Source: Actinomycetes bacterium (GTDB lineage: Bacteria > Actinomycetota > Acidimicrobiia > Acidimicrobiales > JABEUL01). From it: DNA of 48,681 bases. The stretch spans positions 1-48,681 of the forward strand of contig JAJYDO010000009.1 in the NCBI GenBank assembly GCA_021777355.1. Reading direction: 5' to 3'. The notes below the pieces were generated by a model that made no database searches, had not been told where the DNA came from, and saw nothing but the letters and a program-made list of their open reading frames with translations. Positions 1 to 48,681 of the stretch are shown in pieces. A program made the position numbers and the translations under genes. Each line of letters opens with the position of its first letter. The stretch's first letter is position 1.

Positions 1-109
1 CAAGATAACTGACAACGAACTAAAGGCATTACCACTACGACCACATGACTGGCATGGCGAGTGGAACTACAATATTGGACAAGTGGGGCGACGGAACGTG
101 CCCAAGTAG
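1..109 (+). CDS. ISAzo13-like transposase, C-terminal fragment (5' end outside window)
   Basis: Reading from base 2, an open frame runs into the window and ends at TAG 107-109. It carries the segment LPLRPHDWHGEWNYNI about 20 residues before the stop. ISAzo13-family (Rhodopirellula-type) transposases typically end with an F/W-H-G-E/D-W-N-Y-T/N-I segment, so this is probably the end of such a transposase. Only about 35 codons are visible, so I cannot tell whether the element is intact upstream, and I could not identify its terminal inverted repeat to the right. The assignment rests on recall of the family's C-terminal motif. Confidence 0.6.
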   Translation, partial: KITDNELKALPLRPHDWHGEWNYNIGQVGRRNVPK

Positions 110-185
110 TTCATTCTCGGAGCCTTATAATATATTGGAGCACATTAGCCGGCTTTGAGCCAGTGCTTCAGTTAATTAGCTTCTG

Positions 186-404
186 TTGGAAGGTCATAGT
201 TTGATCCCAGACAAAATTGTAAACAAATTCAGGAAAATTGCGCTCTTGACGGGGATTGCTTGCTTTTTAAGCGCACTAGCCATGGTTATAAGTGTTCGGA
301 ATCATTTTTACCCTGGAGCCATTGTTGCTGGATGTATCTTTATTCTTGCACCTGTTGTAGCGTTTGTGAAGATAATTAGAGACGAAGATTGGCGTAATCG
401 ATGA
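186..404 (+). CDS. Small membrane protein, unknown function
   Basis: A 72-residue ORF starts at TTG. Two hydrophobic stretches, about residues 18-37 and 43-64, would form a membrane hairpin, with a short charged C-terminus (IIRDEDWRNR). There is no recognisable Shine-Dalgarno sequence and no family I can name. It lies just downstream of the transposase fragment in a region of small ORFs. The helical pattern and positive N-terminus argue for a real small membrane protein, but the rare start codon and lack of RBS keep confidence low. Confidence 0.4.
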   Translation: MEGHSLIPDKIVNKFRKIALLTGIACFLSALAMVISVRNHFYPGAIVAGCIFILAPVVAFVKIIRDEDWRNR

Positions 405-531
405 CACAGAGTACGATTAAGCCAGCTACGGCAAACTAAAGGAAATGGCTTTTTAAAGATTACAAGAAACATTTAAAGAGTAAAGCAGTTTCGTTAAGGA
501 TCAAGAAGGAGTCTTAGAAAGGTGATGCCAA

Positions 532-885
532 TTGACTCTACCAGTTCAAGATCAATTGGAGCTCGGCAAGATAAATGTGGCTAATGTCTACAGGTGGATC
601 GGCGATCCGCGATTTGGACGCATGACACTCTATGTTGACGGCCATCGCGCGGGAAAGATTTTACTTAGATCTACACTCAGCTATTCTTGTGTCCCAAATG
701 TGCCACATTCAGTTCGGGTGAGACTTTGGTGGTTTTTGAGCCCGCGCTTGAATATCATAGTAGAGCCCAAAGGATTTGTTCAAATCGAAGTCGACATAGA
801 AAGAGAAGCTTCCGTACCGATCAGGATGTGGCACTTTCTAATCCATCCACTAACTTGCCTATCTATAAAGGTGGTCTCTCGATAA
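532..885 (+). CDS. Small all-beta protein of unknown function
   Basis: 117 residues, TTG start preceded at 7 nt by an AAAGGTG-like ribosome-binding site at 518-524. The body alternates hydrophobic and polar residues like a beta sandwich, with a DGHRAGKI turn near residues 36-43, a later VPHSVRVRLWWFLSP stretch and an EPKGFVQIEVDI strand. This resembles small actinobacterial domains with a 'DGxxxG ... GxHxVxVRxxW' layout, but I cannot assign a named family. There is no signal peptide or convincing membrane helix. An overlapping frame at 687-977 looks much less protein-like and was not kept. Confidence 0.55.
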   Translation: MTLPVQDQLELGKINVANVYRWIGDPRFGRMTLYVDGHRAGKILLRSTLSYSCVPNVPHSVRVRLWWFLSPRLNIIVEPKGFVQIEVDIEREASVPIRMWHFLIHPLTCLSIKVVSR

Positions 886-1086
886 CTGAGTTGTCACCGC
901 TATCCCAATTTCATCTGCCAAATGGGCTGACTGTAACCATTCAGAGCCGCGGAGCAATTCCGCTCCATCGAAGTTAAGAATGTACTGGAAATTGGTAATA
1001 TGAAAGGAATTGAAAGAAGTTTTGATTATTTAGTTATTATTAGAAATGAGATCTCCTTAAGTTGCAGAAGTTAACGTAGTTAATAT

Positions 1087-1338
1087 ATGTTTTTTGGATC
1101 GACGAATATGCGGTCAGGCTTACCTGCAGGTTGGCCGGATATCATCGCAGGACTTCTCTTCATGACGCTATCGATTTTCTATTTTCAATATGGAACCAAA
1201 CTCGAGTTATTAATTCAGAAGTTTTGGAATATCCAACCCAATAAAACCCTCTCAAAGTTTCGACAATACTTTGTTTCTATCTTCTTGGCCTGCATTGGAG
1301 CAGCCCTACTTTTTAAGGGAATTGTTTACTATGCTTGA
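1087..1338 (+). CDS. Small two-helix membrane protein, unknown function
   Basis: 83 residues. Two hydrophobic segments, about residues 17-37 and 61-82, flank a basic/polar loop, suggesting a helical hairpin in the membrane. ATG at 1087 gives the longest form. An in-frame ATG at 1108 is also possible and would still include both helices. No Shine-Dalgarno is evident. The function is unknown and there are no close neighbours beyond other small ORFs. Confidence 0.42.
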   Translation: MFFGSTNMRSGLPAGWPDIIAGLLFMTLSIFYFQYGTKLELLIQKFWNIQPNKTLSKFRQYFVSIFLACIGAALLFKGIVYYA

Positions 1339-2333
1339 GATTTATGAACACTGGAGAAATTGGAGGGAAGATCCAACTCTTCATGTGTCTGAGTTGCCAA
1401 ATTGAACCAATGGCCAATAAAGTTCAAAAATTTTGATGACACTCACATGACTTTGCCCAGACCTGCTCAATGAAATTCCCCTTGAAAATAAACGCAGCTC
1501 ATGTCCACTGATTCAAATGTGGAGATTTGGATACTTCGATCAGGTATTCTTCGAGAGATCGCCAAAAAATTTACGAAAATTCAGGTAAGTGAGTCGCGCC
1601 TGATAATTCTTGAAATACCTAAGTAACGCATCCGCCCCTAAATTGGAACTCGCTGCTTAAATTGCTCTTGCCTTTTAGAGACCTTCGCTAATTATTGGTT
1701 CAACTGCTTCCAGCTAAAAGCAGTTTGGCGTTTTCTCTTTAATTGCAAAGTTTTTCCGCCGGGTCCTTTTCGGGTCACCAACACCTACCATTCAACTTCT
1801 GACTCTTTAAAACCCCTTCAAAACAAATTGTGCATACTTTTCAGAGTACTGCACAGATATTGCTGAGGCCGATGGTTCAATTTCACTTGGCTGACCCAGT
1901 GATTGACACAACTATATATTTCTCAAAAATATAAAGCATGAAAATACGTCCTTATTAACATTTCAGGTAAATGCATCTTTTCAGCCAAATTTGAAGATCG
2001 ACTTCTAGGTTTCATGGAGTGAAAGTGGCACATGTTAGAAGGTGTTGTTAGTAGCGATTGTATCACCACGATGTACATCTGTTTTGGCTCAGATGGCTGA
2101 AATGTTCAAGCGAACTGAATCCCTTCGCACTATTTCCTGCAGTCATGGTCTTTGATTACGAGGGAGTAAACCGGAAGAGCGTTTTTCCAGAAGCTAGTCG
2201 GCCTTTTGAAAAAATGCAATTAGACAAATGATGTTGATGAAAGCAGGGCTCAGCCATTTATAAGCGTCCTTACATCGAAGTGAATCCAAAAGAGCTAGGG
2301 GCAACTAATTTTGAGACTTCTTAAGTTCGTCAA
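1339..2333. other. About 1 kb region without a convincing gene
   Basis: No ORF of family-like composition is visible on either strand. A 41-codon frame at 1501-1626 (+) has a plausible mixed amphipathic composition, but no RBS and no recognised family. A hairpin with a T-rich tail lies at 1702-1742. The region is AT-rich, follows a transposase fragment and small ORFs, and may be decayed DNA. Confidence 0.4.
1702..1742 (+). terminator. Possible rho-independent terminator
   Basis: Perfect 8-bp inverted arms (AACTGCTT at 1702-1709, AAGCAGTT at 1718-1725) enclose an 8-nt loop, and a T-rich tract follows at 1731-1742. The stem is only moderately GC-rich and a short spacer separates it from the T tract. 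No clear gene ends directly before it, so its role is uncertain. Confidence 0.3.
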
Positions 2334-4640
2334 TCAACCACCGTTGCTTTCAGGAACATAAAGCCTGCAGGGCTCGCCGCGATTAGAAGGGCACGGGGGC
2401 TGCGAATCAAGGGGAGTAATTCCTGGGACTACGGGAAGGACTAAAGCAGACTCACCTGCTGGACCTATTTCAACTGTGTCTGTAACTTTGCCATTGGTTT
2501 CATAAGTTTTGAATGCCCACGCTGGTCTGTCGTCACCGGGAGCTGAAATAACTATTCGCAATCTAGATCCCGCACGGAATGCGAACCCAATAGGAAGCAC
2601 CGGGATTCTGATCTCGGTAAAGGCATTGGCTGGAAGCGGGCTTGCAGTGGAAGCAAGATAAGTCGGGACAGGGTGGAGGGCAGTTGATTTCGAACTGTCC
2701 AAGGCTCTGTCCGAGGCACGAAGCCATCCCGATTGGACATACATCTCCTGTCCGTTGGGCAATACCTCGGTTACATCGACCTGTACGTCTGTATCTGGGG
2801 CGCTTGACTTGATCCATAAATTTAAACTTGCAGGTCCGACTACGGTCATATCACTTGAAAAAGGCTTAGTAATGAATCCAAGGCCCGCTCCAGATGGAGT
2901 CGGGAGCCATTTGTAAGGCGGAAGTGCCGCCCACGCATTTCCAGTCGGAAGGTCAGTTCGAGGAACCAAATCAGGATTTGGATTGTAAGAGATTGATGAT
3001 GTTGCCGAAGGTATGGCAGTTGAAAGCGTTCCATTTGGACCCAAATAGTAATTTGTAGTAACTTCTGATGTTGGCGGCCAACTGGAGAATCCCTGCGACC
3101 ATAGTGGGTCCATGATTCCAGGGTTTGACGCAGATCCTCCATTGTCAAAAAGTACGTTGACTCTCGGAGTCTGCTGTTCGAACTCAGCTTTCGCGGTTGC
3201 CACGTTGGGTGCATTAGTAAATCTCATTGGAGGAATTATTCCCCCTTGAGATCCTGTGAGGTAACTGTACATTTGACTGGCAATCGTAAGAAAAAGTGGA
3301 GGTTCGTTGGGAACTTCGTCGGCGACATAAATGTCAAGGAACTCGAGCCATCTGACCAAGACTCCCGGGCCCATAGAGTCAACGTGCGTCCCGTTGTCCA
3401 AAGAGGCGAACACATGCGGATCATTTTTTAGATACGTAAGGATATTTGCTACCTGGCCTCCTGTTTCCTCATCTTGAAATTGTCCAGCTATAAATACCGG
3501 CACATTAATCTTAGAAGCCCAAAGGTCTGGCGACCTGATGTCATAAAGTGATGGATCTCGATGGGACACAGTTGTCATAAGAGCATCAATGTTGAGTATC
3601 TGCAAATGTAAAGCTTGGTTTGCCAGACAAGTCTTGTCTCCGAGATCTATCATCTGAGTCGCCCACGGTTGACCACCCCCAGGGGCAGGTTTAGAATCGG
3701 CAACTCGCTGCTGCTCCCATTGCTGGGCAAACCCATTGTTCATTATTCCGCCTGGAAAACCAATTTGATACAAATCGTTAGTGGGGCTCATTGGAGCGAT
3801 TGCAGCAAGACCTGGAGGCCTGTCGCCTGCCACGAAGAGCTGCGATATTCCAGAGAAGGAAATGCCTACTAATCCAACTTTGTGGTTTTTCACGAAAGGC
3901 TGAGAAGATACGATCTGAACAGCATCGTATCCATCGGTAGTAGTTAGTTGACCAAATAAATCAAAAGCTCCTCCAGAGCAGCCCGTTCCACGCATTTGGA
4001 GGCTAACCGAAGCAAAACCAAGTATTGGTGCAAGCAGGGATCCCACAACAGTTGCGCTATCTGGAGCAGGCAGGTTGCCTGTCTGTTTTTGTCGAAGAAG
4101 CAAATTGAGCAAATTTCCAGGCGGGGCGATTGCGTATCCCGAATACTCAATTACGGTTGGAAACGGTCCGTCAGCAAGCGTCTTTCCAGGAGGAAGACGA
4201 AGTGTAGCCGCAAGAGTTACTCCATCTCTCATCTTAATGTAGTTCAAACCGACATTCATATGCTGTGCTGAATAAAAAGACTCTGGGGGATTAACATTGG
4301 GATCCAACACAGCGAATTTTGAAGTGCCGTAAACTGTTGTTCCAATTTGTGATTCAACGTAATAACCAGGTCCGGCATTAAGGTTTCTAAATATAAAACT
4401 GCCTAGCCTGTCGGCGACTCCGTTTGCGATTGCCACCCCGGCACTATCTACTAAGGTCAGTCTTTCGTTGGGTTTCGCGCCTTCCACATATGCTTCTAGA
4501 TCAGATCCATTTGCCGTGAAACTAGCTTTTGCATTTATAGCAGGTGCACTGTTTGCACTTTTTTGAGTACTGCACGAAGAGAGAATTGAGACAATTACTA
4601 TTAGCACGGAAAGAATGAATCGGGTTTTCGGTCTTGGCAT
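2334..4640 (-). CDS. CocE/NonD-family (X-Pro dipeptidyl-peptidase S15-like) hydrolase, lipoprotein
   Basis: 768 residues, an exported serine hydrolase of the CocE/NonD and X-Pro dipeptidyl-peptidase superfamily. A lipoprotein signal occupies residues 1-23 with lipobox LSSC and Cys23 as lipidation site. A beta-rich N-terminal segment (about 35-112) precedes the alpha/beta-hydrolase domain (about 125-450), which has nucleophile motif GISFSG (Ser261), likely acid Asp390 in AGQFQDEE and His419 in NGTHVDSMG. A PepX_C-like jelly-roll domain follows at about 560-745. The substrate cannot be read: the family includes acyl esterases, cephalosporin acylases and dipeptidyl peptidases. The lipobox places it on the outer face of the membrane. 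The gene appears monocistronic; its upstream region holds a 13-bp palindrome at 4702-4714. No Shine-Dalgarno is obvious at the ATG. Confidence 0.88.
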   Translation of the reverse strand: MPRPKTRFILSVLIVIVSILSSCSTQKSANSAPAINAKASFTANGSDLEAYVEGAKPNERLTLVDSAGVAIANGVADRLGSFIFRNLNAGPGYYVESQIGTTVYGTSKFAVLDPNVNPPESFYSAQHMNVGLNYIKMRDGVTLAATLRLPPGKTLADGPFPTVIEYSGYAIAPPGNLLNLLLRQKQTGNLPAPDSATVVGSLLAPILGFASVSLQMRGTGCSGGAFDLFGQLTTTDGYDAVQIVSSQPFVKNHKVGLVGISFSGISQLFVAGDRPPGLAAIAPMSPTNDLYQIGFPGGIMNNGFAQQWEQQRVADSKPAPGGGQPWATQMIDLGDKTCLANQALHLQILNIDALMTTVSHRDPSLYDIRSPDLWASKINVPVFIAGQFQDEETGGQVANILTYLKNDPHVFASLDNGTHVDSMGPGVLVRWLEFLDIYVADEVPNEPPLFLTIASQMYSYLTGSQGGIIPPMRFTNAPNVATAKAEFEQQTPRVNVLFDNGGSASNPGIMDPLWSQGFSSWPPTSEVTTNYYLGPNGTLSTAIPSATSSISYNPNPDLVPRTDLPTGNAWAALPPYKWLPTPSGAGLGFITKPFSSDMTVVGPASLNLWIKSSAPDTDVQVDVTEVLPNGQEMYVQSGWLRASDRALDSSKSTALHPVPTYLASTASPLPANAFTEIRIPVLPIGFAFRAGSRLRIVISAPGDDRPAWAFKTYETNGKVTDTVEIGPAGESALVLPVVPGITPLDSQPPCPSNRGEPCRLYVPESNGG

Positions 4641-4956
4641 CTTAGCAAGTTACACCTACTCGATTAGAATGTCAAAATCATACACTTTAGCTACCACTTG
4701 ATAGCTGTCAGCTAAATATGCCGATTGCTTGTAGCTCACAGCTTCCTCGTTGACACATCGAAGCTATTTTTAAATTGCTTTTTAAAAGCTTTGAAAGTTT
4801 TTAATTCTGATCTTCGGGGGCAGAACAAGAGTAGTTATTTTATTGCGTAAGAACAAGTTATACTCATTACTCCTGTGGCAATTATAATGTCGGCGGGAAT
4901 AGTCCTAATATTGACAAAAAAATACTCTTTAAATTCAAGAACTGGCAAAATTCGTT
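4641..4956. other. Intergenic region upstream of the CocE-like gene
   Basis: No gene is seen. On the minus strand a TTGACA hexamer lies about 15-17 bp before a weak TGTAAC-like -10, which may be the promoter of the CocE-like gene. A perfect 13-bp palindrome lies at 4702-4714, and a partial copy of its AGCT/CAGCT halves at about 4730-4742. The remainder is AT-rich. Confidence 0.35.
4702..4714. promoter_or_regulatory. Perfect 13-bp palindrome, possible operator
   Basis: TAGCTG-T-CAGCTA is a perfect inverted repeat with one central base, about 60 bp upstream of the CocE-like start and close to a TTGACA-like hexamer on the minus strand. This position fits a regulator site, but no regulator is encoded nearby. 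Short palindromes also occur by chance. Confidence 0.25.
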
Positions 4957-6069
4957 TCAATTTCGAAGCGCGGCTTCAAGCTTCTCCAGGTTTAGTTTCT
5001 TGACTTGGCCTGCTTTCACGTAGCCGCTTTTGAGATAGAAATCAACGGCGGAGGCAAGTGCGCAAGTTGCTTCCCTTGATGAGTGCCCAAGTTCATTCCT
5101 TGCCCTAGAATCGTCGAAAGACATATGGGTACCCGACATCTTTACGGCCTCTAGTTCCACAAACGGTTGTTTTCCGGCAATTTTGGATTGGAAAAACTCT
5201 GAAAGATACGCTGCGCCAAGGGGGACGAAGTGAGGAATTTCAATAGTTGGTGCTTTCAAACCAGTTATTTCTGAAAGGCAGCCAAGTATCTCTGCCATCG
5301 ATAGGTTAGTGCCACCCAGAATGTAGCTCCTCCCTAACTTGCCTTTTTCTCCCGCTAGGAGATGCCCGGCAGCTACGTCTCTCACATCCACTATGTTTAA
5401 AGTGGTATCAACATACGCTGGCATCTTTCCATTTAAAAAATCCAGGACCAGTCGCCCTGATGGAGTGGGCCCCCTGTCGCCTGCACCAATGGGCATAGTC
5501 GGCTGGGTCAAAACGACTGGAAGGCCCTCCGATGCTCTTTTTAAAACTTCATGTTCGGCAACATATTTTGTTTTTTTGTAGTTTCCAAATAGATGATCAA
5601 TATCTACGTGAGATTCTTCATTTGAAGGGACATCTTTTCCTCCGCTCAACCCAAGAGTCCCAACAGTGGAAGTATAAACTAGGCGACTACAACCTTCTTT
5701 TTCAAATGCCAGCATCACATTTTTCGTTCCTCCAACATTTACTTCCTCGAAGGCTTTCTTATCTTTGGACCAAAAGCGGTAAAGCGCTGCGCTATGAAAG
5801 ACATACTCGGCGCCTTTCACAGCTCGAGTAACTCCTTCTAGATCTCTGATGTCACACTCCACTCGCTCCACATCACTTCCTTCAAGATTGGCGAAGTCTC
5901 CACCTGGCTCTAATAGCGCTCGCACAATAGCTCCCTGCTTGACGAGTTCTTTTACAATTGCCGAGCCAATAAATCCGGAACCGCCAGTTACAAGAACTTT
6001 CCTTTTTTCGTAAAATGAGGAGGATATTGAATCAGAATTTGTTGAGGGGATTGCTTCTTTAGCTTTCAT
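4957..6069 (-). CDS. hpnA: HpnA-like NAD-dependent sugar epimerase/dehydratase (extended SDR)
   Basis: 370 residues, an extended short-chain dehydrogenase with Rossmann motif TGGSGFIG (28-35) after a short polar N-terminal extension. Active-site residues are Ser134 (in YTSTV), Tyr164 and Lys168 (YKKTK). The segments NLEGSDVERVECDIRDL, GNYKKTKYVAE, PTPSGRLVLDFLNGKMPAYV and LNIVDVRDVAAGHLLA closely match the hopanoid-associated epimerase HpnA in order and spacing. HpnA-type enzymes are known from hopanoid gene clusters, but their exact reaction is not settled. The ATG overlaps the stop of the upstream aminotransferase by 4 nt (ATGA), so the two are probably translationally coupled. The alternative is a dihydroflavonol-4-reductase-like SDR of other function. 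No squalene-hopene cyclase is in the window. Confidence 0.8.
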   Translation of the reverse strand: MKAKEAIPSTNSDSISSSFYEKRKVLVTGGSGFIGSAIVKELVKQGAIVRALLEPGGDFANLEGSDVERVECDIRDLEGVTRAVKGAEYVFHSAALYRFWSKDKKAFEEVNVGGTKNVMLAFEKEGCSRLVYTSTVGTLGLSGGKDVPSNEESHVDIDHLFGNYKKTKYVAEHEVLKRASEGLPVVLTQPTMPIGAGDRGPTPSGRLVLDFLNGKMPAYVDTTLNIVDVRDVAAGHLLAGEKGKLGRSYILGGTNLSMAEILGCLSEITGLKAPTIEIPHFVPLGAAYLSEFFQSKIAGKQPFVELEAVKMSGTHMSFDDSRARNELGHSSREATCALASAVDFYLKSGYVKAGQVKKLNLEKLEAALRN

Positions 6070-7442
6070 CTCGACTTGACCGTTGCCTTAATCAGATTCT
6101 TTCCGAAATCGAAAATCAAACCGGATCCAGAATAAGCTTCTCTAAGCACATCTTCAAGGGCCTGCATGAAATAGTCAATCTCTTCTTCTCCCGAAATTAG
6201 GGGAGGAAGTAGTTTTATGATATTAACGTGATCTCCGGCTACTTGGGTGAGAACTCTGTGCTTTGTGAATAACGGCCCTACTATCAGCTGTGCAAAAAGA
6301 CCTTTGCGGGCCTTCTCGATTATTTTCCAGCGTGCTTTTAGGGAAAATCCAGTAGGTTCAACAAGTTCAATTCCTATCATGAAGCCTTCTCCCCTGACTT
6401 CGCCTATGAGGTCGTATGTCATTGAAAGCTCTCTGATTCTCTCCATAAGGTTCCTGCCCATCTCGAGGACGTGCTGTGAAATTGATTCGTCTTCCATGAC
6501 TTTTAAAGTTGCCAGTCCGGCAACCATGGAGTAGAGATTGGAACCGAAAGTTGATGAATGAACCATCGCCCTTTCCATTGAAGAGAAAACCTTCCTGTGT
6601 ATTTCAGGCCTCATAAGAACGGCACCAATGGGCATAAATCCACCGGAAAGTGCCTTGGCAACAGTGACAATATCGGGACTAATTCCGTAGTGGTTGTATG
6701 CGAAGAACTTTCCGGTGCGATTAAGGCCGGTCTGGACCTCGTCAATCACAAGTAGTGTCCCATACTTTTTACATATTTCACTAACCGCGCTCCAATATTG
6801 TGGTTTAGCGACGTATACGCCCTTTCCTTGTATGGGCTCTACCACAAATGCTGCCACATCTCCTTGTGAGATTAACTTTTCAAGTGGATCAACTTCACCA
6901 AATTCAACGAAGGATACTCCTTCTATTAGCGGATCGAATTTCTTTTTAAACTCATCGCTTCCATTTAGGGCAAGTGCACCAGTGGTTAAGCCATGAAATG
7001 CGTGGGAAGCTGCAACTACTTTCTTGCGCTTGGTTGCGAACCGAGCAAATTTAATTGCAGTTTCGATTGATTCTGCGCCCGAATTTGTGAAGAAGACTTT
7101 TTCAAGTCCGTCAGTCTTTAAACTCAGCTGCTCTGCCAGAAGACCCGGAAGAAGCGAGCGCTCCATCTGTACTAGGCTTGGCAGTTCCATATCTATTGCT
7201 TCATGCAATGCCTTGGCTATCACGGGGTGGGATCTTCCAAGGGCATATACGCCAAATCCGGCTAGAAAATCAAGATATCTATTACCTTCGCTGTCAAAAA
7301 GCCAGGCACCCTTCCCCGATATGTAATCACGATCAAATCCGAGAGTTCTCAGAACTTTGACTAGTTGATGGTTAAGATGTGAAAGATGAAGCGACTCGGC
7401 ATCGCCGCTTCTTGAATCCAGAAGCTCTTTGATCTCAAACAT
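6066..7442 (-). CDS. Class III PLP aminotransferase, HpnO-like
   Basis: 458 residues, fold-type I class III aminotransferase (acetylornithine/ornithine aminotransferase superfamily). The motif NSGAES lies at 120-125, the PLP-ring Asp234 lies in VIDEVQTGLNRTG, and the Schiff-base lysine is Lys263 in AKALSGG. The N-terminus, with VKVLRTLGFDR and a FLAGFGVYALG segment at 59-69, resembles HpnO-type enzymes that aminate the hopanoid ribosyl side chain to give aminobacteriohopanetriol. Coupling to an HpnA-like gene by a 4-nt overlap supports a hopanoid role, but this is inference: related enzymes act on other aldehydes and ketones. It is first in the two-gene operon. A GAGAAGG ribosome-binding-like stretch lies about 10 nt before the ATG. 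Confidence 0.78.
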   Translation of the reverse strand: MFEIKELLDSRSGDAESLHLSHLNHQLVKVLRTLGFDRDYISGKGAWLFDSEGNRYLDFLAGFGVYALGRSHPVIAKALHEAIDMELPSLVQMERSLLPGLLAEQLSLKTDGLEKVFFTNSGAESIETAIKFARFATKRKKVVAASHAFHGLTTGALALNGSDEFKKKFDPLIEGVSFVEFGEVDPLEKLISQGDVAAFVVEPIQGKGVYVAKPQYWSAVSEICKKYGTLLVIDEVQTGLNRTGKFFAYNHYGISPDIVTVAKALSGGFMPIGAVLMRPEIHRKVFSSMERAMVHSSTFGSNLYSMVAGLATLKVMEDESISQHVLEMGRNLMERIRELSMTYDLIGEVRGEGFMIGIELVEPTGFSLKARWKIIEKARKGLFAQLIVGPLFTKHRVLTQVAGDHVNIIKLLPPLISGEEEIDYFMQALEDVLREAYSGSGLIFDFGKNLIKATVKSR

Positions 7443-7620
7443 ATTGTCAACCCTTCTCGTAGTGACGGCAACTCGGAGTTTCCGTAATAAGCAAATCCGT
7501 AGAGCAACCTACCTCACGCTACTAGTCAAATATGTTGCTTGCATGGCGCTCAAAATTAAAGAATCATTTTGGGACGTTCTTAGAGTTGGTGTTGTTATAT
7601 TAGAAATCCACTCCGTTTTT

Positions 7621-9045
7621 CTATTGCGCATTCTTTTGTATTCTTGCTTGTCGTGCCATGATCGTGATATGTTCTGCCAGCAGCCTAGCTTCGCCTAGGT
7701 CACGCCATCTCGCAATACACTTGACCGGACCCGGCGTGGAATCAATAGCGAGAGATCCGATCCCAAGCAAACTCTCCCATGGTCCGCAAGTAATCCTAAT
7801 ACTTTGAACTTTATCCATCCTCATTATATCTATTTGTCGTTTCATCCTTCCTCGGCGTATTAATACTGCTGTTGGAGTACTGCCTACACATGTGGCACCG
7901 GACCACCAGGGAGCTCTCCAAGCTGCACGGCGAGGCGGATAGTTCATATCCACCCTTGCTAGATCGAGATCAGGCAGCAAAGCGTGTATTGCTGCAAATG
8001 CTTGAGACAGTGAGCCCACTGGGAAAAGAACTGTTTGCATCATATTTTGAGATTTCAAATCACCAAGACCAGCCACATTTACCTTCACTCGATACCAACC
8101 GAAAGGTCTCCAAACTAGAGGTTGTTCCACTCTGATCGCTTGGACGCGATTGAACAATATCGTTTCGTGGTTTAGAGTCAAGAGTCCATGAGTCAATCGG
8201 AAAGCTCCAGGCACTGTGCCTAGCTTGAATTCACTCCACATCGAATACTGCTTTGAGGCAAGCACAGCAGCATAGAACAATAAAAAAGGAAGGAATGCGA
8301 AAACCTGTATCACTCCGGTGCTTGCGATAATTGTAATTATTATAACTGTGAGTAACGCAAAGTAGGGTGCGATTCGACAAAGAGTAGATCCAATTAATTC
8401 GGACCCTTTAATTGCAATTAGCGGCACTTCCGGCATTTGAGCGATTATCGATGCCATTGGGTCAGACCCCGGAGAAGGCAGAAGAAGAGCAGTTCGTAAA
8501 TCGTGAGCCTCGTCAATCCTTAAAAATGCCAATACGATCTTAGATCTGGCGCTCCCTGCTACGGTGATTCTAACTACAGCCAACTTGAAAAGCCTTGCCG
8601 TGAGCGGTTCGGAAATATCAACAGCCTGAATTCGATTGAGTTTGACGTGCTTGGTGTCTTTAGTAATAAAAATAGTAGAGATTCTCAATTCGCCATTTTC
8701 AATCCAAAATTTTCTGAATCTCCATGTAATGAATCCACCTAGAGCAATGATTAAAGGAGTGATAAAGACCGGAAGAATTGAAAGGAAAGTGAATCCAGGA
8801 GACCCTGAAGCGGTGTTTTGTCGAGCATTAGTATTTGGAATCAGGATAATGAAAATAACAATCAAAAGAGGGGCAAGCCTAATGAGTGGACTCAGAGGAT
8901 GCGTCCTTCTTGGAAGTCGCCATCTTGCACGTATTTGGTCCGGATCCTCCGCCATATATGGATACTGTCCGTATGGACTATTCTGAGGTGGAAATTGATT
9001 TGCAGGACTATACTGTGGAGGAGGATAGTTTTGCGGAGGGTTCAC
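7621..9045 (-). CDS. Membrane protein with bacterial PH (bPH2/DUF304) domains, YdbT-like
   Basis: 474 residues. A proline/glutamine/tyrosine-rich tail (1-30) is followed by paired hydrophobic segments (about 52-68 and 82-108), a bPH2-type domain (about 109-190), a second membrane hairpin (about 225-262) and further PH-like repeats to the C-terminus. This matches YdbT-type proteins, which carry several bPH2 domains and are usually encoded after a small YdbS-type partner, as here. The start overlaps the upstream gene by 4 nt, so the two are coupled. The molecular role of this family is poorly known; membrane stress or envelope functions have been suggested for relatives. The proline-rich N-terminus, typical of actinobacterial membrane proteins, is an addition to the core family. 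Confidence 0.8.
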   Translation of the reverse strand: MNPPQNYPPPQYSPANQFPPQNSPYGQYPYMAEDPDQIRARWRLPRRTHPLSPLIRLAPLLIVIFIILIPNTNARQNTASGSPGFTFLSILPVFITPLIIALGGFITWRFRKFWIENGELRISTIFITKDTKHVKLNRIQAVDISEPLTARLFKLAVVRITVAGSARSKIVLAFLRIDEAHDLRTALLLPSPGSDPMASIIAQMPEVPLIAIKGSELIGSTLCRIAPYFALLTVIIITIIASTGVIQVFAFLPFLLFYAAVLASKQYSMWSEFKLGTVPGAFRLTHGLLTLNHETILFNRVQAIRVEQPLVWRPFGWYRVKVNVAGLGDLKSQNMMQTVLFPVGSLSQAFAAIHALLPDLDLARVDMNYPPRRAAWRAPWWSGATCVGSTPTAVLIRRGRMKRQIDIMRMDKVQSIRITCGPWESLLGIGSLAIDSTPGPVKCIARWRDLGEARLLAEHITIMARQARIQKNAQ

Positions 9046-9530
9046 AATCCTGCCGCCATTGCTTCGCCCAGTGCGGTCATCCTATCTCTTAGCTTAGAAG
9101 CTTCTGCATTTTCAAGTCCAACAATAACAGCATCTGTTGTTGCAGCCGCCGTGTGAAGTTTTACCTTTGCAATTCCCAGAGCTCGCTCCATAGGACCGGC
9201 ATTTAAGTCCACTACTTGCATCCGCCCGTATGGGACCACTACCAGTTTCTTAAAAAAGCGGCCATGCATTACCCAAAGGTCCTCGTCTCTTTCCACAAAT
9301 CCCCAGCTCTTGTAGTTCTGGACTATTAAGAAAAAGGTGATGCCAAATGCAATAAATCCCAATAGCACCAGAGCTATTCTCAAAATGGGGCTTGCATTCC
9401 AAGCAAATGCGGAAACAAGCCACCATGGAAGAGTGACCAGTGGCGCCAACCGGAACACCCTCAAGGTCTTCAATCGAGGAGATACCCCTTGCCACGGCCG
9501 GTCTGCCGGCGAGCTGAATGCGTCAACCAC
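9042..9530 (-). CDS. Small bacterial PH-domain membrane protein, YdbS-like
   Basis: 162 residues. Two hydrophobic segments (about 30-46 and 51-72) are followed by a bPH2-type beta domain (about 75-160) with WGFVERDEDLWVMHGRFFKK and VPYGRMQVVDL strands typical of DUF304 proteins. It is the first gene of a coupled pair with the larger bPH2 protein, the standard YdbS/YdbT arrangement. It is likely a membrane-anchored complex partner. ATG at 9530 is chosen because it leaves a charged N-terminus before the first helix. The function is unknown in detail. Confidence 0.78.
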   Translation of the reverse strand: MVDAFSSPADRPWQGVSPRLKTLRVFRLAPLVTLPWWLVSAFAWNASPILRIALVLLGFIAFGITFFLIVQNYKSWGFVERDEDLWVMHGRFFKKLVVVPYGRMQVVDLNAGPMERALGIAKVKLHTAAATTDAVIVGLENAEASKLRDRMTALGEAMAAGL

Positions 9531-9929
9531 GTTCTCTCCTCGTATTGATCGTAATGAAACTAAAGAATTGAAAAAACACTACAGATTTCAAGATTTCACC
9601 TTTTTCCCATCGTACCAATCCGGAACAAGGAAATGTGGACCGAGGGCTGTTCTAATTAGTTGAATCCGGCTCCATGGTTACCGAAATCCAACTTCCATCC
9701 GCGGTCAAGTTTTGGCAATTCTTAAAGTTCTCCATATTCATTTCAGTTTTAGTTTGTTACCAGTGCAAAGATCTCTCCGATAAATATCCGGTTTCTAGCA
9801 GAATTTGCCTTTTTTTGAACGCAAAGTATTCGAATATAGTGTCAGCGATACATAATTTTTTAATTTTTAAAATTTTGGATATAAGAGCGCCAAAAACTGG
9901 AGCGAGGTATTGGCAGTTAGGAGTTATAA
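9531..9929. other. Divergent promoter region between PH-domain pair and WYPPE protein
   Basis: No gene is supported. The stretch separates two divergent units and must hold both promoters. A very AT-rich tract lies at about 9855-9890, followed by a TATAAG-like hexamer. A TATTCGAATA palindrome lies near 9826. I could not pick a -35/-10 pair with confidence. A frame running from 9674 into the next gene has no family features. Confidence 0.35.
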
Positions 9930-10646
9930 ATGAGCGACACTTCTCAAGGATCCGATTGGTGGATTGCTTCCGATGGGAAATGGTATCCACCCGAGCAGCA
10001 TCCATCATATGTACAACCGCAGCAGACTTACAGCGCAACTTCACCTGCACAACCTCAGCAGCCCTTCAGTCAACCTCCAACATATGGAGGAGGATATCAA
10101 GTTGTTACTCCTCCCAACAGGTACGCTCAGCCTCCAACTCTACAGCCGTCATATGGATCAAAGCCCGGCCTAAATACCTCACTTCCAAATTGGCTCGTAG
10201 CGGGCGGCGGATTAGTTGTCTTAATTTCTAGTTTTATTCCTTTTTATACGGGTGGATGTAGCACTTCGTCGCTTCAGAATGGATTCGGCTGCATGAAGCC
10301 TTCAACCACATTTGGCCTGCTTTCTGGAACCTATGGCTCGTGGCGATGGCTAATACCACTTATTGCCATTTTGCTACTAGCTGTTGCCGGTGTAGTTATC
10401 TCGGGATTGTTAAAGAACAAAGACGTTGAAAAAGCAACTCCATTCGTATTTCTTGGAGGAAGTATTGTCCTGGCTTTGGTTGTGGCAGCTGCGTTGCTTA
10501 GTCATAACCCTCTCGGATTCGGAGCCGTAAGCTTTAGTGGATTTTCTCTATCCTTCGGATTAGGAATTGGCGCATGGATCTGCCTGGTTGGAGCACTCGC
10601 TTGTCTTGTAGGCGGAGTAATTGGCTTCGTTAAAAGCCGGCACTAG
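9930..10646 (+). CDS. Four-helix membrane protein with N-terminal SDGKWYPPE motif
   Basis: 238 residues. Residues 9-23 hold DWWIASDGKWYPPEQ, a short aromatic motif common at the termini of Acidimicrobiia membrane proteins. It is followed by a Pro/Gln/Ser/Tyr-rich linker to about residue 83. Four hydrophobic segments follow (about 87-107, 137-160, 170-191 and 207-233). An AGGAG ribosome-binding site at 9919-9923 lies 6 nt before the ATG and fixes the start. It is divergent from the PH-domain pair and appears to be a single-gene unit. The motif is a useful lineage marker; its function is unknown. It may be a small protein-binding element presented on the cytoplasmic side. Confidence 0.82.
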   Translation: MSDTSQGSDWWIASDGKWYPPEQHPSYVQPQQTYSATSPAQPQQPFSQPPTYGGGYQVVTPPNRYAQPPTLQPSYGSKPGLNTSLPNWLVAGGGLVVLISSFIPFYTGGCSTSSLQNGFGCMKPSTTFGLLSGTYGSWRWLIPLIAILLLAVAGVVISGLLKNKDVEKATPFVFLGGSIVLALVVAAALLSHNPLGFGAVSFSGFSLSFGLGIGAWICLVGALACLVGGVIGFVKSRH

Positions 10647-11166
10647 GAAATTAATAAATCTTCAAGATCCATTGTTTACTTGATTTGACAAAAGATTAGG
10701 GCGTAAATTTATTCTGTGGACTGCAACCCTTTTTGCTCTGAAATCTAATTTAAAAATTGGAATCGGCAACAAGAATAGAGTCATGAGCTATTTCCAGGTT
10801 GTGAAACTAACTTGAATTGTTAGGTAACTTTAGGCTCAACTAACTAAATTTGGAAAGAAGAAGTCGGAGCACATGTGATTCGCTCATTTCCTTATTTTGT
10901 TTCTTCGAATCCAATTTGGCAAGTCCGGTGACCAAGTTGCTTGATAGTGAAAAGGCCATAAAGATTTAATTCAACATTGAATTATCTCTGATTTCTTCTT
11001 AGGCAAGAGATTATGAAGGCAAAGTCATTGGACACCTTGGGCTGGTAGAATTAAGAAGGTGCCAAAAAATAGCGTAGGAGTCAGAGAATTTAGATTTGCT
11101 TCACGAATTTTAGATGTGGCTATTGATCCTTTAAAGCTTAGATTTGGGCGAAGTTGAGATAAGCCA
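10647..11166. other. About 520-bp intergenic region
   Basis: AT-rich with no ORF of gene-like composition on either strand. No clear hairpin terminator was seen after the upstream gene and no strong promoter before the glycosyltransferase. Confidence 0.35.
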
Positions 11167-12456
11167 ATGAGGATTTCGATTATTGCTATAGGTTCCCGGG
11201 GAGATGTTGAACCTCATTTAGCGCTCGCAATAGGCTTGAGTAAAGCAGGACACGAAGTTACTGTTTGCACACATCCGGAATTTGAAGGCTTTGTTAAGTC
11301 TCGTTCTATTGGATATAGAGCGCTTTCGGTGGAGGTAAAATCAATACTGGAAGGAAACCTCGGTCATAAATGGGTTGAGGAAGGACAGAATCCGGCACGC
11401 ACGCTCTACGAAATGGTCCAGTTCGCAAAGCCGCTTGTCAAAGACTTGATGCGTGAGTGCCTGGATTGTGCAAGAGATTCAGAGGCAGTTATATATTCTA
11501 CGCTTGCTGCCATAGCAGGATCCACGGCGGCCGAATATCTTAAAATTCCCGGCATAAGTTCGCATCTCCAGCCGCCTTCCAGATTGCAGCCATTGCTTGG
11601 AGGACCGACACGCAATAGGGAAGCGTTAGTGGGATTATTGGAATGGCTAGCTATTGTAATTTCTGAAAACATTATTTGGAGTCAGCTAAAGTCCCCTTTG
11701 AAGCAATGGCGTGAGGAGCTGGGACTCAATCCGAGTATAAAACCCTTTCTAACTTCCGGAATAGATCCCAGCGGGAATCCCAGTCTTTACGCTTATAGCC
11801 AAAGCGTAGTTCCGCGGCCCTCCGACTGGCCAGACTTTGTCCACCAAAGTGGCTACTGGTTTTTGCCACAGGACCCAGCCTGGATCCCGCCAGTTGAACT
11901 TGAAGAATTTTTAGGGGCGGGCCCTCCTCCGGTATTTATAAGTTTTGGTTCAATGACTTCGTCTGATCCCAAAGGGATTACCGAAACTATTGTTGAAGCT
12001 CTAAGTTCCATTGGAGTCAGAGGGATTATTGGCGCAGGCTGGGCGGGTCTTGGCAATGAAAAACTGCCGGACGGCATTATCTGCGTAGGAGCGATGCCCT
12101 ATGGGTGGCTATTTCCCAAGATGGCGGCAGTAGTGCACCATGGGGGAGCTGGGACTACTTCAACTGTCATGCAATCAGGAGTGCCTTCGGTCGTTATACC
12201 TTGCCTGCTTGATCAGTTCTTTTGGGCAAAGCGAGTAGTTGCATTAGGTTTGGGTCCAAAACCGGTGGAGAGGAAAAATCTCAGCGCAAAACAGCTTGCA
12301 GATTCAATAAGAGAAGCCCTAAGCACTCCTAAGTATATTGAAAACGCGCAAAGGATCGCTAAGCATCTTGGTTCTGAAGATGGAGTTGGAAAAGCAGTAA
12401 TTGAAATCAACAGATATTTACTCTCATTTGGCAATGCCCAGTCAGTTTTCGAATAG
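11167..12456 (+). CDS. Family 1 (GT-B) glycosyltransferase, sterol/UDP-glucosyltransferase type
   Basis: 429 residues. The N-terminal motif IIAIGSRGDVEPHLALA (5-21) is the hallmark of sterol 3-beta-glucosyltransferase-like GT1/GT28 enzymes, and the C-terminal nucleotide-sugar site HHGGAGTTSTVMQSGVPSVV begins at His324. Length fits the family (about 400-430). Such enzymes transfer hexose from a nucleotide sugar to lipids, macrolides or glycopeptides at the cytoplasmic membrane face. In this lipid-rich neighbourhood a lipid acceptor is plausible but unproven. There is no strong Shine-Dalgarno. The gene stands alone between intergenic gaps, followed by a slipin gene 174 bp downstream. Confidence 0.88.
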   Translation: MRISIIAIGSRGDVEPHLALAIGLSKAGHEVTVCTHPEFEGFVKSRSIGYRALSVEVKSILEGNLGHKWVEEGQNPARTLYEMVQFAKPLVKDLMRECLDCARDSEAVIYSTLAAIAGSTAAEYLKIPGISSHLQPPSRLQPLLGGPTRNREALVGLLEWLAIVISENIIWSQLKSPLKQWREELGLNPSIKPFLTSGIDPSGNPSLYAYSQSVVPRPSDWPDFVHQSGYWFLPQDPAWIPPVELEEFLGAGPPPVFISFGSMTSSDPKGITETIVEALSSIGVRGIIGAGWAGLGNEKLPDGIICVGAMPYGWLFPKMAAVVHHGGAGTTSTVMQSGVPSVVIPCLLDQFFWAKRVVALGLGPKPVERKNLSAKQLADSIREALSTPKYIENAQRIAKHLGSEDGVGKAVIEINRYLLSFGNAQSVFE

Positions 12457-12630
12457 GTTTCCCAATCTCTTCCGTTTCATTTTTGTTCTTTACTTGAATA
12501 TGGCAAAGTATTTTGAAATAAGAAATGCAAAGCCTCTTTGGTTCCCAGAATTATATCCACATAAAACTTGTTTCGACGGGTTAGATTTAAAGTAGGTCAA
12601 AAGTTCGATTGAACTAATACAGGAGGCCGA

Positions 12631-13356
12631 ATGACTTTTTTTGGAATTACTACCATCCAGCAATACGACAGAGGCGTAGTTTTTCGATTTGGCAAACTTC
12701 GAAATGTTAGAGAGCCGGGGCTAAGGTGGGTTATCCCTCTTGTTGATCAAGTTAAGCGGGTTAGTCTTCGAACAGTTACCATGCCTATCCAGTCGCAGCG
12801 CATAATCACGAAGGACAACGTATCGATTGCTTTGGCAGGAGTTGCTTACTTTAGAAGGGTGGATGTGGTCAAGTCCATCGTTGAGATAGAAAATGTAAAT
12901 GCAGCCATTTATGAAATCGCACAGACAACGGTGCGAAATGTGATTGGTCAATCCACTCTTGACCATGTCCTCGGGGAAACTACTGCGCTTAACGCAAAAA
13001 TAAAGGAGATCCTTGACGAACGTACCGAACGCTGGGGAGTGTTAGTTGAGCTTGTAGAGCTAAAAGATATTGAGCTTCCACAGTCCATGGAAAGAGCCAT
13101 GGCGAAGGAGGCCGAGGCAGAGCGCGAGAAGCGTGCCAAGATCATTGCTGCTGAAGGTGAAGCACTCAGCGTCGAAAAGCTGGCGGAAGCCGCGGACGTA
13201 ATTTCTAGCCATCCAATTGCCCTCCAGCTTAGAAACCTGCAGGTGCTGGCAGAGATATCGGTGGAAAAAAACTCGACGATTATTTTTCCGGCGCAGTTCA
13301 TGGACACCGTAAGGGCAATGGAGCATTTTATTAACCACGAGTCATCAGGCCTATAA
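12631..13356 (+). CDS. Slipin/stomatin-like SPFH (Band 7) protein lacking a membrane anchor
   Basis: 241 residues. The SPFH domain covers about residues 7-180, with [36 protein letters not shown] and the [37 protein letters not shown] helix that defines slipins. A conserved C-terminal coil ends at about 215. Slipins normally begin with a hydrophobic hairpin that anchors them to the membrane. Here the ATG, preceded by an excellent AGGAGG at 12621-12626 (4 nt spacing), starts directly at the SPFH strand, so the anchor is absent. The protein may be peripheral or tethered by a partner. No NfeD-type partner gene is adjacent. Confidence 0.87.
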
Positions 13357-13552
13357 GTATTAATTCACCAAAGTATCTTTTTTTAGTTTTCCGAGACCAG
13401 AATTTGGAGAAACGCCTGCAAAAGCTCGATATATCTTGTCAAACTTCTGTGCTTGGGCAACCTTTATGGAATTTCAGACTTACTAGATTTATCAAAATAC
13501 CTGGTAAATCTGCATATTATCGGGTGTGATTACAACAATTGCGAATAAACCG

Positions 13553-13567
13553 ACAATATTATATTGT
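13553..13567. promoter_or_regulatory. Upstream palindrome, candidate regulator site for the alk operon
   Basis: ACAATAT-T-ATATTGT is a perfect 15-bp inverted repeat ending 12 bp before the -35 hexamer. It shares the ATATTG/CAATAT half-site with the palindrome over the transcription start. The two ATATTG halves are 51 bp apart, close to five helical turns, which would suit cooperative or looping binding by one dimeric repressor. The TetR-family protein ending the operon is the obvious candidate; this is inference. Confidence 0.45.
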
Positions 13568-13579
13568 TTGTACAAGTAC

Positions 13580-13607
13580 TTGACATTTTTTGGTTTTTGT
13601 CTATAAT
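13580..13607 (+). promoter_or_regulatory. Consensus sigma-70-type promoter of the alk operon
   Basis: TTGACA at 13580-13585 and TATAAT at 13602-13607 are both perfect matches to the housekeeping consensus, separated by 16 bp. The transcription start is expected at about 13614, leaving a leader of about 32 nt to the alkB ATG, with no clear Shine-Dalgarno. A promoter this strong for a catabolic operon implies tight repression, and palindromes lie on both sides of it. Confidence 0.75.
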
Positions 13608-13611
13608 AGCT

Positions 13612-13628
13612 ATATTGCGATGCAATAT
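13612..13628. promoter_or_regulatory. Candidate TetR operator overlapping the alk transcription start
   Basis: ATATTGC-GAT-GCAATAT has perfect 7-bp arms and begins 5 bp after the -10 hexamer, so it covers the expected start point. This is a classic repressor position. Size and symmetry suit a TetR-family dimer. The regulator is probably the operon's last gene, which would give autoregulation, but binding is not shown by sequence alone. Confidence 0.55.
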
Positions 13629-13645
13629 CCCGATTCATCGATCCC

Positions 13646-14911
13646 ATGGAGAAAAATCCCTTGACTGCTGCTAGCTCTGAAATGAATAACTCAGGTATTT
13701 CAATAGATACATCCCAGGTTGCTAAACCCTTGCCAACTGTTAGCTGGCATGACCCTAAACGCTACCTTTGGCTACTGGGATTATTGGTTCCCACCTTGCC
13801 ATTCATGGCGTACCTTTTAGCAAAAGTATCAGGTCTTGGCTTTTTCTGGTGGTGGGGACCTATTTTTATTTTTGGAATTATGCCAGGTTTAGATACCCTG
13901 GTTGGCCGGGATGGACTAAACCCTCCGGATGAAGTAATTGCCAGGCTTGAGGCAGATCGATACTATCGCTGGTGTACATACCTTTTCTTGCCTATTCAAT
14001 ATGCTTCACTTATTTGGGCGTGCTGGATGTGGGCCCATGGAGGGCTTTCAGTCGTAGACAAAGCTGGCCTAGCCCTCACCATAGGAAGCGTAAGTGGAAT
14101 AGCTATTAATACTGCACACGAACTTGGGCACAAAAAAGAAACGGTTGAAAGATGGCTTTCTCGGGTCGCACTCGCACAAACGGGCTACGGCCACTTTTTT
14201 ATTGAGCACAACAGAGGCCATCACGTGCGTGTAGCAACCCCTGAAGATCCGGCTAGTTCGCGCTTGGGCGAAAGTTTTTGGGCATTTTGGCCAAGGACGG
14301 TTTCTGGATCGTTCAAAAGCGCATGGAGACTGGAAAAGACGAGGCTCAATCGGTCGAATAAGAGCCCTTGGACTCTTAAGAATGATGTCTTGAATGCATG
14401 GGCCATGTCAGTTGTCCTGGCTGCCTGTCTCCTCATCGCATTTGGAATCGGCATTGCACCGTGGCTAGCGATTCAAGCGGTATTTGGGTTTTCACTACTT
14501 GAAGTTGTTAACTACCTGGAGCACTATGGACTCCTCCGGCAAAAAAGTGAGGACGGGAGATATGAAAGATGCCAGCCTAGACATAGCTGGAATTCAAATA
14601 ATGTGTCATCAAATGTCCTTCTCTATCATTTACAGCGCCACAGCGACCATCACGCAAATCCCACTAGAAGGTATCAGGCTCTTCGATCATTTGATGAAGC
14701 TCCCGAACTTCCGAGCGGCTATGCGACAATGATTGTTCTTGCATACATAACGCCTTTATGGCGGAAAGTTATGGATAAGAGAGTACTTGCGCACTATGGA
14801 GGGGATGTAACGCTTGCGAACATTCACCCCAGAAAGGCTTCGAAAATACTTCGCCGTTACGGCAATAAAAGCATGCCAAGCAATGAAAACCCGGGTTCTG
14901 TGGCGGCTTAA
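13646..14911 (+). CDS. alkB: Alkane 1-monooxygenase (AlkB)
   Basis: 421 residues, integral-membrane diiron hydroxylase that converts n-alkanes to 1-alkanols using electrons from rubredoxin. The three histidine boxes are present: HELGH (158-162), EHNRGHH (187-193) and LQRHSDHH (329-336), plus the signature NYLEHYGL around 289-296. Hydrophobic segments at about 41-60, 64-80, 110-130, 140-157 and 252-285 fit the six-helix AlkB topology. Length is typical; no rubredoxin is fused to the C-terminus, and two separate rubredoxins follow instead. The ATG at 13646 lies about 32 nt after the predicted transcription start. The stop is 1 nt before the first rubredoxin ATG. Chain-length preference cannot be read with confidence. 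Confidence 0.96.
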   Translation: MEKNPLTAASSEMNNSGISIDTSQVAKPLPTVSWHDPKRYLWLLGLLVPTLPFMAYLLAKVSGLGFFWWWGPIFIFGIMPGLDTLVGRDGLNPPDEVIARLEADRYYRWCTYLFLPIQYASLIWACWMWAHGGLSVVDKAGLALTIGSVSGIAINTAHELGHKKETVERWLSRVALAQTGYGHFFIEHNRGHHVRVATPEDPASSRLGESFWAFWPRTVSGSFKSAWRLEKTRLNRSNKSPWTLKNDVLNAWAMSVVLAACLLIAFGIGIAPWLAIQAVFGFSLLEVVNYLEHYGLLRQKSEDGRYERCQPRHSWNSNNVSSNVLLYHLQRHSDHHANPTRRYQALRSFDEAPELPSGYATMIVLAYITPLWRKVMDKRVLAHYGGDVTLANIHPRKASKILRRYGNKSMPSNENPGSVAA

Positions 14912-14912
14912 G

Positions 14913-15074
14913 ATGACTGCCTATAAATGTCCGGTATGCGACTACAAGTATGACGAAGAAATAGGCGACTTGCGAGAAGGCTATCCTCCAGGCACTAAAT
15001 GGGAAGACGTTCAGGACAACTGGACGTGTCCCGATTGCGGAGTACGCGAAAAAGTTGACTTTGTTCAAGATTGA
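14913..15074 (+). CDS. rubA1: Rubredoxin 1
   Basis: 53 residues. Four iron ligands lie in two CPxC/CPDCG knuckles: Cys6, Cys9, Cys39 and Cys42, with the usual GDLREGYPPGTKWEDV linker. It carries electrons from rubredoxin reductase to AlkB. The ATG lies 1 nt after the alkB stop, so translation is probably coupled; a longer in-frame extension upstream overlaps alkB and is not supported. Alkane operons of Rhodococcus and relatives carry two consecutive rubredoxins, of which usually only the second (AlkG2 type) supports alkane hydroxylation. Which of these two is the functional donor is not certain from sequence. Confidence 0.93.
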   Translation: MTAYKCPVCDYKYDEEIGDLREGYPPGTKWEDVQDNWTCPDCGVREKVDFVQD

Positions 15075-15126
15075 CTTCACTGAATTTGAATATTTTACTA
15101 AAACTAAAAAAGGATAACTACCAACA

Positions 15127-15294
15127 ATGAAAATATGGCAATGCCAGCAATGCGGATTTGAATACGATGAAGCTAAAGGTTGGCCTGAAGAAGATATTGC
15201 CCCCGGAACGAAGTGGGAAGACATTCCAGATGATTGGTCGTGTCCGGATTGCGGTGCAGCCAAAGCAGATTTCGAGATGGTTGAAGTCGGCTGA
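15127..15294 (+). CDS. rubA2: Rubredoxin 2
   Basis: 55 residues, with Cys6/Cys9 (CQQC) and Cys39/Cys42 (CPDCG) as iron ligands and the typical [20 protein letters not shown] loop and [10 protein letters not shown] end. It is paralogous to the preceding rubredoxin but has a GFEYDEA first knuckle and PDDW, the AlkG2-like pattern of AlkB-active rubredoxins. An AAAAGGA stretch at about 15108-15114 lies upstream, and the stop is 1 nt from the reductase ATG. It is too short for common ORF cut-offs and easily missed. Confidence 0.93.
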
Positions 15295-15295
15295 A

Positions 15296-16582
15296 ATGAA
15301 AGTTGTTATAGTGGGCACAGGTGTTGCCGGAGCCAGTGCTGCTATTGCACTTCGAAATGAAGGCCATAGAGGTCCAATTACCCTTATTGGCAGTGACCCC
15401 GAAGATCCTTATAGAAGGCCACCCTTATCTAAAGATTTTCTTGGCGGCACTATGCCAGTTGAACGCACCAGATTAAAACCCCCGACAATTTGGGCGGAAA
15501 AAGAGATCGAATTGATAAAAGGTGCAAATGCCGAATCAATAGACGTAGGAGGAAAAACTATTCACTTGGATTCCGGGCAAGTTCTCCAGTATGACCAACT
15601 ACTACTTGCAACAGGAGGACGACCCAAAGTACTTAAGTCGGAATTTATGGACATGACCCACGTTTATACTCTCAGACATCTCAGAGATGTAGCTCCACTT
15701 CGCAATGAGCTTAATGCGGGATCGCATTTAGTTGTGGTTGGAGCCGGATTAATCGGGTCCGAAGTAGCTGCCACTGCTAAAGGGCTCGGCGTGAAAGTGA
15801 CAATACTCGAAGCAGCGTCAGCACCAATTGCCCGACTGATGCCCGCCTGGCTGGGGGAGAAAGTTGCCAGCCTTCACAAAGACATGGGCGTAAAGATGGT
15901 AATGAATGCGAGAATTGAATCTTTTAATCAATACGAAGGCGGTGTTCGAATATCTATGGCGTCTGGCAACCGAATAGACGCCAATGCCGTCTTAGTGGCA
16001 ATAGGAATGACACCAAACATTGAACTGGCTGCCAACGCCGAGATTGAGGTGGCAGATGGAATTGTAGTGGACGCATATGGACGAACTTCGCAAGACAGTG
16101 TTTGGGCAGCGGGCGATGTGGCAAACATGGAAAATGGCTTTTTGGGTGGCAGGTATAGAATCGAGCACTGGACTAACGCACAAGACCATGGTGTTGCAGT
16201 GGCTAAAAATATACTTGGCCAAAATGCACCTTATAATCCTGTTCCTTGGTGTTGGTCAGATCAATACGGGGTTAGCCTCCAGATATGTGGATGGCCGGAT
16301 GCCTCAGATGACGTAGGAGTTCGGGGAGATATAAACTCAAACTCATTTCTGACCTTCTTTCACAGGAAAGGCCGACTAGTGGGATCTATAGCGTTTTCGA
16401 AGCCCAAAGAACTGAGAGCAATTCGTGAGCTAATTGGAAAAAGTCCATTTATAAGTCCAGAGTTATTATCCGATCCCAAAGTTGATTTGGCAGAACTTGC
16501 AAAGTCTCAAATTGAGGCAGAGCAGTTCGAAAATAAGAGGAATGAAACCGCTGCCATAAAGGATTTAGTCCGTGAAAGATGA
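15296..16582 (+). CDS. rubB: Rubredoxin reductase (FAD/NAD(P)H-dependent)
   Basis: 428 residues, a two-dinucleotide-fold flavoprotein of the ferredoxin/rubredoxin reductase family. The FAD motif GTGVAG lies at 7-12, then YRRPPLSKDF (39-48), ATGGRP (105-110), NAD(P)H motif GAGLIG at 149-154 and second FAD motif VWAAGD at 269-274. It feeds electrons from NAD(P)H to the rubredoxins. The start is the ATG 1 nt after the rubA2 stop; the 46 codons available upstream overlap rubA2 and lack a family match. It overlaps the TetR gene by 11 nt, placing it firmly in the alk operon. Confidence 0.93.
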   Translation: MKVVIVGTGVAGASAAIALRNEGHRGPITLIGSDPEDPYRRPPLSKDFLGGTMPVERTRLKPPTIWAEKEIELIKGANAESIDVGGKTIHLDSGQVLQYDQLLLATGGRPKVLKSEFMDMTHVYTLRHLRDVAPLRNELNAGSHLVVVGAGLIGSEVAATAKGLGVKVTILEAASAPIARLMPAWLGEKVASLHKDMGVKMVMNARIESFNQYEGGVRISMASGNRIDANAVLVAIGMTPNIELAANAEIEVADGIVVDAYGRTSQDSVWAAGDVANMENGFLGGRYRIEHWTNAQDHGVAVAKNILGQNAPYNPVPWCWSDQYGVSLQICGWPDASDDVGVRGDINSNSFLTFFHRKGRLVGSIAFSKPKELRAIRELIGKSPFISPELLSDPKVDLAELAKSQIEAEQFENKRNETAAIKDLVRER

Positions 16583-17213
16583 TCTTCACATCAATAGAGC
16601 TCAAAACATAAGAAGCGAGGCCCGTTTAAAACTGCGAGATGCAATATTGGATTGCGCAAGGCATCTTGCGATTGATAAAGGCTGGTCAGATGTCAGGATG
16701 AGCCAAATCGCCGCTTTAGTTGGAATAAGCCGCCAAAGCCTCTACAGTGAATTTGGAGACAAAGAAGAGCTTGGCAAAAAAATGGTTATTAGAGAATCAT
16801 CTCGATTCTTCGACGGGATAAGAGCTGCATTAAACGCACATCCGACGGATCTCATTGCTGCTGTTGAATCTGCCGTTGAGTTGACTTTAAGGGAGGCGTA
16901 CGGCGATCCGTTGCTGCACTCAATTCTCACTAACGCAAGAGGAGGCGACTCGAGTTTAATTAGGTCTTTGACTACTGAGTCAGCTCCAATACTAAACGGG
17001 GCGAGCGAAGTCATTCTTAATTATGTGAGAACAAACCATCCGCAGCTCCCGGAAGATTTAGTTTTGGATGTAGTTGACTCAATAATACGTCTCACTGTGA
17101 GCCATCTGGTACTCCCAGTTGAGGAGCCTGAGATTGTAGCCAAGAGGCTTGCGCGTCTTACAGCACTAGTTGTCAACGCATCGGTGAGCGAGTCAGCGCA
17201 ATTGGGTTTTTAA
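16572..17213 (+). CDS. alkU: TetR-family transcriptional regulator (AlkU-like)
   Basis: 213 residues. The N-terminal TetR DNA-binding domain occupies about 20-68, with the helix-turn-helix MSQIAALVGISRQSLYSEFGDKEEL at about 43-67, followed by an all-helical ligand-binding domain. GTG start inside the 3' end of rubB (11-nt overlap). The position, last in alkB-rubA1-rubA2-rubB-TetR, is the same as alkU in Rhodococcus-type operons. It probably represses the operon through the palindromes at 13553-13567 and 13612-13628, with an alkane-derived molecule as inducer; that part is inference. Confidence 0.9.
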   Translation: MKDDLHINRAQNIRSEARLKLRDAILDCARHLAIDKGWSDVRMSQIAALVGISRQSLYSEFGDKEELGKKMVIRESSRFFDGIRAALNAHPTDLIAAVESAVELTLREAYGDPLLHSILTNARGGDSSLIRSLTTESAPILNGASEVILNYVRTNHPQLPEDLVLDVVDSIIRLTVSHLVLPVEEPEIVAKRLARLTALVVNASVSESAQLGF

Positions 17214-17966
17214 TTGCACATTCTATAAGCGGCATTGGAAATGCAAGCAACTGATTTTGGATTTCTTAAGCGAATTCTATAAAGAACTTTTAGCTTGAAC
17301 TAGGGCACCAATTTGGGCTGATCCTTGCTTAAGGCGCAAGTGCTCTTCACATCAGTAATTAAATAAACCGAGGCAGGTGGAGTTGAAAAGCACAAAGTAG
17401 CTGCCGCATTAGTGATTTGGAATTGACAATAGGGAGTGTAGCTTTCAATTTAAGTGGAATGGAGAGCGAATGCTCAGTCTTGTTATTTTACCAAATTGGA
17501 AATAACACGGATGTTAGAAAACTCTTAAAACAGTTCACGAGATGGACCATTGATATTCGTTGAGTGTTTATATTTAGCCGTTAAGCTAATTTATCAAGAT
17601 AGGATCAAGCCCACAAAGACGCATTATCGCAGGCCATCTAGCAGAAAAATTACCTGCTAATTCTTCTTGGGTTTCAAGCATTGCTTAGTACACTCGATAT
17701 TTTCAATTTTTGACTCTATATTGGAAGCCAGCCCTAAAGTTTCCCAAGTTTAGAACTTCAGATGCTCAAAGCGCCAACTCTTTCGATTTCATAAGTGTGG
17801 ATGAGGACGTCCAATTTGATTGAATTGAGGATGATTTAATGCCGGAGAAATACTGGTCCACGTTTTGGCTCAAATTGGTGGAATTGGGATAATTTAGGCA
17901 TTTATGGCCAACTAATTGCGCTGGTAGTGAAATTAGTTTAATATTGAGCTATACGGAGGCTCACAT
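17214..17966. other. About 750-bp intergenic region between alk operon and sulfatase
   Basis: No ORF with protein-like composition is visible on either strand. A weak inverted repeat (TTAGC/GCTAA) lies near 17576-17592, and no strong terminator follows the TetR gene. The only clear signal is the GGAGG at 17955-17959, which belongs to the sulfatase. The stretch could hold a small RNA, but nothing in the primary sequence proves it. Confidence 0.35.
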
Positions 17967-19550
17967 ATGAAAAGGAACATTCTATTTATCACTACAGACC
18001 AGCAGAGATTCGATTCAATCGGTTGCAATGGAAACGAGGTTGTAAATACGCCGAATATTGATTATTTAGCAGCACATGGCATCAATTACACAAGGGCCTA
18101 CAATCAAAATACAGTTTGCATGCCGGCTAGATCCTCCATGCTTACTGGCCAATATCCCAGAACCCATGGAGTCATCGCCAACGGAATTCCGCTTCCCCTG
18201 GATGCACCTAGTGTCGCAAAGTATTTATCTGAAAGAGCGGGCTATGCAACCGCCCTGATCGGAAAGGCGCATTTTGAGCCGGGAATGGACATAAAGGGAA
18301 TTTACCAAGAATCAATTCGCTCCAGGAGAATGGACACAGGAAGTTTTCGCGGATTCGATTATTCAATACAGGCTATGCACGCAGCAGCTTGGAATGACTA
18401 TCCAATAAGCCATTATGGGAGATGGCTAAGAGAGAATCATCCAGAACATATGCACAGTTTTGCCGATCTCCTTGGGGCCAAACCAGGTGGAGATACCGGG
18501 GCTCCGGAAACAAAAAATAATCCCATTCCAACCGAGTGGTATCACACTGATTGGGTAGCAGACATGACGGTCAACTGGCTGGATTCGCTAAAGAGCGACA
18601 GGAACTGGTTCTGCTGGATGAGCTTCCCAGATCCTCATCACCCGTGGGATCCACCAAAAAACGAACTAAATCGGATTAATTGGAAAGATCTCGATCTTCC
18701 ACCGGGCCACCCCGGTTCGGATGAAAACATCCGCAAGGTTCTGGGGGCTAAACCCGCCCACTGGCTCGCATGGTATGAGGGAAAATGGTTTAACCAAGAA
18801 GGCGGTCCAGGAGGGTTTTCTCCGGGAGCACTGACGCGAGATCAAATACTTGAAATAAATGCCAAAGTCCATGTAATGAATGAATTAATTGATGAAGCAT
18901 GTGGAAAAGTCATTAAAAAAATCAAGGAGCTTGGCCAATTTGAAAACACCGATATATTTTTCACAACCGATCATGGAGAGTTGCAAGGTGACTACGGATT
19001 TATTTTCAAAGGCCCTTTCCACGTCGATTCGCTAATGAGACTTCCCTTTATTTGGAAACCAGCGCCGGTAGCCGGAATTACACCCGCGGTAGTTAACAAT
19101 CCCGTCGAACAGATTGACTTAGTTCCAACTTTTTGCAAGATCGCAGAAATTGAAATACCCGAGTGGGCACAAGGACTTGAACTGCCGGTTGAAAATGGAA
19201 TAGGCCGCGAACGCGCCTTGTGCGAATGGGACAGTCAGTTTCCAGGTTTTGGAATGCATCTGAGAACCATTTTCCGTGATGGCTGGCTATTAACCAAATA
19301 TCTCGAGAGCACCGATGGCGTTCCAAACGGGCTTGAAGAACTATGGGGCGATAACGTATTGAATAAATGTGGAATTCACTACGATGGCACCGAAGGTGAA
19401 TTTTATAACGTGGAGCAAGATCCCCACCAATTCGAGAATCTTTGGTCTGACCCAGAGTACGCAAGCATAAAAAACGACCTAATTGCTGATCTTTTTGATT
19501 CTTTGGTTGACCCAAGAGTAACCCCGTTGAAAGTCGAAGCCCCCGCTTAG
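17967..19550 (+). CDS. Formylglycine-dependent sulfatase (arylsulfatase/choline-sulfatase family)
   Basis: 527 residues, alkaline-phosphatase-fold sulfatase. The catalytic signature C51-M-P-A-R55, followed by SSMLTGQYPRTHGV, is a CxPxR motif in which the cysteine is oxidised to formylglycine. Metal ligands include Asp11/Gln12 in TTDQQR and Asp335/His336 in TTDHGE. There is no signal peptide, so it is probably cytoplasmic. A GGAGG at 17955-17959, 7 nt before the ATG, fixes the start. The substrate is unknown. It needs a formylglycine-generating enzyme, which is not in this window. It ends 2 bp from the convergent AftD-like gene. Confidence 0.9.
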   Translation: MKRNILFITTDQQRFDSIGCNGNEVVNTPNIDYLAAHGINYTRAYNQNTVCMPARSSMLTGQYPRTHGVIANGIPLPLDAPSVAKYLSERAGYATALIGKAHFEPGMDIKGIYQESIRSRRMDTGSFRGFDYSIQAMHAAAWNDYPISHYGRWLRENHPEHMHSFADLLGAKPGGDTGAPETKNNPIPTEWYHTDWVADMTVNWLDSLKSDRNWFCWMSFPDPHHPWDPPKNELNRINWKDLDLPPGHPGSDENIRKVLGAKPAHWLAWYEGKWFNQEGGPGGFSPGALTRDQILEINAKVHVMNELIDEACGKVIKKIKELGQFENTDIFFTTDHGELQGDYGFIFKGPFHVDSLMRLPFIWKPAPVAGITPAVVNNPVEQIDLVPTFCKIAEIEIPEWAQGLELPVENGIGRERALCEWDSQFPGFGMHLRTIFRDGWLLTKYLESTDGVPNGLEELWGDNVLNKCGIHYDGTEGEFYNVEQDPHQFENLWSDPEYASIKNDLIADLFDSLVDPRVTPLKVEAPA

Positions 19551-19552
19551 CA

Positions 19553-22500
19553 TCATCGCTCGCTTATTTCTTCCTGAGTTTGCGCTTCGGGAATTCTTGG
19601 AGAATCAGGTTGAGACCTAAGTTTTTTACGTCGAGTGGCTGCTGCCATTGAGTCTGCGAAAAGAAGAAGTACTCCTATCCAAATCCAGTTGGCTTGGGGG
19701 TTAAATGTGTTGGGCCAACCGGCACCAAACGTGTGTGGATGTGTAGCTTGCGTGTATGTTATAGATGCCCCGGCCGCAATAATAAAAGCTACCGATCCAA
19801 TATTGGTAATCCAACGAAGCCATTTGACCTCCATCACTAAGAATGTTGCAATAGCCACGATCACACCTAGCTTAGGAAGGTAAAAGAAGCCGGCAACACT
19901 TCCTGTCAGAAGAGATACCGGTATTGCCACCAATAGAGAAGTTCTGAAGTTGTGGCCAAATAATGGCAGTTGCAATTTGGGCACAGATTGTGAAAAAGTC
20001 TCTTCGACAGTTCTAGTTGCAACCATCGTTCCGTTTTTCCATTTGAACCTGGATTTGCCGTGCTTTCTTTTCCTTCTTGATTTCGCTCTTCGTCTCAATG
20101 GAATAAAAGCAAATATGGAGCACAAACCTATTGCGCCTGCCGAAGTAATAAGCGACACATCAATGACATGTTGCGGAGTAAAAGTCAGAGTGACGTCTAT
20201 AGTGTGGACTCCGGGCGGTGGATTTATAAGCCATCCATTTGCATATCCATCAATCAAGTTTGACTTTGCACCGTTTAGATCTGAATATTTCTTCCCATCA
20301 ATTGTGCCATAAGCTTGCCACCCCGAATCCTGACTTTCACCCAAGACTAGCCAAACTGGGCCTCCGGTGGTTTGAATCGAGACTTTTACGTTGGTGGCAT
20401 TCTCGGAAAGTATCCTGATGTGCGATGATGGCTCGGGGCTAGGCGCTCTTTGGACATACCCGTCGCTCGTTAACGGCTCAGAAGCGCCGCCTGCAGCAGA
20501 ATCTAGAACAAGTTCATTTATGTCAAAACCAAAGTCTTTCCCAATGGATGTCTCAAGTAAATGACTTCCTTTGGAAATAGTTACGCCGTTAGCATTCGGA
20601 CCACAACCAACAACTCCTAAATTTCTTCCGGAAAGTGCATCTTGTGTGGTTCCGGTAATCTTGACCCAAACAGGAGAGCCATCTAAAGTAAGCAGGTCCG
20701 GTCGGCAGACATTCGGCATTTGGGCCGGCAGGTTTGGGATATTCACACCTGGGATATCAAATTCTATTATCCCTACAGGAAGCACTACCGGCTCTAAGGT
20801 GTAGTAGTCGGGAGTAGTTGCAGGTCTAATTGACTGAATGGTTAACCTTATTTCTCTCCCGGAAAGCCGAGCAAAGGATAAATTTAAAACTAAATCATTT
20901 CCAACTACACTTCTTGGAAGGTTTTTCGGCAAAAAGATTGTCCGCATTCCCTGCTCGGTTGAGATAGTAACAGATTCGGGAATTGAGTGGTGGCCGTCGG
21001 CAAGAATCTGCAACTGTACTTGGTCCATTGTCACCGGAGTTGGCGTATCAACTTCGATCCAGGCGCCCAGTTGTCCGCCTATCCCAAGTCCGGGCTCCCA
21101 CGCAGTTTCAGGATTGCCATCAAATGCAGCTGCCGCATCTGCACCCGGATCTCCGGGAAGTCTTCCTATGGATCTCGCAACAGGTTGGAGTCCCGGAGGG
21201 TTAGGAGATCTGCCGGTAAGTATGTCTATTGTTTGGTCGGGTAGTTCGGAGGAGAGAGTTGCGTTTCCCGAGATTGAGAAAGTTCTAGTTGCGGGCAGTG
21301 AAACTTGCCGGTTCATGTTTATCTCCGGGCTAGTCCTTGGGGGGAAATTGCTGGTTCTTTGGCGAGAGTAAATCAGGAGCAATCTGTGTGATTGGGATGA
21401 AGTACCAAGGCTTGACAACAGATCGGTAGGGGGACGAGCCACTACTGTAACAGTCTTGTTAGCTATCCGAACTTCGGCAAAACCGATATCGCCTATTGGA
21501 TTAGGTACTATATTGTGCAAACCGGTGACAGTTATAGTGACTGATGAAAACGTTCGTGTAGGAAACGTGATTGTTTGGCCCAATCGCGTTAAGGAGGAAG
21601 CCCCAAGCGAGGCCACTATGGAAGATTTATCATCAAAAGTTAATTTGACTTGGTCAATCCACCTGTCCGGCAAAACAAAAAGCGGTTGTTGAAGATTGAT
21701 AGTGCCAGTTGTGACCGGGGAATCAAACTGGATTTTCAGCCATTGTCCAATAGGGTCTATAAAGCCACCCGTTAACCATAACGTATCGGGGTTCCCATCC
21801 ATTGCATTAGTCGGTTGGTCTTCAGGCGTAAGTCCTATTGGATTTCCAAAAGAGGAAGCAGTTATTAGTTTGACGCCCTTTTGAAGGGCAACGGTTTGAG
21901 TAGCGGTACCCGTTGACGGGAAAAGCTCGAGAGCCGCATATGAAGGATTATTGCTCGTTAATGGCTCGGTTGCAGTTTGGGTATATCCGATAGAGTCTCT
22001 GATTGTACCCCATTCCCGTAGTTCTCTCCTGTTAGTATCTGTCACTACGAGTGTGGAATCCGGAGTAACAACGCTTTGCAATTTAGAAGGCGACCCGGCG
22101 TAACTTCCACTATAAAGAATCGTCGGATTCCCATCAAGAAGGCCCGAGTTTGCAGCAGCCACAATTCCGGAACCTCCCCCATCAATTATTACCGGAGCAC
22201 TAGGCGACTCCAGCCTGACTATGGGCCTTGCATTAGGAACCGGAAAATCAGTCAAAGGGTTTGGCCAAGGCGTCGAATCGGGCAAAGAAAGAGTTTGCTC
22301 ATTCCATAGGGGCAAACCATGGGTCGGATAGTTTGGAATCGGTTGTCCAAATCCAATTGGACTACTAAGTCCCGTCGGAGTCGGGCTAAACCACGACATT
22401 ACATTTTTAGGCGGGGGAAGGTTATAGTGCTCATAGGCAATATCAGATGTAATCAAAATATCTCCGGCGCTCATCAGCCTTGCAACTGCTGAAACGCCTC

Positions 22501-24106
22501 TGGGATTTAAAGTAGACAACTGGACAGTATTATCAAAAGCATCCAGTAAATCTACCGAAGCAGTAGAGCCCATAGGGACTTGCCTTCGTTCAATTACGGG
22601 TCTATTTATAAGTCCGGGCAGTATCGGGTCAGTTGTAGTACCAAATCTGTAGGTCTCAAAATCCTGACCGGGAAGCTGCATGACTCTGGTAGAGTCGCCC
22701 TTTGACGACAGGTAGTTTGCAGCTTGATACCAGTAATTTGGAATGTCATTTCTTGCAGCTACTGCCGGCACGTACTGACCGTTAAAAAGCGCAGGCTGAT
22801 TTGCTATGGCTGCACCGGAGATAACTGCCGCAACAGCGATTCCCAGAAACTTCCATTTTCTGGAAATCGCATCTATGCCTCCGCCAAGGAGCATCGCAAT
22901 TCCTAAAACTATTAGAGGAGTAGCTCGATCTGTGGAGCGAAGCGCTAGTCCGGCTTCGCTCGACGAGATAAAGCGGCTAAATAGAGTTCCAAAAGGAGTG
23001 GAACTCCCATACGGGTGGGCTCCAACGCTTAGAATTGTGCCCACGAGTATTAAAAGAATAAAGTAGGTCCTTGATCGCCATCGAATAATTGCTGCAGACA
23101 CAAACCCAAGCGCTGGAATTCCAAAAGATAAACCAACCAGCCAGGCCCAACTTTGATAAGGAATGGAAGCAGGAAGAATCGAGCCGTAAGAGTCCGAACT
23201 GTAAAAATACCAATAACCTAAACCACGAAGCGATTCCGCTGCAGATGAAGTGGATGCTATCGCCTGCTCTGTTTCGGTGTATTTCAAAATATTTAAGCCG
23301 TACTTAGCTTCCGCCCAAAGGCCAGCTATCCACCAAAGTGAAACTGCGACGGAAGCCACGCCAATTTTAATAAACGTGGATATAAATCTTGAAAGTCGAA
23401 TTTCTTTCGTAAAGAGTGCGAAAAACAACCAAAGTGCAGGAGCAAATCCTATATATATCAAAGCAGTTGCATTAATAGAACTAGTCAGGGCGAGAGTGAC
23501 GCCAAAGCCGCCCACATACTTCCATCCGCCTTTTCTGGCAGCCTTGATGGTCAGACCTAGCATCCAGCCCAGTCCTGACCACGGAGCCAGTAGCGCCGAG
23601 GCAAATTCGACGTATTGCAATACATATGGAGACAACATAAACACCAAGCCGGCCGCAAGCGAGGCCTGGCCACTTAAATTAAGCGTTCTACATAGATAAG
23701 CAATTCCAGTCGCAGCACCGAATAGTAAAGAGCCAACCCACAATCTTTGTGCAACCCAAACAGGAATATCAAAATGTGCAAATACGCTATACCATGGCCC
23801 CATTGGAAATAGGTACCCAATATTTTGGTGGGTAACGGATCCAAGGTCAGTATTAGGCATCCAAATTGAAGCAACTCTTTGGGTGTACTGACTTGGATTT
23901 ATATATAGGTATTGCTTGGTGTCAACTGAAATCCAACCGGGGCGAGTTAAGAGTTGCGGGATGTAGGCAACAGCGCCAAAAATGAGAGTAATTAGAGAAG
24001 TGGTACTAAATAGCGCGGCAAAAAGCCGAGATCTCGTCTTCTCGGGGACTTTTGTTGGCGCCGATTCGGAAGCTATCGGGTTAATGTCTTGAAACGCCCT
24101 AGTCAC
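19553..24106 (-). CDS. AftD-like alpha-(1->3)-arabinofuranosyltransferase family protein (DUF3367) with discoidin-like domains
   Basis: 1517 residues. The N-terminal GT-C-like membrane region (about 30-470) contains about ten hydrophobic segments, with DTKQYLYINPSQYTQ and GYLFPMGPWYSVF in the first large loop. The extracytoplasmic half is beta-rich, with two F5/8-type C (discoidin) carbohydrate-binding-like modules (about 780-880 and 985-1110, e.g. AMDGNPDTLWLTG and AFDGNPETAWEPG). C-terminal hydrophobic segments lie at about 1345-1370 and 1415-1500. This layout matches mycobacterial AftD, which adds alpha-1,3-arabinofuranose branches to arabinogalactan. Whether this organism makes arabinan is unknown, so a different polysaccharide acceptor is possible. 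Large antisense ORFs inside it are shadows. Confidence 0.8.
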   Translation of the reverse strand: MTRAFQDINPIASESAPTKVPEKTRSRLFAALFSTTSLITLIFGAVAYIPQLLTRPGWISVDTKQYLYINPSQYTQRVASIWMPNTDLGSVTHQNIGYLFPMGPWYSVFAHFDIPVWVAQRLWVGSLLFGAATGIAYLCRTLNLSGQASLAAGLVFMLSPYVLQYVEFASALLAPWSGLGWMLGLTIKAARKGGWKYVGGFGVTLALTSSINATALIYIGFAPALWLFFALFTKEIRLSRFISTFIKIGVASVAVSLWWIAGLWAEAKYGLNILKYTETEQAIASTSSAAESLRGLGYWYFYSSDSYGSILPASIPYQSWAWLVGLSFGIPALGFVSAAIIRWRSRTYFILLILVGTILSVGAHPYGSSTPFGTLFSRFISSSEAGLALRSTDRATPLIVLGIAMLLGGGIDAISRKWKFLGIAVAAVISGAAIANQPALFNGQYVPAVAARNDIPNYWYQAANYLSSKGDSTRVMQLPGQDFETYRFGTTTDPILPGLINRPVIERRQVPMGSTASVDLLDAFDNTVQLSTLNPRGVSAVARLMSAGDILITSDIAYEHYNLPPPKNVMSWFSPTPTGLSSPIGFGQPIPNYPTHGLPLWNEQTLSLPDSTPWPNPLTDFPVPNARPIVRLESPSAPVIIDGGGSGIVAAANSGLLDGNPTILYSGSYAGSPSKLQSVVTPDSTLVVTDTNRRELREWGTIRDSIGYTQTATEPLTSNNPSYAALELFPSTGTATQTVALQKGVKLITASSFGNPIGLTPEDQPTNAMDGNPDTLWLTGGFIDPIGQWLKIQFDSPVTTGTINLQQPLFVLPDRWIDQVKLTFDDKSSIVASLGASSLTRLGQTITFPTRTFSSVTITVTGLHNIVPNPIGDIGFAEVRIANKTVTVVARPPTDLLSSLGTSSQSHRLLLIYSRQRTSNFPPRTSPEINMNRQVSLPATRTFSISGNATLSSELPDQTIDILTGRSPNPPGLQPVARSIGRLPGDPGADAAAAFDGNPETAWEPGLGIGGQLGAWIEVDTPTPVTMDQVQLQILADGHHSIPESVTISTEQGMRTIFLPKNLPRSVVGNDLVLNLSFARLSGREIRLTIQSIRPATTPDYYTLEPVVLPVGIIEFDIPGVNIPNLPAQMPNVCRPDLLTLDGSPVWVKITGTTQDALSGRNLGVVGCGPNANGVTISKGSHLLETSIGKDFGFDINELVLDSAAGGASEPLTSDGYVQRAPSPEPSSHIRILSENATNVKVSIQTTGGPVWLVLGESQDSGWQAYGTIDGKKYSDLNGAKSNLIDGYANGWLINPPPGVHTIDVTLTFTPQHVIDVSLITSAGAIGLCSIFAFIPLRRRAKSRRKRKHGKSRFKWKNGTMVATRTVEETFSQSVPKLQLPLFGHNFRTSLLVAIPVSLLTGSVAGFFYLPKLGVIVAIATFLVMEVKWLRWITNIGSVAFIIAAGASITYTQATHPHTFGAGWPNTFNPQANWIWIGVLLLFADSMAAATRRKKLRSQPDSPRIPEAQTQEEISER

Positions 24107-24232
24107 TTAATACAAGGTTACGCGTTCTACAATTGTTTCTCTTAACACCACCGAGAAACTAGCATTAAGCTGGAAAAATGACAAGTTTATGGAGAGACGA
24201 TGAGATATAAGGATTAAAAGTGAAATTTAGTC

Positions 24233-25321
24233 TCACGCATATTCGGCAACAGAGGCCAATAAACCATCTCTCCATTTAATTAAGTTCTCCGACTTTTCTT
24301 CGGCTGTCTTGCCAAAACGAACGATTACCATATCGAGCACCGGTACCACAAATATAAATTGACCTTCATACCCGCTTGCAAAAAAAGTTCCAAATTCGTC
24401 ATTGGCACACCACCAATGTTTAGAGTAAAGCCTTCCTGATTCTTCCTCTACTGAAAGTGGCGTCCTTGCTTGGTCAACCCAGGAAGACGGAACAATCTGC
24501 AAGCTGTCCCAAAATCCGCCTCTCAAATATAAGTATCCAAACTTTGCAGCATCCAGAGCCCTGAGATAAGCATAAGATGAAGCTATCCATGTCCCCTTCT
24601 CGTCAAATCCAAGTCGGCAATCTTTTATTCCAATAGGGTGAAACAAGCGAGAACTTATGAACTCTTCCAACCGGAGTCCGTGTCCTATCTTTGATGAAAC
24701 AATTGATGACACTATATTTGAGGTTCCACTTGAGTAGTTGAAATGGTCTCCGTGGAGAAATCTAAATGGTCTAGACATAGCATATGCAACTACGTCGTCT
24801 TTGCCCTGTCCAAATAACATTTCAATGACGTCAGATACCTCACTGTCGACGTATTCTTCCTTGAAATCCAGTCCATCCCTCATCTCAAGCAGGTCGTTTA
24901 AAGTAATTTTTGATCGAGGATCTTCGGGGTCATTCCACATCTCCACCAAGCGATTTTCAGTTAAATCAATAAATCCATCCTTTAACAAGATGCCGACCAA
25001 TGCATGAAGGATTGACTTAGCCATTGACCAAGAAAGGAGCTGGGTGCTGGAATTTACAACCTCGCCGCTCCCGTCAAAACTAGGTAGCTGCCCGCTATAG
25101 CGCTCAAAAACTAGCTCGCCGTCTTTGACAATAACTAGAGAATAGGTCTCGCCATATGAGTGGCTATCCTTAAAAAGCTCTTCAATGTGCGCTTTTGACT
25201 TGGCACCAAGCTTAGAAGTCCCCATTGGCCATCTAATAGTTGGCCACTCTAGATGTGGTGGCTGAGACCTAAGGGGTGGCAACAAAACCATTTGAGCGAA
25301 GCGATCGGAACTAGAGTTCAT
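24233..25321 (-). CDS. Serine hydrolase, class C beta-lactamase fold (6-aminohexanoate-dimer-hydrolase-like)
   Basis: 362 residues. The SxxK motif is Ser99-Met-Ala-Lys102 in LSWSMAKSILHALVG and the conserved tyrosine is Tyr196 in FNYSSGTSN. The gene belongs to the beta-lactamase/penicillin-binding-protein-like family that includes esterases and NylB-type amide hydrolases. No signal peptide is visible, arguing for a cytoplasmic esterase/amidase and against a secreted beta-lactamase. It lies upstream of the AftD-like gene on the same strand with a 126-bp gap. The substrate cannot be deduced. Confidence 0.86.
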   Translation of the reverse strand: MNSSSDRFAQMVLLPPLRSQPPHLEWPTIRWPMGTSKLGAKSKAHIEELFKDSHSYGETYSLVIVKDGELVFERYSGQLPSFDGSGEVVNSSTQLLSWSMAKSILHALVGILLKDGFIDLTENRLVEMWNDPEDPRSKITLNDLLEMRDGLDFKEEYVDSEVSDVIEMLFGQGKDDVVAYAMSRPFRFLHGDHFNYSSGTSNIVSSIVSSKIGHGLRLEEFISSRLFHPIGIKDCRLGFDEKGTWIASSYAYLRALDAAKFGYLYLRGGFWDSLQIVPSSWVDQARTPLSVEEESGRLYSKHWWCANDEFGTFFASGYEGQFIFVVPVLDMVIVRFGKTAEEKSENLIKWRDGLLASVAEYA

Positions 25322-25368
25322 TAGTACTACATATTAGGCGACAAGTCCAAAAGACGCCCGGAGTAATT

Positions 25369-26091
25369 TTAAAGTGCTACCGGCCAGCTAAAGTCATATT
25401 CCGTAAGACCTTGATATCCTTTAGATTTTTTCCATCTGTCAAAGTCATTAGCCCATTCACGGTGCCACTCCCTTTGCATTTCGAACAGCTTTTCAATCGT
25501 TAACTGTGCAATTTCTGGATATTTAAGAATTATTTGCTTTGTCAGAAGTAATGTTGCCAAAGTGTCGTCAAGAGCCTGGTGGAGCTCTCCTGTCGAAACA
25601 TTGTAGTAGAGACAGAGATCTGCAAGCTTCCTTGAACCTTTTCTGAACTTCTCAAACTTTCGATCCAAGATAAGCGGATCAATTAGGCTTTTCCATTCCA
25701 ATTTGGACACTCCAGCCATTTCGAAAATGCGCTCGGAAATTGTAACGTCAAAAGAAGCGTTCATTGCCACGATAGGAAGACCGTCGGCAATGGGCACGCT
25801 CAATAGCGAGTGGAGGCGCTTTGCCGCTTCTAATAGCACAACACCCTCAGCATCAATTTGAGCATCGGTAATTCTGTGAACCGATCGTGCGCCATCTGAT
25901 ATTGCAATTCCCGGTTTGACTAAAAAGACATCCTTGTCTATATTCCCGGATGGGTCGACTTTAACTACCGCAATCTGTACCGGCAAATCTACTCTCGGAT
26001 CTGCTCCAGTTGTTTCTAAGTCAAAGCCGAACCAGGGACCTTCAGTCCAATGCTCTGAGACACGAGGTGAATCACCTTCTAAGAATTGCAC
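25369..26091 (-). CDS. DnaQ-like 3'-5' exonuclease (DEDDh family)
   Basis: 240 residues. Catalytic residues are Asp24 and Glu26 (GFDLETTG), Asp115 (NASFD) and His171/Asp176 (HQALDDTLAT), the DEDDh set of the DNA polymerase III epsilon superfamily. A short C-terminal tail beyond the exonuclease domain ends with RWKKSKGYQGLTEYDF. No polymerase, helicase or GIY-YIG domain is attached, so it is a stand-alone exonuclease acting in DNA repair or RNA maturation. It is preceded by a small-protein gene 5 bp upstream on the same strand, probably one transcript. Confidence 0.9.
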   Translation of the reverse strand: MQFLEGDSPRVSEHWTEGPWFGFDLETTGADPRVDLPVQIAVVKVDPSGNIDKDVFLVKPGIAISDGARSVHRITDAQIDAEGVVLLEAAKRLHSLLSVPIADGLPIVAMNASFDVTISERIFEMAGVSKLEWKSLIDPLILDRKFEKFRKGSRKLADLCLYYNVSTGELHQALDDTLATLLLTKQIILKYPEIAQLTIEKLFEMQREWHREWANDFDRWKKSKGYQGLTEYDFSWPVAL

Positions 26092-26096
26092 TTTGG

Positions 26097-26327
26097 CTAG
26101 TTAAATTTATCGAGTTCGTCGAGGATCGCTTTATACTTAACGTCGAAATCGGGAACTTCAACTCCTTTGTATTTTGAATATTCAAGTTCACCCAAGTCAC
26201 GATAGAAACCATCTTTACGGCGTTTCTCCTGAGTATCGCTCAATTTTCCTTGAGCCGATGAAACACCTTCTTGCGCTTTAGCTGCTATCTGTGATGCTTG
26301 ATCGCGCATTTTGTCCATCAATCCCAT
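26097..26327 (-). CDS. Small actinobacterial coiled-coil protein (MGLMDK type)
   Basis: 76 residues. An amphipathic, Ala/Gln/Lys-rich N-terminal helix (MGLMDKMRDQASQIAAKAQE) is followed by a KLSDTQEKRRKDGFYRDLGELEYSKYKG stretch and an acidic C-terminus. Many actinomycetes encode a small protein of this pattern (MGLLDKxKxQA...), of unknown function. The start is set by GGAGGTG on the minus strand at 26332-26338, 4 nt before ATG 26327; 27 further codons are open upstream but lack an RBS. It lies 5 bp upstream of the exonuclease gene. Confidence 0.82.
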   Translation of the reverse strand: MGLMDKMRDQASQIAAKAQEGVSSAQGKLSDTQEKRRKDGFYRDLGELEYSKYKGVEVPDFDVKYKAILDELDKFN

Positions 26328-26331
26328 CTGG

Positions 26332-26338
26332 CACCTCC
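26332..26338 (-). promoter_or_regulatory. Ribosome-binding site fixing the small-protein start
   Basis: GGAGGTG on the minus strand, 4 nt upstream of the ATG at 26327, decides that start over the longer upstream frame. Confidence 0.75.
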
Positions 26339-26425
26339 GTTCAATCGCCGATTGGGAGATATTTTCCCTTTCGGAGTCCATATTACCTCGATTGTGTTGC
26401 GACCCCAATGTCGTAGGCTTATTTT

Positions 26426-27232
26426 GTGGAAATTACGACATGGATAGTAAATGCGTTTGCCGAGGGGCACTTCAGTGGCAATCAAGCAGGGGTATGTATT
26501 TTGAACTCTCCAATAAACGAGATTGCAATGCTGAACATTGCCAAAGACCTGGGATTTAGTGAAACCGCCTTCGCTGTGAGGACTGGTAAGGGAAATTCAT
26601 TTGATTTGAGATGGTTTACACCTGGTGAAGAGGTGGATTTGTGCGGCCATGCCACTTTAGGCGCGGCTTTCGTGATTTTCGAGCTAGGGCTAATTGAAGC
26701 GAGTCGTGTCGATTTTGAAACGAAAAGCGGGCTCATTAGTGTCGAGATAGATAATAACGGCTACTTGTCACTGACTTTAGAAAGAGAAGATCCACTTAGT
26801 TCAAATATGGATTTAGGGCAAGTATCTGAAATGTTGGGCGTCGAGGTCTTAGAACTTTTTGAAACCAAAAGAGATCTTTTTGCAGTTGTATCTGATTCTT
26901 CCGTTTTGAAAAGTATTAAACCGGATTTAGACCTGATAGCGGCTCTCCCCTTTAGAGCAGTAGTGGCGACGTGCGGTCCCTCAGCGGGAGTCAGCGACTA
27001 TTCTCTTCGTCTATTTGGGCCAAAAGTGTCCATTCCGGAGGATCCTGCAACAGGGTCTGTTCAAGCAGTTTTGGGCCCGTTTTGGAAGGCTCGTCTGGGC
27101 AAAGACGTTTTCGGAGCAACTCAGATGTCGCAGAGGGGTGGCAAGCTTCGAGTAAATGTTGTAGGTGACAAAGTTATTGTTCAGGGGAAAGTTGTTACTG
27201 TCATGAAAGGCTCTATTGAGCTCAAGGAGTAA
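26426..27232 (+). CDS. PhzF-family isomerase (phenazine biosynthesis-like)
   Basis: 268 residues of the diaminopimelate-epimerase-like PhzF fold. Conserved features are VNAFAEGHFSGNQAGV (8-22), the catalytic Glu46 in LGFSETAFAV, DLCGHATLGAA at about 71-81 and the second-half DPATGSVQAVLGPFW. Start is GTG at 26426, which gives the normal family N-terminus; no strong RBS is seen. PhzF proteins isomerise a phenazine precursor, but most homologues, including likely this one, lie outside phenazine clusters and have unknown substrates. The gene is divergent from the small coiled-coil protein with a 98-bp gap. Confidence 0.88.
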   Translation: MEITTWIVNAFAEGHFSGNQAGVCILNSPINEIAMLNIAKDLGFSETAFAVRTGKGNSFDLRWFTPGEEVDLCGHATLGAAFVIFELGLIEASRVDFETKSGLISVEIDNNGYLSLTLEREDPLSSNMDLGQVSEMLGVEVLELFETKRDLFAVVSDSSVLKSIKPDLDLIAALPFRAVVATCGPSAGVSDYSLRLFGPKVSIPEDPATGSVQAVLGPFWKARLGKDVFGATQMSQRGGKLRVNVVGDKVIVQGKVVTVMKGSIELKE

Positions 27233-27353
27233 GAACTTTAATATTGACAAGTTAGCCTTGGGGAGTATTTGTTTGCTTTAAAAGAACTCAAAGAAATTCG
27301 CGCTTTTAATCAGAAACGATCACTAACCTACATTCAAGTAGAAAGGAATGTAA

Positions 27354-28352
27354 ATGACTATTAAGACGAGACGCATAGGAAGCCTAGAAGTGTCTTCAAT
27401 TGGCTTAGGCTGCATGGGAATGAGTGAGTTTTACGGCACGTCTTTTGAATCCGAATCGTTGGCCACGATAAATCGAGCTATAGATTTAGGAGTTACTTTT
27501 TTAGATACTGCCGACGCTTACGGACCGTATAAGAATGAAGAGCTTGTCGGCAAAGCAATCGCTAGAAGAAGGGATGAAGTAGTAATTGCTTCTAAATTTG
27601 GCCTGGTAAGGAACGAGAAAGGTGAAAGGCTGGGCATTAGGGGAGACGCTCAGTATGCCACCAAGTGCCTTGACGCATCTCTGAAAAGGCTAAATATTGA
27701 TGCAATCGATCTTTATTATCTTCACCGACCGGATCCGAAGACGCCAATTGAAGAAACCATAGGCGCAATGGCTGGATTTGTCGAAGCCGGAAAAATAAAA
27801 CACATTGGCGTATCTGAGGTAAGTGCAGAAAGTCTTAGGCGAGGTCACGCAATTCATCCAATAACTGCGACTCAAAACGAATGGTCTCTTTGGAGCAGAG
27901 ACATTGAAATTGAGATAGTTGCAACCGCCAGAGAGCTGGGCATTGGAATAGTGGCTTACTCTCCTCTGGGAAGAGGCTTTTTAACAGGAACTATCAAGTC
28001 ACCTGATGATTTTGCTCCGGATGATTATAGAAAATTTCTTCCTCGATTTTCTGGCGATAACTTTTTTAACAATCTTGAACTTGTAAAGACAGTCAAAGAA
28101 ATAGCCGAGAGCAAGGGATGTACTCCCAGCCAATTAGCACTTGCTTGGGTTTTGTCAAAAGGAGACGATGTTGTCCCAATTCCTGGAACTAAGCACGTGA
28201 AGTACCTCGAGGATAATTTTGGAGCATTAGACGTCAATTTAGATGAAGAATCAATTGCCAAAATTGACGAGGTATTTCCGATCGATGTTGCTTATGGTCA
28301 AAGATATGCCGACATGTCTCCCATCAGAGCCGAAACCCCAAAGCTGAGTTAG
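27354..28352 (+). CDS. Aldo/keto reductase
   Basis: 332 residues of a (beta/alpha)8 NADPH-dependent oxidoreductase. The catalytic tetrad is Asp51 and Tyr56 (DTADAYG), Lys81 (ASKFG) and His124 (YYLHRPD). [12 protein letters not shown] at the N-terminus and the late [14 protein letters not shown] cofactor-binding segment are typical of AKR13-like general stress or aldehyde reductases. An AAAGGA ribosome-binding site lies about 8 nt before the ATG. It converges on the desaturase gene, 40 bp away. The substrate is probably an aldehyde or ketone and cannot be named. Confidence 0.92.
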
Positions 28353-28392
28353 GGTTCTCTTTTTAGAGCTAAGTGTAATTAGATTAATTGAA

Positions 28393-29343
28393 TTACTCAG
28401 TTCTTGAACTAAGTGCCTTCCATAAAGAAGTGTAGTTAGGCCAGGTTATGGAATCAGTTACCCAACCAGCCGCTTCGAGTTCCATTTGCAGTTTTGGAAG
28501 ATTGCGCCAAGGAACGCCCATATCAGTATGATGGGCTAGGTGCCACCCGGCATTAAAAGGAACAATAAAGAACCTCGCAATCAAATGTTGTTTGACATGG
28601 TGAGTAGTTTCACGCCTGTCCGAGGATTGCTTCATTCCCCCATGCTCAGCAATCGCCCGAAGTCTGTTTAAAACCCTCCAAGAAGTCATCCAAGGGATGA
28701 GCCAAAGTCCGAAATACGCCAGGGGGTAACCAGCTAGTATGCAGACGAGCAGAAGTGCCACCTGCGTGGCAATAATTGGCAATGCTATTGGTCTGGCAAC
28801 TTTGTTGAATATTGCCTTTATGAGAACTTTAAGGTTTTTCCATCCGCTAACGCCAAAGCCATCTCTACTCAGTTTTCTTTTGAAGCTTGCTTTAGAGATT
28901 GGGTAATCTCGGTAAAGTGACAGGTCGGGTTCTTTTGGGCCAAGTTCGTCTCTGTGGTGGGAAAAATGACTTATTCGGTAAAAGGAAAACGGAATAAAAG
29001 CTGGATAAGCCAGGAACCATTTGCCAAAAAAGTCATTCAACTTCTTGTTTCTAAACATCAGCCTGTGGGCGGCTTCGTGGGCAAGAATTGAAAATCGAGC
29101 AAAAGTTGCGCCCATTAATACGATTGACACGGCATAAACCGCTAAATTATTAATCCATATGGCAGCACCAATTGTAAAAAATGCCTGCGACCAGCAGAGA
29201 ACCAGGCTGCCTATATTAGAAAGACTGGCAATTTTTCGTAGTTCTGCCCTAATTTCGGGAGTTGGCATTCCTGATTTTGTTAGGCGGTCAGTAGGGAGAA
29301 CGTCGGTCAAACTTTCTCGTTTAGGCACCATTGCCAAAGTCAC
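28393..29343 (-). CDS. Fatty acid desaturase family membrane protein
   Basis: 316 residues (GTG start) of a diiron membrane desaturase/hydroxylase. Histidine boxes are HEAAH (89-93), HFSHH (126-130) and HLAHH (268-272), with an additional EHGG (233-236) typical of actinobacterial members. Hydrophobic segments at about 42-62, 66-85, 108-121 and 186-220 match the four-helix fold. A TATAAT on the minus strand ends 6 nt before the GTG, so the mRNA may be leaderless and start at this codon; an in-frame ATG at 29331 is the alternative start. It is divergent from the PaaX-like regulator with about 29 bp between starts, suggesting that regulator controls it. Substrate could be a fatty acid, sphingolipid-like or carotenoid compound. 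Confidence 0.87.
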   Translation of the reverse strand: MTLAMVPKRESLTDVLPTDRLTKSGMPTPEIRAELRKIASLSNIGSLVLCWSQAFFTIGAAIWINNLAVYAVSIVLMGATFARFSILAHEAAHRLMFRNKKLNDFFGKWFLAYPAFIPFSFYRISHFSHHRDELGPKEPDLSLYRDYPISKASFKRKLSRDGFGVSGWKNLKVLIKAIFNKVARPIALPIIATQVALLLVCILAGYPLAYFGLWLIPWMTSWRVLNRLRAIAEHGGMKQSSDRRETTHHVKQHLIARFFIVPFNAGWHLAHHTDMGVPWRNLPKLQMELEAAGWVTDSITWPNYTSLWKALSSRTE

Positions 29344-29349
29344 AAACCC

Positions 29350-29355
29350 ATTATA
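29350..29355 (-). promoter_or_regulatory. -10 element of desaturase gene, possibly leaderless
   Basis: TATAAT on the minus strand, 6 nt before the GTG codon. Leaderless transcripts with -10 at this distance are common in actinomycetes. On the plus strand the overlapping TATATT (29352-29357) could serve the divergent regulator. No convincing -35 is visible for either. Confidence 0.45.
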
Positions 29356-29372
29356 TTACAGAAATACATCAC

Positions 29373-30140
29373 ATGTCAAATTTACGTAAGTTCAGTGCCA
29401 GATCCGTTATTCTCTCTGTCTTGTTGGGGACCGAGCCTCCTAAACTCCCTGTTCAATTGCTGGTTCGAACTACCGAGTTATTCGGTATATCCGAAGGGAC
29501 CACCAGAACTGCGCTTTCTCGAATGACTTCATCCGGTGAAATCTCTTCCGAGGATGGCTGGTATGAGCTAAGTGCAGAAAGGCACTTGATTAGGCAACGG
29601 CTCCAAATTGAAGGACGACATGGTCCCACCAAAGAGTGGCTAAATGATTATTGGGTCCAGGCAGTCGTTACAGCCGAGCGTCGAAGCGCCGCGGATAGAG
29701 CCGAGCTAAGGACGAAGATGTCCGGCTTTCACATGGGAGAGCTCAGAGAGGGAGTTTGGATTCGACCAGACAATCTTGAATTTGGCAATTTACTTGAGCA
29801 TCTTCACCTTACTTGGTTTAAAGTAATTCCAATTGATACTCCTTCTGATCTCGTCTCGAAATTGTGGGACCTCAAGGGCTGGAACAGCAAAGCAGGATCT
29901 ATAACTGTCAGACTTTTAAATCAACTCCCAAAACTAAAGGCCGAAGATAAAATTTCAATGAGAGCTGGATTTGAACTAAGTGCTGAAGCGCTGAGACACT
30001 TAAAATCAGATCCGCTACTGCCCACAGCTCTTTTGCCAAGCTCCTGGAAAGGTGATGAGCTCAGATCGACTTACGATAGCTTTGATCTTGCCTTTAGAGA
30101 ACTTTTAGTCCATTGGTTTGGGATTGCCGGAACCATTTAG
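29373..30140 (+). CDS. PaaX-like transcriptional regulator
   Basis: 255 residues. The N-terminal winged-helix (about 5-65) has SARSVILSVLLGTEPPKLPVQLLV and ISEGTTRTALSRMTSSGEISSEDGWYEL, the hallmark of the PaaX family (repressors of phenylacetate catabolism and relatives). The central domain and C-terminal region, ending in LVHWFGIAG, also fit. ATG 29373 gives the canonical start; 14 more codons are open upstream but would overlap the desaturase start. Its divergent position suggests control of the desaturase. No phenylacetate genes are in the window, so the effector is unknown; an acyl-CoA is plausible from the family. Confidence 0.85.
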   Translation: MSNLRKFSARSVILSVLLGTEPPKLPVQLLVRTTELFGISEGTTRTALSRMTSSGEISSEDGWYELSAERHLIRQRLQIEGRHGPTKEWLNDYWVQAVVTAERRSAADRAELRTKMSGFHMGELREGVWIRPDNLEFGNLLEHLHLTWFKVIPIDTPSDLVSKLWDLKGWNSKAGSITVRLLNQLPKLKAEDKISMRAGFELSAEALRHLKSDPLLPTALLPSSWKGDELRSTYDSFDLAFRELLVHWFGIAGTI

Positions 30141-30151
30141 ACAGTTTGATG

Positions 30152-33100
30152 TTAACAACTATTTCCAAAAAAGTTTACGTTGTTACTAGTTAAGACTGAC
30201 GAACTGCCTGGGCCTTGCGCCGATACTATTGCAGAGGATTGTCCGGCTCCTGGCGTACTTGTCATCACCGGATTATTAAATGAGAGCGTTTTACTCTGCA
30301 CAGTACTAGTTTGCCCGGCTGCAATATTGATATTTGTTGAACTTTGGCTGAATGGATAGGAGCTACCCTGGCAATCTACTTCCGTGCCAGAGAATTTAAG
30401 GTTAAGAGTGCCTCCCGTGCCTGGATTCAAATAAATTGTGACCGTCGCGATGCAAGTTGAGGGTATTACTGCGATACCGGGTGAAGGATTTGAACACGTA
30501 GCAATTGACATATTGACACTCCGTATCGAAAAAGGACTGGCGAGAGTAGTCGAAGGTGTCGAGGTATTAGTTGTCGTAGAGGTAATTGGAATCAATGAAG
30601 TAGTTGTCGATGGAGGTGGAAGCGATGTCGAAGTCGGTGGTGCTAATGACCCAAGCTGCTGGTTGCTCGATAAATAACCTGGCTTTGAAGCCACTACTGT
30701 TATTGGAGCATTAGATGAAGCAGGTGCAATAGTAAGGCTTAGGGCACCATTATTTACAACTCCCCGTCCTAGAGGAACGTTGCCTTGGATTACAGTAAGT
30801 TCCGTTCCATTTGGAAGGTTTGAATTGGCCAGATTCACTATGTTTCCATTTAAAATAGCAGACTTTAACATGAGGTTTTTTGGCTGATCCCTTAATATAT
30901 TCATTGAAGGGTCACCAAAAAGGTTGTATTCAAGCTCAGTGGCCTTATCAGTAGTATCCGCTGATAAATTGCTCGTAGTTCTAGTAGCCATATAGTTTCG
31001 AGCCGAATCCAAAAGGATTCCTGCTTGTTCTACGGGTGGAACAGGTGTGCCCCCTAAAAAGGCGAGAAATACGTTTCCAAGTTCAGGAAATAAATTAGAC
31101 GCCATTCCATCCAGCATGAAACCATCCTGATAAATTGGACTTTCCCTTGAGGCACCAACGAAACCAATAGCCTGAGAATCCTGCAGCCAATACTCTCCGA
31201 AACTTGGGTTTTGGCCATTTGTTACAAACTGAACTCCACTTGGATGGTCAAATTTTCCGCTGTCGCAATCGCTGCTCCAGACGAACGGCCTCATGCTTCC
31301 AACATTTAGATTATTAATATCGTTGTAGCCAAAACCTGGAGCATACCATCCTGATCCGTCCGTATACCCGTGATCGCTGTGCCAAAGTAAAAAAGATCCA
31401 TTGTTCACAGATGAGGAAATATCAGACGTATTTCCAGAAAATGACGTGACATCTGACGGGATTGAGTCGCCGTTGTCCAGGGTTTGCGGGTTAATTGTCT
31501 GTCCTGCATCATTTCCTGAATCATCTGTAACGACCGGATTGAAGGTCTTCCCAGCACCCCCGGCCATCTCCCCTGCAAGTTCAGAAGTCCTCAAAAATGA
31601 AGTGTGATCTTGGCTAGAAGGTGTCTCGATGTTTCCTTTTCCGTCCTTGCAGCCTAAGTCGGAACAAGGCTGATACAAAGCCGCTCCGGTGACATGTGAG
31701 TAGAAAGATAATTGATTAGGCGGTGTATCTTCGTAGCTGACTGTATTCGACACCAAAGTATTGGCATTATTAATATCCGTAGCAGGAATTCTTCCTATGA
31801 AAATATCCGGGGCAAGATCGGTCAATTGAGTTCCGTCAATTACATTGTCGTATGGATTTGTTAGAAGTCCAAGTTGAGTAAAGTTTGATAGTCCATAAGG
31901 CAAATCTGACGCGACATTTTGTTCAAAAAAGTTAGGGTGTGTTACACCTTTTGAGTCAACATTAGTTCCAAAATCAACTTCCCAAGTTCCCACATGGTCT
32001 ACATCTCCCAGAATTGTTAAGTAACTTGGGTGAATACAGTTTGGGTGTTGCAGCTCCGCTTGTACAGTGCCTCGTATATCACTGACCGAAATTCCTATTC
32101 CGTTTGTACCGTCAGTTATAAATACGTTTGTAGGAATTCCGTCTTTGGACCTGGCGCTAGCTAATGTATTGGCAGCCCCCGAGAGCGCAGAGTCCGTCAC
32201 GATCATCATCTCTTCACCGCAGGGCAGCAAAAGAGAACCTAACCCTCCTAGGTACTTTGGAACAATTGACCAGTTCAGGAGCTGAGATCCCCATAGGGTC
32301 TGGAAAGCTTGATTCCAAGGACTTCCAAGATAAGTCTGCCCAAAAGTAGCCGTGGACCCAATCCCAAAGTTCTCTTTAAATGTAATACTTGTAGTTACCT
32401 GAAGTTCTTTGGCGGCAGGATTGTAAGTTGCACCATATAAAGAGACTGTATTGATGTTTAGACCGCGCTGAGTATATTGAGTTCCAATCGATGCCTCGGC
32501 CTCGGGAAAATTAGAGTTTTTTGAGTATGCATCACTTGATTGAGCAAAGGAGGCCTGGTTGGAAGGAAGAAAAGACGCAGGCTCCGGCGGTTGAATTGGC
32601 CAGAGATTAATTCCGTGAATATGAAAAGAAGTTGCCGAATTGACAGCCAAGGTTGGGCGTGCACCCGTGGGTATCGCAAAGTTCTCCCCAAAAAAAGGAA
32701 CTTCTGGTTCACCAATTTCTCCATTACCACCCATTCCGGGTTCAATCATTTCTAGAAAGTACTTTCCTGCACCAGATTTTGAAACAAATGTTGGAAGTGG
32801 AAAGTATGTATCAGCGGTTGCAGAAACATTGCTGGCATTTACAAGGTGAGATTGAGGCCCACTCGATGGAAGGCTCGGAACACTTAAAGGTGCTCCGCCG
32901 CATGAGCTAGATCCCGGAGCGATCAATGCGATTACGAGAGCATCGAGGCCGAGGGCACTTAAAGACGACGCTGCCGCATTGTTCATGGGCGAGTGCTGAT
33001 TATTTGGATATGAATTCAATTGATTAAATAAGGGAGTTAGCGCCTTTACCACATCGCAAGCGTTACTTTTTTTAGCTGCGCTTTCACCCTGTGAAGCTTG

Positions 33101-33346
33101 GCTAACGAGTGAGGGCTTTAGTGAATGATCACTAAAGTCAGCAGATGGAGTGGAATTTAGGGCGGTTATCAACCTGCTTACTGCTTTTTCCAGGCTTGGA
33201 AATGAAGAGCTATTAGAAGCGACTTTGCTTCCATTGTCGGCAATATAATAAGCGCCTAGAGCAATTAGAAGCAATACGAGTACAACAATTAGCACCTTTC
33301 TCGCTGATAATTTCCCTATCGTGGACTGCCTTGATTTTGATTGCAT
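30152..33346 (-). CDS. Peptidase C25 (gingipain)-like extracellular protein, membrane-anchored
   Basis: 1064 residues. A basic N-terminus and one hydrophobic segment (17-35) act as signal or anchor. About 175-330 resembles a gingipain prodomain (GEPEVPFFGENFAIPTGA, FHIHGINLWPIQPPEP). The caspase-fold C25 domain spans about 375-780, with RIPATD and a catalytic pair His659 (WHSDHG) and Cys694 (SSDCDSGKFD), spaced as in gingipains. A Thr/Ser/Pro-rich linker (about 900-945) leads to a beta-rich C-terminal domain. C25 peptidases cleave after Arg or Lys in Porphyromonas; specificity here is unknown. There is no type IX secretion tail, consistent with Sec export in an actinomycete. It converges on the PaaX-like gene with 11 bp between stops. 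Confidence 0.82.
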   Translation of the reverse strand: MQSKSRQSTIGKLSARKVLIVVLVLLLIALGAYYIADNGSKVASNSSSFPSLEKAVSRLITALNSTPSADFSDHSLKPSLVSQASQGESAAKKSNACDVVKALTPLFNQLNSYPNNQHSPMNNAAASSLSALGLDALVIALIAPGSSSCGGAPLSVPSLPSSGPQSHLVNASNVSATADTYFPLPTFVSKSGAGKYFLEMIEPGMGGNGEIGEPEVPFFGENFAIPTGARPTLAVNSATSFHIHGINLWPIQPPEPASFLPSNQASFAQSSDAYSKNSNFPEAEASIGTQYTQRGLNINTVSLYGATYNPAAKELQVTTSITFKENFGIGSTATFGQTYLGSPWNQAFQTLWGSQLLNWSIVPKYLGGLGSLLLPCGEEMMIVTDSALSGAANTLASARSKDGIPTNVFITDGTNGIGISVSDIRGTVQAELQHPNCIHPSYLTILGDVDHVGTWEVDFGTNVDSKGVTHPNFFEQNVASDLPYGLSNFTQLGLLTNPYDNVIDGTQLTDLAPDIFIGRIPATDINNANTLVSNTVSYEDTPPNQLSFYSHVTGAALYQPCSDLGCKDGKGNIETPSSQDHTSFLRTSELAGEMAGGAGKTFNPVVTDDSGNDAGQTINPQTLDNGDSIPSDVTSFSGNTSDISSSVNNGSFLLWHSDHGYTDGSGWYAPGFGYNDINNLNVGSMRPFVWSSDCDSGKFDHPSGVQFVTNGQNPSFGEYWLQDSQAIGFVGASRESPIYQDGFMLDGMASNLFPELGNVFLAFLGGTPVPPVEQAGILLDSARNYMATRTTSNLSADTTDKATELEYNLFGDPSMNILRDQPKNLMLKSAILNGNIVNLANSNLPNGTELTVIQGNVPLGRGVVNNGALSLTIAPASSNAPITVVASKPGYLSSNQQLGSLAPPTSTSLPPPSTTTSLIPITSTTTNTSTPSTTLASPFSIRSVNMSIATCSNPSPGIAVIPSTCIATVTIYLNPGTGGTLNLKFSGTEVDCQGSSYPFSQSSTNINIAAGQTSTVQSKTLSFNNPVMTSTPGAGQSSAIVSAQGPGSSSVLTSNNVNFFGNSC

Positions 33347-34318
33347 AAAAGTTCCGCTTCTTACTCAATTTATTTAGGATTGTCAACAAGCTTATTATGA
33401 AGTTAAGGAAGTGAATTTTAAATCTAACCGGGCCACTAAAGAAGCTTGAGGATCAGTTGTTATACAGCAATTCATGACGTTTTGGACAAACTGGCGGACA
33501 TGGATCGCAATATACAAATTCCCCAGCAGCAAGCACAATTTTTTGCAAATCTGGAAGAATTAGGGGTACTTAAACACTCCGGTGATTTCCAATAACTAAT
33601 TCCTGCCCGTACGTTCTGGCGGTGAGAGGGGAAAATCATTTTTTTAAATTGCTTGCATTACAAATAGGTTTTGAATCAAAAACACTTCGTTTGTGGTGTC
33701 TTAATCGAGAAGATAGGGATTCCAAGCAGGTTTGCCATTGTGAGATTATCGTCTCTTTAACCCGCAAAATGGTGAATTCGCCGCGAATAATGGAGATTAA
33801 CGCTGCGGCGACTCCGATTGAACATAGCTCAACGCTGACATTAAGTAAATGCCCCGATTCATTGTGATCATTTTGATCGATCCCGGAATTGTTGCCCATA
33901 TGCAACCAAAGCCATTTTTATTATGGGTGATTAAGTGAAAGATAAGCACCCGGTGCGAATATTATGGCACCCTCACATCGGCAGCTTTCAAATGGATTCT
34001 CGTCCCAAGTAAGCAACTTCGGTATCAATCTAAAGAAAGATTTTCTGAAAAGGCAAATAAAGTGCAGTTAGCTCGAAGTGAAAGCTAATTGAAAATATTT
34101 CAGTGGACCACACCATTTACCGATCTAAAAGTGCTGGCAAGAGGTCTAGAATTAAGGATTCTGCTTGAATTAATCACGGTTGGGCCCCACTTGTTTTGTC
34201 CATAGAAGTTCACTCGGGAAAAAGCGGTTGAGGCTGCCATCAATTGCTTCAAAGTCCAGTAATAAAATCTACGACTATGCATTTGCTTCGATACTGTTGA
34301 ATTTGCAAAGATATAGCT
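33347..34318. other. About 970-bp region without a convincing gene
   Basis: Overlapping short frames at 33622-33867 (+) and 33636-33905 (-) are present. The minus frame has a hydrophobic 20-residue stretch but no RBS and no recognised family. The stretch holds the promoters of the C25 gene (left, minus) and MaoC gene (right, plus), but no strong hexamer pair was seen. It may contain decayed sequence or a small RNA. Confidence 0.35.
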
Positions 34319-35158
34319 ATGACTAAAGACATCTCTTCTGAACTTGTAGGCGAAACTTTCGATCCAATTCCCACTTCGTGGAATTCTAAGGATACGATGC
34401 TCTATGCGCTTGGTGTGGGGGCTAACGCAACTGACGATTTAGATTTTGTTTACGAAGGGCGCGGGCCAAAAGTACTACCAACATTTGGCGTTATTCCCGG
34501 CATGCTTTCAATGGCCGGCATGTTCGGCAAAATCACCGTGAATCCGTTAATGATTCTTCATGGAGAGCAGGGAATTACTTGTCATAGAGAAATACCGCCA
34601 GATGCAAGCGCACAAGTTTCGGGAAAAGTGACCGCTATTTGGGACAAGGGTAAAGCCGCAGTCTTGGTCGTAGAAGGAGAAACCAGTGATCAAGATGGGC
34701 CTCTTTTCACGACGAGGTCTTCAATTTTCGTAAGAGGAGCAGGTGGTTTCGGAGGTGAAAGGGGACCAAGCGCCAGTGAATCCAATATTCCCGATCGAAA
34801 GCCTGATGAAATAGTTGTGGAGCAAACTAGACCCGAGCAGGCAGCGCTATATCGACTCTCCGGTGATCGAAATCCTCTTCATGTAGATCCAGATTTTGCA
34901 AAGGCAGCAGGGTTCGACAAGCCATTTATTCATGGTCTTTGCACCTATGGCTTTGTTGGAAGAGCGCTTTTGGCAACATTTTGTGACAGAAATCCCGCAA
35001 AATTCAAAAGCCTTGACGGCAGATTTGCCGAGAGAGTTTACCCTGGGGACACTATCACAACTGAGTTCTGGGACTTAGGTGAAGGCAAGCTAGTTCTTCA
35101 GGCATCTACACATCGAGGGGTAGTACTTTCGCAGGCAACAGCCGAAGTAAGAAACTGA
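34319..35158 (+). CDS. MaoC-family enoyl-CoA hydratase 2
   Basis: 279 residues with a double hot-dog fold. The C-terminal half has the hydratase-2 motif YRLSGDRNPLHVDPDFAKAA followed by GFDKPFIHGLCTYG; the catalytic Asp183 and His188 are present. The N-terminal half (TSWNSKDTMLYALGVGA) is the non-catalytic hot dog of two-domain (R)-specific 2-enoyl-CoA hydratases, as in actinobacterial MaoC and peroxisomal MFE-2. It adds water to trans-2-enoyl-CoA to form (R)-3-hydroxyacyl-CoA in fatty-acid or sterol side-chain oxidation. It converges on the BVMO gene with 14 bp between stops. Confidence 0.92.
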   Translation: MTKDISSELVGETFDPIPTSWNSKDTMLYALGVGANATDDLDFVYEGRGPKVLPTFGVIPGMLSMAGMFGKITVNPLMILHGEQGITCHREIPPDASAQVSGKVTAIWDKGKAAVLVVEGETSDQDGPLFTTRSSIFVRGAGGFGGERGPSASESNIPDRKPDEIVVEQTRPEQAALYRLSGDRNPLHVDPDFAKAAGFDKPFIHGLCTYGFVGRALLATFCDRNPAKFKSLDGRFAERVYPGDTITTEFWDLGEGKLVLQASTHRGVVLSQATAEVRN

Positions 35159-35172
35159 ATCTAAGAATTGCG

Positions 35173-37113
35173 CTATCTTTCAAAAAAGTCAAAATCTTCC
35201 GGAGAGAGATTTGAAGTTCGCTTCCAGTATTCGTGGAGGGTGTAAGGCCAGTTTTGAGAGACCCTTCCTTTTGAATTTTTATACCACGAATTAACGCTGG
35301 AAGCTCCCCAAGCCATCTTCTGATTGGCAACGTCAATTTCCCTGTTGAATTCCTTGCAGACTTGTTCTTTAACCGAAAGAGCACCAAGGGAGTTATCTAG
35401 CAGGTATTTAATGCAATCTAGAATGTAGTTGGTTCCACACTCGCTGAAATAAATAATTGAGCCGTTAATGACTATATTTGTGTTGGGCCCATAGAGCATA
35501 AAGAAGTTGGGAAACTTGGGTATGCTGACACCTAGGTATGCCTGTGCATCGCCGTTCCACCAAGTGTGAAGGTCTCTTCCATTTCGCCCGATGACTTTCA
35601 TTGGAGTTAGAAAATTCGAGGCTTGGAATCCAGTGGCATATATGATTACATCAACTTCTACCAAACGACCGTCAATGAGGCGGATACCATTTCTGGCTAT
35701 TTGATCTATATTTTGGCAAACTAATTCGACGTTTGGGCGTTTAAGGGCCTGCGCCCATGAACCGTCATCACGAATTACTCGCTTGGCAGAAGGCGGGTAG
35801 TCAGGAATTACTTGTGATAGAAGATCCTCCCTTCCTTCAAACTCTGAAGTTAGATAAATAGTGAGGATCTCTCTCAGAAAATCATTTAGCATTGAAACCG
35901 ATTTTTCCTGGTTGGGCCAGTTCTCATCGACTTGCACTAAAGGAAGCATGCCCTCACAGTTCTTCCAAAAAAGCCAAAATCGATACCACTGTGCATAAGT
36001 TGGCAATTGTTTTAACAGCAGGTGCATTCCGTCCTCTACCGGACTTCGGTAATTCGGAGTAGGCGCCAGCCAATTGGGGGTGCGCTGAAAGACATATAGA
36101 TTAGAGACCTGAGAAGCAATTGATGGGACAATCTGAGCAGCACTTGCGCCAGTTCCAACTACCGCAACTCGCTTATTTTCCAGTGATATTTCCCCATTCC
36201 AATTCGCAGAGTGAAATGAACTTCCCAAAAAACTTGACTGGCCTTCAATAAGGGGAATGAATGGCCGGTTAAGCTGTCCTACGGCGCTTATTACTCCATC
36301 GTACAAACAGTTCTCGGGGCTCTCTACTTCTCCGTCGGCACCAGATTGCTTCACAATTTCTAGTTTCCATTTATTTAGAGTGTCATCAAAAATGATCGAT
36401 TTAATTTCAGAATTAAATTTAACAACTTCTGTTACTCCGGTAGTGTTGGCCACTTCAACAAAGTACTTTTCAAGCACGGGCTGGGAGGAGAAATGATCAG
36501 GCCAGTCGGATCTTTGGAAAAATGAGTATGCATATAAGTGGCTTGGGACGTCTACGCGACAGCCAGGATAAGAGTTCTCAAGCCATGTTCCACCAACTTG
36601 AGCGTTCTTCTCATAGATAGTCACGTCGATACCACATTGCCTTAAGCGGTATCCGGCAACAATTCCAGACATTCCGGCCCCAATTACGGCAACTCTAAAT
36701 TTTCGTCCAGGAGATACTTCCTCTAGCTTCCAATTTGGTGCGCGTAAATCTTCACTACCTAATCCAAGTTCTTCCATAAATAGAGGCACATAACTGCTTA
36801 AATTTTCGCCTCCAGTAAGAAATGCGATGGCAGATGAAATCATGCCACTGTCTTGGGGAAGCACTTCAGAGGTCCCGTTGTTAAGGTAAGCCAGAAGTTC
36901 TTTTGCCAGATACTGTCTCGCTTCCACCAACTGGTCAAAGTCAAGTCCGGCATCTGGCTCCAGTAATCGATTTTGATCAGGACGGAAATTTGGATTTAGC
37001 ACCGATTCTTGGCCATTTAGGCACGCAAGGGTAGCTGCTAAAGCAAAAACATCGGCTGTTTCTACTATTTGGATTGCTTTGTCCAAAGTAACCTGCTTTA
37101 GATTGTTTTCCAT
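35173..37113 (-). CDS. Baeyer-Villiger monooxygenase, 4-hydroxyacetophenone-monooxygenase-like
   Basis: 646 residues, class B flavoprotein. FAD motif GAGMSG at 145-150, the BVMO fingerprint FxGxxxHxxxW (FLGSSFHSANW, 295-305) and NADPH motif GTGASA at 320-325 are intact. An extra N-terminal helical domain of about 135 residues precedes the FAD fold, a feature of 4-hydroxyacetophenone monooxygenase (about 640 residues), whose length this matches. It inserts oxygen next to a ketone to give an ester or lactone. AAGGAG (minus strand, 37119-37124) lies 5 nt before ATG 37113 and decides the start; 29 more codons are open upstream without an RBS. It is divergent from an exported alpha/beta hydrolase. 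The ketone substrate is unknown. Confidence 0.88.
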   Translation of the reverse strand: MENNLKQVTLDKAIQIVETADVFALAATLACLNGQESVLNPNFRPDQNRLLEPDAGLDFDQLVEARQYLAKELLAYLNNGTSEVLPQDSGMISSAIAFLTGGENLSSYVPLFMEELGLGSEDLRAPNWKLEEVSPGRKFRVAVIGAGMSGIVAGYRLRQCGIDVTIYEKNAQVGGTWLENSYPGCRVDVPSHLYAYSFFQRSDWPDHFSSQPVLEKYFVEVANTTGVTEVVKFNSEIKSIIFDDTLNKWKLEIVKQSGADGEVESPENCLYDGVISAVGQLNRPFIPLIEGQSSFLGSSFHSANWNGEISLENKRVAVVGTGASAAQIVPSIASQVSNLYVFQRTPNWLAPTPNYRSPVEDGMHLLLKQLPTYAQWYRFWLFWKNCEGMLPLVQVDENWPNQEKSVSMLNDFLREILTIYLTSEFEGREDLLSQVIPDYPPSAKRVIRDDGSWAQALKRPNVELVCQNIDQIARNGIRLIDGRLVEVDVIIYATGFQASNFLTPMKVIGRNGRDLHTWWNGDAQAYLGVSIPKFPNFFMLYGPNTNIVINGSIIYFSECGTNYILDCIKYLLDNSLGALSVKEQVCKEFNREIDVANQKMAWGASSVNSWYKNSKGRVSQNWPYTLHEYWKRTSNLSPEDFDFFER

Positions 37114-37118
37114 ACTTG

Positions 37119-37124
37119 CTCCTT
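37119..37124 (-). promoter_or_regulatory. Ribosome-binding site fixing the BVMO start
   Basis: AAGGAG on the minus strand, 5 nt before ATG 37113, supports the 646-residue form. Confidence 0.72.
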
Positions 37125-37297
37125 GAATTTCCTTGTACCCATCAACTGCTCCCTTAAACGTTCGATTATGGGATTCTATGCCTGAATTGCCACTTTCCAC
37201 CAGGTGAAATTGAGAAAAGTTGCATTACTGACGTGAAAGTAAGTAAAGTACCCTCTAGAAACGGCTAGAGCCAGGGCAGCCTCTGAAAGGTTAAAAC

Positions 37298-38260
37298 ATG
37301 TGGTCTGAAATTGTTAGTAAAGTTTTTAAGCCTTTAATTGTCATTGTGTTAGCCACAATGGTATTAGGGCTTTCTGCTTGCACTTCATCGCCATCTCCTA
37401 GTTCGGCGCCCACTACTACAAAACCCCATCCCCCTCCGGTGCCAATCATAAAGGTACCCGTGTCAGTTGCCAATACCTCTGACGGTCAGGTTTCTTTTCG
37501 TGAAACAGGGTACGGAACTCCACTTGTGATGATAATGGGCTTTTCCGGGTCAATGGATGCATGGACACCAGATTTTATTGACGCACTTGCCCAACATTTT
37601 CGAGTAATTATTTTCGACAATGCAGGAATTGGTAAAACAACGATGCCATCAGGAAAGTTCACAATGGATACAATGGCTAGACAAACAGATGCCCTAATCC
37701 ATTCATTAAATCTTGGAAAGCCAGATGTTTTGGGCTGGTCAATGGGAGGAATGATAGCGCAAGATTTGGCTGCAACATATCCCGATGATGTTAATAAGTT
37801 GGTGCTCTGTGCGACATTGCCTGGAAACGGGAAGGCTACCTTGCCACCGGCATCAGTGGTGTCCAAACTCGGCAACCCCTCGGCATCTCAGGTGTTGACA
37901 ATGATGGGTCTGATTTTTCCGGCAGACCAGCCAAATGCTGCCAGCAACTACATTCATCAGATCGTCGAGTATCCAAATTTCTATATTGCAGATACAGCAG
38001 TTAATCAGGATCAATTAGATGCACTTGGTCTTTGGAGCTTGGGAGGAATGAGCTCAGGAAAGGCCATTTCATCCGTAAAAGCACCGACTTTAATCGCTGA
38101 CGGTGAGGACGACTTATTAATACCTACTCCAAATGCATACGAGTTGCATTCTGTACTAAAAAACAGCCAAGTATTGCTTTACCCAGATGCCGGCCATGCA
38201 TTTTTGTTTCAAGATCAGAATCAATTTGCCCCGTCTCTTATAAGTTTTCTTAATAGCTAG
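37298..38260 (+). CDS. Alpha/beta hydrolase, predicted lipoprotein
   Basis: 320 residues. Lipoprotein signal with lipobox LSAC, Cys28 as modified residue, then a Ser/Pro/Thr-rich linker to about 52. The alpha/beta-hydrolase core has oxyanion region MIMGFSGSMDAW, nucleophile Ser148 in GWSMGG, a likely acid in DGEDDLLIP and histidine in DAGHAFLF near the C-terminus. It should sit on the outer membrane face and hydrolyse a small ester or lactone. It is divergent from the BVMO gene, a common neighbour type because BVMOs produce esters, but the two proteins act on opposite sides of the membrane, so direct coupling is uncertain. Confidence 0.88.
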   Translation: MWSEIVSKVFKPLIVIVLATMVLGLSACTSSPSPSSAPTTTKPHPPPVPIIKVPVSVANTSDGQVSFRETGYGTPLVMIMGFSGSMDAWTPDFIDALAQHFRVIIFDNAGIGKTTMPSGKFTMDTMARQTDALIHSLNLGKPDVLGWSMGGMIAQDLAATYPDDVNKLVLCATLPGNGKATLPPASVVSKLGNPSASQVLTMMGLIFPADQPNAASNYIHQIVEYPNFYIADTAVNQDQLDALGLWSLGGMSSGKAISSVKAPTLIADGEDDLLIPTPNAYELHSVLKNSQVLLYPDAGHAFLFQDQNQFAPSLISFLNS

Positions 38261-38400
38261 AGCAATCAAGTCGCTTTGAGGGCTGGCTTTAAGGCGATTA
38301 TTTGTTCATTGAATATAATTCAGGGAATCAAGCAAATATTTAGTGCCGCCAGGTGGCGAAAGCAAAAGGTTTAAATGTAGCCTTTAAGATTGAGCCAGTT

Positions 38401-38405
38401 AGGAG
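38401..38405 (+). promoter_or_regulatory. Ribosome-binding site fixing the SDR start
   Basis: AGGAG 5 nt before GTG 38411 favours this start over the TTG at 38390, which would place the RBS inside the gene. Confidence 0.7.
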
Positions 38406-38410
38406 AAAAT

Positions 38411-39178
38411 GTGCAGGACTTATTTAATATTTCGGGAAAAGTAGCCCTAATTACAGGAGGGTCCAGGGGAATTGGAAAGATGATTGCCGAGGGATTTATT
38501 AATGCAGGCGTCAAGACCTATATTTCCTCCAGAAAAGGAGATGTCTGTGACCAAGTGGCAAGCGAGCTCTCCAAACTTGGAACCTGCATTGCAATACCGG
38601 CAGACTTGTCAAGAGAAGATGAATGCAGGCGACTTGCTGACGAGCTGTCCTCCAGAGAAGACCACCTTGACATCTTGGTAAATAATGCGGGTGCAACCTG
38701 GGGTGCCCCAATTGAGGAGTTTGATGAGGCGGCTTGGGAAAGGGTGCTTGCACTTAATGTCAAAGGTGTCTTTCATGTGACCAAATTTTTGCTCCCATTG
38801 CTAAAGGCAAGGGCAACTGCAGATGAGCCTTCCAGAGTGATTAACATTGGTTCTATCGACGGCATACAGGTTCCTATGCTTGAAACTTATTCTTATTCGG
38901 CGTCTAAAGCCGCAGTGCATCAGTTAACCAGGCATTTAGCTAGAAAACTTGCCCCGGAAATTACCGTCAATGCAATTGCACCAGGTCCTTTTGAGTCAAA
39001 AATGATGGCGGCAACGCTTCAAGCTTTTGGAGATCAGATTGCGGCAATGGCCCCGTTAAAGCGGATAGGAAGGCCAACAGATATGGCGGGAACATCAATA
39101 TTCCTATCCTCAAAAGCTGGCTCATATCTGACTGGCACGGTAATTCCGGTTGATGGCGGAATCGCGACTTTAAAATGA
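38411..39178 (+). CDS. Short-chain dehydrogenase/reductase (3-oxoacyl reductase / RhlG-like)
   Basis: 255 residues, classical SDR. Cofactor motif TGGSRGIG at 15-22, NNAG in the central strand, and the active-site Tyr162/Lys166 in YSYSASK. SINxGSIDG-like catalytic serine and VNAIAPGPFESKM follow in order. The pattern DLFNISGKVALITGG and the PSRVINIGSIDGI segment resemble RhlG-type 3-oxoacyl-(ACP/CoA) reductases and gluconate-type SDRs. An R/S at position 38 (SSRKG) suggests NADP(H). GTG start with AGGAG. It overlaps the FMN oxidase by 4 nt, so the pair is translationally coupled and may act in one path: hydroxyacyl or hydroxyacid oxidation/reduction. Confidence 0.9.
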   Translation: MQDLFNISGKVALITGGSRGIGKMIAEGFINAGVKTYISSRKGDVCDQVASELSKLGTCIAIPADLSREDECRRLADELSSREDHLDILVNNAGATWGAPIEEFDEAAWERVLALNVKGVFHVTKFLLPLLKARATADEPSRVINIGSIDGIQVPMLETYSYSASKAAVHQLTRHLARKLAPEITVNAIAPGPFESKMMAATLQAFGDQIAAMAPLKRIGRPTDMAGTSIFLSSKAGSYLTGTVIPVDGGIATLK

Positions 39179-40338
39179 AACAGGGCATAAAGCAGCTATT
39201 GCAAGCCAGCGATTTTTCAAGTATTTATGAAGCCAGAGAAATGGCGAGAAAGATACTTCCCCGGGTGGTATTTGACTATGTGGATGGGGGTGCAGAAGAT
39301 GAGGTCACGATGAGGGCCAACGTGGAGGCATTTGACAAGATTTGTTTCAATCCAAGAATGGCACAGGGTCCAGTTATCCCAAATTTAAAAACTACTGTAC
39401 TGGGACATGAAATTGATCTTCCTGTAATCCTTGCGCCGTGCGGCCTAGTGCGTGCAATGCACCCGGACGCAGGCGGTGGCGTAGCCCAAGCAGCGAAAAA
39501 TATGAACACAATATCTATACTTTCCACCGTGGCCGGCTCAGACGTCAGAGAAGTAGCTCCTCGAGCTCCGGGATTGGTTTGGTTTCAGCTGTATTCGACA
39601 AGAGGCAAAGAAGATTCACTTCCTTTGATGGAGCGGGCAAAAGATGCGGGTGTCACCCACTTGGTTGTAACTGTTGACACCCCAGCATTGGGAAATAGAG
39701 AACGTGATCGAAGAAATGGAGTTCAAAGTCCATTGAGAATTGATGCTCGATCGGCTCTTCGCCTCGGGCCCCAGGTTTTAGCTAGACCTCGCTGGACGTA
39801 TCAGATGGCCCGCGACGGTCTTCAAACATATAAGTCTAAAAAAGGTATCCCAAAAGAGTCGGGCTCTGAAATGCTTTCAATGGGGGTGTCGCCATTTTCT
39901 TGGGATGATATAGCTTGGATAAAAAAAGAGTGGGGTGGGCCAGTCATAGTCAAGGGAATCCTTTCAGGGAGAGACGCACTCCTAGCCATTGAATCCGGTG
40001 CCGAGGCTGTAGTGGTATCGAACCATGGTGGCCGTCAGCTAGAGGGATCACCAGCGACTATTTCGGTTCTTTCCGACGTCGTTTCATCAGTAGATGGTAA
40101 ATGTGAGATTTTCCTAGATGGAGGGATAAGGCGAGGTTCTCATGTAGTCAAAGCACTTTCCTTAGGTGCCAAAGCTGTTTTGATCGGAAGGCCTTACTTA
40201 TACGGATTGGCAGTATCCGGCCAAATTGGAGTCGAGCGAGTACTTAAATGCTTTAGAGCAGAAGCAATTCGAACAATGACGCTCTTAGGCTGTCCTGATG
40301 TAAATATACTTGATTCAACCTGGCTGCAGGATAGCTAA
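39175..40338 (+). CDS. FMN-dependent alpha-hydroxy-acid oxidase/dehydrogenase (lactate/glycolate oxidase family)
   Basis: 387 residues of a TIM-barrel flavoprotein. The N-terminal ILPRVVFDYVDGGAEDEVTMRANVEAF segment, FMN-contact QLYSTRGKE and the active-site block VVSNHGGRQLEG, with catalytic His in NHGG, define the family; DGGIRRGSHVVKAL and IGRPYLYGL close the phosphate site. It oxidises an L-2-hydroxyacid (lactate, glycolate, mandelate or longer) to the 2-oxoacid, with oxygen or a quinone as acceptor; the acceptor cannot be read. There is no membrane segment. The ATGA overlap with the SDR implies co-expression. Some mycofactocin-linked members look similar, but no mycofactocin genes are here. 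Confidence 0.9.
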   Translation: MKQGIKQLLQASDFSSIYEAREMARKILPRVVFDYVDGGAEDEVTMRANVEAFDKICFNPRMAQGPVIPNLKTTVLGHEIDLPVILAPCGLVRAMHPDAGGGVAQAAKNMNTISILSTVAGSDVREVAPRAPGLVWFQLYSTRGKEDSLPLMERAKDAGVTHLVVTVDTPALGNRERDRRNGVQSPLRIDARSALRLGPQVLARPRWTYQMARDGLQTYKSKKGIPKESGSEMLSMGVSPFSWDDIAWIKKEWGGPVIVKGILSGRDALLAIESGAEAVVVSNHGGRQLEGSPATISVLSDVVSSVDGKCEIFLDGGIRRGSHVVKALSLGAKAVLIGRPYLYGLAVSGQIGVERVLKCFRAEAIRTMTLLGCPDVNILDSTWLQDS

Positions 40339-40404
40339 AAGACATTGCTCAAGCATTTTAGGCTTTGCCTCTCTAATTGCCAGATCATGTTCTAAAATCA
40401 TTGA

Positions 40405-42105
40405 ATGTCAAAGGTGAGAACCGTCGAGCACTTGAATGAGCGGAAGCTTGTTAAGAGAGACTACGTGGCTCTTGCCTTAATAACGCTTACTTACCTTTTA
40501 TTTTTGAGGTATGGATTTCGCCATCCTGGAGCAGCTCAAGAAGAGGGCGAGATACTTTCCGAAGCTTACCTGGCAAGCCATGGTTTGATGATGTACAGAG
40601 ACTTCAACAATATGTATGGCCCGCTTGGAATTTGGGACGTTGCCCTTATTTTTAAGCTATTTGGAAGTTCAATCTATGTAGAGAGAGCAATTGGGGTGCT
40701 ATATGAGATCACCGCAATTTGTGCTGCTTTTCGAATCGGCGCCATCAAATCAACTGTCTTTGCAGTAGTTGGTACTATTCCCTTTTTAATATTCTTTATT
40801 TCCGGTGCAGATGGCGGCTTATATGCATGGCCTTGGTACCTAGCATTGAGTCTTTCACTTTGGGCAATATATTGTTTGCATAAGAATTTTACTGCCAAAG
40901 ACGGCACCAATAAGTGGGGAATTATCGGAACGGTATTAATTTCATTGGCAATTCTTACGAGATTTGATTTTGCAATTGCACTTGCCCCAATTGCAGCTAT
41001 ATATCTAATTCCACTTGGCAAAGGAAAGATACGCCTCCCAATTTTTGGCTTGCTTTTAGCCCCGGCGGGGTATCTGATCCAAGCAGTTTTTTCTGGCTTT
41101 TCGGCAACTTTTTACTACCTGTTCATAAATCCCCAAAACGAGTTGAGCGGAAATTACCTCCCTCTTCCACCACCGACCGGAGAGTTGGCAGCGTACTTTG
41201 ATCGTGAGTCCACCACCATTCACCGGGTTACCTGGAGTTTTCCGAGCCCATCGCTTGCTTTGCAGCTAAATCTCATTTTTTGGGTTGGAGTCGTATCAAT
41301 TGGGCTAGGACTGTTGATAATTATTCTTCGAATTATGAAAAATCGTGATAGAAAACCTTTTTTGCTGATTGCCTTATTGGTTTTCGAGCTTGGCACAGCT
41401 CCTGCATCTCTTCAGCGACCCGACTCCAGTCATCTTATGCAATTCTTTCTGACTGCAGTGTTTTTTGTAATACTTGCGACTTCATATATTGCCGAAAGAA
41501 AAATTCTTTTCACTCTCTTGAAACTTGCAGCCGGAGTATGCAGTTTGGTATTTATGTTTTTTTTGATACCTGCTTACACCATTGCTCCAACTATTTATTC
41601 ATATCAGGCCTCGCTTGACTCAAATGAATTCAAGTCTTATGAAGTTACAAACTACGGTCACCAGTTTTTCTTTGGGGACACTATTAGCCAGGAGTACGTA
41701 AACGAAACGCTTAAATTCGTAGATTCGATCTCATCACAGAACTCGACATTAGTCGTAGCTATATCAAACCTGGAACTATCGCCCTACAATGATTCCTACC
41801 TTTACTACATGCTTCCACAGCTTCATCCGGGAACCAAATATTTAATTTTTTATCCGGATATCAGCTTAAATGACGGAAAGAAGTTTGCCGGTGAATTGGC
41901 AAAGACAAATATCTTAATTCTCAGCTCTAAGTATTGGAACTGGGTCGAGCCTAATTCTTCGGTTACCCCAGGATCTACGGAGCCTGAGACCGTAGTTGGG
42001 AGCAAGTACTGCCAGATAGCGCAATTTCACTATTTCGAAGTTCTGGTCAATAAATCCGATCTCCCTCAAGGCATTTCTAAGAGTAAATTGGAGTCATGTC
42101 CGTGA
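40405..42105 (+). CDS. Polytopic membrane glycosyltransferase-like protein (GT-C/GT39-like)
   Basis: 566 residues. About ten hydrophobic segments in the first 415 residues, then a C-terminal extracytoplasmic domain of about 150 residues. The first external loop contains HPGAAQEEGEILSEAYLASHG and MYRDFNNMYGPLG, the layout of GT-C enzymes (acidic pair, then Y-x-D-F near a GP). This family transfers sugar from a polyprenyl-phosphate carrier on the outer membrane face. TAAAAT ends 6 nt before ATG 40405, so it may be leaderless. It overlaps the next GT-C-like gene by 10 nt. Acceptor unknown. Confidence 0.72.
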   Translation: MSKVRTVEHLNERKLVKRDYVALALITLTYLLFLRYGFRHPGAAQEEGEILSEAYLASHGLMMYRDFNNMYGPLGIWDVALIFKLFGSSIYVERAIGVLYEITAICAAFRIGAIKSTVFAVVGTIPFLIFFISGADGGLYAWPWYLALSLSLWAIYCLHKNFTAKDGTNKWGIIGTVLISLAILTRFDFAIALAPIAAIYLIPLGKGKIRLPIFGLLLAPAGYLIQAVFSGFSATFYYLFINPQNELSGNYLPLPPPTGELAAYFDRESTTIHRVTWSFPSPSLALQLNLIFWVGVVSIGLGLLIIILRIMKNRDRKPFLLIALLVFELGTAPASLQRPDSSHLMQFFLTAVFFVILATSYIAERKILFTLLKLAAGVCSLVFMFFLIPAYTIAPTIYSYQASLDSNEFKSYEVTNYGHQFFFGDTISQEYVNETLKFVDSISSQNSTLVVAISNLELSPYNDSYLYYMLPQLHPGTKYLIFYPDISLNDGKKFAGELAKTNILILSSKYWNWVEPNSSVTPGSTEPETVVGSKYCQIAQFHYFEVLVNKSDLPQGISKSKLESCP

Positions 42106-43535
42106 ACGATATGGAACAAAGTTCTAATTTGGAGCAAAAAGTTGAAGTTAAAAACTCACGGCGCAGAGTAACAACATTTTGGATATTGATTTCTTTAATA
42201 ACGCTGGCGAGCCTAGCTTGGAGGGTGATTTATGTAATACATTGGAACTGGAATCAACCGCTTCAGGGCGACGCATTCTATTTTCACTGGCAGCCTTGGA
42301 TGCTTGTACATGGTTTAGGATTCTCTGACCCGTACGTTTACTTAGGAATGCAACAAGGAGTAAATATTCCATCCAGTTTTTATGCTTCTTCCAACCATCT
42401 GCTAGTGCCAAGTGCCCACCACCCACCTTTACTATGCATAATTTTGGCCGCCGGCGACCTGCTCTCATTACAGAGTTTCGGAACTCAGTTAATAATACTC
42501 TGTATTTTTGGTGCGGCTACAGTAACTCTCTGCGCTATTCTCGGTCGAATGTTAGGCGGTGAACGCGTAGGCGTGGTGGCCGCTCTGATTGCTGCGATAT
42601 ATCCAGGAATGTGGATTTACGACGGACAGCTTTTGGCTGAACAAATTGCACAATTCACTGTGGCGTTGCTCTTAATTCAACTTGTGCTTTTATGGAGGAA
42701 TAGAAGCGTCAAGAATGCAATATTTGCCGGAATTTTTGTAGCACTGGCTGCTCTGACTCGTGCTGAACTTCTTATGCTAATACTGGCGCCTTTTCTGTTG
42801 GCAGTCTTTTCAATGAAGCAAGATAGCTTGAAAAAGAGAATACGTACCGTTGGCATTGCTACGGCTACAACTGTTTTAGTCCTATCGCCTTGGGTGATTA
42901 GGAATCTAGTTGTTTTTCAGTATCCGGAGATTATTGCAACGGATCTCGGAGCAACTGTCGAGGCTGCTAATTGCGCAGCGTCTTACGACGGGACAGCTCA
43001 GGGCTATGAGGTATGGAACTGTGTGGGACTCTCCATTCAGTGGCATGATGAGTCATACTATGACCACGTCCACTTGATATCAGGGCTAGATTACGCCAAT
43101 GCACATAAAGGCCAAGCTGCTATTATGGCAGCAGCTAGAGTAGGAAGGTTACTTTACCTATTTAAACCTCATCAGCAAGCTACCTTCATTTTAAATTTTA
43201 TCGATGGCTGGCCACAATTCGCGGACACTGCACTTTGGTACAGTTCTTATCCGGTTGAGATACTGGGCATTGCTGGGTTAATTATTTTAAAGAAGAAAAA
43301 ATTACCAATTTCGCCTTATATATTAACTTTTGTAATTGTATTTATTGCTACAATAATTGCCTTCGGCGATATAAGATTCAGAGCCGTTGGGGAAGTCCCC
43401 CTTACAGTCTTGTCGGCTGTAGGGCTAAATTGGATTTTCACTACCATAGTGGGCAAGTTCAAGAATGCTCCGGCACTTGGATCAATGCCTGCCCAAACTG
43501 ACAATAAGACTAAAGAAGATGCGGCAGTGATATAA
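42096..43535 (+). CDS. GT39-type (ArnT/PMT-like) polytopic glycosyltransferase
   Basis: 479 residues. A hydrophobic helix (about 28-46) is followed by an external loop with QPLQGDAFYFHWQPWMLVHGLGFSDP, containing the GDA acidic site expected for GT-C sugar transfer, then about nine more membrane segments to about residue 455. It resembles family 39 dolichyl/polyprenyl-phosphate mannosyltransferase-type enzymes. Its ATG lies 10 nt inside the previous gene; a second ATG at 42111 is possible. The two GT-C proteins and the nearby DPM1-type GT2 suggest a polyprenyl-phosphate-sugar pathway modifying an envelope glycan or protein. Confidence 0.75.
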   Translation: MSVNDMEQSSNLEQKVEVKNSRRRVTTFWILISLITLASLAWRVIYVIHWNWNQPLQGDAFYFHWQPWMLVHGLGFSDPYVYLGMQQGVNIPSSFYASSNHLLVPSAHHPPLLCIILAAGDLLSLQSFGTQLIILCIFGAATVTLCAILGRMLGGERVGVVAALIAAIYPGMWIYDGQLLAEQIAQFTVALLLIQLVLLWRNRSVKNAIFAGIFVALAALTRAELLMLILAPFLLAVFSMKQDSLKKRIRTVGIATATTVLVLSPWVIRNLVVFQYPEIIATDLGATVEAANCAASYDGTAQGYEVWNCVGLSIQWHDESYYDHVHLISGLDYANAHKGQAAIMAAARVGRLLYLFKPHQQATFILNFIDGWPQFADTALWYSSYPVEILGIAGLIILKKKKLPISPYILTFVIVFIATIIAFGDIRFRAVGEVPLTVLSAVGLNWIFTTIVGKFKNAPALGSMPAQTDNKTKEDAAVI

Positions 43536-43797
43536 ATATTACATTAGCAGCTAGATATATTAATACAATATCTCTAGTTTAGCCAGGTCTATTAAGAATT
43601 TGCTGAATCAAGATCTATATTTGACATTGTTGCTGGTAGAGTGGCCAGGAGAGCGCTCTTAGCCGGTCTTATGACTAAGTATCATTGATAAATTAGGACA
43701 TATATGAAGATTTTGGATTTTGCCTGGCTGGTATATCCCCATGGTGTTGGAGCGGAACGTATAATTAGACTACTGAATTCCGAGTAGAAGAATTGGC

Positions 43798-44817
43798 ATG
43801 ATTTTCGAAATCGTTAAAATTAAAAGAGCAACTTCAAAGAAAAATAGAATTGGATCGCTAGCACTTGTTGTTGTTGTGGCGATACTGCTTAGCGCTTGTA
43901 GCCAAGTGAGCCAGACGGTGATACTTGCGAAATCAACTCTTTATGTTGCAGATCCCGGTGAAAACAGAATATATCCTGTAAGCGTTATTACAAAGTCGGT
44001 CGCGGCTGCGATTTCCGTTGGTAAAGATCCTTCGCAACTTCTGCCAACCCAGCAGGGAATTTCAGTGTATGCCGTTACTGGTGGATCTGAAACCATCTCT
44101 CGATTCAATCCATTGTCAATCAATCCGCAAACACCGATCAATATTGGAGTAAATGCATTTGCAATGGCAATCTCGCCACATAATAACGGTTGGTATGGAT
44201 ATCTCATTTCGCGAAACTCGGGAGTGCTAACCACAGTTGATCTTCTAACTGACAAAGTAACTACGAATTTTGTTGTTGGAATCGATCCAACAGCTATTGC
44301 AATTTCTAATTCGGGATTGCTTGCACTGGTAACCGATGGCGCCACGAATACGCTTAATGTAATCGATCTAATTTCCAAAACAATTAAGCTGAAAGTCCCC
44401 CTACCCGGCAACCCTACAGGCGTAATTGTTGCTCCCACGGGCTTTAATGCCTATGTTTCCATTGGAAATCTCAACGAAGTAGTTCCAGTAGATATGGAGA
44501 ACTTTACTTTCGGGACGCCAATTCATGTAGGGGACAATCCGACTTCGATCATGCTGGATGCGGGTTCTGAGCGCGCTTACGTCGTGTGTTCGGGGCTTAA
44601 CGCAATTACGCCAATTAATCTGGCTACGGAGCTGCCTTTTCCTTCCTACATCATGGGAACATTAATCGGTGGCATTACAGTTTCATCTGATGGCACCACG
44701 GTGTTTGTTTCAGAGCCATTGTTACATAGAATTGTACTCCTAAATGCCATTACCGGACAAGTGGATACAACTATTCCTCTCGACTTTGCTCCGGGTTCAC
44801 TAATCCTTGTGCAGTAA
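43798..44817 (+). CDS. Beta-propeller lipoprotein (YVTN/YncE-like)
   Basis: 339 residues. After a basic N-terminus, a hydrophobic stretch and lipobox LSAC give lipidation at Cys34. The rest forms repeats of about 40 residues such as TLYVADPGENRIYPVSVITKS, LLALVTDGATNTLNVIDLISK and RAYVVCSGLNAITPINLATE, typical of YVTN-type seven-bladed propellers. It is anchored outside the membrane and probably binds a partner or polysaccharide. No enzymatic residues are apparent. It converges on the GT2 gene with a 48-bp gap. Two in-frame upstream features (RBS, promoter) are not distinct. Confidence 0.85.
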   Translation: MIFEIVKIKRATSKKNRIGSLALVVVVAILLSACSQVSQTVILAKSTLYVADPGENRIYPVSVITKSVAAAISVGKDPSQLLPTQQGISVYAVTGGSETISRFNPLSINPQTPINIGVNAFAMAISPHNNGWYGYLISRNSGVLTTVDLLTDKVTTNFVVGIDPTAIAISNSGLLALVTDGATNTLNVIDLISKTIKLKVPLPGNPTGVIVAPTGFNAYVSIGNLNEVVPVDMENFTFGTPIHVGDNPTSIMLDAGSERAYVVCSGLNAITPINLATELPFPSYIMGTLIGGITVSSDGTTVFVSEPLLHRIVLLNAITGQVDTTIPLDFAPGSLILVQ

Positions 44818-44865
44818 CTGGTCTGATAGTTATTTTGCTTGAATATGCTAATTAAAGGCAGTTCT

Positions 44866-45564
44866 TTAACGAGATCTATACCTGAATTTGATTACTGCCT
44901 TGAGTGCCAGGAGCCCGTCAATTGGTTTAATTTTTTTCCCCTCACTTACAGTTCTTGCTTTATATGAAATAGGAACTTCAACGATGGATATATGTTTTTT
45001 AAGCACTTTTGCGGTGAGCTCTGGCTCGACTTGAAAGTCATTAGATTCAATAACAATTCCATCTAATGCTTGAGCGGTAAACAATTTCATGCAAGTTTCC
45101 ATATCGGTCATTGGTGATTTGAACAAAAACGTCGTTAACCAGGTGAGCACTTTATTTGCAACTTTAGCTTCAAATTTCATATTTACTGAAGTTCCTAGAA
45201 AGCGACTTCCATAGACTACTTGGGCCTCTTTGGCAAGAATTGGCTCTAAAACTAATGCCCAGTCATTTGGGTCATATTCAAGGTCTGCGTCGTGTATGAG
45301 TACATAACTGCCAGACACATGCTTCAGCCCTTCTCTAATTGCAGCACCTTTGCCTTGATTTGATGCAAGGGAGATGACTCGAAGATTATCCTCACCCCGC
45401 CCATTTAAAATTTCCACGCTTTTGTCTTTGGAACCATCGTTAACTGCAATCACCTCAAAGTCAAGGGGTAGTTTCACGGAGAATATATTGTCTAAAACCT
45501 CATTTAATGTGGATTGCTCATTATATACAGGCACGATGACCGACAAAAGTTGAGATGTATTCAC
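44866..45564 (-). CDS. Family 2 glycosyltransferase, DPM1-like
   Basis: 232 residues with the GT-A fold. VIVPVYNEQSTLNEVLDNI (9-27), AVNDGSKDKS and the metal site HDADLEYDP (DAD) are present, then a YGSRFLG segment typical of polyprenyl-phosphate mannose/glucose synthases. There are no C-terminal membrane helices, so it is the soluble DPM1 type. GTG start at 45564. It likely makes polyprenyl-phosphate-hexose on the cytoplasmic face, the donor for GT-C enzymes such as those encoded at 40.4-43.5 kb. That link is inferred from proximity, and the gene lies on the opposite strand. Confidence 0.9.
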   Translation of the reverse strand: MNTSQLLSVIVPVYNEQSTLNEVLDNIFSVKLPLDFEVIAVNDGSKDKSVEILNGRGEDNLRVISLASNQGKGAAIREGLKHVSGSYVLIHDADLEYDPNDWALVLEPILAKEAQVVYGSRFLGTSVNMKFEAKVANKVLTWLTTFLFKSPMTDMETCMKLFTAQALDGIVIESNDFQVEPELTAKVLKKHISIVEVPISYKARTVSEGKKIKPIDGLLALKAVIKFRYRSR

Positions 45565-45769
45565 TATTTAGACCTATTGTTTTCTAAGCAAGTTCTTAAT
45601 ATAAATAAATTAGTTCATTTAAATGCCAAGACACCAATTTGCTAGCAAATTTAGCAAAATATCTGAAACGCGCTCGTTTAAAGTCGCTGCTTACCTAGTA
45701 ATTACCTTATTAGACGTATTCATCTGATTAAATTCGAAGCATTACTTCTACAGGAGTTATTTATTGGAG

Positions 45770-46600
45770 CTACCTGGAGCAAATAACTTCTCCGGCGACA
45801 ACCAAATAGAAGCCAGAAGGATCGTCTTTCCACCTTTTCCAGCCATTACTTACCCCTATTAATGTATCTTCCGTGTAACCCATCTCTAAGGCCTGATTGA
45901 AAAAAGAAGAATGCAGCACTCTATCCGCCCATAAAGAACCCCAAAAGTCTCGATCTTCCGGGGTTGCAAAGCACCAGCAAGAACCACTTGGCAGGATGTT
46001 TTTAAAGCCAGCCGATCTTGCCCAAGCTAAAAGCCTTCTTCCCGCATCCGGTTCGCCGCCGTTTTTCCTGGCAATGTTTTGATAAATCTGCATCCATTCA
46101 TCCATCTCTTCAATCTCGGGATACCAGGTTGCGCCATGATAGTCGCTATCTCTGGCAGCGACAACCCCGCCGACAGTACATTTTTGTGCCATTAGCTCCA
46201 GAGCTTTTACCGGTTCATTCACGTGCTGAAGGACTTGATGTGCATGGACAACATCATAAAGTTCCGGAAAGCCAAAATCAGCAAAAGCCTGCCCAGCTAA
46301 GTCGTAGAGGTTTGCCTGGAGAAAATGAGCGTTTGTTATCTCCCTCCTTTCACACTCAACTTTTGCCTGATCGATTACTTCGGCGGACGAGTCAATTCCT
46401 ACAACTATCCCAGGACTGACGATCTCAGCAAAATCAAGAGTTATAGTTCCAGGCCCACAGCCGACATCCAAAATATTCATGCCACTTTTTAAGTATTTAA
46501 GCAAGTATCCCGCAGAGTTTTCGGCAGTTCGCCACTTATGGGACCTTAGTACGCTTTCGTGGTGCCCATGGGTGTATCTATTTGACAGAGTATTTTCCAC
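45770..46600 (-). CDS. Class I SAM-dependent methyltransferase
   Basis: 276 residues from GTG 46600. The N-terminal RYTHGHHESVLRSHKWRTAE precedes the SAM-binding motif NILDVGCGPGTITL, an acidic VVGIDSS strand 2, and VVHAHQVLQHVNEPVKAL (post-I motif region). The family (UbiE/COQ5-like Methyltransf_11/31) includes many metabolite methyltransferases with this exact N-terminal HHESVLRSH pattern, of unknown substrate. A longer frame opening with TTG at 46657 adds 19 poorly conserved residues overlapping the divergent lipoprotein frame; I prefer the GTG. No operon partner is adjacent. Confidence 0.88.
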   Translation of the reverse strand: MENTLSNRYTHGHHESVLRSHKWRTAENSAGYLLKYLKSGMNILDVGCGPGTITLDFAEIVSPGIVVGIDSSAEVIDQAKVECERREITNAHFLQANLYDLAGQAFADFGFPELYDVVHAHQVLQHVNEPVKALELMAQKCTVGGVVAARDSDYHGATWYPEIEEMDEWMQIYQNIARKNGGEPDAGRRLLAWARSAGFKNILPSGSCWCFATPEDRDFWGSLWADRVLHSSFFNQALEMGYTEDTLIGVSNGWKRWKDDPSGFYLVVAGEVICSR

Positions 46601-46744
46601 TATTCTGCTCTTCTCTAAAACGCTTTCTAAACATTTTATCGTCAAAAGATGTTGCAACTTTGCCGAGGTCTCAATGCTTACTTAATTCATCCTAAATATG
46701 GGATACATTGGAGTTCGAATAACTTTGTTTCGAAAGGCATTTTT

Positions 46745-47431
46745 TTGGAAGCATCCAAACGGCTCATCATTAAAAGAGCTTTGATATTTATCTTTACCGC
46801 TACTGGCGCTGCGTTCTTGTCGTCATGCTCGTCACCTCACTCCTCTGTCAACTTCCAGAATGGGTCGAAGCCAACTACTTCTACTTCAGTGCCGTTGATT
46901 GCTCAACTGCCGGATGGAGGAAGAAATCTTGGCTCTTTAACTAATTATTCTTATACAAACGAAATTAACGGCATAGTGGCATTTCAAGGAGAGGTGCATT
47001 CGCCGACAGATTGGGAAATTACATCTCCTGCGACGATTCTTTACGTGGGTACGTCCTCATATACCAAGCTCGGAAATACTTGGTATCCGGCGAAAGCTAA
47101 TGCCGATGCATACGCGCAAGCTTCATACGAGGGTACTGTCGAGACGTTTTTAGGCATGTCAAAGGTCTACGGAGCTTCAATCCAAAAGGCGGGTTCGTGC
47201 TCTCAAGCTGGACAAAGCGGCCACATCTATGTTTTTCAGTCACACTCAGGCACAGCAATACATGCCTTAGCCTCTGCCTGTATAGCTGATTCTTCCGGTG
47301 TGCTTCTAAGCTATTCATTAGGCGTCTCATCCCCGGATCTGTCAGGCGGAGGTCATTCAATTGCAGATTCATTTGCAATTAATTCGATAGGCAATATTTC
47401 AGAGATAACACCGCCTTCAAACGCGGGATAG
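46745..47431 (+). CDS. Predicted lipoprotein of unknown function
   Basis: 228 residues from TTG 46745. A basic N-terminus, a hydrophobic stretch (12-25) and lipobox LSSC give lipidation at Cys28. A Ser/Thr-rich linker leads to a beta-rich domain with NGIVAFQGEVHSPTDWEI, YVGTSSYTKLGNTWYPA and a closing FAINSIGNISEITPP. The pattern resembles LppX/LprG-like or other actinobacterial lipoproteins that hold a hydrophobic ligand, but I cannot assign a family. Starts further upstream (from 46649) would put 32 poorly composed residues before the signal. It converges on the next gene with 20 bp between stops. Confidence 0.7.
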   Translation: MEASKRLIIKRALIFIFTATGAAFLSSCSSPHSSVNFQNGSKPTTSTSVPLIAQLPDGGRNLGSLTNYSYTNEINGIVAFQGEVHSPTDWEITSPATILYVGTSSYTKLGNTWYPAKANADAYAQASYEGTVETFLGMSKVYGASIQKAGSCSQAGQSGHIYVFQSHSGTAIHALASACIADSSGVLLSYSLGVSSPDLSGGGHSIADSFAINSIGNISEITPPSNAG

Positions 47432-47451
47432 CTTCTTTACTTCAAAACAGA

Positions 47452-47931
47452 CTATCTAGGCGTGAAATCTAGATCAGATGGAGGATTATCTGGGATCTTC
47501 CAGACCAAGAAACCTTTTCCGTATTGATCATGGTATCGATTGGCCTCAACGACTAGTAGATCGAAACTCCTGTAAAAATCCTCCCAGTTTTCGCCCTGGA
47601 GGGCAGTTCTTACCGGGTTGATGAATTTATCCAGAAAATCCAGCATGTCAGTTTCGTATTTTGGCCTCACGAAACTTGACATTTTCAGCAATTTGACGGC
47701 TTCTGCCAGTTGGAATTTAGCAAGTTGGGTATTCTTATACTTTCCGGCCCACCAACATTTTGACATTCTTCCCGAAATCTCAACCATCAGCCTAGCCATC
47801 CCTGGCTGGAGGCCACCCAATTCGTCTAGGCTCATAGTCCTTTTTCCGTTCGACACCATGTGATTATGGTCGACGCCGGGATTTGTGCTAGACATTTCTC
47901 GATCAGAGTTGGTAAAATCACTATCGCTCAT
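47452..47931 (-). CDS. Four-helix protein related to a c-type cytochrome-like family, haem site missing
   Basis: 159 residues. After a polar 30-residue N-terminus, helices read PGMARLMVEISGRMSKCWWAGKYKNTQLAKFQLAEAVKLL, RPKYETDMLDFLDKFINPVRTAL and WEDFYRSFDLLVVEANRYHDQYGKGFLVWKIP. From recall, related proteins in other bacteria have a PGLGxxMxEvxxRMxKxYYAAKxGNWxLAxYEL... RPKRxPMLxxF pattern and end in CxxCH followed by GFxFIxVxxP. Here the CxxCH position reads ANRYH, so both cysteines are lost and the histidine is kept. There is no signal peptide, consistent with no periplasmic haem attachment. It is likely a cytoplasmic haem-less relative with unknown role. It is divergent from the RodZ-like gene. 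Confidence 0.72.
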   Translation of the reverse strand: MSDSDFTNSDREMSSTNPGVDHNHMVSNGKRTMSLDELGGLQPGMARLMVEISGRMSKCWWAGKYKNTQLAKFQLAEAVKLLKMSSFVRPKYETDMLDFLDKFINPVRTALQGENWEDFYRSFDLLVVEANRYHDQYGKGFLVWKIPDNPPSDLDFTPR

Positions 47932-48049
47932 TTAAAGAGACCCTCTTTCTATGCAAAGTAGCACTAAACTTAAGTAACGATCAAACTTGCCTCAAAATGC
48001 TAACCCAAAAACAAGAAAACATAGTAACACCAGGAGTAAATAGAAAATA

Positions 48050-48681
48050 ATGCGTGCAAAGGGACAAAGCACCCCACCTGGGAATCGAAGAGCCCGCGGA
48101 AAAACGCGTATTGAACAAGCTTCGGACATTGGTGACGTTTTGCGTGCCAAAAGAGAGCGCCTGGAACTCGACGTGGTCGATGTAAGTAAACAGCTCAATA
48201 TCCCAGCGGCTCAAATTGCAGCTTTGGAGGCTGGACAATTGGACGCCTTCCCGAGCCAGCTGGCTACGCTCACAGCGCTACGGCGTTATGCTAATGCTCT
48301 AAAGCTTGACGGGAATTCACTCGCAATTGTCCTCATGGAGAGTTGGGCTGAAAATGGAGAAACTCCAGATAACCAAGGGCGATATGCTTCCGGATCTGAA
48401 GTCACCTCAGCTATGTCCCCCCAGGATCTCAGGAACGAATTAGATGCGAACTCTGCTGGCATCACCTCTAGCGTGCCCTCTTGGAGTAATGCCCCAAAGT
48501 CAACACCTGCCGCCACTGTTACTACCGCCGAGATTCCAGTTGTTTCCCCGGCAGGTTATTCCCGTGACACAAAGTCAGGAAGGCAGGGCAGTTCGGCAAA
48601 GCGATACACCACTCAGAATTCAAGAAGGCCGCCAACGCCGACCGGAATTATCGTCACTTTTTGGGCAACGATTCTAGATCG
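48050..48681 (+). CDS. RodZ-like helix-turn-helix protein, 3' end outside window
   Basis: An open frame of 210 codons from ATG 48050 runs off the window end. After a basic N-terminus, residues about 24-98 form the RodZ-type HTH (IGDVLRAKRERLELDVVDVSKQLNIPAAQIAALEAGQ followed by ...ALRRYANALKLDG). A Ser/Thr/Pro-rich linker (about 105-198) leads to PTGIIVTFWATILD, apparently the start of a membrane helix. RodZ couples the HTH to the MreB cytoskeleton through one membrane span. An AGGAG at 48032-48036 lies 13 nt before the ATG, slightly far. An antisense frame at 47981-48238 is a shadow of this gene. Confidence 0.82.
   Translation, partial: MRAKGQSTPPGNRRARGKTRIEQASDIGDVLRAKRERLELDVVDVSKQLNIPAAQIAALEAGQLDAFPSQLATLTALRRYANALKLDGNSLAIVLMESWAENGETPDNQGRYASGSEVTSAMSPQDLRNELDANSAGITSSVPSWSNAPKSTPAATVTTAEIPVVSPAGYSRDTKSGRQGSSAKRYTTQNSRRPPTPTGIIVTFWATILD

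Follow-up and report, generated by a model that had tools for sequence, protein, structure and literature searches.

The window, that is, the whole 48,681-nucleotide stretch that was analysed, carries an alkane-oxidation operon whose genes follow one another on a single strand in the order alkB-rubA1-rubA2-rubB-tetR, with the TetR gene, alkX, lying directly 3' of alkB and the rubredoxin genes (Table 1). The initial annotation described both ends of this operon correctly. Namely, the last gene does encode a TetR protein, and the promoter in front of alkB is indeed a perfect housekeeping promoter, matching the consensus at 12 of 12 positions (TTGACA-N16-TATAAT) with a spacer of 16 bp. The alkX gene, which starts with GTG, shares 11 bp with the end of rubB, and for this reason cotranscription of alkX with the rest of the operon is likely. 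Directly 5' of the promoter, on the same strand, lies a gene of the SPFH/Band 7 family (12631-13356). As for the starts of individual genes, the ATG of alkB at 13646 has no preceding ribosome-binding site, while a GGAGA at 13648-13652 stands 8 bases 5' of an in-frame TTG at 13661, which, judging by this arrangement, may be the true start. Similarly, the mechanically called rubB frame, opening with TTG at 15158, overlaps rubA2, and homology begins only at the ATG near 15296, which is likely the true start of that gene.

Table 1. Features of the alk operon and of the region upstream of it
Feature	Position	Strand	Remarks
Upstream palindrome ACAATAT-T-ATATTGT	13553-13567		inside predicted AlkX site 1; not conserved
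Predicted AlkX site 1, CCGACA-N13-TGTACA	13550-13574		dyad 13562; 12.1 bits, rank 8 window-wide
Predicted AlkX site 2, TTGACA-N12-TGTCTA	13580-13603		dyad ~13591.5; 14.9 bits, rank 3 window-wide
-35 hexamer TTGACA	13580-13585	+	also left half of predicted AlkX site 2
-10 hexamer TATAAT	13602-13607	+	16 bp from the -35 hexamer
Start-point palindrome ATATTGC-GAT-GCAATAT	13612-13628		not conserved; without AlkX half-site
alkB, alkane 1-monooxygenase	13646-14911	+	Pfam FA_desaturase
rubA1, rubredoxin	14913-15074	+	Pfam Rubredoxin
rubA2, rubredoxin	15127-15294	+	Pfam Rubredoxin, NCBIfam RubredRD
rubB, rubredoxin reductase	15296-16582	+	Pfam Pyr_redox_2 plus Reductase_C
alkX, TetR-family repressor	16572-17213	+	TetR_N plus TetR_C_35; GTG start

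The AlkB protein of the window is 60-74% identical to AlkB-type relatives annotated or placed in alk operons. In most of the other Acidimicrobiales loci (L119-L133), alkB is immediately preceded by a TetR gene of more distant kinship and is not directly followed by a rubredoxin gene. What is more, the alkB of the window is nearer (73-74%) to loci from outside the order, which suggests that the operon was acquired by horizontal transfer.

The closest solved structures to the TetR protein are those of M. tuberculosis Rv3249c (5d1w, E=4e-23) and Dietzia AlkX (5ydp, E=4e-21). In addition to its DNA-binding (TetR_N) and ligand (TetR_C_35) domains, its recognition-helix region aligns across the AlkX family (SRQSLYSEFGDK vs SRQTIYNEFGSR), and so does a stretch reading LTTESAP(I/L). 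Domain content, nearest relatives and gene position agree in this respect, and on the grounds of its sequence the protein is a member of the AlkX group, the repressors of alkB-rubredoxin operons, with an identity to the other AlkX proteins compared of only 31-39%. AlkX in Dietzia and M. tuberculosis binds and represses the alkB promoter and is released by fatty acids (PMC8784404, PMC9430723). In particular, C10-C24 fatty acids weaken the DNA binding of the Dietzia protein (PMC8784404), and palmitate weakens that of the M. tuberculosis protein (PMC9430723). The operator, for which EMSA and footprint data are published, is described as unusually long, with similar operators in Mycolicibacterium chubuense NBB4 (PMC8784404, PMC9430723).

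Where would such a regulator bind? We gathered alkB loci from Acidimicrobiales and the wider phylum, removed near-duplicates, and split the remaining 117 by the presence (67 AlkX-linked loci) or absence (50 unlinked loci) of a downstream AlkX-like gene on the strand of alkB. Where an AlkX gene lies downstream, the alkB upstream region carries an element of the form TTKACA-N13-TGTMAA, usually doubled, with dyads 30 bp apart. Its core, GACA-N13-TGTC, is matched at no fewer than 7 of 8 positions upstream of 49 of the 67 AlkX-linked alkB genes (6.9 in shuffles) and fully at 15 of them (0.45 in shuffles), and spacers other than N13 stay near background, with the exception of N20, whose excess the tandem arrangement probably explains. 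The pairing is even more distinctive. Namely, two core sites exactly 30 bp apart (at least 13 of 16 positions) occur at 33 of the 67 loci, as against 0.07 in shuffles, while each other distance is found at 0-8 loci; with the geometry relaxed, the pair is present at 43 of 67, against 0.6 expected. The half-sites are near-invariant across 27 aligned tandem sites. By spacer, pitch and second spacer, AlkX-linked loci with the pair include the classes 13/30/13 (28 loci), 14/31/14 (4) and 12/29/12 (1), a pattern in which spacer and pitch tend to move in step; it looks as if the bound units had to touch, an idea that we hold with slightly more doubt than confidence.

Several loci deserve separate mention. 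The 14/31/14 element, in which spacer and pitch grow jointly, belongs to four loci (L194, L216, L223 and L229) from large genomes of 8.8-10.7 Mb, which have alkB and a downstream AlkX-like gene and in which the search found no rubredoxin. Three unlinked loci (L102, L103 and L182) carry the pair and, upstream of alkB, an AlkX-like gene in divergent orientation; there the variant pair ends in AGTGTAAA. On plasmids, most AlkX homologues neighbour genes for P450, thioesterase or oxidoreductase enzymes instead of alkB, and, being mostly not next to alkB, they served as side evidence only. In pMyong1 of Mycobacterium intracellulare subsp. yongonense (L043, 5121-5170) the pair lies between an alkX-like gene and a P450 gene, and on a Tsukamurella tyrosinosolvens plasmid (L048, 4398-4448) it lies beside an AlkX-like gene, with a GMC oxidoreductase gene adjoining, which hints that regulation of the AlkX type may extend to other oxidations. 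Tentatively, then, AlkX-type regulators of Actinomycetota may share one code, TTKACA/TGTMAA at N13, read in a two-site array of fixed 30-bp pitch, whether they are linked to AlkB or, in the two plasmid cases, to other oxidoreductase genes; the chances that this generalization holds are, in our opinion, just short of balanced.

The window carries this tandem element upstream of alkB, with N12 in place of N13 in site 2, and the left halves of the two predicted sites are exactly 30 bp apart. Scored with a symmetric half-site model built solely from other loci (37, partly related and equivalent to some 7.5 effective ones), the best tandem match in the window, at 13552/13582, reaches 27.0 bits, the runner-up in the entire 48.7 kb reaching 10.4 and the median of the AlkX-linked loci being 26.0. 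None of 5000 shuffles attained this score (best shuffle 17.0); a spacer of 12 bp was permitted once the window had been seen, and was permitted in the shuffles as well. A stricter, strand-specific weight matrix places the site third in the window, with 7 of 5000 shuffles scoring at least as high; that matrix is dominated by mycobacterial sites, and the symmetric half-site model is better suited to a protein that binds a dyad. Site 2 spans the promoter from the -35 hexamer through the spacer to the edge of the -10 hexamer. Site 1, which reads TGTACAAA-N9-ATTGTCGG on the minus strand and wholly encloses the upstream palindrome, matches the core GACA-N13-TGTC at 7 of 8 positions, and is degenerate, with CC for TT and TGTA for TGTC. 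The TGTACAAG half occurs also at another Acidimicrobiales alkB-alkX locus (L118), and the combination of a 12-bp spacer with a 30-bp pitch, seen in site 2, occurs at no other locus. Given how low the identity between the AlkX protein of the window and its relatives is, the half-site code could have drifted. Elsewhere in the same genome, single-site matches are near background (261, against 178 in the reversed control), and the sole perfect one falls within a coding frame. No match to the alkB promoter was found in the genome of the same genus (G001, locus L010) or in four genomes of the same family; in the former, whose AlkX is 91% identical, the contig ends 24 bp before alkX.

Could the promoter be simply constitutive, unrepressed by AlkX, and the match no more than a likeness between a consensus promoter and the motif? 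It should be noted that TTGACA at 13580-13585 is counted twice, once as the -35 hexamer and once as a half-site, so that any consensus promoter would by itself supply part of the match. That said, the three other half-sites stand at the conserved spacing and form no part of a promoter consensus, the tandem score lies far above that of the runner-up, and most other loci place their -35 and -10 elements differently relative to the sites, which makes a constitutive promoter quite improbable. As a further thought, the promoter in Acidimicrobiales might be able to shift relative to the AlkX array and stay covered, a proposal we put forward with a little less than even confidence.

The initial annotation had placed the operator elsewhere, proposing that the TetR protein binds two ATATTG/CAATAT palindromes cooperatively, from positions phased about five helical turns apart. 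The palindromes are where it put them and both are perfect, with 7-bp arms: the upstream one ends 12 bp before the -35 hexamer, and the other covers the expected start point at approximately 13614. They flank the promoter and share a hexamer, and two palindromes sharing a hexamer arise in just 0.27% of shuffles. The sharing is real for the string and fails for the half-site, however, as the upstream palindrome reads CAATAT toward its centre and ATATTG away from it, and the start-point palindrome the reverse. With the polarity opposite at the two places, a single homodimer has no common way of reading them. The phasing does not hold up either. Namely, the 51 bp behind it separate the right arm of the upstream palindrome from the left arm of the start-point one, while the dyads, which are what matters for dimers, lie at 13560 and 13620, a distance of 60 bp, which makes 5.7 turns at 10.5 bp per turn. 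Neither palindrome occurs, even with up to 3 mismatches allowed, in the 117 other alkB upstream regions, in which the nearest match to either has 4 mismatches in 14 positions. Conservation of the pair in relatives with the same operon was something on which the initial annotation had itself staked its proposal, and the pair is absent from the closest AlkB relatives with a downstream alkX (L160, AlkB 74%; L095, 73%), a comparison with relatives that are not very close, none being of the same genus or family. What is conserved at AlkX-linked loci is the tandem element, which sits between and across the palindromes instead. Taken together, these comparisons indicate that the two palindromes are probably not the operator of AlkX, and that their cooperative occupation by the TetR protein is highly improbable.

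What, then, are the palindromes? A rather likely answer is that they are due to chance in an AT-rich intergenic region or that the start-point one forms a stem-loop in the leader RNA. The region is 66% A+T, and in a shuffle test of 13357-13645, which is post hoc, 22% of the shuffles contain one or more such palindromes and 2.4% contain two; it is the sharing of the hexamer that chance seldom yields. The stem-loop, for its part, is not favoured by the predicted fold of the leader, which is no better than in shuffles (z = +0.49) and in which the palindrome is not the main stem, nor by a search of Rfam, which returned no matching family. This answer and an AlkX operator on the tandem sites can be true together. 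One can also argue that, with AlkX on the tandem sites, the start-point palindrome is the operator of a second regulator or a third, auxiliary contact of AlkX. Indeed, a perfect palindrome over +1 is in the classic position for a repressor, and this one has a single exact occurrence in the 2.78-Mb genome. However, the sole site with one mismatch, on contig C37, is without evident alkane context, the 117 related promoter regions have no similar site, and the palindrome carries no AlkX half-site, so that we consider such a role unlikely.

We believe that the region is very probably an autoregulated AlkX operator-promoter, a reading based on the protein family, the order of the operon, the conserved tandem element and the position of that element over the promoter. 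Binding, repression and release by fatty acids are taken over from the characterised relatives. In such a scheme, the AlkX encoded by the final gene would bind the two adjacent dyad sites, whose dyads are approximately 30 bp apart. The downstream site stretches from the -35 hexamer over the promoter spacer as far as the edge of the -10 hexamer, so that bound AlkX would keep RNA polymerase off the consensus promoter. Oxidation of alkanes would then supply long-chain fatty acids (or the corresponding acyl-CoAs), which would bind AlkX and release it from the DNA, and the operon, together with alkX, would be expressed for as long as these fatty acids last. The loop would be autoregulated, given the terminal position of alkX and its overlap with rubB. 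Within one site, 17 bp separate the half-sites, more than one TetR dimer would usually span, and therefore a pair of dimers on each predicted site of about 25 bp is possible, by analogy with other members of the family. In other words, the kinship of the TetR protein with AlkX lends good support to the earlier suggestion that the operon is repressed by its own TetR product, and it is only the choice of the two palindromes as the operator that has to be given up.

Most likely, the system is of a known kind and extends AlkX control to an uncultured lineage of Acidimicrobiales, the regulator having been rightly suspected and the operator wrongly placed. A plausible but wrong guess at the operator is replaced by a specific, testable one. 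Moreover, the analysis provides an operator pattern that can be carried over to other cases of alkane oxidation under AlkX control, applicable in regulon prediction and in the design of alkane or fatty-acid reporters, and the shared two-site code, compared with the Dietzia operator by description only, may be useful beyond the window. Among TetR-family proteins, operators occupied by several dimers are familiar from QacR, which binds as a pair of dimers, and from EthR, with its 55-bp operator, and the array described here is like them in that it extends over approximately 54 bp, contains several half-sites and is longer than one TetR dimer needs. The AlkX-regulated alkW1 promoter of Dietzia sp. 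DQ12-45-1b, reportedly the subject of work by Liang et al. in 2016 and 2017, offers a closer parallel. The two have in common a TetR repressor gene just downstream of the alkane hydroxylase and rubredoxin genes, a long operator at the promoter and, by analogy in the window, a fatty-acid releasing signal (PMC8784404). The regulators are homologous, but only about one third identical, and, unlike Dietzia alkW1, the window comes from Acidimicrobiales and has separate rubredoxins and a rubB gene. Finally, the alkB-rubA-rubB-alkX cluster of M. tuberculosis resembles the operon in its gene order and encodes the best solved relative of its regulator, Rv3249c, which binds the alkB promoter in EMSA; cotranscription of alkX with alkB-rubAB was not seen there, whereas in the window the overlap with rubB makes it likely (PMC9430723).
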